Assembly: GCA_030265585.1 (NCBI GenBank)
Contig: JAJDGJ010000005.1
Location: 15,001-52,121 of the forward strand
DNA: 37,121 nt
Direction of reading: 5' to 3'
Source: Erysipelotrichaceae bacterium OttesenSCG-928-M19
GTDB lineage: Bacteria; Bacillota_I; Bacilli_A; JAJDGJ01
Shown: one piece after another, positions 1 to 37,121 of the stretch
Position numbering within the stretch: the stretch's first letter is position 1
How the letters are laid out: each line of letters begins with the position of its first letter
Position numbers and translations under genes: made by a program
The notes under the pieces: model-generated
Database searches by the model: none
Told to the model about the DNA's origin: nothing
Seen by the model: only the letters and a program-made list of their open reading frames with translations

Positions 1-1926
<1,926 letters not shown>

Positions 1927-1973
1927 GCGTATATTCTATTATCTAGTTTTGAAAGATAAATCTTTCAAAAGCA

Positions 1974-2084
1974 GTCTGGTGGCGAAGGCAAAATGGACAC
2001 ACCTGTACCCATACCGAACACAGAAGTTAAGCATTTTAGCGCCGAAGGTAGTACTTAAGTGCGAGAATAGGACGTCGCCAGGCA
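1974..2084 (+). rRNA. 5S ribosomal RNA
   Basis: A 5S gene of about 111 nt lies some 47 nt after the 23S gene. It begins GTCTGGTGGCGAAGGC and ends GACGTCGCCAGGC, so the two ends pair as the terminal helix. The internal CCATACCGAACACAGAAGTT segment is the classic conserved 5S loop. A terminator follows at once, so no tRNA genes follow in this rrn operon. Confidence 0.96.
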
Positions 2085-2085
2085 A

Positions 2086-2120
2086 AATCAAAGATAGCTT
2101 TCGCTATCTTTTTTTGATTA
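2086..2120 (+). terminator. rrn operon intrinsic terminator
   Basis: The stem AAGATAGC / GCTATCTT encloses a 4-nt loop and extends outward through ATCA/TGAT, with a run of T on the 3' side. It starts right after the 5S gene and ends 20 nt before the tsaE start codon. Confidence 0.9.
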
Positions 2121-2139
2121 TAAAAAGGAGTGTAATATT

Positions 2140-2616
2140 ATGCAAAAACTAAAGCTTAAGATTAAAAATCTTGTTGAGATGGAAGAATTAGCACAATCAC
2201 TTGCCTTGTATTTTAATGAGCAGCCAGGTATTATTTTTTTAGATGGTGATTTAGGTGCTGGTAAAACAACTTTTACACAATTCTTTGCTAAAGAAATTGG
2301 TGTCCAGGAAGTTGTTACGTCACCTACTTTCAATATTTTTAAAAGATATCAAGGCTCTAAGCGTTATTTAAACCATTTTGATTTATATCGAATAAAGGAT
2401 AACGTTTATGATCAAGGATTTGAAGAGTATTGGGATTCTATGGAAGATATAACGATTATTGAATGGTCTAAGTATCTGCCAAATGAATTTAAATCGTTAG
2501 CAAACCTTCATCTGACAATAAAAATTATTGATGAAGATAAGCGAGAAATTGCTGTTCTTGCAAAGAATTCAATTATTCTATTTTTAGAAGAGAACAATGA
2601 TGAATTTATATATTGA
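2140..2616 (+). CDS. tsaE: TsaE, tRNA t6A37 biosynthesis P-loop ATPase
   Basis: TsaE is the ATPase subunit that, with TsaB and TsaD, transfers threonylcarbamoyl to A37 of ANN-decoding tRNAs in the cytoplasm. The 158-residue product has the family's Walker A motif GDLGAGKTT at about residues 36-44, a TSPTF switch-like motif near 65, and the HFDLYRI segment in the middle, all typical of YjeE/YdiB. A good Shine-Dalgarno (AAGGAG) precedes the ATG. The next three genes are tsaB, rimI and tsaD, the same order as Bacillus ydiB-ydiC-ydiD-ydiE. The gene sits right behind the rrn terminator, and no strong separate promoter is visible. Confidence 0.95.
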   Translation: MQKLKLKIKNLVEMEELAQSLALYFNEQPGIIFLDGDLGAGKTTFTQFFAKEIGVQEVVTSPTFNIFKRYQGSKRYLNHFDLYRIKDNVYDQGFEEYWDSMEDITIIEWSKYLPNEFKSLANLHLTIKIIDEDKREIAVLAKNSIILFLEENNDEFIY

Positions 2617-3136
2617 TACATCAAGCAGCTATTTAATTTTTAGTTTATTTGATAAAAAAGTTAAAGACTATCATCTAATTGAGACCAATAAAAATCAATC
2701 AGAGATTTTTATAGAAAGTTTGAATACTTTTTTAAACAACAATAATATTACTCTTAAAGATATTAACAATTTTTTCTTTGCTCGTGGTCCAGGAAGTTTT
2801 ACTGGAATAAGAGTTGGTTTAACATTTGCAAAAGCATTAAAAAGTTCAGGATATAACAATATCTATACTATTAGTTCATTGGAAGTTTTAATGAATGATT
2901 TTAGTTATTCTCAAGCAATTATTGATGCGCGAGGTCAAAAATATTACTATCAAGAAGTAAAAAACGAAGTGTTTTCTCAACCTAAGATTATTGAGACAGC
3001 TTCAATTACTAATTTGAATGATTATTGTACTTATGAAAATTCTTTAACTAAAATTATTGAAAATGTTGTTGAACTAGTTAAAATAGAACGCTACAGTTCT
3101 GATATTTATAGTGAGTATATAAAGGATGCTTTTTAA
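2597..3136 (+). CDS. tsaB: TsaB, t6A37 biosynthesis scaffold protein (short form)
   Basis: TsaB is an inactive ASKHA-fold paralogue of TsaD that dimerises with it and is needed for tRNA t6A formation. The N-terminal LYIDTSSS and the family motif GPGSFTGIRVG (about residues 64-74) identify it. The start overlaps the end of tsaE by 20 nt. A tandem ATGATG allows a start at 2597 or 2600. At 179 residues it is about 50 shorter than the roughly 230 of E. coli or Bacillus TsaB; the shortage is in the second subdomain, while the dimerising N-terminal half is intact. The reading frame is open and codon use matches the neighbours, so this looks like a reduced form and not a broken gene. Confidence 0.92.
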   Translation: MMNLYIDTSSSYLIFSLFDKKVKDYHLIETNKNQSEIFIESLNTFLNNNNITLKDINNFFFARGPGSFTGIRVGLTFAKALKSSGYNNIYTISSLEVLMNDFSYSQAIIDARGQKYYYQEVKNEVFSQPKIIETASITNLNDYCTYENSLTKIIENVVELVKIERYSSDIYSEYIKDAF

Positions 3137-3561
3137 TGAAATTACGTAATGCTACTAAGGATGATTTATTAGCAATTTTAAAGTTACATGATGTTTTATT
3201 TGATTACAAATATACTTATGATAATTATTTAATTGAATTGGATAATGAAATTAGTGATTTTATGGTTTTAGAGAACAATGGAATAATAATAGGTTATTTT
3301 ATTACACACACTGCTTTTGAGCAACTTGAGATTGTTATTATTGCAATTGCTAATGAATACCAAAGGTTAGGCTATGGTAAATTCTTTTTACAATATATTG
3401 ATTATCTAAAAAATAAAAGAGCTGCTACGGAGATCTTGATTGAAGTTTCAATTTTTAATGAGGTTGCAATTAATTTTTATCAAAAAAATGGTTTTAAATA
3501 TCTTACTCAAAGAGATGATTACTATAATAAAGGTAATCACGCTTTAGTATATCGAAAGTAA
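3136..3561 (+). CDS. rimI: RimI-like GNAT N-acetyltransferase
   Basis: A 141-residue GNAT-fold acetyltransferase, probably the ribosomal-protein S18-alanine N-acetyltransferase RimI. The acetyl-CoA pyrophosphate loop is visible as YQRLGYGKFF near residues 75-84, and the C-terminal NFYQKNGFKYL is the usual GNAT motif B end. The start codon overlaps the tsaB stop as TAATG, so translation is coupled. Position between tsaB and tsaD is the standard place for rimI in Firmicutes. Substrate is inferred from context only; GNAT proteins are diverse, so S18 specificity is not proven here. Confidence 0.85.
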   Translation: MKLRNATKDDLLAILKLHDVLFDYKYTYDNYLIELDNEISDFMVLENNGIIIGYFITHTAFEQLEIVIIAIANEYQRLGYGKFFLQYIDYLKNKRAATEILIEVSIFNEVAINFYQKNGFKYLTQRDDYYNKGNHALVYRK

Positions 3562-3575
3562 AAGGAGGTAATAAC

Positions 3576-4583
3576 ATGAATAAATGTATTCTTGCGATTG
3601 AGACATCGTGTGATGAAACAGCAATAGCTATTATGAGAAATAATGAGCTTTTAGCAAACGTTGTTTCTTCACAAATAAAAGACCATGAGTTTCATGGTGG
3701 TGTTATACCCGAATTAGCGTCTCGACTTCATCTTGACAACATAGATATTGTTTTTCAAAAAGCTTTAAAAGAAGCAAATATTTCTATTTCAGATATTTCA
3801 TTAATTGCAATCGTTAATGGGCCAGGATTAATTGGGGCTTTACATGTTGGAGTTGTTTTCGCCAAAGCACTTGCTTATATCAATAATATACCTCTTTTAC
3901 CTGTACATCATATTGCAGGGCATATTTATGCGAGTAATTTACTTGAAGAGTTTAATTTCCCTTTACTTGCTTTAGTTGTTTCTGGTGGTCATACTGAATT
4001 GGTTTTATTAAATGAACATTTAGACTTTAAAATATTAGGACAAACTTTAGATGATGCAATAGGTGAGTCATATGATAAAATTGCCCGTGTATTAGGTTTA
4101 GGATATCCAGGTGGACCAATTATTGATAAATTGGCCGCTTTAGGTAAAAATAACTATGATTTTCCTATTCCTTTAATGGATGATAGTTACAACTTTTCAT
4201 ATAGTGGTTTAAAATCAGCTGTAATTAATAAAGTTAATCAATTGAAGATGAAGCATGAATCTTATGAGAATGCTGATATAGCATGCTCTTTTCAGATTAG
4301 TGCCATTACGCCATTAATTCAAAAAACTTTGAAGGCTATCAAAGAATATCAGATAAATCACTTTGTATTAGCTGGTGGAGTAGCTGCTAATTCTTACTTA
4401 CGCAAAGAAATAACGACAGCAATTAACAAAGAGAATCCTAATGTTAAAGTAACTTTACCACCTTTATGGTGTTGTACTGATAATGCAGCAATGATTTGCT
4501 CGTTAGCATCATTTTATAATGAAGATTCTTATTTAAATAATTATCATTTTAGTGTGAATCCAAATATGAAGCTTGATAAATAG
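3576..4583 (+). CDS. tsaD: TsaD, tRNA N6-threonylcarbamoyladenosine(37) transferase
   Basis: Catalytic subunit of t6A37 synthesis, which moves the threonylcarbamoyl group from its AMP adduct to tRNA. The protein is 335 residues, the normal length. It shows AIETSCDET at the N-terminus (ATPase phosphate 1 motif), the HHIAGH metal-binding motif (residues 111-116), SGGHT near 147, SYSGLK in the middle, AGGVAAN near 265 and a C-terminal DNAAM. A strong AAAGGAGG ribosome-binding site lies just before the ATG, 14 nt after rimI. It is the last gene of the cluster; no clear terminator separates it from proS, which has its own promoter. Confidence 0.97.
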   Translation: MNKCILAIETSCDETAIAIMRNNELLANVVSSQIKDHEFHGGVIPELASRLHLDNIDIVFQKALKEANISISDISLIAIVNGPGLIGALHVGVVFAKALAYINNIPLLPVHHIAGHIYASNLLEEFNFPLLALVVSGGHTELVLLNEHLDFKILGQTLDDAIGESYDKIARVLGLGYPGGPIIDKLAALGKNNYDFPIPLMDDSYNFSYSGLKSAVINKVNQLKMKHESYENADIACSFQISAITPLIQKTLKAIKEYQINHFVLAGGVAANSYLRKEITTAINKENPNVKVTLPPLWCCTDNAAMICSLASFYNEDSYLNNYHFSVNPNMKLDK

Positions 4584-4617
4584 TAAGAATAATCTATAAA
4601 TAAAAGTGCTATTATGT

Positions 4618-4623
4618 TATAAT
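4618..4623 (+). promoter_or_regulatory. Extended -10 promoter for proS operon
   Basis: TATAAT preceded by TGT (TGnTATAAT, an extended -10). No good -35 is seen at 17 nt upstream. The start would lie about 25-30 nt before the proS ATG, too close for a T-box leader. The promoter likely drives the long unit from proS to the Nif3-like gene. Confidence 0.65.
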
Positions 4624-4654
4624 ATACTGGTATTAAGAAAGGGAAGATAAATCG

Positions 4655-6364
4655 ATGAAACAGAGTTTAATGTTTATTCCGACCTCAAGAAAAGAAATTG
4701 ATGAAGATGTAACTTCAAAATCATATTTATTGATGCAAAAAGCAGGAATGATTAAACAAGTAGCAGCAGGTGTTTATACATATTTACCACTTGCTAATAT
4801 AATATTAAAGAAAATAGAAGCAATTACTCGTGAAGAGCTTGCTAAAATAGATTGTGTTGAGTTGTTGATGCCAACACTGCAACCTAAAGAATTATGGGAT
4901 GAATCAGGACGTTGGAATAAATATGGTCCAGAGTTAATGAGATTACAAGATCGTCATGGTCGTGACTTTTGTCTAGGGCCTACTCATGAAGAAATCATTA
5001 CTTCTGCTATTCGTGATCATATTAAATCATGGCGTGCTTTGCCTCTTTCTGTCTATCAAATACAAACAAAATTTCGTGATGAAAAAAGACCACGTTTTGG
5101 TTTAATGCGTTCTCGTGAGTTCATTATGAAAGATGCTTATTCTTTTCATACTGATTTTGCTGATTTAGGATTGTTTTATGATAAAATGTCACTAACATAT
5201 GAAAATATTTTCAAACGTTGTGGTCTTAACACGATCAAAGTTAGCGCTGATAATGGCGCTATTGGTGGCTCTGATTCAACTGAGTTTATGTCGATATCTG
5301 AAGTTGGAGAAGACACTTTAGTCTATTGTAAACATTGTGATTATCAGGCTAATTTGGAAAAAGCTGTGGCTATTTATGATGAGGCAAAACTTGAAGAGGA
5401 TCTTAAAGATTTAGAGTTTATAGATACACCTAATGTAGCCAGTATTGCTGAAATATCAGAGTTTTTAGGCTATAATCCTAATCGTACAGCTAAATATATT
5501 ACTTATTTCGATGAGCTTGCTAAACAATACTATTTAGTTGTTTGTCCTGGTAATTATGAGATCAATGAAACTAAACTTGCTAATTTAATAGGGGCAAGTG
5601 AACTTAGGTTATTAGATGATGAAGAAATAAAAGAACAAGGTTTAATTAAAGGTTTTATTGGAGCTGTCAATCTAGAAACAAAAGATAAATTCAAACTTGT
5701 TGTTGATGAATCAGTTGCTAAATTAAAGAATCATACAGCTGGAGGTAACATGGTAGATAAGCATTATATTAATGTTAATTATCCTCGTGACTATCAAGCT
5801 GATTTTATTGGTGATATTAAAGAAGTAGCTTCAGGTGATTTATGTCACTGTGGTCATGAGTTAGTCTTTGCTAAAGGTATTGAAGTAGGTCATATTTTCA
5901 AATTAGGGGATATTTATTCAACAGCAATGCGCTGTACATATTTAGATCAAAATCAAAAAGAAGTACCTATGCAAATGGGTAGTTATGGGATTGGTATTTC
6001 AAGAATTCTAATGGCTGTTGTTGAAAGTCATGCTCAGAATAATTCTGAAATTATTTGGCCAAAAGAACTTCAACCATTTGATGTCCATCTTCTTGTTGTT
6101 GATATTAAAAAGGAAGAACAAACTAAACTTGCTCAAGAAATTTATGATTTGTTAATTGCCAATAATATTAGTGTACTATATGATGATCGTGCTGAGCGCA
6201 TTGGTTCTAAATTTGCTGATAGTGATTTAATTGGTATTAAAAATCGAATTGTTGTTGGTAAAAAGGCTAGTGATGGTTTAGTAGAGTTTTTAAATAGAGC
6301 AACACAAGAACAACACGATATTGAAATTAAAGATGTCATGACATTAGTTAATGATAATCAATAA
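4655..6364 (+). CDS. proS: Prolyl-tRNA synthetase (bacterial type)
   Basis: Class II aminoacyl-tRNA synthetase that charges tRNA-Pro. The 569 residues match the bacterial form carrying the editing (INS) domain inserted between motifs 2 and 3. Class II motif 2 is visible around residue 138 (FRDEKRPRFGLMRSREF), followed by MKDAYSF. The middle (about 230-390) is the YbaK-like editing insertion, and GSYGIGISR near 445 is motif 3. The C-terminal anticodon-binding domain contains DDRAERIGSKFADSDLIG. It is the first gene of a long co-directional block and ends 11 nt before the TPR-like gene. Confidence 0.97.
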   Translation: MKQSLMFIPTSRKEIDEDVTSKSYLLMQKAGMIKQVAAGVYTYLPLANIILKKIEAITREELAKIDCVELLMPTLQPKELWDESGRWNKYGPELMRLQDRHGRDFCLGPTHEEIITSAIRDHIKSWRALPLSVYQIQTKFRDEKRPRFGLMRSREFIMKDAYSFHTDFADLGLFYDKMSLTYENIFKRCGLNTIKVSADNGAIGGSDSTEFMSISEVGEDTLVYCKHCDYQANLEKAVAIYDEAKLEEDLKDLEFIDTPNVASIAEISEFLGYNPNRTAKYITYFDELAKQYYLVVCPGNYEINETKLANLIGASELRLLDDEEIKEQGLIKGFIGAVNLETKDKFKLVVDESVAKLKNHTAGGNMVDKHYINVNYPRDYQADFIGDIKEVASGDLCHCGHELVFAKGIEVGHIFKLGDIYSTAMRCTYLDQNQKEVPMQMGSYGIGISRILMAVVESHAQNNSEIIWPKELQPFDVHLLVVDIKKEEQTKLAQEIYDLLIANNISVLYDDRAERIGSKFADSDLIGIKNRIVVGKKASDGLVEFLNRATQEQHDIEIKDVMTLVNDNQ

Positions 6365-6375
6365 GAGGTAAATTA

Positions 6376-7311
6376 ATGGAAGAAATATACAAATTAATTG
6401 ATGAAAGAAAATACGATGAAGCGTTAAAAAAATTATTAGTGTTACCTGATAATTACTTATTAAAAGCACAGTGTCTTTATGAATTAGAAAGATATAATGA
6501 GCTTGTTAGTTTCTTTGAACAGATTAATGAAATGATAGAAAATGACTATTTTGAAGTATTAGGTTATTATATATTAGCGCTTATTAAATTAGAAGATTAT
6601 GATAAAGCTTTGAATATGATTAATGATGAACTGGCAATGCCATATGTTCAAGAAGATTATTACGAAGTCTTGAATAATCTCTACGATGATGTTTTAGCTC
6701 AAAAACAGGCTTTCTTAGTTGATAACAATGCATATGACATAAGACTTGATGATGAAACAATTGAGCATATTTTGCTTGACCATGATAATTATGATGAGCA
6801 ATTAGATGTTATTATGCGTTTAGAAGACTATAATATTCGCAAGCTTTTACCTATTATAGAAACTTTCTTAGTTAATGATAATTCTCTTGTTTTAAAGACC
6901 TTTATTTTAGAGCTACTTGTAAAACAACAAATTAATGAAGCTGTTCTTGTGAATAAAAATGGATTTGAATATGAGTTTTTGCCTAATGCTAATTTACTAG
7001 TCTTTCAAGATTTAAACTATTTAAAAATTAGGGATTTATTAGAAGTACATCTAGCAAAACAACCTAGTTTTTTAGAAATGTGCTATGATATTTTAGATTT
7101 GGTAGTATATATTATTTATCCTGAAATAATTAGTGAAGATGAAACATATTTGGCTGCCTTAATAGAATATTATGTGTTTTCATTAAATAGTGAGGAGTTA
7201 ATGACAGATTTTACTAGATATTATCAAATTGATTTATCATTTGTTGAAAGTAATCTTAGTGAATTAATTAATATTTTGGAAAGTGAAGAGAAATATGGGA
7301 GTCTAATATGA
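6376..7311 (+). CDS. TPR-like helical protein of unknown function
   Basis: I cannot give this 311-residue protein a function. It is acidic and almost wholly helical. The first 90 residues look like two or three degenerate tetratricopeptide repeats (YDEALKKLL, YNELVSFFEQ, YDKALNMIND), consistent with a protein-binding scaffold. No signal peptide or membrane segment is seen. The pattern recalls short TPR-like proteins of Mollicutes and related Firmicutes (possibly the DUF3196 type, unverified). The stop overlaps the ybeY start as ATGA, so it is translationally coupled to an rRNA-maturation factor, which suggests a link to ribosome assembly. That link is context only. Confidence 0.8.
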   Translation: MEEIYKLIDERKYDEALKKLLVLPDNYLLKAQCLYELERYNELVSFFEQINEMIENDYFEVLGYYILALIKLEDYDKALNMINDELAMPYVQEDYYEVLNNLYDDVLAQKQAFLVDNNAYDIRLDDETIEHILLDHDNYDEQLDVIMRLEDYNIRKLLPIIETFLVNDNSLVLKTFILELLVKQQINEAVLVNKNGFEYEFLPNANLLVFQDLNYLKIRDLLEVHLAKQPSFLEMCYDILDLVVYIIYPEIISEDETYLAALIEYYVFSLNSEELMTDFTRYYQIDLSFVESNLSELINILESEEKYGSLI

Positions 7312-7739
7312 TAACAATTAATTTTATTAATGAATATCAAAATGAATATAATATATACGAAACACTTTTTAATGAATTAGCTATAAAAGCTTATCAACAT
7401 TTGAAATTAGTTGATAATTATGAAATTAGTGTTACTTTAGTCAGCAATGAAGTAATTCATCAAATGAATCGAGAATATCGCAATAAAGATTATATTACTG
7501 ATGTTATTTCCTTTGAAAATGATTTACAATATAGTTTTGAAGATGATTTAGATTTAGGTGATGTTTTTATTAGTGTAGCTAAAGCTATTGAGCAAGCTAA
7601 TGAATATCAACATTCTCTAAAAAGAGAGCTGTGCTTTCTTTTTGTGCATGGTTTGTTACATTGTTTAGGTTATGATCATCAAGATGAAGAATCAGAAAAA
7701 GAAATGTTTAAATTACAAGAGGTGATTTTAGATGCCTAA
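7308..7739 (+). CDS. ybeY: YbeY, endoribonuclease / rRNA maturation factor
   Basis: Zinc-dependent endoribonuclease involved in 16S rRNA 3' end maturation and ribosome quality control. The 143-residue protein carries the diagnostic HGLLHCLGYDH motif with zinc-ligand histidines H114, H118 and H124, preceded by the YRNKDYITDVISF segment that is also strongly conserved. The start overlaps the preceding stop (ATGA) and the end overlaps dgkA by 8 nt. The neighbours dgkA, cdd, era and recO are the classic Firmicute ybeY-era cluster. Confidence 0.96.
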   Translation: MITINFINEYQNEYNIYETLFNELAIKAYQHLKLVDNYEISVTLVSNEVIHQMNREYRNKDYITDVISFENDLQYSFEDDLDLGDVFISVAKAIEQANEYQHSLKRELCFLFVHGLLHCLGYDHQDEESEKEMFKLQEVILDA

Positions 7740-8130
7740 AAACAACCATAATAATATTCAAAATAAAAGTTTTATTTATCAAAATATTATTAAATTTAAA
7801 GTTGCTTTCAAAGGTTTGAAAATTGTTTTTTTAGAAGAATCAAGTTTTAGATATCAATTTATTATTTTATTATTGACGATAAGTTTAGGTTTTTTGGTTG
7901 GACTATCGAAAATGGAATGGATTGCTATTGCTTTTGCGACAATAATTGTTTTTACATTTGAAGTAATGAATACTGCTATTGAGAATATTATTGATTTAGT
8001 TAGTCCAGAATATAATGTATTAGCAGGAAAAATAAAGGATATTAGTGCCGGTGCTGTTTTATTATCGACAATTGGTGCTGTTATTATAGGAATTATAATC
8101 TTCTATCCAAAAATTATTAATTTTATTTAG
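7732..8130 (+). CDS. dgkA: Undecaprenol/diacylglycerol kinase, DgkA family
   Basis: Small integral membrane kinase; in Gram-positives this family phosphorylates undecaprenol, feeding lipid carrier for cell-wall synthesis. The 132 residues have a basic, cytosolic N-terminus, about three membrane spans (roughly 44-60, 64-82 and 107-128), and the catalytic motif EVMNTAIENIIDL followed by KDISAGAVLL, which is diagnostic. It starts inside the last codons of ybeY. Substrate preference for undecaprenol is from family knowledge of Gram-positive members. Confidence 0.94.
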   Translation: MPKNNHNNIQNKSFIYQNIIKFKVAFKGLKIVFLEESSFRYQFIILLLTISLGFLVGLSKMEWIAIAFATIIVFTFEVMNTAIENIIDLVSPEYNVLAGKIKDISAGAVLLSTIGAVIIGIIIFYPKIINFI

Positions 8131-8145
8131 GGAGGGTCTATTAAA

Positions 8146-8562
8146 ATGGCTGATAAAATAAGAGAGACATTGTTTAATTTAAGTTATAAAGCTTATCATA
8201 ATGCTTATGCACCTTATTCGAAGTTTAATGTGGGTGCAGCTTTAATTACACATGATCAAAAAGCCTTTGTTGGGGCTAACATTGAAAATGCAGCATATGG
8301 CTCAAGTATGTGTGCTGAGCGTGTTTGTATTTACAGTGCTTATGCTAATGGTGTTAAAAAGGACGATATAATTGGTTTTGCTGTTATTTCAGATAATAAA
8401 GAACCAAGTATGCCTTGTGGTGCTTGTCGTCAAGTATTAAATGAATTATTGAATGATGATGTTGTTATTTATGTTTTTAATCTTGAAGGAGATTGTATTG
8501 AAACTAACATTGCAACTTTACTACCATATGCTTTTGATGAGACTGACTTAAAAAATGTTTAA
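8146..8562 (+). CDS. cdd: Cytidine deaminase
   Basis: Converts cytidine and deoxycytidine to uridine and deoxyuridine in pyrimidine salvage. The 138-residue size fits the homotetrameric class. The zinc site is complete: C56-A-E58 (CAE, glutamate as proton shuttle) and P90-CGAC with C91 and C94. The substrate-binding FNVGAAL and NIENAAYG segments are also present. A GGGAGGG ribosome-binding site precedes the ATG. The gene overlaps era by 8 nt. Confidence 0.97.
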   Translation: MADKIRETLFNLSYKAYHNAYAPYSKFNVGAALITHDQKAFVGANIENAAYGSSMCAERVCIYSAYANGVKKDDIIGFAVISDNKEPSMPCGACRQVLNELLNDDVVIYVFNLEGDCIETNIATLLPYAFDETDLKNV

Positions 8563-9454
8563 ATCAGGTTTTGTTGCAATAGTTGGTCGTCCTAATGTAG
8601 GTAAATCAACATTATTGAATAGTTTTCTAAAACATAAAGTTGCGATTATGTCCAATAAACCACAGACAACAAGAAATAAGATTCAAGGTATTTATACTGA
8701 TGATGAGGCACAAATTATTTTTATTGATACACCTGGGATTCATAAACCAAAAAGCAATCTTTCAACTTTTATGAATAAAAGTGCGTATAGTGCGACTAAT
8801 GATGTTGAAATCATTTTATTTTTAACGAATATTGATCAACCGATGTCAACTGGTGATAAAATGATTATTGATAATTTAAGAAATAGTTCTTCTAAGGTTT
8901 TCTTAGTATTAAATAAGATCGATTTAGTTAGTAAAGAGTATTTGTTTAATTATTTAAATGAGTTATCTCAAGAATATCAAGATATTTTCACAGAGATTAT
9001 CCCAATATCTGCTAAAAATAAAAATAATACTGATCACTTATTAGCTGTAATTAAAGATAATCTTAATGAAGGAATTAAATATTATCCTGATGAGATGATT
9101 AGTGATCATCCTGAACAATTTATTTTTAAAGAAATAATAAGAGAAAAGATTTTAATGTTAACTGGTGAAGAGATACCGCATTCCATTGCTGTAACAATTG
9201 ATAATGTTAAAAGAAAGAAGGATGAATCATTATTAATTCAAGCAACAATTATTGTTGAACGAGAGTCACAAAAAGGAATAATAATCGGAAAAAATGGTGC
9301 TAAATTAAAAGAAATAGGTATTCTAGCACGCGAAGAACTAGAGCTTATTTTAGGTTCGAAGATTTATTTAGAAACATTTGTCAAAGTCGAAAAGAATTGG
9401 CGAAATCGCCAGTTTCAATTAAATGAGTTTGGTTATAATGATGAAGATTACTAA
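8555..9454 (+). CDS. era: Era, ribosome-assembly GTPase
   Basis: GTPase that binds the 3' end of 16S rRNA during 30S maturation. The 299-residue product has the G1 loop GRPNVGKST (about 11-19), the G2 TTR in KPQTTRNKIQG, G3 DTPG near 61-64, G4 NKID near 122-125, and a C-terminal KH RNA-binding domain with IIGKNGAKLKEIG near 248-260. It overlaps the end of cdd and its own end overlaps recO by 14 nt or more. Confidence 0.97.
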   Translation: MFKSGFVAIVGRPNVGKSTLLNSFLKHKVAIMSNKPQTTRNKIQGIYTDDEAQIIFIDTPGIHKPKSNLSTFMNKSAYSATNDVEIILFLTNIDQPMSTGDKMIIDNLRNSSSKVFLVLNKIDLVSKEYLFNYLNELSQEYQDIFTEIIPISAKNKNNTDHLLAVIKDNLNEGIKYYPDEMISDHPEQFIFKEIIREKILMLTGEEIPHSIAVTIDNVKRKKDESLLIQATIIVERESQKGIIIGKNGAKLKEIGILAREELELILGSKIYLETFVKVEKNWRNRQFQLNEFGYNDEDY

Positions 9455-10163
9455 AGATTTACATGGTATCGTTATTAATACTTTAAAATATAAAACTAGT
9501 GATTTAATTGTTGATGTTTTTTGTCTAGAGTATGGTTTTATGCAATTATACGTTCGCGGTGCTCAAAAAACGACATCTAAATCATTTTATATTTTTCAAC
9601 TATTTAATATTATTACTTTTGATTTAAGTAAACTTAATCTGGATGAGTTATCAATATATAAAAGTGGAAGCATTGAACAAGTTTTTGATTTTACTAATTT
9701 AGATTATGATAAGATAAATATCGTTATGTTTGTAAATGAATTATTAAATCGTATTAAACGTTTATCTGATAATAATTATAATAATTATTATCAAGACATT
9801 ACAAGTTTTTTATCTGATATCCACACTACTAATCCATTTTATTTATTAAATTGGTTTCTATACCAATCTTTAGTTGTCTTAGGTTGTCAACCTACATTAG
9901 ACTGTTGTGTGGAATGTAATAAAGCATCAAAAATTGTGGCGTTTGATTTAATAAACAATGGATTTATTTGTCAAAATTGTTTTGATGGTAATTCCAAATA
10001 TCTTACTGATAAAAATATTTTGAATTATTTATATAAAATAAGTACTAAAGAAGAAATTGCAAATAATAGTCTTAATTATGATCGTGAGATTTTTAGAATA
10101 TTATTGGAAATGATTAATGAGAATGCTGGTGTATATTTGGAATCAGCAAAGTATATTTACTAG
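9441..10163 (+). CDS. recO: RecO, DNA repair mediator
   Basis: RecO works with RecR (and RecF) to load RecA on SSB-coated single-stranded DNA. The protein has an N-terminal OB fold (KDLHGIVINTLKYKTSD, a typical RecO opening), a helical middle, and a four-cysteine zinc finger CVEC...CQNC in the C-terminal part, as in many Gram-positive RecO proteins. No good ribosome-binding site is seen. Start codons in frame at 9423, 9438 and 9441 are possible; 9441 gives the usual N-terminal length (240 residues), so I chose it. Translation probably depends on coupling with era, whose end it overlaps. Confidence 0.9.
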   Translation: MKITKDLHGIVINTLKYKTSDLIVDVFCLEYGFMQLYVRGAQKTTSKSFYIFQLFNIITFDLSKLNLDELSIYKSGSIEQVFDFTNLDYDKINIVMFVNELLNRIKRLSDNNYNNYYQDITSFLSDIHTTNPFYLLNWFLYQSLVVLGCQPTLDCCVECNKASKIVAFDLINNGFICQNCFDGNSKYLTDKNILNYLYKISTKEEIANNSLNYDREIFRILLEMINENAGVYLESAKYIY

Positions 10164-10174
10164 GAGGTTACGTT

Positions 10175-11527
10175 ATGAAAAAAATGGATGAGATTGTAAA
10201 TTATTGTAAAGAGAATGGGTTTATGTATCCAGGTTCACAAATTTATGGTGGTCTTGCTAATGCATGGGATTATGGTCCATTAGGGATTGAATTAAAAAGA
10301 AATATTCAAAATATTTGGTGGCAAAAGTTTGTGCAAGAATCACCTTATAATGTTGGTCTTGATGCTGCAATTTTGATGAATCCACAAGTTTGGGTAGCAA
10401 GTGGTCATGTTGGTGGTTTTAGTGATCCTTTGATGGATTGTAAAGAATGTAAAAATCGTTTTCGTGCTGATCATTTAATTGAAGATAATAGTAATGAAAA
10501 TCCAGCGGGTTGGTCGAATGAAAAAATGGAGCAGTATATCAAAGATAATAATCTTAAATGTCCTAATTGTGGTGCAAGTAATTTTAGTGAAATTAAAGAA
10601 TTTGAGTTAATGTTTAAAACACAGCAAGGTGTTATTAGTAATGAGGGTAGTGATATCTATCTTCGCCCTGAAACAGCACAAGGTATCTTTGTGAACTTTA
10701 AAAATGTTGTACGAACAACAAGAAGAAAATTACCACTTGGAATTGCTCAAGTAGGTAAAGCCTTTCGTAATGAAATTACTCCAGGTAACTTTATTTTTAG
10801 AACAAGAGAATTTGAACAAATGGAGTTAGAATTCTTTTGTAAACCAGGAACTGATATGGAATGGTTTGAATATTGGAAAAAATATTGTATGGATTGGCTT
10901 TTAAAATATGGATTAACAGCTGACAATTTAGTTTATCGTGATCATGAAGCAAGTGAATTATCACATTATTCTGCAGGTACTGTTGATATTGAATATCAGT
11001 TTCCTTTTGGACAGTCTGAATTATGGGGGATTGCTAACCGTACCGATTATGATTTAAAGGCTCATCAAGTAGCTTCTAAAGAAAGTATGGAATATCATGA
11101 TCCGCTTACTAATGAAAAATACATTCCTTACGTAATTGAACCAAGTTTAGGATTAAATAGAGTTTTATTGGCCTTTATTTGCGATGCATTAGTACATGAT
11201 GAAGAACGTGGTGATATTTTAAAAATACACCCTGATTTAGCACCATATAAAATATGTGTTATGCCTTTACAAAAGCAACAAAATGAGCAGGCTTTTACAA
11301 TCTATCAGGCTTTAGCAAAAAAATATATGGTTGAATTTGAGGCATCTGGTAATATTGGTAAAAGATATAAAAGACAGGACTTAATTGGGACACCATATTG
11401 TGTTACAATTGATTTCGATACTGAAAATGATGATTGTGTTACAATAAGAGATCGTGATACAACTGAACAAGTTCGAGTAAAGATTGCTGAATTGGAGAAT
11501 TACTTTTTAGATAAATTTAATTTATAA
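10175..11527 (+). CDS. glyQS: Glycyl-tRNA synthetase, single-chain dimeric type
   Basis: Class II synthetase charging tRNA-Gly. The 450-residue single polypeptide is the alpha2 type found in Firmicutes and eukaryotes, not the two-subunit GlyQ/GlyS enzyme. Visible marks are GSQIYGGLANAWDYGPLG near 21-38, the zinc-knuckle pairs CKEC and CPNC (about 90 and 130), the LRPETAQGIFVNF motif near 170, motif 2 RNEITPGNFIFRTREFEQME, and motif 3 EPSLGLNRVLLAF near 325. An AGGAGG ribosome-binding site overlaps the recO stop. No T-box leader exists here because the gene is internal to an operon. Confidence 0.97.
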   Translation: MKKMDEIVNYCKENGFMYPGSQIYGGLANAWDYGPLGIELKRNIQNIWWQKFVQESPYNVGLDAAILMNPQVWVASGHVGGFSDPLMDCKECKNRFRADHLIEDNSNENPAGWSNEKMEQYIKDNNLKCPNCGASNFSEIKEFELMFKTQQGVISNEGSDIYLRPETAQGIFVNFKNVVRTTRRKLPLGIAQVGKAFRNEITPGNFIFRTREFEQMELEFFCKPGTDMEWFEYWKKYCMDWLLKYGLTADNLVYRDHEASELSHYSAGTVDIEYQFPFGQSELWGIANRTDYDLKAHQVASKESMEYHDPLTNEKYIPYVIEPSLGLNRVLLAFICDALVHDEERGDILKIHPDLAPYKICVMPLQKQQNEQAFTIYQALAKKYMVEFEASGNIGKRYKRQDLIGTPYCVTIDFDTENDDCVTIRDRDTTEQVRVKIAELENYFLDKFNL

Positions 11528-11538
11528 TTGGTGATATA

Positions 11539-13311
11539 ATGAAAAGAATTGATGATAAAATAATTGAAGAAATACGAGAAAAAAACGATATAGTTGAGGT
11601 TATTTCAAATTATTTACCTTTAACAAAAAAAGGTAAGAACTATGTATGTCTTTGTCCTTTTCATAATGATTCTAATCCTTCGTTAACAATCTCGCAAGAA
11701 AAGCAAATTTATAAATGTTTTTCTTGTGATGCTGGCGGTAATGTTATAACCTTTGTTCAAGATTATGAGAAAATTAGCTTTTTAGAAGCATTAAATAAAC
11801 TAGCACAAAACATAGGACTTGATTTAGAACTTGATAATAATCAAAACAATTCTAATAGTAAATATAATCAATTAAGTGAGTATTATCAATTAAATGAAGA
11901 GGCTAATACATTATTTCAATATTTGTTAAATGAGGCTGGTAATGATTTAACTACTACTTATTTGAAGAATAGAAAAATAGATAATGATATTCAAACTAAG
12001 TTTCAAATTGGCTATTCTAGTTCAAACAATGTTTTAACAAACTTATTAAAATCTAAGAATTATGATTTAAATAAAGCTGTCGAAATAGGATTATTAAAAA
12101 TAAAAGATAATGAATACTATGATAATTTTCAAAATAGAATTACATATCCAATTATTGATTTAAATAATAAAGTTACAGGATTTACTTGCCGTACAATTAC
12201 TAATGAAGAACCTAAATTTCTTAATTCTATTGAGTCAAAAATTTTTAATAAATCATCATTATTGTATAATGTTAATAATGCTAAAGATAGTATTAGAAAG
12301 AGCAAAACAGTATATATTTTAGAAGGACCAAATGATGTTATTGCTTTTAATAAAGCAAAAGTTGATAATGTTGTTTGTATTATGGGAACAGCTTTTACTA
12401 CTGAACATATTAATGTTTTAAGACAATTAAATGTCACAGATATTATTTTGGGCTTTGATGGTGATGAAGCTGGTCGTAAAGCTACCTATAATGCTTTTAA
12501 TACTTTAAGTAAGTATAAGTTTAATATTCGTTATTTGGATTTTAAGGATAATGATCCAGATGACTATTTAAATAAATATGGTTATGATGAGTTTAATAAG
12601 GTGCTAAGTTACTCTAAATCTGCAATTGAGTTTAAGATTGATTATGAGTTCTCCTTAATTAATACCAATAATTTCACTGAAAAAAAACAATTAGTACAAA
12701 AACTTGTGGCTGAATTGAATAAGGTACTTGATAATTTTGATAAAGAGTATTATTATAATTATTTAGCAAGTATTTCTGGGATATCATTTGAATTAATTGA
12801 ATCATATTCTTCACAACAAAGAAGTGACTATACTCCAAATAAAAAAAATATCACCAGAAAAAAAGTTGTCTTAAATGATATTGAGAATGCATCATTAAAT
12901 ATTTTATATTTTATGATGAAAGATATTAAGTATTTTAAAGTTTTCAATACTGAAGTACAAACATTTCTTAATCCATATTATCGCAAGTTATATAATGTTA
13001 TTGCTGCCTATTATTTAAATAGTAATGTTTTCAATCTTGCTGATTTAGATAAATTAAAAATTGAAAATAATATTATAGCAGCATTAATGAAAATATCACT
13101 TAATTATCAATATGATGATGAAGTTGCTGATGAAGTTTTTATGGACAGTATTTCGACGTTAAAAACTGAGAAATATTATTTAGATTTAGCACAGAAAGAG
13201 GAAGAATTAATAAATATAAGTGATCCGCTTGAAAAGGCGAAAAAATCTAGTGAAATACTAGAACTAACAATGAAATTAAATGAGGCAAAGCATAAAAAAT
13301 TCAATAAATAA
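11539..13311 (+). CDS. dnaG: DnaG, DNA primase
   Basis: Makes RNA primers for the replication fork. The 590-residue protein has the N-terminal CHC2 zinc site (C39, H42, C60, C63), a TOPRIM catalytic core with EGPNDV near 261 and the acidic GFDGDEAG near 308, and DNDPDDYL after it. The C-terminal part (about 430-590) should be the helicase-interaction domain and is asparagine/lysine-rich and poorly conserved. It is followed 13 nt later by rpoD, the classic dnaG-rpoD order. Confidence 0.97.
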
Positions 13312-13324
13312 AGGGTGTTTTAGT

Positions 13325-14479
13325 ATGGTAAAAGTATTAAGTTTAGATGATATTAAACAAGAGTTAGTAAAAAAAGCTGGTGATGGAGTTCTTACCCAGG
13401 ATGCTGTTATGGATTATATTAAAGATTATGATTTTAGTGAGGATGATATAGATAATATCTTTACTTATTTAAATGAAGAATCATTAATGGAAAGTGATAT
13501 TGATGAAATTGATGATGATGTTGATATATCATCAGATATTGAATTAGCAGATGATGAAAGTGATAATGAATTTGATGAATATGATCTTAATGGTATTTAT
13601 GATAAAGACTACTATGATGCTAATTTAACACTATCTAGTAATGTTAAGATTAATGATCCTGTTAAAATGTATCTAAAAGAAATAGGTGGCGTTAATTTAT
13701 TATCTAATGAAGAGGAAATAAGTTTAGCAATACGTATTCAAGAGGGTGATGAAGAGGCAAAAAAAGAATTAACAAGTGCCAATTTACGTCTTGTTGTTTC
13801 AATTGCTAAAAGATATGTTGGTCGTGGAATGTTGTTTCTAGACTTAATTCAAGAGGGTAATATGGGACTGATTAAAGCTGTTGAAAAATATGACTATACA
13901 AAAGGTTTTAAGTTTTCAACATATGCGACTTGGTGGATTAGACAAGCAATTACGAGAGCAATTGCTGATCAAGCAAGAACAATAAGAATTCCGGTACATA
14001 TGGTTGAAACTATTAATAAATTAACAAAAATTCAACGTAACTTAGTTCAAGAATTAGGACGCGATCCAAAACCGGAAGAAATTGCAAAAGAAATGCCAGG
14101 AATGACACCTGAAAAAGTAAGAGAAATTCAAAAAATATCATTAGATCCTGTTAGTTTTGAGACACCAATTGGTGAGGAGGATGATTCTCATTTAGGTGAT
14201 TTTATTGAGGATAGTGAAGCTTTATCACCATTTGATTATGCAGCTAATGAATTATTGAAAGATGAGTTAAATGAAGTCTTATTAGAGCTTACAGATCGTG
14301 AAGAAAAGGTTTTACGTTTACGTTTTGGTTTAGAAGATGGCAAAACAAGAACTCTTGAGGAAGTTGGTAAAGAGTTTAATGTAACACGTGAAAGAATTAG
14401 ACAAATTGAGGCTAAAGCTTTAAGAAAATTAAAACATCCATCACGTTCTAAACGTTTAAAGGATTTCATGATGAAATAA
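13325..14479 (+). CDS. rpoD: RpoD, housekeeping sigma factor (sigma-A/sigma-70)
   Basis: Primary sigma subunit that directs RNA polymerase to -10/-35 promoters. With the start at 13325 (AAGGGTG ribosome-binding site, [11 protein letters not shown]) it has 384 residues; an upstream in-frame start at 13280 would lie inside dnaG without a site. Region 1.1 is short and very acidic. Region 1.2 ([11 protein letters not shown]), region 2 ([18 protein letters not shown], then [13 protein letters not shown]), region 3, and the region 4.2 helix-turn-helix ([20 protein letters not shown]) are all intact. The stop overlaps the trmK start. Confidence 0.97.
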
Positions 14480-15153
14480 TGAAACTTACAAATAGATTAC
14501 ATTATTTAGCATCTTTAGTTAATAAAGATGCTATTTTAGTAGATGTCGGTTGTGATCATGGTTATTTACCACTGTATTTATTAAAGAATAATATAATAAA
14601 AAAAGCATATGCTTTAGATATTAATCAAGGGCCATTAGATAATGTTAAAGCAAATGCAATCAAATATGGTTTGGATAAAGAAATAACTTGTCTTTTAAGT
14701 GATGGATTAGATAAAGTAAGAAACTATGATTTTAATAGTATTGTTATTGCTGGTATGGGTGCTACTTTAATAATTGAAATTTTAGGAAAAAACCTAGACT
14801 TACTAGGAAATAAACAGTTAGTTTTACAGGCAAATGTTAATAATTATGCCTTGAGAAAGTGGCTAATTGGTAATAACTTTATGATTACTAATGAATTATT
14901 AGTAAAAGATGATGAGATTATTTACCAAATTATCGAAGCAAAACAAGGTGAATCTAGCAATTATAACGAACTAGAGTTATCTTATGGTCGTCAAAACATC
15001 AATGAAAATAATTTTTTACTGCTTGAAATTATGAATGATGATTTAAAAAAATATCAAAGTATTATCAAACAAATTCCTAATGATAGTAATAAATATCATT
15101 TGTTTAAAAATAGAATAGAATTAATAAGGGGGTATTTAGATGAAACTAGATGA
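14479..15153 (+). CDS. trmK: TrmK, tRNA (adenine(22)-N1)-methyltransferase
   Basis: SAM-dependent enzyme forming m1A22 in tRNA, typical of Gram-positive bacteria. The 224 residues begin with RLHYLASLV and carry the SAM-binding motif VDVGCDHGYLPLYL at about 21-34, ALDINQGPL near 54 (motif II), SDGLDKV near 80 and IAGMGA near 91, all TrmK marks. It sits directly behind rpoD (TAATG overlap) and before the Nif3-like gene, as in Bacillus yqfN-yqfO. Confidence 0.95.
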   Translation: MKLTNRLHYLASLVNKDAILVDVGCDHGYLPLYLLKNNIIKKAYALDINQGPLDNVKANAIKYGLDKEITCLLSDGLDKVRNYDFNSIVIAGMGATLIIEILGKNLDLLGNKQLVLQANVNNYALRKWLIGNNFMITNELLVKDDEIIYQIIEAKQGESSNYNELELSYGRQNINENNFLLLEIMNDDLKKYQSIIKQIPNDSNKYHLFKNRIELIRGYLDETR

Positions 15154-15850
15154 TTTGTTAACAATAATTGAAAAAGAGTATCCACAAGAACAACAATTTG
15201 AGTGGGATTGTTCAGGATTACTTATTAAGCAAGATGAAGTTAATAAAGTTATTGTTTGCTTGGACATTACACCAAAAGTAGCACAATATGCACTTGAAAA
15301 TAATGTTGATTTAATTATTTCTCACCATCCATTAATCTTTATGGATTATCCAAGTTCACCTGAATATATCAGAGAAATCTTTCAAGAATTATATGCAAAT
15401 AAAATCGCTGTTTATAGTATGCATACTAATTATGATAGTGATAATCATGGTATGAATGATCTTTTTGTGAGATTACTTAATTATCAAAGAATAGATAACG
15501 ATGAGATAGTTATGTTTAACGCTGATAGTTTAATTTATAAAAAATTACATGATTTCTTTAATTATCCTCTTAGAGTTTATAATAAGAAAGATGATATCAA
15601 AAAAGTTGCTGTTGTTCTAGGGAGTGGTGGCTCATATATTGAGGATGTAATTGCTGCAAAGTGTGATATGTTTATTTCTAGTGAGTTTAAACATCATGAG
15701 ATATTGCAAGCAAATATAAATATGATAACTTTAGTTGATGTTGCTCATCAGGCAGAAATGATTTTTGTTAATGATATTGTTACATTCTTAAACGAAAAAT
15801 CAATAACATTAGAAGTTATTCCTTTTGAGGATTATTATACAATTTCCTAG
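15140..15850 (+). CDS. Nif3-like dinuclear metal centre protein (YqfO family)
   Basis: Member of the Nif3/YqfO family, hexameric rings with a two-metal site; the physiological role remains debated (GTP cyclohydrolase I type 2-like activities have been proposed for some). The metal-binding histidines are visible in ISHHPLIF (H62, H63), the MHTNYD motif near 97, and DVAHQAEM near the C-terminus. At 236 residues it lacks the extra middle domain of B. subtilis YqfO. It overlaps trmK by 14 nt and has a strong AAGGGGG ribosome-binding site. It is the last gene before a clear terminator. Confidence 0.92.
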   Translation: MKLDDLLTIIEKEYPQEQQFEWDCSGLLIKQDEVNKVIVCLDITPKVAQYALENNVDLIISHHPLIFMDYPSSPEYIREIFQELYANKIAVYSMHTNYDSDNHGMNDLFVRLLNYQRIDNDEIVMFNADSLIYKKLHDFFNYPLRVYNKKDDIKKVAVVLGSGGSYIEDVIAAKCDMFISSEFKHHEILQANINMITLVDVAHQAEMIFVNDIVTFLNEKSITLEVIPFEDYYTIS

Positions 15851-15862
15851 TTTAATTTAATT

Positions 15863-15893
15863 GAGTATGTTAAATAAATATCATACTCTTTTT
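15863..15893 (+). terminator. Terminator of the proS-to-Nif3 unit
   Basis: A seven-base stem GAGTATG / CATACTC with a 12-nt AT loop is followed by TTTTTAATT. It lies 13 nt after the Nif3-like stop and closes the 12-gene unit. Confidence 0.8.
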
Positions 15894-15927
15894 AATTGTT
15901 ATAAAAGATTTTTTTTAGTAATAATGT

Positions 15928-15933
15928 TATAAT
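15928..15933 (+). promoter_or_regulatory. Extended -10 promoter for hydE operon
   Basis: TATAAT with an upstream TGT (TGnTATAAT). The -35 at 17 nt upstream is poor. The predicted start lies about 20 nt ahead of the hydE ATG, with GAGGGCGAT as ribosome-binding site in between. Confidence 0.6.
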
Positions 15934-15956
15934 ATTAGCTAGTAGAGGGCGATAAA

Positions 15957-17066
15957 ATGATTTTAAATAACTATTACAATTTAAATAGTTCAAATACTAA
16001 TGAGCGAATAAAAACACTAATTAATAATTTAGATAATGGTCTAAACTTATCAAAGGACCAGTTTTTAGACTTGTTAAATAATTTTAATTATGAATTACTA
16101 CCTTATATACAGGATTTAGCTTTTAAGAAAAGAAAAGCAGTTTATCATGACTCAGTTTATATAAGAGGCTTGATTGAAATTTCAAATTATTGTAAAAACA
16201 ATTGTTATTATTGTGGTATTCGTAAAAACAATGATGATCTTGAAAGATATCGTTATAATAAAAATGAAATTTACCAAATTGTTGATTATGCTTATCATAA
16301 TGGCTATAAAACAATTGTTTTACAAGGTGGAGAAGATGATTATTATAGTGATGATTTATTAATTGAAATTTTAACTTATTTAAGAAGTAACTACCCTGAT
16401 TTAGCATTAACTTTATCACTAGGTGAACGTTCTTATGAAAGTTATTATAAACTGTATCAGGCAGGTGCAAATCGCTATTTGTTACGACATGAAAGTGCAA
16501 GTGCTGAGCACTATAGTAAATTACATCCTCAAGAAATGAAATTAACTACAAGAATAAATTGTTTAAATGATTTAAAAACAATTGGTTATCAAACAGGTGC
16601 TGGTTTGATGGTTGGTTCACCTTACCAGACTAATAATGATTTGGTTGATGATTTATTATTTCTCCAATCTTTTCAACCTGAAATGATTGGAATAGGTCCT
16701 TATTTAAATCATCCTAAAACACCTTTTAAATCGTTTAATAATGGTGATATAAATCACGTATTAGTTATTTATGCTCTAGCAAGATTAATCTGTCCTGAAG
16801 CTTTAATTCCATCAACAACAGCAACTTCTAGTTTAGCAAGCGACGGCCGTTATCGAGCTCTTCAATCAGGTTGTAATGTAATTATGATTAATCTATCATT
16901 ACTTGATAAAAGAAAAAATTATAGTTTGTATGCTAATAAAACATATGTTGGAGATGAATCTCAAGAATATCTTTCCTTAATAAAAGCTGATATTGAAAAG
17001 GCCCATTTAAAAATTAATTTTGCAGTTGGTAATCATATAACAAGAGAGGTAGATAACAATGAATAA
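15957..17066 (+). CDS. hydE: HydE, [FeFe]-hydrogenase H-cluster radical SAM maturase
   Basis: Radical SAM enzyme of H-cluster assembly, acting with HydG and HydF to build the diiron subsite with its azadithiolate bridge. The 369 residues carry the radical SAM CX3CX2C motif at C79, C83 and C86 (EISNYCKNNCYYCGIR), then LERYRY, QGGEDDYY near 125, GERSYESYYKLYQAGANRYL, and the HHPKTPF-like stretch NHPKTPF near 258. These fit HydE better than BioB or ThiH. The end overlaps hydF by 8 nt. Its presence says the cell makes an [FeFe] hydrogenase; neither the hydrogenase nor hydG lies in this window. Confidence 0.93.
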   Translation: MILNNYYNLNSSNTNERIKTLINNLDNGLNLSKDQFLDLLNNFNYELLPYIQDLAFKKRKAVYHDSVYIRGLIEISNYCKNNCYYCGIRKNNDDLERYRYNKNEIYQIVDYAYHNGYKTIVLQGGEDDYYSDDLLIEILTYLRSNYPDLALTLSLGERSYESYYKLYQAGANRYLLRHESASAEHYSKLHPQEMKLTTRINCLNDLKTIGYQTGAGLMVGSPYQTNNDLVDDLLFLQSFQPEMIGIGPYLNHPKTPFKSFNNGDINHVLVIYALARLICPEALIPSTTATSSLASDGRYRALQSGCNVIMINLSLLDKRKNYSLYANKTYVGDESQEYLSLIKADIEKAHLKINFAVGNHITREVDNNE

Positions 17067-18255
17067 TAACAATAATAAATTGGATAAAATTCCTTCTCTA
17101 ATTCCAAGTGTGGTCTTTGTTGGAAAAACAAATGCTGGTAAATCTAGTTTAATTAATGCTTTAACTAATCAAGATATTTCGATTGTTAGTGATATAGCTG
17201 GGACAACAACTGATGAAGTAGTTAAGCGTTTCGAATTATTAGATGCTGGCCCAATTAATATTATTGATACTGCTGGTTTAAATGATGATTCTCAATTAGG
17301 TCAACAAAGAATTAATAAAACCAAAAAGGCAATGAAAAGAGCTACTTTATTAGTTTATCTTTGTGCGGTAAATGAAGTTCTTGATTTAACTGAATATGAA
17401 AAATATCCTGATCACAAATTATTAGTATTTACAAAAATTGATTTATTAGATAAAACCGAATTAGATAACTTAAAACAATTACATCCACAAGCTTTGTTTG
17501 TTAGTAATTTTAATGAAGAGGATATTACAAAGTTTAAAGTTGCTTTAACAAAGTTAATAAGTATATCTGAAAAGCATTTATTGGAAAATATCACTTTGCA
17601 ATTCAATAAGATTGTTCATGTGATACCAATAGATAGTGAAGCACCTAAAGGAAGGTTAATACTGCCCCAAATGCAATTAATCAGAGAGTGTTTAGACTTT
17701 GATATTATTTCAATTGTATTAAAAGAAAGTGAACTTGAACAATATTTGATTGATAACGATGATATTGGTTTGATTGTTACTGATTCTCAAGCTTTTAAAA
17801 TTGTTAGTGAAATAAATAATAATCGATTTCCTTTAACTTCTTATTCAATTCTACAAGCTAATCAGAAGGGAGATTTAGAATACTTTGTAAAAAGCATTCC
17901 GTTTTTACATTATTTAAAAGAGGGGGCACATATATTAATTATGGAATCCTGTTCTCACAATGCGTCACATGAAGATATTGGACGCATTAAGATTCCTAAA
18001 ATGTTAAAAGAAATTATTAAAAAAGATTTTACTTATGATTTTACAATGGCCCATGATTTTCCAGATGATTTAAAAAAATATGATTATATTGTTCATTGTG
18101 GTTCATGTATGCTAAGCAGTACAATAATGAAAAAAAGAGTTAGACAGGCTCAAGAATTACATCTTCCAATGAGTAATTATGGATTGATTATTGCTTATTA
18201 TAATGGTATATTAAATGAAGCAATAAATATTTTTGGTATAGAGAGAGTGAATTAA
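17059..18255 (+). CDS. hydF: HydF, [FeFe]-hydrogenase maturation GTPase
   Basis: Scaffold GTPase on which the diiron subcluster is assembled before transfer to apo-hydrogenase. The N-terminal GTPase domain has the P-loop GKTNAGKSS (about 22-30), G2 AGTTTDEV, G3 DTAG, and G4 TKID near 130. The C-terminal FeS domain carries the HydF signature C298-x-H300, then 45 residues, then H346-C347-x2-C350 (HCGSC). The start overlaps hydE and the stop abuts the next ATG with no spacer, so the three genes form one translationally linked unit. Confidence 0.94.
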   Translation: MNNNNNKLDKIPSLIPSVVFVGKTNAGKSSLINALTNQDISIVSDIAGTTTDEVVKRFELLDAGPINIIDTAGLNDDSQLGQQRINKTKKAMKRATLLVYLCAVNEVLDLTEYEKYPDHKLLVFTKIDLLDKTELDNLKQLHPQALFVSNFNEEDITKFKVALTKLISISEKHLLENITLQFNKIVHVIPIDSEAPKGRLILPQMQLIRECLDFDIISIVLKESELEQYLIDNDDIGLIVTDSQAFKIVSEINNNRFPLTSYSILQANQKGDLEYFVKSIPFLHYLKEGAHILIMESCSHNASHEDIGRIKIPKMLKEIIKKDFTYDFTMAHDFPDDLKKYDYIVHCGSCMLSSTIMKKRVRQAQELHLPMSNYGLIIAYYNGILNEAINIFGIERVN

Positions 18256-19026
18256 ATGAAAAGAAATCGATTAGTATTAATAGTTTTATTAGTAGCTATA
18301 ATTGCAATGATTTTATTAGTTGTTAGAGATGTTAACACATCAAAATATCTTGAAAATAAAGGTAAATCAGCAGTTGGTGATGGTAGTGATATAATTGCTA
18401 TTATTGATAGTGGTGCAAATATTGAACAAGTTAATTATGATAAAAAACTTAAAATTACTAGTTATAATGCCATAGATGGATCAGATGATATTACTGATGA
18501 AGCAAGAAGAGGTACAATGCTTTTTAGTTCACTTTACAATGATAATTATAGTATGGACTTAGAAAATGATGTTATGTTGATAAAAGCTTTTGATTCATTA
18601 AATGATATCAGAGTTGGTAATGTAATTAAGGCTCTCAACTATGCTTGTGATAACAAAGCAAGTGTTGTAAATTTAAGTTTTGAGATACCTGCGGATAGTA
18701 ATCTTGAGGAAACGATTAAAACTTGCCAATTTAAAGGAACAACAGTTGTTGCAGCTAATTTTAATAAAGATGAACTAGGCTTTCCTGCTAATATTAAAGA
18801 TGTTATTTCTGTCGATTTAGTTTCTTCAACAGTTGATAGTAGAGTTAAAGTTGATATGTCAGAACAACAGGTATGCTTAGATAATGTATGCAAAAATAAT
18901 AACCATATTGACTTAAGTACTGCTTATGTTTCTGGCTATTTATTAAACTTTAAAGATAAACAAAAAGAAAGTAATAATTTAGTTTTAAAACCAAGTTATA
19001 ATATATCTAGAATTGATAAAAAATAG
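18256..19026 (+). CDS. Membrane-anchored subtilisin-like protein, probable pseudoprotease
   Basis: This 256-residue protein has one N-terminal membrane segment (about 6-23, after a basic MKRNR) and an extracytoplasmic domain that follows the S8 subtilase order: IIAIIDSG with D51 at the catalytic Asp place, RRGTMLFSSL where active enzymes have HGTHVAG, then ALNYACDNKASVVNLSF, then GTTVVAANFN with an Asn at the oxyanion place, then GFPANIKDVISV, and finally LSTAYVSGYLL where GTSMAxPxVAG is expected. The catalytic His is Met88 and the GTS motif is not canonical, so proteolysis is unlikely. It starts directly at the hydF stop and is the last gene of the hyd unit. Two cysteines at 207 and 212 could form a disulfide. 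The role is unknown; fold assignment is by pattern only. Confidence 0.75.
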   Translation: MKRNRLVLIVLLVAIIAMILLVVRDVNTSKYLENKGKSAVGDGSDIIAIIDSGANIEQVNYDKKLKITSYNAIDGSDDITDEARRGTMLFSSLYNDNYSMDLENDVMLIKAFDSLNDIRVGNVIKALNYACDNKASVVNLSFEIPADSNLEETIKTCQFKGTTVVAANFNKDELGFPANIKDVISVDLVSSTVDSRVKVDMSEQQVCLDNVCKNNNHIDLSTAYVSGYLLNFKDKQKESNNLVLKPSYNISRIDKK

Positions 19027-19049
19027 AGAACAAACGTTCTCTATTTTTT
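19023..19049. terminator. Bidirectional terminator between hyd operon and alr
   Basis: Stem ATAGAGAAC / GTTCTCTAT with an AAAC loop. T-runs flank it on both strands, so it can end the hydEF unit from the left and the gntR-alr unit from the right. It overlaps both stop codons. Confidence 0.85.
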
Positions 19050-20189
19050 CATTAATGCATTGTCTATTTCAATTAGTTGATTATTTTTATAATATGCTTT
19101 TGGAATTCGATTACCAAATCTTGTGAAAATTGCATGAGTTATTGTTTGTGCTTCATGACATCTTTGGTAAATATCAATTTCTTTATCATCTGAAAGTAGA
19201 ATAATTTCATCACCAATATTAACTGGATTTTCAAATCTAATCATTAATTGATCCATGCAAATGCTACCAACAATTGTTCCATATTGATTATTGCATTTTA
19301 CTTTAGAATTAGTATGAAGGCGTGAGAAGCCATCAGCATAACCTAGAGGAATTGTAGCAATTATTTCATTATCATTCAATGTTGTATAGCGATTACTATA
19401 ACCAACTTTATAACCTTTTGGATAAACTTGAACTTGTGCTATTTTTGATTTTAATACAAATGCTGCTTTAATTTGATAGTTATCTTGAATTTTATCTTGT
19501 AAGGCACCATATAATGTAATCCCAACTCGATTAGTATTAGTAAAATCAATTAAGTGATGAAACTTTAAAAGTGATGAACTATTTGTACAATGAATTTGTT
19601 TGAAATTGTAAGCTAGTGTTTGAACAACTTCTTTAAAACGATTAAGTTGCATCATTAAATAATCCTCTTTATCATAATCTTCACCTGTTGCAAAATGAGT
19701 AAAGATTCCTTCTATTTCAACATTTTCATTATTTTGTAATTGTGTAATCACATCTTCTAATTCTGCAATTTCTTTAAAACCAATTCGATTCATACCTGTA
19801 TTGACTTTTAAATGTACTTTTAGTTTACTTGTTAAATTTAATGATGCTAAATATTTAACACTATCACTTTGCGCAATTGTTAAAGTGATATTTCTTTGCA
19901 TTGCTAATTCAACATCCTCATTTCTAATAATACCTAAACATAGTATTTTTACATTTGGATGATATTTTCTAACAATGAATGCTTCATCTAAAGTTGCTAC
20001 AGCAATTCCATCTGCTCTTGAATCAACTACAACTTGAGCCATTTGTTTAATACCATGACCATAAGCATCACCTTTTATTACAGCATATAAGAACTTATCA
20101 GCTGAGCACTTATCTTTTACTTCATTTACATTATTTAATAATGTATCTAAGTCAATTTCTATAATACTATTTCGATAATATTTTTCCAT
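19041..20189 (-). CDS. alr: Alanine racemase
   Basis: PLP-dependent interconversion of L- and D-alanine, supplying D-Ala for peptidoglycan. The 382 residues include the PLP lysine K39 in AVIKGDAYGHG, the LKVNTGMNRIG motif near 130, THFATGE near 163, the catalytic-tyrosine region VGYSNRY, and GYADGFSR. A CMDQLMI motif occurs near 312. The gene lies 14 nt downstream of the GntR regulator on the same strand, so they are likely co-transcribed. An AAAAGGTGG ribosome-binding site precedes the start. Confidence 0.96.
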   Translation of the reverse strand: MEKYYRNSIIEIDLDTLLNNVNEVKDKCSADKFLYAVIKGDAYGHGIKQMAQVVVDSRADGIAVATLDEAFIVRKYHPNVKILCLGIIRNEDVELAMQRNITLTIAQSDSVKYLASLNLTSKLKVHLKVNTGMNRIGFKEIAELEDVITQLQNNENVEIEGIFTHFATGEDYDKEDYLMMQLNRFKEVVQTLAYNFKQIHCTNSSSLLKFHHLIDFTNTNRVGITLYGALQDKIQDNYQIKAAFVLKSKIAQVQVYPKGYKVGYSNRYTTLNDNEIIATIPLGYADGFSRLHTNSKVKCNNQYGTIVGSICMDQLMIRFENPVNIGDEIILLSDDKEIDIYQRCHEAQTITHAIFTRFGNRIPKAYYKNNQLIEIDNALMKK

Positions 20190-20203
20190 GTTTTTACCAC
20201 CTT

Positions 20204-20872
20204 TTATTTTAATGAATTTACTAATCTTGATAGCGATTTAATATTGACATCTGGAATAGTTGTTAACCAATTGTTTTCCATTAATTTACCAACTGCATTT
20301 TCATCTTTGTTTTTAAATGCCTCAATTATTTTATCATGTTCATCATATGATTTTGAAAAGGATGTATTCGTTGTCAAAAACATATATTCTATACGTTGTA
20401 CTTGCATCATTAAATCATTTGAAAATGACAAAATATAGGGATTATCAGCAATTTTTAAAATATGATTATGAAATTCTTTATCATATTTCATTGCCATTAA
20501 AAAATCATCATCTTCAATAGCCTTTATCATTTTATTATTGATTTCAATTAAATCTTTAACATCTTCGTTTCTAATTGATAAACAGGCTATTTTAGCTGCT
20601 AGACCTTGAATTGTTGCTAGTGGTTCATAAAGTTGATAAATATCTTTAATATCAATTTCAGTAACTGTTGTACCAATTTTTGGAGTACTTATTAAAAAAT
20701 TTTGAGATACTAAAATTTGAATTGCTTCACGGATTGGCATTTTACTAATCCCTAATTCTTTGGCTATTTTAATATCATCAATTTTATCTTTTGGGGCATA
20801 TTCACCACTAATGATACGCTCTTTAATATATTCATAGGCTTGCTCTTTAGCTGTTTTCTTTTGAATACTCAT
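20204..20872 (-). CDS. GntR-family (FCD/FadR subfamily) transcriptional regulator
   Basis: A 222-residue repressor/activator with an N-terminal winged helix (about 5-75; DIKIAKELGISKMPIREAI is the recognition part) and a C-terminal all-helical FCD ligand domain. In the latter, D131-x3-H135 and H179 are at the usual metal-ligand places; the remaining histidine of the common set is not obvious. FCD regulators usually sense small carboxylates or sugar acids; the ligand here is unknown. It precedes alr in one unit and is divergent from glpX. Its promoter contains a perfect inverted repeat, which suggests self-control. A GAGGTGA ribosome-binding site supports the start. Confidence 0.9.
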   Translation of the reverse strand: MSIQKKTAKEQAYEYIKERIISGEYAPKDKIDDIKIAKELGISKMPIREAIQILVSQNFLISTPKIGTTVTEIDIKDIYQLYEPLATIQGLAAKIACLSIRNEDVKDLIEINNKMIKAIEDDDFLMAMKYDKEFHNHILKIADNPYILSFSNDLMMQVQRIEYMFLTTNTSFSKSYDEHDKIIEAFKNKDENAVGKLMENNWLTTIPDVNIKSLSRLVNSLK

Positions 20873-20893
20873 AGTTTCACCTCATTTTCAGTT

Positions 20894-20919
20894 AAATATA
20901 TTATAGCAATAATATATTT
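20894..20919. repeat. Perfect 11-bp inverted repeat over the gntR -10 box
   Basis: AAATATATTAT, a 4-nt AGCA spacer, then ATAATATATTT. The arms are perfectly complementary and cover the -10 box of the gntR promoter, about 20 nt from the gntR start codon. The position fits an operator for the GntR protein, though it does not resemble the usual FadR-type operator core. AT-rich sequence makes palindromes easier by chance. Confidence 0.6.
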
Positions 20920-20928
20920 TTTCTTCAA
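20900..20928 (-). promoter_or_regulatory. gntR-alr promoter
   Basis: On the minus strand: TTGAAG (plus 20923-20928), 17-nt spacer, TATAAT (plus 20900-20905), with TGC just before the -10. The transcript would start about 20 nt upstream of the gntR ATG. Confidence 0.8.
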
Positions 20929-20968
20929 TGGTATCACAAGAACTTATTTTACAAAAAGTGTTTATAAA

Positions 20969-20983
20969 ATGTAAGCGTTGCCA
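20969..20983 (+). promoter_or_regulatory. Putative CcpA cre site over the glpX -35
   Basis: ATGTAAGCGTTGCCA fits every fixed position of the published cre consensus WTGNAANCGNWNNCW. It overlaps the -35 hexamer of glpX, a place where CcpA binding represses. Repression of a gluconeogenic enzyme by sugar is physiologically sensible. No CcpA gene is in the window. Confidence 0.65.
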
Positions 20984-21006
20984 TTATAGTTAAATTATTA
21001 TATAAT
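20978..21006 (+). promoter_or_regulatory. glpX promoter
   Basis: TTGCCA (20978-20983), exactly 17 nt, TATAAT (21001-21006). The predicted start is near 21013, leaving a leader of about 126 nt before glpX. Confidence 0.85.
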
Positions 21007-21012
21007 AGAGAA

Positions 21013-21138
21013 GGAAGATAGGACGAGGCTTGCCTTAAAAGATTTTGTAATGATTAGTGCAAATTAAAAAGTTAGTTAGCTTTAAACCTTGACTAAATAC
21101 AATAACTATATGAAAAATATAGAGTAACGGAGGACAAA
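21013..21138 (+). other. Long untranslated leader of glpX, function unknown
   Basis: About 126 nt between the predicted transcription start and the glpX ATG. It has a small hairpin CTATAT-GAAAA-ATATAG (21106-21122) just ahead of the GGAGG ribosome-binding site, and a possible stem between TTAGTT near 21073 and GACTAA near 21091. No known riboswitch class or T-box is recognised and no intrinsic terminator is seen. Confidence 0.5.
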
Positions 21139-22107
21139 ATGGATAAAAACTTAGCACTTGATTTAGTTAGAGTAACTGAAGTTGCCACAATAAAAGCTGC
21201 CCAATGGTTAGGGAAAGGCGATAAAAATGCTGCAGATGGAGCAGCAGTTGAAGGAATGCGTAATATGTTTAATCATATTGATGTTGATGGAAAGATTGTC
21301 ATTGGTGAGGGTGAAATGGATGAAGCACCAATGTTATATATTGGTGAAAGAGTAGGTAATGTTACAGATTCTTGTGAGAAAATTGATATTGCTGTTGATC
21401 CTCTTGATGGAACAACAATTATTTCTAAAGGACAAGATCATGCAATTAGTGTTATTGCTGTAACACCAACTGGTAAAATGTTACATGCACCTGATATGTA
21501 TATGGATAAGATTTGTGTTGGCCCAAAAGGTAAGGGTGTTGTTCACTTAGATTTACCATTAGATCATAATATTATTGCTTTAGCTAAAGTTTTAAATAAA
21601 AAGGTTGAGGATGTAACTGTTGTCATGCTTGATCGTCCACGTCATGATAAACATATTGCAATTTGTCGTAAACTTGGTTGTCGTGTTAAATTAATTAATG
21701 ATGGTGATATTTCGACTGCTTTAGCAACTTGTTTTGAAGATGCGGATGTTGATTTAATGATTGGTTCAGGAGGTGCTCCAGAAGGTGTTTTAGCTGCTGC
21801 TGCAGTTAAGTGTCTTGGTGGTGATTTTCAAGGAAGATTACTTCCAGAATCACAAGAAGAAATTGATCGTTGTCAAGCTATGGGTTTAGAAATCGGACAA
21901 CTTTTAACTATGGAAGATCTAGTTGAAGGTGATGAAGTTCAATTCGCAGCTACTGCAGTTACTGATACAGATTTTATGAAAGGAATTAGATTTGGACAAC
22001 CTGATATTGCAATAACTGAATCTGTTGCAATGAGAGCCGAAACTAATACAATTAGATATATTAAAACTGTTCATCATTTGACAAAAAAGGAAAGATATAT
22101 AGGTTAA
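21139..22107 (+). CDS. glpX: Fructose-1,6-bisphosphatase class II (GlpX)
   Basis: Hydrolyses fructose-1,6-bisphosphate to fructose-6-phosphate, the key gluconeogenic step. The 322 residues match the family, with the metal-site residues D33 (NAADGAA) and E57 (GEGEMDEAPM), and the VDPLDGTT lithium-sensitive phosphatase motif at 86-93. GSGGAPEGVLAAAA near 210-225 contains the later conserved glutamate. A GGAGG ribosome-binding site is well placed. It is transcribed alone, from a promoter overlapped by a cre-like site, and ends at a terminator that overlaps its stop codon. Confidence 0.96.
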   Translation: MDKNLALDLVRVTEVATIKAAQWLGKGDKNAADGAAVEGMRNMFNHIDVDGKIVIGEGEMDEAPMLYIGERVGNVTDSCEKIDIAVDPLDGTTIISKGQDHAISVIAVTPTGKMLHAPDMYMDKICVGPKGKGVVHLDLPLDHNIIALAKVLNKKVEDVTVVMLDRPRHDKHIAICRKLGCRVKLINDGDISTALATCFEDADVDLMIGSGGAPEGVLAAAAVKCLGGDFQGRLLPESQEEIDRCQAMGLEIGQLLTMEDLVEGDEVQFAATAVTDTDFMKGIRFGQPDIAITESVAMRAETNTIRYIKTVHHLTKKERYIG

Positions 22108-22130
22108 GAAGGTTAGTGCCTTCTTTTTTT
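22106..22130 (+). terminator. glpX terminator
   Basis: AAGAAGG / CCTTCTT stem, six-base loop TTAGTG, then TTTTTT. It begins at the glpX stop codon. Confidence 0.88.
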
Positions 22131-22166
22131 ACATATTTTTATAATATATTATTTAACTGGATATGC

Positions 22167-22172
22167 TATAAT
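22167..22172 (+). promoter_or_regulatory. Extended -10 promoter for uvrC
   Basis: TGCTATAAT (-10 hexamer at 22167-22172) lies only about 16 nt ahead of the uvrC ATG. The transcript leader would be roughly 9 nt, nearly leaderless. No clear -35. Confidence 0.6.
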
Positions 22173-22187
22173 AGAAGTGGTGATATT

Positions 22188-23972
22188 ATGAATGATGAAA
22201 TTAAAAATCATATTAATACTTTATTAACAACCTTACCACAGCAACCAGGTTGTTATTTAATGAAAAACAAACAAAATAATATTATCTATGTTGGTAAAGC
22301 TAAAGATTTAAAGAAGAGAGTTACTTCTTATTTTAATAAAGTTCATAATGATAAAACACAATTACTTGTTAATGAAGTAGTAGATATTGATTATATAATG
22401 ACCAGCAGTGAAAAGGAATCATTACTTTTAGAGATTAATTTAATAAAAAAACATCGTCCTAAATATAATGTAATGTTTATGGATGATAAGTTTTATCCAT
22501 ATATATGTATTACTAAAGAAAAACATCCTCGTTTAAAAGTTGTACGCAATACTAGAAATAAGAAAGCAACTTATTTTGGCCCTTTTCCTAATAGTGGAGC
22601 AGCATGGGATACTTTAAATTTATTGAATAAACTATATAAATTACGTAAATGTGATAAACTTCCTAAAAAAGAATGTCTATATTATCATTTGGATCAGTGC
22701 ATTGCACCATGTATTAGAACTGTTGAGGCAGAAGAATATGAAGAAATCATTAAAGAGATTAAAGCTTTTTTAAATGGAAATATTGATGATGTAATTAAGG
22801 AATTAGAAGTAAAAATGATGAAAGCAAGTGACAATTTAAATTTTGAGAAAGCTTTAGATTATAAAAAACTTATTGAATCAATTAAATTAACAACGACAAA
22901 ACAAAAAGTCTTTAAAAATGATTTAAAAAATCGTGATTATATTGGAGTTGCTTATAATAAAGACTATATTTCTATTCAAATATTATTAGTAAGAAATGGT
23001 AATTTAATTGAAAGAAATGGTGATATATTTACTTTAGTAGATGATGTCCAAAATACTTTAGAGTCATTTATTATGCAGTATTATGAGATTAATACAGTGC
23101 CTAGCGAAGTTCTAATACAAGAAAAATATTGTAGCGCAACTATTGTTGATTTGTTTGAAAATGTCTTAAAAGTTCCTAAGATTGGTGATCATAAAAAAAT
23201 GTTAGAACTTGCTGCTGATAATGCAAGTAATCTTTTAAAACAAGAATATGAAATGGTAATTAATAATGAAAATAAATTATTAGATGCTTTAAAACAATTA
23301 CAAATTATTTTAGGAATGGATAATGATATTCATCGTATTGAGGCTTTTGATAATTCAACATTACAAGGGACAAATTCAATTGGTTCGATGGTCGTTTTTG
23401 AAGATGGGTTACCAATAAAAAGTGAGTATCGTAAGTTTAGAATTAAAGAAACAGAAATAGTGGATGATTATGCTTTTATGAGAGAAGTTTTATATCGTCG
23501 CTATTATCGTGTCTTAGTAGATAAATTAAAACAACCTGATTTGATCATTGTTGATGGTGGTATTGGACAAGTTAATATAGCTTTAGAAATTGTTAAGACT
23601 TTTAATTTAGATATCAAAGTAATTGGATTAGTTAAAGATGATAAACACCGAACTTCGTTTGTTTTAGATGATAAATTAATTAATCATGAAATTGATAAAC
23701 AATCTGAGCTTTTCTTTTTATTAACAAGAATTCAAGATGAAGTACACCGTTATGCAATTACATATCATCGTAAACTTCGCTCTAAATCAATGTTTGCCTC
23801 TATGTTGGATGACGTAAAAGGTCTTGGTGAGGTAAGAAGAAAAAAACTTTTAAAACATTTTGAAACTTATAAAAGATTAAAGGAGGCAACACTTGAGGAG
23901 TTAGAGAGTTTATTACCAAGTGAAGTTGCGCAATCATTATATGATAAACTTAATGAAGAGGAGAGTAAATAG
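22188..23972 (+). CDS. uvrC: UvrC, excinuclease ABC subunit C
   Basis: Makes the two incisions in nucleotide excision repair with UvrA and UvrB. From the ATG at 22188 it has 594 residues, the usual length. The GIY-YIG nuclease domain is N-terminal (PGCYLMKN, IYVGKAKDLKKRV), with KKHRPKYN after it; a CX-rich segment (KCDKLPKKECLYYHLDQC) follows; then the UvrB-binding UVR motif (about 200-235), the RNase H-like endonuclease half with IEAFDNS and IVDGGIGQ, and a C-terminal helix-hairpin-helix (VKGLGEVRRKKLLKHF). An in-frame start at 22116 would lie inside the glpX terminator and upstream of the promoter, so it is rejected. Confidence 0.96.
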   Translation: MNDEIKNHINTLLTTLPQQPGCYLMKNKQNNIIYVGKAKDLKKRVTSYFNKVHNDKTQLLVNEVVDIDYIMTSSEKESLLLEINLIKKHRPKYNVMFMDDKFYPYICITKEKHPRLKVVRNTRNKKATYFGPFPNSGAAWDTLNLLNKLYKLRKCDKLPKKECLYYHLDQCIAPCIRTVEAEEYEEIIKEIKAFLNGNIDDVIKELEVKMMKASDNLNFEKALDYKKLIESIKLTTTKQKVFKNDLKNRDYIGVAYNKDYISIQILLVRNGNLIERNGDIFTLVDDVQNTLESFIMQYYEINTVPSEVLIQEKYCSATIVDLFENVLKVPKIGDHKKMLELAADNASNLLKQEYEMVINNENKLLDALKQLQIILGMDNDIHRIEAFDNSTLQGTNSIGSMVVFEDGLPIKSEYRKFRIKETEIVDDYAFMREVLYRRYYRVLVDKLKQPDLIIVDGGIGQVNIALEIVKTFNLDIKVIGLVKDDKHRTSFVLDDKLINHEIDKQSELFFLLTRIQDEVHRYAITYHRKLRSKSMFASMLDDVKGLGEVRRKKLLKHFETYKRLKEATLEELESLLPSEVAQSLYDKLNEEESK

Positions 23973-24274
23973 TGAAAACAATTCATTTAGTTTGGCTAGA
24001 ATATCGCAAATGGCGCCATAATTGGGATGATTTATGTAATCAATGCGGTAAGTGTTGTTATGCACGTAGTTATTCTGATAATGGTAAAGTTATTGTTGAT
24101 GAAAATTATCCTTGTGAGTATTTGAATACTGAAACTAATCTATGTAGTGTTTTTGAAAAGCGTTATCAAATGAGTAGTAATTGTGCTAGTGTAAACCTAT
24201 TTAGAGCATTATTTAGTCCACTTTTACCTGATGATTGTGCTTATGCAAGAACATTTAGAGTATGGAAGAAATAA
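23972..24274 (+). CDS. Small CxxCxxCC cysteine-cluster protein (YcgN/UPF0260-like)
   Basis: A 100-residue protein, starting with GTG that overlaps the uvrC stop (TAGTG), so it depends on uvrC translation. It has the CNQCGKCC motif near residues 22-29, then PCEYLNTETNLCSVFEKRY and a C-terminal SNCASV...PDDCAYA, which is the cysteine arrangement of the YkgJ/YcgN (UPF0260) family thought to bind zinc or iron. Function is not known. The protein is short but complete, and no signal peptide is present. Confidence 0.85.
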   Translation: MKTIHLVWLEYRKWRHNWDDLCNQCGKCCYARSYSDNGKVIVDENYPCEYLNTETNLCSVFEKRYQMSSNCASVNLFRALFSPLLPDDCAYARTFRVWKK

Positions 24275-24277
24275 ATA

Positions 24278-24307
24278 AAAAGCAACTATATTATTAGTTG
24301 CTTTTAT
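24278..24307. terminator. Bidirectional terminator after the uvrC unit
   Basis: An 11-bp stem AAAAGCAACTA / TAGTTGCTTTT with a 6-nt loop. T-rich sequence follows on both strands, so it can also end the minus-strand gene that stops at 24339. Confidence 0.85.
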
Positions 24308-24338
24308 ATTGAAAAAAGATAATTAACATATTTTTTTA

Positions 24339-25091
24339 TTATTTAGTAAAGTTACTTTTCTCTAAATACTGTAATGATTCAATAAGTTGTTTGTCATTAT
24401 TGATTTCTAGGGTTAAAGTAGGATTTATTTTTAATTTATTAATTAAGTTAAAGACTTCATCATAGTTAATACTGCCATATAATAGGCCATTGTGGCTGTC
24501 TATTTGACCATTATTATTATGTAGATGTAAATGTTTAAGATATGGTGCTAGATTAGTTAGCCAATCTACTAAATTATATTTACTTCTTATATTTGCATGT
24601 CCTAAATCTAAACAAATATTAAAATAAGGTTTATTTATTATTTTAACTAATTCTAATAGATATTTATATTCATCTTCAAAAACATTTTCAATATAGATTT
24701 GGATACTATCATCTTTATCCTTTAGAAAATCATTCCAAAATATAATTGAATTAGTAAGCCATGATTCATAAAAATAAATATTCTTTAAATAACCACTATG
24801 AAAAATTATATGATTAGCTTTTATTTTTTGTGCAGCAGCATATACTTGGTTAAACCTTGTCATTGTTGCTTGATATATTAAACTATCAAAAGTTGCTGGT
24901 GATAAATCAAAATAGGGACCATGTAAAGCAAGTGGAGATTCATTATTATAGTAATTATTAGCTAGATATTTACTAGGATTATCTAAGTTATCAGCAATAC
25001 TAAAATCTATTAGTTCAACACCAATATTATATTGTTTTTGTAATTTATTTATTAAATTATCATCAACTAACTGTGAAATATATACTTTCAT
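24339..25091 (-). CDS. Xylose-isomerase-like TIM barrel protein
   Basis: A 250-residue protein of the sugar-phosphate isomerase/epimerase (AP endonuclease 2) superfamily. It has ALHGPYFDLSP near 55-65, NHIIFHSGYL near 93, YIENVFED near 133, ICLDLGHANI near 158, LKHLHLHNNNG near 185 with the usual metal-binding His and Asp/Glu pattern, and LTLEIN near 227. These are typical barrel-strand ends with metal ligands. The substrate is not clear: sugar epimerase/isomerase or endonuclease IV-like are both possible, and the DxGH and HLHD-like motifs favour the isomerase side. It is transcribed alone. Confidence 0.8.
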   Translation of the reverse strand: MKVYISQLVDDNLINKLQKQYNIGVELIDFSIADNLDNPSKYLANNYYNNESPLALHGPYFDLSPATFDSLIYQATMTRFNQVYAAAQKIKANHIIFHSGYLKNIYFYESWLTNSIIFWNDFLKDKDDSIQIYIENVFEDEYKYLLELVKIINKPYFNICLDLGHANIRSKYNLVDWLTNLAPYLKHLHLHNNNGQIDSHNGLLYGSINYDEVFNLINKLKINPTLTLEINNDKQLIESLQYLEKSNFTK

Positions 25092-25171
25092 TTAATCACA
25101 TCCAATGAGTTAATTTTACCATATTTATCATTAGAATTCTAATTTTATATTTAGTTATTTACTTGAAATAA

Positions 25172-25206
25172 ATTATAAAAAAACTCTAAATTATTATTTA
25201 GAGTTT
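25172..25206 (-). terminator. Terminator of the XRE regulator gene
   Basis: Stem AAACTCTAAAT / ATTTAGAGTTT with a TATT loop. On the minus strand the stem is followed by TTTTTTATAATTT. It lies 10 nt after the XRE stop. Confidence 0.8.
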
Positions 25207-25215
25207 GATATATAA

Positions 25216-25551
25216 TTATTTGTTTGTGGTAGCTAGAACAAAAATCTTTAATAATTCTTCAGCATGTTTTTGTTGATCATCATTTAAAGATTCAATCAAT
25301 AATTGTATTGGTGTAATATTGGCCTTATTTATTGTACCAAATAGAATATAATCAGTAGTTACTTTTAATTCTCTTGATAAGGAAATTAAAGTTGGAACAG
25401 AAAATCCTTTTGAGCCAAGCTCAATATCACGATAAAAATTTGGTGAAATACCTAGTTTTTCAGCAATTTCTTCTCGCGTAAAACCAAGAAACTCTCGATG
25501 ACTTCTAATTCTACTGCCAACCACTTTATGATCAAAGTTTAAATTATTCAT
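25216..25551 (-). CDS. XRE-family helix-turn-helix regulator
   Basis: A 111-residue protein with an N-terminal Cro/C1-type helix-turn-helix (about 10-68): VGSRIRSHREFLGFTREEIAEKLGISPNFYRDIELG, then a dimerising helical tail. The region from SVPTLISLSRELKVTTDYILFG is the usual last helix pair. AAGGTGGTGC serves as ribosome-binding site. It is divergent from the DUF1361 gene. Several TTAA-centred repeats lie over its own promoter, which suggests autoregulation. The ligand or trigger is unknown. Confidence 0.9.
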   Translation of the reverse strand: MNNLNFDHKVVGSRIRSHREFLGFTREEIAEKLGISPNFYRDIELGSKGFSVPTLISLSRELKVTTDYILFGTINKANITPIQLLIESLNDDQQKHAEELLKIFVLATTNK

Positions 25552-25571
25552 GATAGCACCACCTTAAGATA

Positions 25572-25600
25572 ATTATATATTCTTTAAGGATACTCTTAAA
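25572..25600 (-). promoter_or_regulatory. Promoter of the XRE regulator
   Basis: Minus strand: TTTAAG (plus 25595-25600), 17-nt spacer, TATAAT (plus 25572-25577). The -35 is itself one of the TTAA repeat elements, so a protein bound there would block the promoter. Confidence 0.65.
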
Positions 25601-25604
25601 GTTC

Positions 25605-25664
25605 CTTTTAAGGTTATTTTAGATATCTTTTAAGGTTATTTTAGATATCTTTTAAGGTTATTTT
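25605..25664. repeat. 22-bp direct repeats (2.7 copies), TTAA-centred operator-like array
   Basis: Copies at 25605-25626 and 25627-25648 are identical (CTTTTAAGGTTATTTTAGATAT) and a partial copy runs 25649-25664. Each holds CTTTTAAGG, a near-palindrome with centres 22 bp apart (two helical turns). Related sites CTTAAG (25563), CTTTAAGG (25582) and CTTAAAG (25595) continue toward the XRE gene. The array lies between divergent promoters. Confidence 0.8.
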
Positions 25665-25710
25665 AATTTATTAATTATTTTTAATTTATTTATAATTATA
25701 ACATTATTAA

Positions 25711-25739
25711 TTGCATTATATTATTAATCATTATATAAT
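25711..25739 (+). promoter_or_regulatory. Promoter of the DUF1361 gene
   Basis: TTGCAT (25711-25716), 17-nt spacer, TATAAT (25734-25739). It is about 47 nt downstream of the repeat array and 25 nt upstream of the gene. Confidence 0.75.
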
Positions 25740-25763
25740 ATAAAACGTTGTGGAGGTGAGGCA

Positions 25764-26411
25764 ATGAATAAGATAAATATGTATGTTAGAGTATTTTTAA
25801 TAAGTTTTTTAGCTTTGGTACTATTAGTTTCAAACTATACTGATTTTTATATTAGTTTTCTTATTATAAATATGATTCTTGCCTATATACCTTTTGAAAT
25901 AAGTTGTTTTATTAATAAAGTAAATAATAAATTATTAATTATTTTATTATCATTATTATGGTTATTATTTTATCCAAATGCGCCATATTTAGTGACTGAT
26001 TTCTTTCATTTAGAAGCATTAAATATTTATGAGCTTACAACTATTTTTAACTTTGAGTTGTATGACTGGCTTGAATTTGCGATTGTATCTTGTGGCTTAA
26101 TATTTGGATTGTTAATAGGGATTATTTCTTTATTTAGAGTAATTAAGAAGCTTCAAATGACTTTTTTTAAGAAAGAGTCAAAATTAATATTTTTGTTACT
26201 AGCGATTATTATTACAATAGCATCAGGATATGCTATTTATTTAGGCCGTTTCCCACGATTACACTCTCATTATTTATTTACTAATCCTCGTTTTATTATT
26301 GATATAATAATAAATTCAATTAATAAGGATACGATTATTTTTTCAATTGGAATGGCCTTGTGGCAAATACCAATTATATATTTAATAAAATTATTTAAAG
26401 ACCATGATTAA
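25764..26411 (+). CDS. DUF1361 multi-pass membrane protein
   Basis: A 215-residue membrane protein with about six spans (roughly 7-25, 30-48, 55-72, 105-125, 143-160 and 190-207). Two conserved family motifs are visible: LLFYPNAPYLVTDFFHL (about 67-83) and GRFPRLHSHYLFTNP (about 162-176). The family function is unknown. GTGGAGGTGAGG provides a strong ribosome-binding site. The gene stands alone and is divergent from the XRE regulator, which likely controls it or itself. Confidence 0.85.
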   Translation: MNKINMYVRVFLISFLALVLLVSNYTDFYISFLIINMILAYIPFEISCFINKVNNKLLIILLSLLWLLFYPNAPYLVTDFFHLEALNIYELTTIFNFELYDWLEFAIVSCGLIFGLLIGIISLFRVIKKLQMTFFKKESKLIFLLLAIIITIASGYAIYLGRFPRLHSHYLFTNPRFIIDIIINSINKDTIIFSIGMALWQIPIIYLIKLFKDHD

Positions 26412-26468
26412 CTATTAAAATAAGTTAATAAAATTGTCTTTTTTATTATAAAATAGCGAGATAAACAA

Positions 26469-26497
26469 TTGACTTAGGCACATAATTATGATATTAT
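26469..26497 (+). promoter_or_regulatory. Promoter of the rplU operon
   Basis: TTGACT (26469-26474), 17-nt spacer, TATTAT (26492-26497) preceded by TGA. The best -35 in the window. Confidence 0.85.
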
Positions 26498-26503
26498 ATC
26501 AAT

Positions 26504-26580
26504 GTTGTAGACCTCATTCTACAACCGCACTAAAAAGGTTTAAGAGGCTAGGCCCACCTTAATGGCGAGTCTGAGAAAAT
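26504..26580 (+). ncRNA. L21 leader, ribosomal-protein operon cis-regulatory RNA
   Basis: Untranslated leader between a strong promoter and rplU. It has the 5' hairpin TTGTAG...CTACAA (26505-26523) followed by AAAAAGGTTTAAGAGGCTAGG and CCACCTTAATGG. Position upstream of rplU-prp-rpmA and this layout fit the Rfam L21 leader of Firmicutes, thought to bind L21 for feedback control. A covariance-model search was not possible here. Confidence 0.65.
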
Positions 26581-26598
26581 ATAGGAGGTGTGTTAATA

Positions 26599-26907
26599 AT
26601 GTATGCAATTATTGAAACAGGTGGAAAACAAATCAAAGTAATGGAAAATGATGTTATCTTTGTTGAAAAACTTGATATCGCTGAAGGAGAAACTGTTACG
26701 TTTGATAAGGTTTTAATGGTTGGTGGCCAAACTACTAAAGTTGGAGCTCCATATTTAGATGGTGCAACTGTTACTGGTAAGGTAGAAAAACAAGGTAAAG
26801 AAAAGAAAATTATTGTTTTTAAATATCGTCCAAAGAAAAGTAGTAAAACTAAAAAAGGTCATCGTCAACCGTATACAAAAGTAACTATTAGTAAGATTAA
26901 TGGTTAA
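26599..26907 (+). CDS. rplU: Ribosomal protein bL21
   Basis: Large-subunit protein bL21 that binds 23S rRNA. From the ATG at 26599 (AGGAGGTG ribosome-binding site) it has 102 residues, the usual length; the upstream GTG at 26590 lies within the ribosome-binding site. It opens [14 protein letters not shown] and carries [12 protein letters not shown] and the basic C-terminal [17 protein letters not shown], all typical. It is followed by prp and rpmA, the conserved Firmicute order. Confidence 0.97.
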
Positions 26908-26909
26908 TT

Positions 26910-27215
26910 ATGACAAAAGTATTTGTTAAGAAAAATAAAGGTATTATTCAATACATTGAAGTTTACGATCACGCTAACTTTGATGAGATTGGTCAAGATA
27001 TAGTTTGTTCAGCAATTTCAAGCATTGTCTTTGGTAGTTTAAATGCCTTTGTTAAGTATAACTTAAAGGAAGAAAACATTGTAATTGAAGAAGCCTTTAT
27101 TAGAATTGAAATTAATAATTTAAATAATCTTCAAATAATAGCTGATACAATGTTAGTTCAATTAGAAACTATTCAGGAAGCGTATCCTGATTATATAAAA
27201 ATAGAAATTAATTAG
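26910..27215 (+). CDS. Prp, cysteine protease processing ribosomal protein L27
   Basis: Ribosomal-processing protease (YsxB/Prp), which removes the N-terminal extension of L27. The 101-residue protein has the catalytic His as H21 in [10 protein letters not shown], and the catalytic Cys as C33 in [10 protein letters not shown]. The usual motif is GHA; here it is DHA, a small change next to the catalytic residue. It lies between rplU and rpmA, and the adjacent L27 has the extension with the predicted cleavage site, so the pair is consistent. Confidence 0.93.
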
Positions 27216-27226
27216 GAGGTGTAAGC

Positions 27227-27514
27227 ATGTTAAGATTTGAATTAAATATCCAGTTCTTCGCATCTAAAAAAGGAGTTGGATCTACTAAAAATGGTCGTGA
27301 TTCTCATTCAAAGAGATTAGGCGCAAAAAAATCTGATGGGCAATATACACGTGCAGGTTCAATCATTTTTCGTCAAAGAGGTACTAAGATCTATCCAGGT
27401 ACAAATGTAATGAAGGGTGGAGATGATACTTTATTTGCGACAATTGATGGAACAGTTAAGTATGAAAGAATGGGAAGAGACAAGAAAAAGGTTTCTGTTT
27501 ATCCTGTACAATAA
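27227..27514 (+). CDS. rpmA: Ribosomal protein bL27 with cleavable N-terminal extension
   Basis: Large-subunit protein whose N-terminus reaches the peptidyl-transferase centre. The 95 residues begin [19 protein letters not shown]: the nine or so extra residues before ASKKG are the Firmicute-type extension removed by Prp at the FF-A junction. [12 protein letters not shown] and [15 protein letters not shown] are typical. AGGAGGTG is the ribosome-binding site. It is followed by a terminator before obgE. Confidence 0.97.
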
Positions 27515-27517
27515 CAA

Positions 27518-27545
27518 ATAAGCATCCTTTGGATGCTTTTATTTT
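27518..27545 (+). terminator. Terminator after rpmA
   Basis: AAGCATCC / GGATGCTT stem, TTT loop, then TTATTTTA. It may be partial, since no promoter is visible before obgE, and ribosomal-protein genes commonly need more product than Obg. Confidence 0.8.
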
Positions 27546-27564
27546 ATGAAAAGGGGGTTTGAAA

Positions 27565-28827
27565 ATGTTTGTAGATAAAGTTAAGTTAACACTTGCTGCG
27601 GGAACTGGTGGTAATGGAATGGTAGCATTTCGTCGTGAAAAATATGTTCCAATGGGTGGTCCAGCTGGTGGAGATGGTGGTCGTGGCTCAGATATTATCT
27701 TTAAAGGTGATCGAAATCTTTCAACATTATTAGATTTGAGATATAATAAGATTGTTAAAGGCCATGACGGTCAAAATGGTATGAATAAAAAATGCCATGG
27801 TAAGAATGCTGAACCAGTTATTGTTAAAGTTCCAATAGGAACTATTGTTAAAGATGAAAATAATGAATTGTTAGCTGATATTACTAGAGATAACCAAGAA
27901 GAGATAATTGCTGTTGGTGGTCGTGGTGGCCGTGGTAATGTTAGATTTGCCACAAATGCAAATCCAGCACCTAATATAAGTGAGAATGGCGAACCAGGAG
28001 AAAAGCTTGATGTAATTGTTGAATTAAAGCTTCTAGCTGATGTTGGTTTAGTTGGTTTACCAAGTGTTGGTAAATCTACTTTTCTATCAGTGGTAACAGC
28101 AGCTAAACCTGAAATTGCTGATTATCATTTCACGACAATTGTACCTAATTTGGGAGTTGTTAAAGCTGATGATGGTAATTCATTTGTAATGGCTGATTTA
28201 CCTGGTTTAATAGAGGGTGCAAGTCAAGGCAAAGGTTTGGGAACACAATTTTTAAGACATATTGAACGTTGCCGTGTTTTGGTTCATATTATTGATATGG
28301 CAGCTGTTGAAGGTCGTGATCCAATTGATGACTTTCAAAAGATTAATAACGAATTAAATGAGTATAATTCTTCATTATTAAAAAGGCCAATGATTGTGGT
28401 TGCTAATAAAGCGGATTTAGATACTTTTGATGATAATTATAATCGTTTCTACGATAAATATCGTGATGATTACGAGATATATAAAGTATCTACTTTAACT
28501 AATACTGGTTTAAAAGAAGTATTATATCGAATAAGTGAGTTACTAAAAGAAAATGAGATAGTTTATGAAACATTTGATACTGTAAAAGTATATCGATTTG
28601 AAAATGATGATGATTTTACAATTACATTTGAAGATAATATGTTTGTCTTAAGTGGTCCAAAGGTTGAGCGATTATTTAAGATGACTAATTTTAATACCGA
28701 AGAAGGCATTGAAAGATTTGCACGTAAAATGCGTTATTATGGTATTGATGATGCTTTACGTAAAGAAGGGGCTAAAGATAAAGATTTAGTACGAATTGAA
28801 GATTTTATTTTTGAATTCATTGATTAG
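27565..28827 (+). CDS. obgE: ObgE/CgtA, ribosome-associated GTPase
   Basis: GTPase of 50S assembly and stringent control. It has 420 residues from the ATG at 27565, which has AAGGGGG at the right distance; a TTG at 27559 is too close to that site. The glycine-rich Obg domain (1-155; GTGGNGMVAF, GGPAGGDGGRGSD, GGRGGRGN), the GTPase core with GLPSVGKST near 166 and DLPGLIEGA, NKADLD in G4, and a C-terminal OCT domain (about 340-420) are all present. It is followed by nadE. Confidence 0.97.
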   Translation: MFVDKVKLTLAAGTGGNGMVAFRREKYVPMGGPAGGDGGRGSDIIFKGDRNLSTLLDLRYNKIVKGHDGQNGMNKKCHGKNAEPVIVKVPIGTIVKDENNELLADITRDNQEEIIAVGGRGGRGNVRFATNANPAPNISENGEPGEKLDVIVELKLLADVGLVGLPSVGKSTFLSVVTAAKPEIADYHFTTIVPNLGVVKADDGNSFVMADLPGLIEGASQGKGLGTQFLRHIERCRVLVHIIDMAAVEGRDPIDDFQKINNELNEYNSSLLKRPMIVVANKADLDTFDDNYNRFYDKYRDDYEIYKVSTLTNTGLKEVLYRISELLKENEIVYETFDTVKVYRFENDDDFTITFEDNMFVLSGPKVERLFKMTNFNTEEGIERFARKMRYYGIDDALRKEGAKDKDLVRIEDFIFEFID

Positions 28828-28836
28828 GTGATAGAG

Positions 28837-29568
28837 ATGGAAAAATATATAACTTATCTTGTAGAATGGTTACAAATTAAAGTAAAGGAAGCACATGCTT
28901 CGGGTTTAATTGTCGGTGTATCTGGTGGTATCGATTCAGCAGTAGTTGCAAATTTGATTAAACGAGCATTTCCTAATGATAGTTTAGGTATTATTATGCC
29001 TTGTTACTCTAGTGCTGAAGATGTTAATGATGCTAAGCTAGTTGTTAAAGAAGCAAATTTAAAATACCATGAAATCAATCTTGATAAAACATTTGACATT
29101 CTAATTGCTGAATTAGAAAGTGATAGTGAAGTTAGCAAAGAAGCCAAAGCAAATACTAAGGCTCGCTTACGTATGAGTACACTTTATGCTCTAGCACAAA
29201 GTAATAATTATTTAGTTGTAGGTACTGATAATGCTTGTGAATGGTATACAGGTTATTTCACCAAATATGGTGATGGCGGTGTCGATATTGCACCCCTAGT
29301 TCATTTAACTAAGTCACAAGTTTATGAAATGGCACGTATCTTAGGTATTAATCAAAAAATAATTGACAAAATACCTAGTGCAGGTTTAATTGATAATCAG
29401 AGTGATGAGGATGAAATGCAAGTAACATATGTAGAATTAGAAGCATATTTAAATAATGAAGAAGTAAGTCAAAAAGCTAAAGCAAGAATTGAGCAACTTC
29501 ATCAAAATAGTGAACATAAAAGAAAAATAATTGCTTTTCCAGAATGTGAGGTTAGTGAGGTAAAATGA
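28837..29568 (+). CDS. nadE: NH3-dependent NAD+ synthetase
   Basis: Amidates nicotinic acid adenine dinucleotide to NAD+. The 243-residue length (no glutaminase domain) means it uses free ammonia. The ATP pyrophosphatase P-loop is GVSGGIDSA (27-35). VGTDNACEWYTGYFTKYGDGG in the middle is the deamido-NAD/Mg site. The ATG at 28837 has a GGTGAT site; a GTG at 28828, right after the obgE stop, is a possible longer start. It is linked to ruvA by an ATGA overlap. Confidence 0.95.
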   Translation: MEKYITYLVEWLQIKVKEAHASGLIVGVSGGIDSAVVANLIKRAFPNDSLGIIMPCYSSAEDVNDAKLVVKEANLKYHEINLDKTFDILIAELESDSEVSKEAKANTKARLRMSTLYALAQSNNYLVVGTDNACEWYTGYFTKYGDGGVDIAPLVHLTKSQVYEMARILGINQKIIDKIPSAGLIDNQSDEDEMQVTYVELEAYLNNEEVSQKAKARIEQLHQNSEHKRKIIAFPECEVSEVK

Positions 29569-30119
29569 TAGGATATTTAAAAGGTAATGTTATTTTAATT
29601 AATAAAGATAGTATTATTGTTGATGTTAGAGATGTTGGCTATCATGTTATAACTTGCTTACCATATGATTATAAAATAGGTGAAGCAGTTGAATTATATG
29701 TTTATACTCATGTTAAAGAAGATTTATTATTATTATATGGTTTTAAGGAATTAGCTCAAAAAGAAATCTTTTTAAAGTTGATCTCTGTTAAGGGTGTTGG
29801 TCCTAAAACTGCAATTGGAATTTTATCTAGTATTGATTATCTTAAATTAGTTGAAGCAATTGATAATGAAGATATTTCATTTTTAAAGAAAATACCAGGT
29901 ATTGGTTTAAAAAGTGCAAGTCAAATTGTCTTAGATTTGAAAGGTAAATTTGTTGTTGATAAAGCTAATATTAATGAAGAATTAAATGATGCTTTAGATG
30001 CTTTAAATGCTTTGGGTTATAAAGACAGTGAGATTAAAAAGATTGAAAAAGAATTAAGTAATCATGATTTAAATACTGAAGAATATATAAAAATGGGATT
30101 ACAATTATTGTTAAAGTAG
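29565..30119 (+). CDS. ruvA: RuvA, Holliday junction DNA helicase subunit
   Basis: Tetrameric protein that holds the Holliday junction for RuvB-driven branch migration. The 184-residue protein has the N-terminal OB fold (MIGYLKGNV, YVYTHVKEDLLLLYGF), two helix-hairpin-helix motifs (VKGVGPKTA and IPGIGLKSA), and a short C-terminal domain III (about 140-184) that binds RuvB. It overlaps nadE by ATGA. Confidence 0.96.
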   Translation: MIGYLKGNVILINKDSIIVDVRDVGYHVITCLPYDYKIGEAVELYVYTHVKEDLLLLYGFKELAQKEIFLKLISVKGVGPKTAIGILSSIDYLKLVEAIDNEDISFLKKIPGIGLKSASQIVLDLKGKFVVDKANINEELNDALDALNALGYKDSEIKKIEKELSNHDLNTEEYIKMGLQLLLK

Positions 30120-30128
30120 GTGAATTAA

Positions 30129-31130
30129 TTGAATCGTATATTTGATGAGGATGAAACATTTGATGAGAGTCAGGATACTTTATTACGTCCTCAATTTCTA
30201 AATGAATATATTGGACAAGATACTATAAAAGATAACTTAAGAGTTTACATTGAAGCGGCTCGTAATCGTAACGAGGTTTTAGACCATGTTTTATTATTTG
30301 GCCCTCCTGGTTTAGGAAAGACAACTCTAGCAACAATAATTGCTAATGAGATGAATGGTGCAATTAAATATACATCAGGTCCTGCTATTGAAAAACAAGG
30401 TGATTTAGCAGCTTTACTAACTGGATTGCAACCTGGAGATGTTTTATTTATTGATGAAATTCATCGTCTTGCTAAAAACATTGAAGAAGTTCTTTATTCT
30501 GCTTTAGAAGACTTTTGCATTGATATCATTGTTGGAAAAGATGAGACCTCTCGCTCAATTAGAGTTGATTTAGCACCGTTTACTTTAGTAGGTGCAACAA
30601 CTAGAGTAGGTGATCTTTCAGCCCCATTACGTGATCGTTTTGGTGTAATAGAACGTTTAGATTATTATACTGATAATGAGCTAGCTAAAATAATTAAAAG
30701 AACTTGTTCTGTTCTAGATACTGAAATCGAGGATGACGCAATTAATGATTTAGCTATTAGATCACGTGGGACACCACGTGTTGCTAATCGAATTTTAAAA
30801 AGGGTTCGTGATTTTGCTCAAGTAAAAAACAATTCATTAATAAATAAAGATATTGTAGCCGAGTCATTAACTGCTTTAGGAATTGATAATTTAGGTTTAG
30901 ATTATGTTGATCATCGTATCATATCATGTATTATTGAATCATTTAATGGTGGACCAGTTGGTATTGAATCACTAGCTGCTACTATAGGTGAAGAAGCACA
31001 AACAATTGAAGATGTTTATGAGCCTTACTTACTACAAAAAAAATTACTTAAAAGAACGCAACGAGGTCGTATTATTAGTGAGGATGGCTATTTACATTAT
31101 AATAATATTATCAAAAACTTAAAAAAATAA
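30129..31130 (+). CDS. ruvB: RuvB, Holliday junction branch-migration ATPase
   Basis: AAA+ motor that drives branch migration with RuvA. The 333 residues hold [15 protein letters not shown] at the start, Walker [10 protein letters not shown] (58-66), Walker [10 protein letters not shown], sensor I GATTRVG, the arginine finger region APLRDRFG, and the winged-helix C-terminus ([22 protein letters not shown]). The start codon is TTG at 30129, with GGTG 6 nt upstream. No other in-frame start near it gives the conserved N-terminus. Confidence 0.96.
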
Positions 31131-31141
31131 AAAATATATGA

Positions 31142-31147
31142 TATAAT
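31142..31147 (+). promoter_or_regulatory. Promoter of the 6S RNA gene
   Basis: TATAAT preceded by TGA (extended -10), 12 nt after the ruvB stop. The predicted start is near 31153. Confidence 0.7.
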
Positions 31148-31152
31148 GAAGA

Positions 31153-31305
31153 TGTTAAGGGGCATAAAAAATTCCTCAAAATAAGATAAAGGGAACATGT
31201 GTCAAGATTGTGGTGTGCATACTTAACCATTTTGTTAAGAAGCCTAAAATAACTTGTAGTGTACCCACCTGAAAATATTCGGGATTTATCTTTGCCCTTT
31301 AGCTT
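31153..31305 (+). ncRNA. ssrS: 6S RNA
   Basis: 6S RNA mimics an open promoter and sequesters sigma-A RNA polymerase. The ends pair as a long closing stem: GGGGCA near 31160 with TGCCCT near 31293, and AAGATAAA (31183-31190) with TTTATCTT (31285-31292). A terminal hairpin CTTAAC-CATTTT-GTTAAG is followed by AGAAGCCTAAAA and then a CCCACCTGA...TCGGG segment. These match the order seen in E. coli 6S RNA (AGAAGCCUUAAAA, then UUCACCUUGAA). It ends with a T-rich run. Borders are approximate. It is not translated. Confidence 0.85.
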
Positions 31306-31326
31306 TTTTATTTAGGAGATTAGATA

Positions 31327-32340
31327 ATGAAAAAATATACATTTATATTATTAATATTATTTTTATTAGTTGGGTGTTCCAATAAATTAGAAAAATATTC
31401 AACTTCATTTTTATCATTTGATACCTATATTGAACTAAATGCTTATACTAGCGATAAAGATGAATTTTATGACTATGCAAAATATACTGAACAACAATTT
31501 AAAAAATACCATGAGTTATTTGATGCATATAACAATTATCAAGGAGTTAACAATGTAAAGGTGATTAATGATAATGCTGGAAAGAAAGCTATTAAAGTTG
31601 ATGAGCATCTTTATGAGGTTATTAAACAAGCAAAAGAACTATATCAAGATAGTGAACAAAAGAACAATATTACTTTAACACCAATTGTATTAGAGTATAA
31701 GGCCGTTCAAGAGCGTTATGATGCTAATGAAAAGGTCAGTAATCCTGATCTTGAAATGTTAAAAGAAAAGGCTAAATGTGTTAATATGGATAATATTATT
31801 CTAAATGAACAAGAGCAATCAATTTTTTTAAAAAAGTCATGTTCACAATTAGATGTAGGTAGTGTTGCCAAAGGCTATACAACTGATTTAATTGCTAATG
31901 AACTTAAAGATAAAGGCTTAACATCAGGTATTATTAATGCTGGTGGTAATGTTGTTGTGATAGGAAAAAAGAATAATAGTGATTTTACTATTGGAATAGC
32001 TAATCCAGATAATCCTAATGAAGCTAAAATCAATATTAAGACTTCTGACATAAATATTGTAACATCAGGTGACTATCAACGATATTACATTGTTGATGGT
32101 ATAAAGATGAATCATATCATTGATCCTGATACACTTAAACCAGCGCTTATTAATAAGTCCGTGACGATTATAAATAATGATGGTTTAATTGCAGATTACT
32201 TTAGTACAGAGTGTTTTATGCTTGATTTAGAAAAGATTGATAAGTTAGCACAAAAATATGATTTTGAATATATTGTTATTGACAAAAATGATAAAATTAC
32301 GATAAGTGAAGGACTTAAAGATGTCACTGAAGTTAAATAA
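31327..32340 (+). CDS. apbE: ApbE, FAD:protein FMN transferase lipoprotein
   Basis: Attaches FMN covalently, through a phosphodiester bond, to Thr/Ser of flavoproteins on the cell surface. The 337-residue protein has a lipoprotein signal with the lipobox LVGC (C17). The ApbE domain shows SCSQLDVGSVAKGYTTDL near 170-190 and INAGGNVVVIGKK near 200-212, and HIIDPDT near 265. The AGGAG ribosome-binding site is good. The gene begins some 20 nt after 6S RNA without its own clear promoter, so it may share that promoter. It overlaps the NusG-II gene by 20 nt. Extracellular flavinylation is the likely role. Confidence 0.93.
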   Translation: MKKYTFILLILFLLVGCSNKLEKYSTSFLSFDTYIELNAYTSDKDEFYDYAKYTEQQFKKYHELFDAYNNYQGVNNVKVINDNAGKKAIKVDEHLYEVIKQAKELYQDSEQKNNITLTPIVLEYKAVQERYDANEKVSNPDLEMLKEKAKCVNMDNIILNEQEQSIFLKKSCSQLDVGSVAKGYTTDLIANELKDKGLTSGIINAGGNVVVIGKKNNSDFTIGIANPDNPNEAKINIKTSDINIVTSGDYQRYYIVDGIKMNHIIDPDTLKPALINKSVTIINNDGLIADYFSTECFMLDLEKIDKLAQKYDFEYIVIDKNDKITISEGLKDVTEVK

Positions 32341-32707
32341 ATATGATATTATTATAACTATTGTTGTGGCTTTAATTGCTTGTTTATTGTTGTTTAATGT
32401 TCTGCGTAGTGATAATCAAGAAAGTGATAAGATTGCTAATGTCTACTTTGAGAATGAGCTTGTGCATAGTTTTAATTTAAGTGAAAAAAAAGAGGAAGTC
32501 TTTGAAATAGAAGCTACTAATGGTTTAGTTATTATCGAAACTAAAGATGGTAAAGTAAGAGTTAAGAGTGAAACATCACAGAAAAATATTTGTTCAATTC
32601 AAAGTTGGTCAGATTCAAGTGTTAATCCAATTGTTTGTTTACCCAACAATTTATACATTAAAATTGAATCAGTTGAAGATGAAGATGTGGATGTGTTTAT
32701 TAAATGA
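32321..32707 (+). CDS. NusG domain II protein (EetA-like), membrane-anchored
   Basis: A 128-residue protein with one N-terminal membrane segment (about 10-28) and an extracytoplasmic NusG-II-type beta domain (VYFENELVHSFNLS, IIETKDGKVRVKS, CSIQSW, ICLPNNLYIKI-like VCLPNNLYIKI). The ATG at 32321 with GAAGGA is preferred over an upstream start at 32306. Stop and start are shared with the Gx gene (ATGATG). In other Firmicutes this type of protein (EetA in extracellular electron transfer loci) sits with a Gx-family transporter and ApbE. The role is not well defined. Confidence 0.88.
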   Translation: MSLKLNKYDIIITIVVALIACLLLFNVLRSDNQESDKIANVYFENELVHSFNLSEKKEEVFEIEATNGLVIIETKDGKVRVKSETSQKNICSIQSWSDSSVNPIVCLPNNLYIKIESVEDEDVDVFIK

Positions 32708-33207
32708 TGAAAGATACAAAAAAAATTGTTATTCTTGGACTATTTCTAGCTTTAGCAATAATTTTGAATATAGTTGAGAATGTTTCATTTGCATTCTTTG
32801 TTATTCCTGGAGTAAAACTTGGACTTGCAAACATTTCTACTATTTTTATACTCTATTACTTTGGCTATAAAGAGATGTTCTTAATTAATGTCACTCGTGT
32901 TGTTTTAGCAAATCTAATAACAGGTTTATTATTTTCAATTCCTTTTACCATTGCATTTTTTAGTAGTGTTACAAGTATGCTATTATTATATTTTATTTAT
33001 CGCAGTAATAAAATATCAATCTATGGTATCTCGATGATTCAAGCTGTTTTATTTAATACAATGCAAATTATTATTGTTTGTTTATTATATCAATCAAATG
33101 TCTTTATATTTTATTTACCATACTTAATTTTTAGTGGAATTGCAACTGGTTATCTTGTTGCACTATCTGCAAAATATCTGGTTAGACTAATAGATAAAAT
33201 TTATTAA
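32704..33207 (+). CDS. Gx-family membrane transporter (heptaprenyl-diphosphate synthase component I-like; EetB-like)
   Basis: A 167-residue membrane protein with about five spans. The conserved VIPGVKLGLANI motif (about 33-44) with a substrate-site GL is the family mark of Hpre_diP_synt_I/Gx proteins, related to ECF S components. ALAIILNIVENV in the first span is also typical. In extracellular electron transfer loci an EetB protein of this type is paired with EetA. It is the last gene of the apbE unit and ends at a terminator overlapping its stop. Substrate is unknown; flavin or quinone precursors are possible. Confidence 0.87.
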   Translation: MMKDTKKIVILGLFLALAIILNIVENVSFAFFVIPGVKLGLANISTIFILYYFGYKEMFLINVTRVVLANLITGLLFSIPFTIAFFSSVTSMLLLYFIYRSNKISIYGISMIQAVLFNTMQIIIVCLLYQSNVFIFYLPYLIFSGIATGYLVALSAKYLVRLIDKIY

Positions 33208-33226
33208 TTAATTTTATCTTTTTTTT
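33193..33226 (+). terminator. Terminator of the apbE unit
   Basis: GATAAAAT / ATTTTATC stem, 10-nt loop, then TTTTTTTT. The left arm lies in the last codons of the Gx gene. Confidence 0.85.
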
Positions 33227-33247
33227 ATGACATTCTTTTTTTAACCT

Positions 33248-33276
33248 TTTACTCTAAGATACTTACCACTTATAAT
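33248..33276 (+). promoter_or_regulatory. Promoter of the LytTR-LiaF unit
   Basis: TTTACT (33248-33253), 17-nt spacer, TATAAT (33271-33276). A second TATAAT at 33307 is nearer to the gene but would leave no room for its ribosome-binding site. Confidence 0.65.
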
Positions 33277-33329
33277 AGTAATGTAGTTATTAATAAATAG
33301 ATAAGCTATAATCAAGGTGAGGTGATGAC

Positions 33330-33788
33330 ATGAAGCTTTTTTTAGAAATTGACAGCAATCTTGAAGAAGATGAAGTTAGATTTAAAGTTAAAGAATTTAA
33401 TGATGAAGTTAAAGAATTATATGATTTATTAAATACTAAGGAAAAGTCTTCAAATCATCTTATGCTTTATGATGATAGTAAAGAATACATTATTAATTAT
33501 AATGATATTGTCTTTTTTGAAACAGAAAGTGATGGCGTATATGCTCATACTAATAATTATGCTTTTCAAGCAAAAATGCGTTTGTATGAATTAGAAAACA
33601 GTTTACCAAGTAACTTTCTTAGAATTTCAAAGTCAGCTATCATTAATATCAATAAAATTTATTCAATCGAAAAGAGACTTAGCTCGACATCATTAGTACA
33701 ATTTGTTGATACTCATAAAGAAGTCTATGTTTCACGAAGATATTATCGCTTATTAAAAGATAAGCTTTTAGAAAGGAGTCGCTTATGA
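33330..33788 (+). CDS. LytTR-domain DNA-binding regulator
   Basis: A 152-residue regulator with a short N-terminal segment (1-40, no receiver domain) and a C-terminal LytTR DNA-binding domain (about 45-148): NYNDIVFFETESDGVYAHT, LYELENSLPSNFLRISKSAIININKI, and VYVSRRYYRLLKDKL. Stand-alone LytTR regulators are often paired with a membrane partner that restrains them. Here the next gene, in ATGA overlap, is a LiaF-like membrane protein, so a membrane-sensing pair is likely. GGTGAGGTGA is the ribosome-binding site. Confidence 0.88.
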   Translation: MKLFLEIDSNLEEDEVRFKVKEFNDEVKELYDLLNTKEKSSNHLMLYDDSKEYIINYNDIVFFETESDGVYAHTNNYAFQAKMRLYELENSLPSNFLRISKSAIININKIYSIEKRLSSTSLVQFVDTHKEVYVSRRYYRLLKDKLLERSRL

Positions 33789-34588
33789 AAAAGAGATATA
33801 GCTTTGCAGTAGCGTTAATTATTTTAGCAATTCTAATTGCATTAAGTGCATTCAATGTAATTAATGGAATAGGTGTTTGGACACTAATTTTTTCATTTGT
33901 GATAGCTTGGATTTTTATTGTTTCGCTATTAAGAATTGAGTTTGTCGGAATCTTTGTTTCAATTGCTTTAGGTATCCTTTTGTATCAAGAGCAGCTTGGC
34001 TTACTTAATATTAATCTTTGGCCTATTGTTTTGGCAGCTTTATTATTAGGAATCGGGTTAAATATTATTTTTAAAAGAAAGGATCGCCATCATTATTTTA
34101 GAGAAGAGTTCAATAAAGAGTTTCAACAGGAATATCGTTATTCTTCTAATAAAATGCATAATAGTTGTAGGAGTAATGGCTTTGGCAAAGAAACATTTGA
34201 TGTAGAACATGTAACAAAGGAAGATATTATTGATGATGAAATAGTTGAAGATGATGTAATTACTTATCGTACTAGATTTAGTGATAATACTAAATTTGTT
34301 AAAGCAACAAGTTTAAATAAAATTTATTTAGATAATGAATTTGGTTCCTTAAATATATATTTAGATCAAGCAACCTTAAGTAATGAGGGAGCAACAGTTG
34401 AAGTGTATTCTCGTTTCGGAACGGTAAAGATTTTTGTGAAAAGTGATGCATATCTAGAAAGCCAACTTACTTATGATTTAGGTAGTATCTCAATACCTTC
34501 AAATAACTGTATTAGTGATCAAGGTCATAATAAATTTGTTTTCAAAGGTAATGCATTGTGTGGAGAAATCAAGGTTTTAAGAATTTAA
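33785..34588 (+). CDS. LiaF-like membrane protein
   Basis: A 267-residue membrane protein. Four hydrophobic segments (about 7-24, 30-48, 52-66 and 75-93) form the LiaI/LiaF-type membrane region, including LGILLYQEQLGLLNINLWPIVLAALLLGIGL. A basic, acidic-tailed linker follows (about 97-160), then a C-terminal LiaF-type beta domain (LNKIYLDNEFGSLNIYL, then EVYSRFGTVKIFV, then LSCISI-like GSISIP). LiaF proteins restrain cell-envelope stress regulators. It is translationally coupled to LytTR, so it likely sets that regulator's activity. Confidence 0.85.
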   Translation: MKKRYSFAVALIILAILIALSAFNVINGIGVWTLIFSFVIAWIFIVSLLRIEFVGIFVSIALGILLYQEQLGLLNINLWPIVLAALLLGIGLNIIFKRKDRHHYFREEFNKEFQQEYRYSSNKMHNSCRSNGFGKETFDVEHVTKEDIIDDEIVEDDVITYRTRFSDNTKFVKATSLNKIYLDNEFGSLNIYLDQATLSNEGATVEVYSRFGTVKIFVKSDAYLESQLTYDLGSISIPSNNCISDQGHNKFVFKGNALCGEIKVLRI

Positions 34589-34590
34589 TA

Positions 34591-34619
34591 TTGCTATTGC
34601 AATTTAATAATGCTATACT
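34591..34619 (+). promoter_or_regulatory. Promoter of thiT
   Basis: TTGCTA (34591-34596), 17-nt spacer, TATACT (34614-34619) preceded by TGC. The predicted start is near 34626, ahead of the TPP riboswitch. Confidence 0.8.
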
Positions 34620-34649
34620 GTAAACGGAAGTTAAATTAAATATAAACAC

Positions 34650-34735
34650 TACTTTGCAGGGGAACTAGAATTTAGTTGAGAAGGTAAAACCTGACCCTTA
34701 GAACCTGTTAGTTAATACTAGCGTAGGGAGCATGT
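34650..34735 (+). promoter_or_regulatory. TPP (THI-box) riboswitch
   Basis: The two conserved aptamer halves are visible: GCAGGGGAAC...GTTGAGA on the pyrimidine-sensing arm and ACCCTTAGAACCTG...TACTAGCGTAGGGAGC at the end. This is the classic thi box. A terminator follows at 34747-34778 and thiT after it, so thiamine pyrophosphate would stop thiT transcription. Confidence 0.93.
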
Positions 34736-34746
34736 TATCAAAAAAT

Positions 34747-34778
34747 AACACTAACCTACTAAGTTAGTGTTTTTATTT
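34747..34778 (+). terminator. Riboswitch-controlled terminator before thiT
   Basis: AACACTAAC / GTTAGTGTT stem with a 7-nt loop and a T-run. The left arm can pair with GTTAGT at about 34707-34712 in the aptamer, a possible antiterminator. Confidence 0.85.
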
Positions 34779-34813
34779 AGATAACTGCTAATTTTAAAGA
34801 AAGGACGCAAAGT

Positions 34814-35305
34814 ATGTTTAAAACAAAAGAGATAGTTAATATTGCATTAATCTCAGCAATCGCTTTTTTACTATCATTAGTGATTCTATTTAGAATGCCT
34901 AATGGAGGTAGTATTACTGTATATTTAGTACCTTTATTTTTTGCTGCATTCAACAATGATTTAAAAACTAATGTCTTTATTGCTATTGTAACAGCTACAT
35001 TACAGGTTTTATTTGGAGGCTATGTCTTGAATCCTATTCAAGTTATGTTAGATTATTACCTACCAGTTATGTTTATTTGCATTTGTATGATTTTTAGATT
35101 GAATAAGTATATTAATCTTTTCATCGGTTCATTACTTGCAATGGTTTGTTACGTTATTTCTGGAATGATTTTTTTTGAAGTTCCATTTTTAGCATCAATT
35201 ATTTATAATGCAACATTTTTTATTCCAACCATTATTTTAAATCTGATAATATTTGCCTTAATTAATCCACGTTTAGGTAAAATATATGAATCATATCAAA
35301 AATAA
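34814..35305 (+). CDS. thiT: ThiT, thiamine-specific ECF transporter S component
   Basis: Membrane substrate-binding subunit of an energy-coupling-factor transporter for thiamine. The 163-residue protein has about five or six spans and the ThiT marks GGSITVYLVPLFFAAF (about 31-46) and GGYVLNPIQVMLDYYLPV (about 72-89), containing thiamine-site residues. It is preceded by a TPP riboswitch and terminator, which confirms the assignment. The ECF energising genes are not in the window. AAAGGA is the ribosome-binding site. Confidence 0.95.
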   Translation: MFKTKEIVNIALISAIAFLLSLVILFRMPNGGSITVYLVPLFFAAFNNDLKTNVFIAIVTATLQVLFGGYVLNPIQVMLDYYLPVMFICICMIFRLNKYINLFIGSLLAMVCYVISGMIFFEVPFLASIIYNATFFIPTIILNLIIFALINPRLGKIYESYQK

Positions 35306-35328
35306 ACTCCTATCGAGTTTATTTTTTT
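35299..35328. terminator. Bidirectional terminator between thiT and the nuclease-like gene
   Basis: AATAAACTC / GAGTTTATT stem with a CTATC loop. T-runs occur on both strands. It overlaps the stop codons of both converging genes. Confidence 0.88.
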
Positions 35329-35861
35329 ATCTCTCTTAAATATTCAATTCGTTCAAAATGCGCATCAAATTTCTTTTTAGTATTTTCTCTATCAAGTCTG
35401 TCATTTTTAAAATGAGCCAGACCTTTTATCTTCATACCATTATCATAATTAGATACTACCACACCAATAAATTTAAAGTCATGATAACGTGAATTTTTCT
35501 TGTCATACTGAAAAAGTGACCATTTCTTTTTAATCGCCATCTTTGCTTGAATTCCCGTTTTACGGGATTTTGTTTCATAAATAGTTTTATTACCATAATC
35601 AATAATATCAGCTTCAATCCTAATTGAATTAAGTGTAATAACTCTATTCAAAGAGTAATTATCACTTAGAAGATTTCTTTTTTGTAAATATTTTACAGCT
35701 GCATCTTCAGCAACATCACCTTCCTTAGGCATATGATTAATTGATCTTTCAAATAAAAAATATGATTTTTCAAAACCATATTGTCTTACTTTTGCTTCCT
35801 TCATTGATTCAACAATACTTATTCGATATTTTCTTTTATTAATTGGAATTCTTTTTTTCAT
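35319..35861 (-). CDS. PD-(D/E)XK nuclease-like protein (YraN-like fold)
   Basis: A 180-residue protein I cannot name. The centre has the order of a PD-(D/E)XK nuclease of YraN/UPF0102 type: GDVAEDAAVKYLQKRN (E52 on the first helix), RIEADIID (D85 on the second strand), then IYETKSRKTG (E96 and K98 of the ExK motif). It lacks a separate DNA-binding domain. The N-terminal 45 residues are basic and the C-terminus (150-180) is charged. The gene stands alone on the minus strand between two terminators. Nuclease activity is a prediction from motif order only. Confidence 0.75.
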   Translation of the reverse strand: MKKRIPINKRKYRISIVESMKEAKVRQYGFEKSYFLFERSINHMPKEGDVAEDAAVKYLQKRNLLSDNYSLNRVITLNSIRIEADIIDYGNKTIYETKSRKTGIQAKMAIKKKWSLFQYDKKNSRYHDFKFIGVVVSNYDNGMKIKGLAHFKNDRLDRENTKKKFDAHFERIEYLREIKK

Positions 35862-35930
35862 TCTATCACCTTATACATATTCCATTACTTGGTAAAGTTG
35901 CATTTTCATAATTAAACAATTAGCTTCTTA

Positions 35931-35939
35931 AGTATAGCA
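35931..35939 (-). promoter_or_regulatory. Possible promoter of the nuclease-like gene
   Basis: Minus strand TGCTATACT (extended -10; hexamer at plus 35931-35936). No good -35. The leader would be about 65 nt. Confidence 0.4.
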
Positions 35940-35946
35940 CATGTAT

Positions 35947-35973
35947 CAAAAAAATCCTAATTTTATAATTAAG
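35947..35973 (-). terminator. Terminator of the patatin-like gene
   Basis: Minus strand stem CTTAATT / AATTAGG with an ATAA loop, followed by ATTTTTTT. It overlaps the stop codon. Confidence 0.65.
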
Positions 35974-36814
35974 TAAGACGCTCTTTTATTTTATTAACCA
36001 TCGCTTTAGCATCATTATAACCATCATGATATAAAGCAATAAGTTTATTTTTATCCTTTTCTAAACGTGATATTGTAACTGGTTTTTGAGGTTGTATAAC
36101 AATAATTGAATTATCTGCAACACCATCATTTATTTCTTTTAGGGTTTCGTTATATCGAAGATGACGATCTTTGATTTTAATATTTAACTCTTTATATTTT
36201 GGATATCTTCCTTTTATTAATGGTGCTAAGCGATTAGGTTTCTTTTGATAATCATGATATTGAGTTAAGACAACAATATTTATTTTGTTACCATCAGCTT
36301 TTGCTTGAGCAATTGGTATTGAATCAGTAATGCCACCATCTAAATAAGGAATCTTATTTAAATAGACTGTTTTTGCTAGCAAAGGTAGGGAACTAGATGC
36401 TTGAATATAAATAAGCTCATTTTTAATATCTGTAATTTTTTTATATTCAGCTTTACCAGTTAAACAATTGCTAATAGTTACGTATAGATTTTGTTTGCTT
36501 TCATTAAAGGTTTGATAATCAAAGGGCAGAAATTTATTAGGAATATCATCATAAAAGGTTTTAACATTAAAAAAATCGCCTGTTTTAATTAAATTAAAAA
36601 AGCCAATGTATTCTTTATCTAGATAATCGATTACGGTTCTTAATGCGCGACCATTTTGCTTTGAAAGATAACTGCATGCATGGCAAGCACCAGCAGAGAC
36701 ACCATAAACATTTAAAAAGTAGATATTTTCATCCATAAAACAATCTAAAACACCTGCAGTATAAACACCACGCATTCCACCACCTTCAAGTATTAAACTA
36801 GCATTATAAATCAT
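35969..36814 (-). CDS. Patatin-like phospholipase
   Basis: A 281-residue lipid acyl hydrolase of the bacterial patatin (RssA/YlbK) type. The oxyanion loop is GGGMRG (11-16), the nucleophile elbow is GVSAG (S40), and the catalytic aspartate is D159 in YLDGG, so the Ser-Asp dyad is complete. SSLPLLAK near 141-148 is also typical. The start at 36814 is preferred: it has a GGAAGGAA ribosome-binding site, while the upstream in-frame start at 36856 falls in the terminator of the neighbouring gene and before the promoter. The substrate is unknown. No signal peptide is present. Confidence 0.9.
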   Translation of the reverse strand: MIYNASLILEGGGMRGVYTAGVLDCFMDENIYFLNVYGVSAGACHACSYLSKQNGRALRTVIDYLDKEYIGFFNLIKTGDFFNVKTFYDDIPNKFLPFDYQTFNESKQNLYVTISNCLTGKAEYKKITDIKNELIYIQASSSLPLLAKTVYLNKIPYLDGGITDSIPIAQAKADGNKINIVVLTQYHDYQKKPNRLAPLIKGRYPKYKELNIKIKDRHLRYNETLKEINDGVADNSIIVIQPQKPVTISRLEKDKNKLIALYHDGYNDAKAMVNKIKERLT

Positions 36815-36836
36815 ATTATCATTCCTTCCATAAGGA

Positions 36837-36845
36837 ATTATATCA
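36837..36845 (-). promoter_or_regulatory. Extended -10 promoter of the patatin-like gene
   Basis: Minus strand TGATATAAT (hexamer at plus 36837-36842). The transcript would start near 36830, about 16 nt before the ATG. Confidence 0.6.
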
Positions 36846-36854
36846 TATTTTTGC

Positions 36855-36885
36855 ATAAAAAAATAACATGATAAACATGTTATTT
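36855..36885 (-). terminator. Terminator of the partial XRE gene
   Basis: Stem AAATAACATG / CATGTTATTT with a 4-nt loop. On the minus strand it is followed by TTTTTATGC. It separates the XRE gene from the patatin-like gene. Confidence 0.8.
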
Positions 36886-36897
36886 GAAAACTAAAAA

Positions 36898-37121
36898 TTA
36901 ATTTTCTTTCTTTTCATCAACATAATTATGATCCTCTAAAAATAATTCATCAGGAGTCATATCTAAATAATCAGCAATCTTAACTGCCAAATCATAAGAT
37001 AGCTTTCGTGATCCTTTTTCAATTAATGATAAATAACTTTTTGAAATCCCTAATTGTGTTGCTAATTCCTCAAGTGAAATTTTTTTGTTTTTTCTAGTGT
37101 AGTGAAGTAATTCATATTTAT
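36898..37121 (-). CDS. XRE-family helix-turn-helix regulator, C-terminal part (cut by window edge)
   Basis: The last 73 residues of a Cro/C1-type regulator; the start lies beyond the right edge. Visible sequence is KYELLHYTRKNKKISLEELA, then TQLGISKSYLSLIEKGSRK (the helix-turn-helix), then LAVKIADYLDMTPDELFLED and an acidic/basic tail DEKKEN. Only a few N-terminal residues should be missing, so it is a small one-domain protein. Its target is unknown. It is not included among complete genes because the start is outside the window. Confidence 0.88.
   Translation of the reverse strand, partial: KYELLHYTRKNKKISLEELATQLGISKSYLSLIEKGSRKLSYDLAVKIADYLDMTPDELFLEDHNYVDEKKEN

Follow-up and report, generated by a model that had tools for sequence, protein, structure and literature searches.

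A predicted membrane-anchored pseudo-subtilase maintained by purifying selection directly downstream of hydF

In the window, by which we mean the whole 37,121-nucleotide stretch of DNA analysed here, the gene for the [FeFe] hydrogenase maturation GTPase HydF is followed without a gap by an open reading frame that resembles a subtilase of family S8 with a ruined active site. This raises the question of what such a protein is, whether it is being kept, and whether its position betrays a role in hydrogenase work. The features that bear on these points are collected in Table 1, in which HydE and HydF are identified by NCBIfam equivalog models. As the original prediction had it, the ORF starts exactly at the hydF stop codon: TAA at 18253-18255 is followed directly by ATG at 18256, a junction from which translational coupling between hydF and the downstream gene would be possible. 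A sister species of the same genus (G001) carries an ortholog with 54% identity, also of 256 amino acids (L009:9916-10686), directly after hydF in the order hydE-hydG-hydF-S8. The equal length of this ortholog, together with the purifying selection described below, rules out a chance ORF, and 18256-19026 is thus a real gene.

Table 1. Coordinates of the features discussed, with the evidence for each
Feature	Position	Strand	Evidence
hydE, radical SAM maturase	15957..17066	+	TIGR03956, 441.9 bits, above cut-off
hydF, [FeFe] hydrogenase maturation GTPase	17059..18255	+	TIGR03918, 419.5 bits, cut-off 325.55
Pseudo-subtilase, membrane-anchored, 256 aa	18256..19026	+	ORF, profiles, PDB sequence matches, AF2/Foldseek, G001 ortholog
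Predicted membrane helix, residues about 7-24, after MKRNR	18274..18327	+	sequence read; predicted topology
Asp51, catalytic Asp position kept (IIDSGAN)	18406..18408	+	alignments
Arg85 at catalytic His position (RGT for HGT)	18508..18510	+	alignments; Arg in G001 too
Cys207-x4-Cys212	18874..18891	+	alignment
Asp219 at catalytic Ser position	18910..18912	+	alignments; Ala in G001, Ser in G003
Hairpin, perfect 13-bp stem, 4-nt loop, A-rich/T-rich arms	19019..19048	.	fold -15 kcal/mol, z -6.3

The operon itself appears to have been rearranged. Unlike the order hydE-hydG-hydF seen in G001 and in two genomes of the sister genus (G002 and G003), hydE and hydF of the window have no hydG in between and overlap by 8 nt (17059-17066, ATGAATAA), and HydF begins with extra N-terminal residues (MNNNNNKLDKIPS versus MEKIPS). 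The overlap ATGAATAA and this extension look like traces left when hydG was deleted; the assembly of the window genome, which is 62% complete, contains an [FeFe] hydrogenase gene but no hydG. At the other end, the hairpin lies between the pseudo-subtilase gene and a convergent alanine racemase gene, with a similar hairpin 3' of the G001 ortholog. It is absent from the list returned by a consensus terminator scan, and is likely a bidirectional terminator for the hydE-hydF-S8 transcript and the alanine racemase gene. Elsewhere in the window, Rfam models matched a TPP riboswitch (34648-34746), a 6S RNA (31149-31309) and an L21 leader (26513-26582).

That the protein has the S8 fold is established, with modest precision, by profiles and by structure prediction. 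The Pfam Peptidase_S8 model alone places it slightly below threshold (21.1 bits, cut-off 21.8, E=2.2e-4), a borderline score, and recognizes the G001 ortholog at 45.7 bits, above the cut-off. The S8 motif order that had been read from the sequence is real, being backed by the best NCBIfam match, a QhpE-type subtilase model (1.3e-13), by a match of the protein on its own to the PDB subtilase 1dbi (2.9e-6), and by a three-sequence profile against PDB subtilases (1.9e-18). Close sequences in the data number three only. The alignment given to AlphaFold2 was restricted to the window protein and the related-locus proteins and had three rows. The resulting model is of middling confidence (pLDDT 72.5, pTM 0.69), with central strands and helices above 90. 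When it was compared with the PDB by Foldseek, only S8 subtilases appeared among the best 50 matches (E from 2e-10, probability 1.00), at TM-scores to subtilisins of 0.48-0.60 (about 0.55) and an rmsd of more than 8 A.

The active site is where the protein departs from its family. In subtilisin the catalytic histidine is His64, the first His of HGTH; the second, His67, is non-catalytic. The comparison took in about 35 S8 domains, from the class and from Lysinibacillus. In this alignment Arg85 falls at the catalytic His position, and Met88, which had originally been taken for it, aligns with His67, where relatives whose triad is intact often have Met as well (HGTM); the assignment to Met88 is thus rejected. 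The suggestion that LSTAYVSG replaces the GTS motif holds in that GTS is lost, but HID-LSTAYVSG aligns with GTS-QATAIISG, such that HID stands in place of GTS and the Ser position is Asp219. The GT preceding the Ser position is lost in the window, G001 and G003 proteins alike, and the oxyanion Asn region of the window protein has a deletion of about 2 residues, its aligned position being uncertain. The window and G001 proteins alone have lost both His and Ser; every other compared domain that covers the region retains the two. Nor is there a catalytic His elsewhere in the fold, because the sole histidine of the window protein, H217, is not conserved in the sister species. With neither an Asp-His-Ser triad nor a GTS motif, and with Arg and Asp at the His and Ser positions, the protein is, judging from these alignments, very probably catalytically dead, as had been supposed.

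The proposed membrane anchor is likewise supported: MKRNR is followed by 18 hydrophobic residues, and the protein consists of this single predicted N-terminal membrane helix and a bare S8 domain whose core begins at residue 46, with the helix of the AlphaFold2 model spanning residues 3-37. By the positive-inside rule the anchor is predicted to be N-in, C-out, which would place the S8 domain outside the cell. Four cysteines (131, 157, 207 and 212) are conserved in the alignment of the window, G001 and G003 proteins and could form disulfides or a metal site.

Neither copy contains a stop or a frameshift at 54% identity. For the ortholog pair the NG86 method gives dN 0.38, dS 1.21 and dN/dS 0.31, values that are rough since dS, at about 1.2, is near or above 1; for neighbouring genes of the same genome pair dN/dS is 0.33 (nif3), 0.35 (trmK), 0.30 (dnaG), 0.34 (hydE) and 0.30 (hydF). 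The gene is constrained about as strictly as its ordinary neighbours and is under purifying selection, and the match with hydF and hydE therefore speaks for a maintained pseudoenzyme, not debris.

Starting from the S8 fold, the two lost catalytic residues, an ortholog that shares both losses and the position after hydF, and purifying selection, all of them computed directly, we consider it probable that the gene encodes an exported single-pass pseudo-subtilase kept by selection as a binding module, and that its position behind hydF reflects a lineage-specific gene-order event. The S8 domain would be displayed outside the cell behind its single-pass anchor and, being inactive, would act as a non-catalytic module that binds peptides or proteins; it is because an inactive domain outside the cell is under selection that we read it as a binding module. 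It may serve as a decoy or sensor, or as partner of another envelope protein, in the general manner of CspC and CspA, and we identified no ligand or partner for it. Its place after hydF would give co-transcription, with no biochemical link to H-cluster assembly needed.

Inactive subtilases are known in bacteria, namely CspC and CspA of Clostridioides difficile. In these, two of the three triad residues are replaced, CspC having D105 (the Asp is kept), T170 and G485 (PMC6636752). The window protein resembles them in its subtilase fold, in the replacement of two triad residues, and in that the loss is confined to a single lineage, with the triad intact in relatives of that lineage. However, Csp proteins act in spores and carry, besides a prodomain, a jelly-roll insert of about 130 residues, whereas the window protein, a bare S8 domain of 256 residues in all behind a membrane helix, has neither prodomain nor insert. 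With an S8 domain, lost catalytic residues and a maintained gene, it joins the pseudo-subtilases, a known kind, its inactivity being deduced from the residues; it is not a Csp protein.

Where such a protein comes from bears on a first alternative, namely that it descends from anchored mini-subtilases that process secreted peptides such as bacteriocins or RiPPs, and now binds a peptide uncut, for example in self-protection. A tree of S8 domains groups the proteins of the window, G001 and G003 (97/94) and, within that clade, pairs the two copies devoid of His and Ser (100/98); the clade lies close to further small anchored S8 proteins and joins L015 and L071 at 95/98; the deeper joins are, however, unsure because of long branches, which weakens the argument from the tree. 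The small anchored proteins (Lysinibacillus L071, L015 of G112, L068 of G180) share an N-terminal anchor or lipobox and a bare S8 domain in 260-297 residues; they differ in retaining Asp, His and Ser, in having an acidic residue where the oxyanion Asn would be, and in their gene neighbourhoods. Asp or Glu at that position, together with kept triad positions, is found in L015, L031, L068 and L071 and may, from these sequences, be a mark of the subgroup. Some of the nearest small anchored S8 genes have neighbours that may point to peptide processing: at L015:675-2280 and L067:4923-5999 the S8 gene follows a Gly/Trp-rich ORF of bacteriocin-like look (at L067 there is also a 67-aa hydrophobic ORF resembling an immunity protein, and the S8 gene has an internal TAA), and at L068:4804-6886, possibly a RiPP cluster, it adjoins a PapB-like radical SAM peptide maturase (9.7e-36). 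The bacteriocin identity is, however, a reading by eye, family models having matched none of the bacteriocin-like ORFs of L015 and L067, and no such precursor, exporter or maturase lies next to the window gene.

The top NCBIfam matches, the leader peptidase QhpE, mycosin and PatA, point in the same direction. QhpE belongs to the operon for quinohemoprotein amine dehydrogenase, where this subtilisin-like leader peptidase works as a single-turnover enzyme and stands next to a radical SAM maturase (PMC7876137); it is similar in being a small S8 domain of about 220 residues. In contrast to the window protein it is active and cytoplasmic; the window protein scores 50.8 bits against an equivalog cut-off of 165, and its neighbours are hydEF and alanine racemase, with no qhp genes in the window. 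Mycosin (of type VII secretion) and PatA/PatG are secondary profile matches far below their cut-offs, and no type VII or cyanobactin genes lie beside the window gene. On balance we regard descent from peptide processing with retained peptide binding as unlikely.

A second alternative, about as unlikely, is that two sister species inherited what was once an active protease, and that its gene is now decaying in both and will eventually disappear. The triad is present in the G003 relative and lost in the window's genus, and where the window protein has Asp at the Ser position the ortholog has Ala, as decay would have it. But the dN/dS equals that of functional neighbours, and both copies are exactly 256 codons long, open, and followed by a hairpin. 

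The G003 relative itself, with 37% identity, lies beside purine-synthesis genes, away from hydF; its GTS motif reads SN in place of GT and the oxyanion Asn is missing, yet it retains Asp, His and Ser, and could, going by these residues, represent a midway stage of active-site loss. It matches record JAISTP010000016.1 (MAG Md513_bin19), and a termite gut, that of Mastotermes darwiniensis, is given as the source of another MAG of the Md513 series (PMC12483993). A single-sequence scan of genome contigs found no relatives, and an alignment-based scan found the G003 record and one Lysinibacillus protein only; a phylum-wide search gave none closer than those from the class search, and plasmid and phage searches yielded one weak, uninformative match each. 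No other S8 gene, and hence no candidate catalytic partner, was detected by Pfam in the 62%-complete window assembly, in a search that also misses the window gene, so that a distant S8 gene could escape it.

Third, the protein could connect H-cluster maturation, or the hydrogenase, with either the membrane or a signal from outside, and be kept in the hyd operon for that reason. In favour of this, the spacing to hydF is zero or negative in both species of the genus, a likely terminator stands behind the gene, and the gene is still in place although the window operon appears to have lost hydG. Its distribution speaks against it. In a class sample of 395 genomes, an S8 gene adjoins hydF in just two of the 25 hydF loci found, those of the window and G001; both belong to one genus, the adjacency is therefore genus-specific, and co-occurrence with hydEFG is not conserved across lineages. 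The order is represented by four genomes, two of the window's genus and the two of the sister genus; the latter have full hydEGF and hydrogenase genes with no S8 gene beside hydF. In G002 no relative of the pseudo-subtilase was found at all and pheS follows hydF. In G003 the gene that comes next after hydF, on the same strand, encodes an LPKTG-type surface protein unrelated to the pseudo-subtilase (L065:5416-8159). Moreover, the S8 domain is predicted to lie outside, whereas the maturases act in the cytoplasm. Among the hits listed by a literature search, none joined hydF with subtilases. Conservation of the arrangement thus extends to the sister species, which shares the His and Ser loss and the position after hydF, for which reason this is not a one-genome oddity, but no further among the hydF loci of the class. 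The functional link to hydrogenase originally proposed is left unsupported, and we hold it to be quite improbable; a specific version, in which the pseudo-subtilase would sense an outside peptide or redox state through its four conserved cysteines and tune [FeFe] hydrogenase maturation via co-expression or contact with HydF, is more speculative still and very improbable.

That the protein is still a hydrolase, with substitute residues around Asp51, Arg85 and Asp219, is barely credible, for although both lost positions carry charged residues in the window protein, non-canonical catalysis is rejected because the ortholog has Ala at the Ser position, leaving neither nucleophile nor acid conserved there, and the GT of GTS is also lost and no His is conserved.

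A link to hydrogenase would have been the surprising part of this locus, and it is unsupported across lineages. What the pseudo-subtilase does offer is a clean case of a protease that loses its active site yet stays under selection. A midway stage of this loss is possibly still visible in the relative from the sister genus, and the route from protease to pseudoenzyme may thereby become testable.

Follow-up and report, generated by a model that had tools for sequence, protein, structure and literature searches.

An operator-like array of 22-bp repeats at the predicted promoter of an XRE regulator gene in Erysipelotrichaceae bacterium OttesenSCG-928-M19

The XRE gene and its neighbours

The stretch of DNA analysed here (the window) comprises 37,121 nucleotides of contig JAJDGJ010000005.1 from Erysipelotrichaceae bacterium OttesenSCG-928-M19. 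On its minus strand it carries a gene for an XRE-type HTH regulator of 111 aa (25216..25551), whose product exceeds the gathering scores of both HTH_3 (PF01381; 40.9 vs 23 bits) and HTH_19 (PF12844; 48.7 vs 30.2 bits) and therefore belongs to the XRE/HTH_3 superfamily; an AlphaFold model of the protein alone gave a mean pLDDT of 42. Just 3′ of the stop codon lies a terminator-like hairpin (25177..25206, minus strand; -13.3 kcal/mol, z -5.34), with an 11-bp stem (25181-25206) leading into a U run, which is missing from the list of a rule-based terminator scan that requires at least three G-C pairs. Because a stable hairpin and a U run follow the stop codon, the gene looks monocistronic.

The left neighbour of the regulator gene, used as a synteny anchor, encodes a TIM-barrel protein with an AP_endonuc_2 domain (24339..25091, minus strand); its best NCBIfam match is the cobamide-remodelling CbiR, below the cut-off (53.4 vs 105). 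On the other side, and on the plus strand, an ORF with a domain match encodes a DUF1361 membrane protein of 215 aa (25764..26411), a domain for which the literature searched yielded a single mention, in a transcript list. The core promoter of this gene, TTGCAT-17-TATAAT (25711..25739, plus strand), was located by alignment with a congener and is absent from the list of the rule-based promoter scan. About 100 bp past the DUF1361 stop codon, an L21 leader (26513-26582) was found upstream of rplU. Elsewhere in the window, a TPP riboswitch (34648-34746) precedes a membrane-protein-like ORF of 163 aa at 34814, a 6S RNA match (31149-31309) barely reaches its gathering score (46.5 vs 46.4), and positions 1-2083 hold a 5S rRNA and a 23S rRNA truncated by the window edge, so that two long minus-strand ORFs called there are probably spurious.

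The order was sampled by four genomes: the present one (G000), one of the same genus (G001), and two others (G002 and G003). Gene order in G001 is the same, glpX-uvrC-[TIM-barrel gene]-DUF1361-rplU (glpX and uvrC being names that we presume from the protein sequences), the two TIM-barrel proteins are 58% identical, and the DUF1361 promoter aligns between the congeners; the ~96 bp that separate the TIM-barrel gene from DUF1361 in G001 contain neither the XRE gene nor the array. G002 and G003 do not polarise gain or loss, because DUF1361 and the TIM-barrel gene are both missing from them. No close orthologue of the XRE protein was found in the three relatives, the best match being 34% identical in G001, with a weak match in G003 and none in G002, which favours, but does not prove, a gain in G000; the congener comparison is a small sample of one relative. 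The first-pass annotation had proposed a dedicated switch made of the XRE and DUF1361 genes, and this proposal finds no support in the congener, which keeps DUF1361 and its promoter while lacking both the XRE gene and the array. The two genes as a pair were rejected on synteny, and the array clearly belongs to an XRE cassette rather than to an XRE/DUF1361 module.

Repeats, dyad sites and the predicted XRE promoter

Upstream of the XRE gene lies a tandem 22-bp direct repeat (25605..25665) of 2.8 copies with 100% matches (TRF period 22, score 122, the top score within the window), consisting of two exact copies at 25605-25626 and 25627-25648 and a third of ~17 bp at 25649-25665. In the 220 bases that precede the gene, self-matching at shift 22 scored 39, vs a maximum of 15 across 30 shuffles that preserved dinucleotides; this score was used in place of an 11-mer repeat count, which had no power and did not raise the real array above shuffles. 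Three 15-bp sites without assigned strand, S4 (25602-25616), S5 (25624-25638), and S6 (25646-25660), are held or overlapped by the repeat, with centres at 25609, 25631, and 25653. The two exact copies, the partial third, their coordinates, and the 22-bp spacing of the three main centres had all been correctly described at first pass, whereas the label TTAA-centred gives way to an odd-centred dyad, TAWCYTT-N-AAGGWTA, as the better description of the sites. Three further related sites had also been claimed, of which the one at 25582 corresponds to a match to the unit with 3 mismatches (25578-25592) and those at 25563 and 25595, which differ from the unit 15-mer at at least 6 and at 7 of 15 positions, respectively, have no unit match and were set aside. 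The repeat observation was thus confirmed in part.

The match at 25578..25592 (site S2, no strand assigned; TATTCTT-T-AAGGATA) lies outside the tandem repeat and is the most symmetric 15-mer among the sites, with 6 of 7 dyad positions symmetric, vs 4 in S4 and 5 each in S5 and S6. Symmetry alone is weak evidence, because 5/7 is reached by many AT-rich 15-mers of the array region. The predicted XRE promoter (25572..25599, minus strand) consists of TTAAGA (25599-25594), a 16-bp spacer, which S2 exactly fills, and TATAAT (25577-25572) and is a consensus match only; the promoter scan overall gave 18 promoter-like sites, vs 14.8 ± 4.1 in shuffles, and hence no excess. The chance of a match as good as S2 in the 44 bases from 25561 to 25604 is 0.010 under a Markov model and 0.012 from the window rate, the unit itself having been read from the same region. 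If transcription of the XRE gene starts near 25565, as we infer, the site centres lie at about -20 (S2) and at -44, -66, and -88 (S4-S6), so that several like sites would cover the regulator's own promoter, S2 within the predicted spacer and the others upstream.

Distribution of the site and relatives of the regulator

The G000 assembly spans 1.12 Mb and is 62% complete, so that over a third of the genome is probably unseen, and within it the core CTTTTAAGG is not rare. A count of this core across the assembly, which the first-pass annotation had put forward as a check, gave 19 occurrences, 3 in the array and 16 outside it, vs 7 for the reversed control. The unit 15-mer TATCTTTTAAGGTTA, allowing up to 3 mismatches, occurs at 14 places in the window, four of them in the array, vs 6.9 ± 2.6 expected. 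The 15-mer pattern TATCYTTTAAGGWTA, which was written to include S2 and hence offers no independent test of that site, has 56 matches in G000 at up to 2 mismatches, including 5 in the array. Almost all of the 51 remaining, weaker matches (48) fall in ORFs, and three are intergenic (L100, L106, and L109, each with 2 mismatches); three of the 51 lie in the window and were placed by its ORF list. Because ORFs already cover ~93% of 20 of the stretches examined, this is about the background rate and amounts to no intergenic enrichment. Every one of the three non-array matches with a single mismatch is inside an ORF. A regulon of the site in the assembly was rejected on the same 3 of 51, and the scatter of repeats over unrelated intergenic regions that would have spoken against a dedicated array was looked for and not seen. 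Nor is the excess of the 15-mer specific to G000: at up to 2 mismatches, each of the order's four genomes has roughly twice as many matches as the reversed control, or more (56/28, 87/43, 82/26, and 106/30). Among 395 genomes of the class, two have the core paired at 22-bp spacing, namely G000 and, with a single match, G259; the reversed control gave 2 matches in the same set. The sites are private to the XRE array, and no second array was found.

At E <= 1e-6, 23 of the 395 class genomes, G000 included, encode homologues of the XRE protein, and at E <= 1e-9 so do 8 of 392 in the phylum sample. The highest identity among them is 45%, over 66 residues, and the best-scoring one, from G001, is 35% identical over 101 aa, including a C-terminal KHAE stretch. 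This G001 homologue belongs to a small integrative element (L036, 2791-10396) that also encodes a phage-type integrase, a REP_ORF2-G2P replication protein, an FtsK/SpoIIIE protein, and a 755-aa protein with no Pfam match at E 0.001. Further homologues occur in 25 plasmid records, one of them adjoining conjugation genes, and in 6 phage records. Viral contigs contained neither a relative of the XRE protein nor an exact 22-mer match, and a scan of genome contigs returned one partial match of 33 residues in a Bacteroidales MAG. Comparable arrays were seen upstream of other HTH homologues in 0 of 46 regions; the regions of L057, L053, and L054 score above their shuffles (p 0.03, the lowest value that 30 shuffles allow), each on far weaker repeats. 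No integrase, Rep, or FtsK-type gene stands beside the XRE gene in G000, where the adjacent genes are those for AP_endonuc_2 and DUF1361. Judged from these sequence relationships, it is plausible that the gene is an orphaned mobile-element repressor.

Several characterised regulators share features with this one. ImmR from ICEBs1 of Bacillus subtilis and Rco from plasmid pLS20 bind several sites at divergent promoters, with looping suggested or shown, according to excerpts of PMC4207663. Like ImmR as portrayed there, the present protein is a small XRE regulator whose promoter, in the intergenic region between divergent genes, carries several sites; its HTH is similar to PDB 7t8i (E 8.3e-06). 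Unlike at ICEBs1, the adjoining DNA has neither a mobile element nor an excision gene nor an anti-repressor protease, three of the four sites lie in a perfect tandem repeat, and the divergent neighbour is DUF1361. In ImmR/ImmA modules of ICEs the regulator lies inside an integrative element next to an ImmA-type protease, whereas the neighbours here are as given above and the surrounding gene order matches the element-free locus of G001. The best NCBIfam match of the protein is the RstR family (NF041951), nearly full length (residues 12-110), but its score of 39.5 bits, vs a cut-off of 80, leaves it outside that family. RstR family repressors bind cooperatively to extended operators; a further difference is that the two proteins adjacent to the XRE protein here are not phage proteins. 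With Rco the locus shares an HTH regulator and multiple repeated motifs, and it would also share the cooperative binding and bent DNA described in the same excerpts (PMC4207663); the motif differs (8-bp boxes in Rco), and the conjugation promoter is absent here. The regulator is best read as like ImmR or RstR in kind and a member of neither.

Operator function and alternatives

We consider it likely, with a probability of roughly 70%, that the array is the XRE regulator's own operator region, mediating autoregulation through cooperative dimers within a self-contained cassette. In favour of this reading are the repeat statistics, the placement of S2 in the spacer, the HTH domain, the hairpin after the gene, the privacy of the sites, and the missing cassette in G001; weighing against it are the failure to find an orthologue, the lack of a similar array in the 46 other upstream regions, the modest symmetry of S5 and S6, a promoter known from consensus alone, and a unit for the S2 test that was taken from the same region. 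XRE regulators are for the most part autoregulated, binding upstream of the genes that encode them, and a large number recognise palindromes as dimers, according to excerpts of PMC12565409. Dimers of the 111-aa protein would bind the odd-centred 15-bp dyads, and occupancy of S2 in the promoter spacer would block polymerase and thereby repress the XRE gene. S4-S6, upstream of the -35 box and two helical turns apart, would carry dimers side by side on one face of the DNA, and these dimers may help to fill S2 or hold it. By the standard of ImmR and Rco, a spacer site with phased upstream sites argues for autorepression with cooperative loading. The first-pass annotation had placed an operator-like array for a presumably dimeric regulator, with sites on one helical face at 22-bp spacing, on the XRE promoter, and this part of its interpretation is supported; as a whole it is partly supported. 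Duplication of 22 bp in tandem probably produced the additional site copies, and the cassette (array, promoter, gene, and terminator), absent from the same place in the congener, was presumably inserted between the TIM-barrel gene and DUF1361 rather than lost from G001, with DUF1361 transcribed from its own, presumably older, promoter. S4, at about -44, might serve for activation as well.

That XRE dimers on the array additionally control DUF1361, for instance by looping to its promoter, is unlikely. The predicted -35 boxes of the two divergent promoters (25599 and 25711) are ~110 bp apart, ImmR has six bound regions at divergent promoters ~130 bp apart and Rco acts by looping (excerpts of PMC4207663), and a wedge model predicts bent DNA over the repeats. 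However, the DUF1361 promoter is overlapped by no unit match, none being listed between 25661 and 27695 at up to 3 mismatches, it starts 50 bp past the end of S6, the last site, and it is the same in G001, where array and XRE gene are missing. The bending itself might be what matters, with phased T-tracts acting as a curved-DNA or UP-like element that stimulates the promoter without a specific protein. Six T4 tracts do lie exactly 11 bp apart (25606-25664), with a predicted bend of 70-72 degrees per 66 bp in the wedge model, but within the window this ranks near the 96th percentile, which is not extreme next to a maximum of 122 degrees near 13219, and curvature would leave unexplained the dyad in the spacer at S2, which has no T4 tract; we therefore regard this explanation as improbable. 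The moderate predicted bend from the T-tracts could nevertheless help and need not be the function.

Least credible of all is an origin of the 22-bp repeats as iterons, or as other sites of replication or integration, that a mobile element left behind along with an orphaned repressor. The nearest homologue in the genus does belong to the integrase-bearing element of G001, and others are on plasmids and in phages, but neither adjacent protein is a Rep or an integrase, the flanking order matches G001, and a site within a promoter spacer suits an operator better than an iteron. An iteron origin calls for a replication initiator gene beside the repeats, and the proteins adjacent to the array lack a Rep domain. 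Distinctly speculative is the idea that an immunity repressor of a mobile element was captured between two resident genes and has become a stand-alone self-regulator with two phases, in which dimers at S4 would activate its own promoter, S2 in the spacer would shut it off, and the copy number of the 22-bp unit would tune the set point; such a repressor could also act in trans on incoming elements with the same operator.

Read as the regulator's own operator, the array is real but ordinary, its kind being already known, and the result informs little on DUF1361. An undescribed XRE regulator from a lineage about which little is known thereby gains an operator that can be tested, and the locus exemplifies a cassette of regulator plus operator that one of two congeners carries within an otherwise kept gene order.
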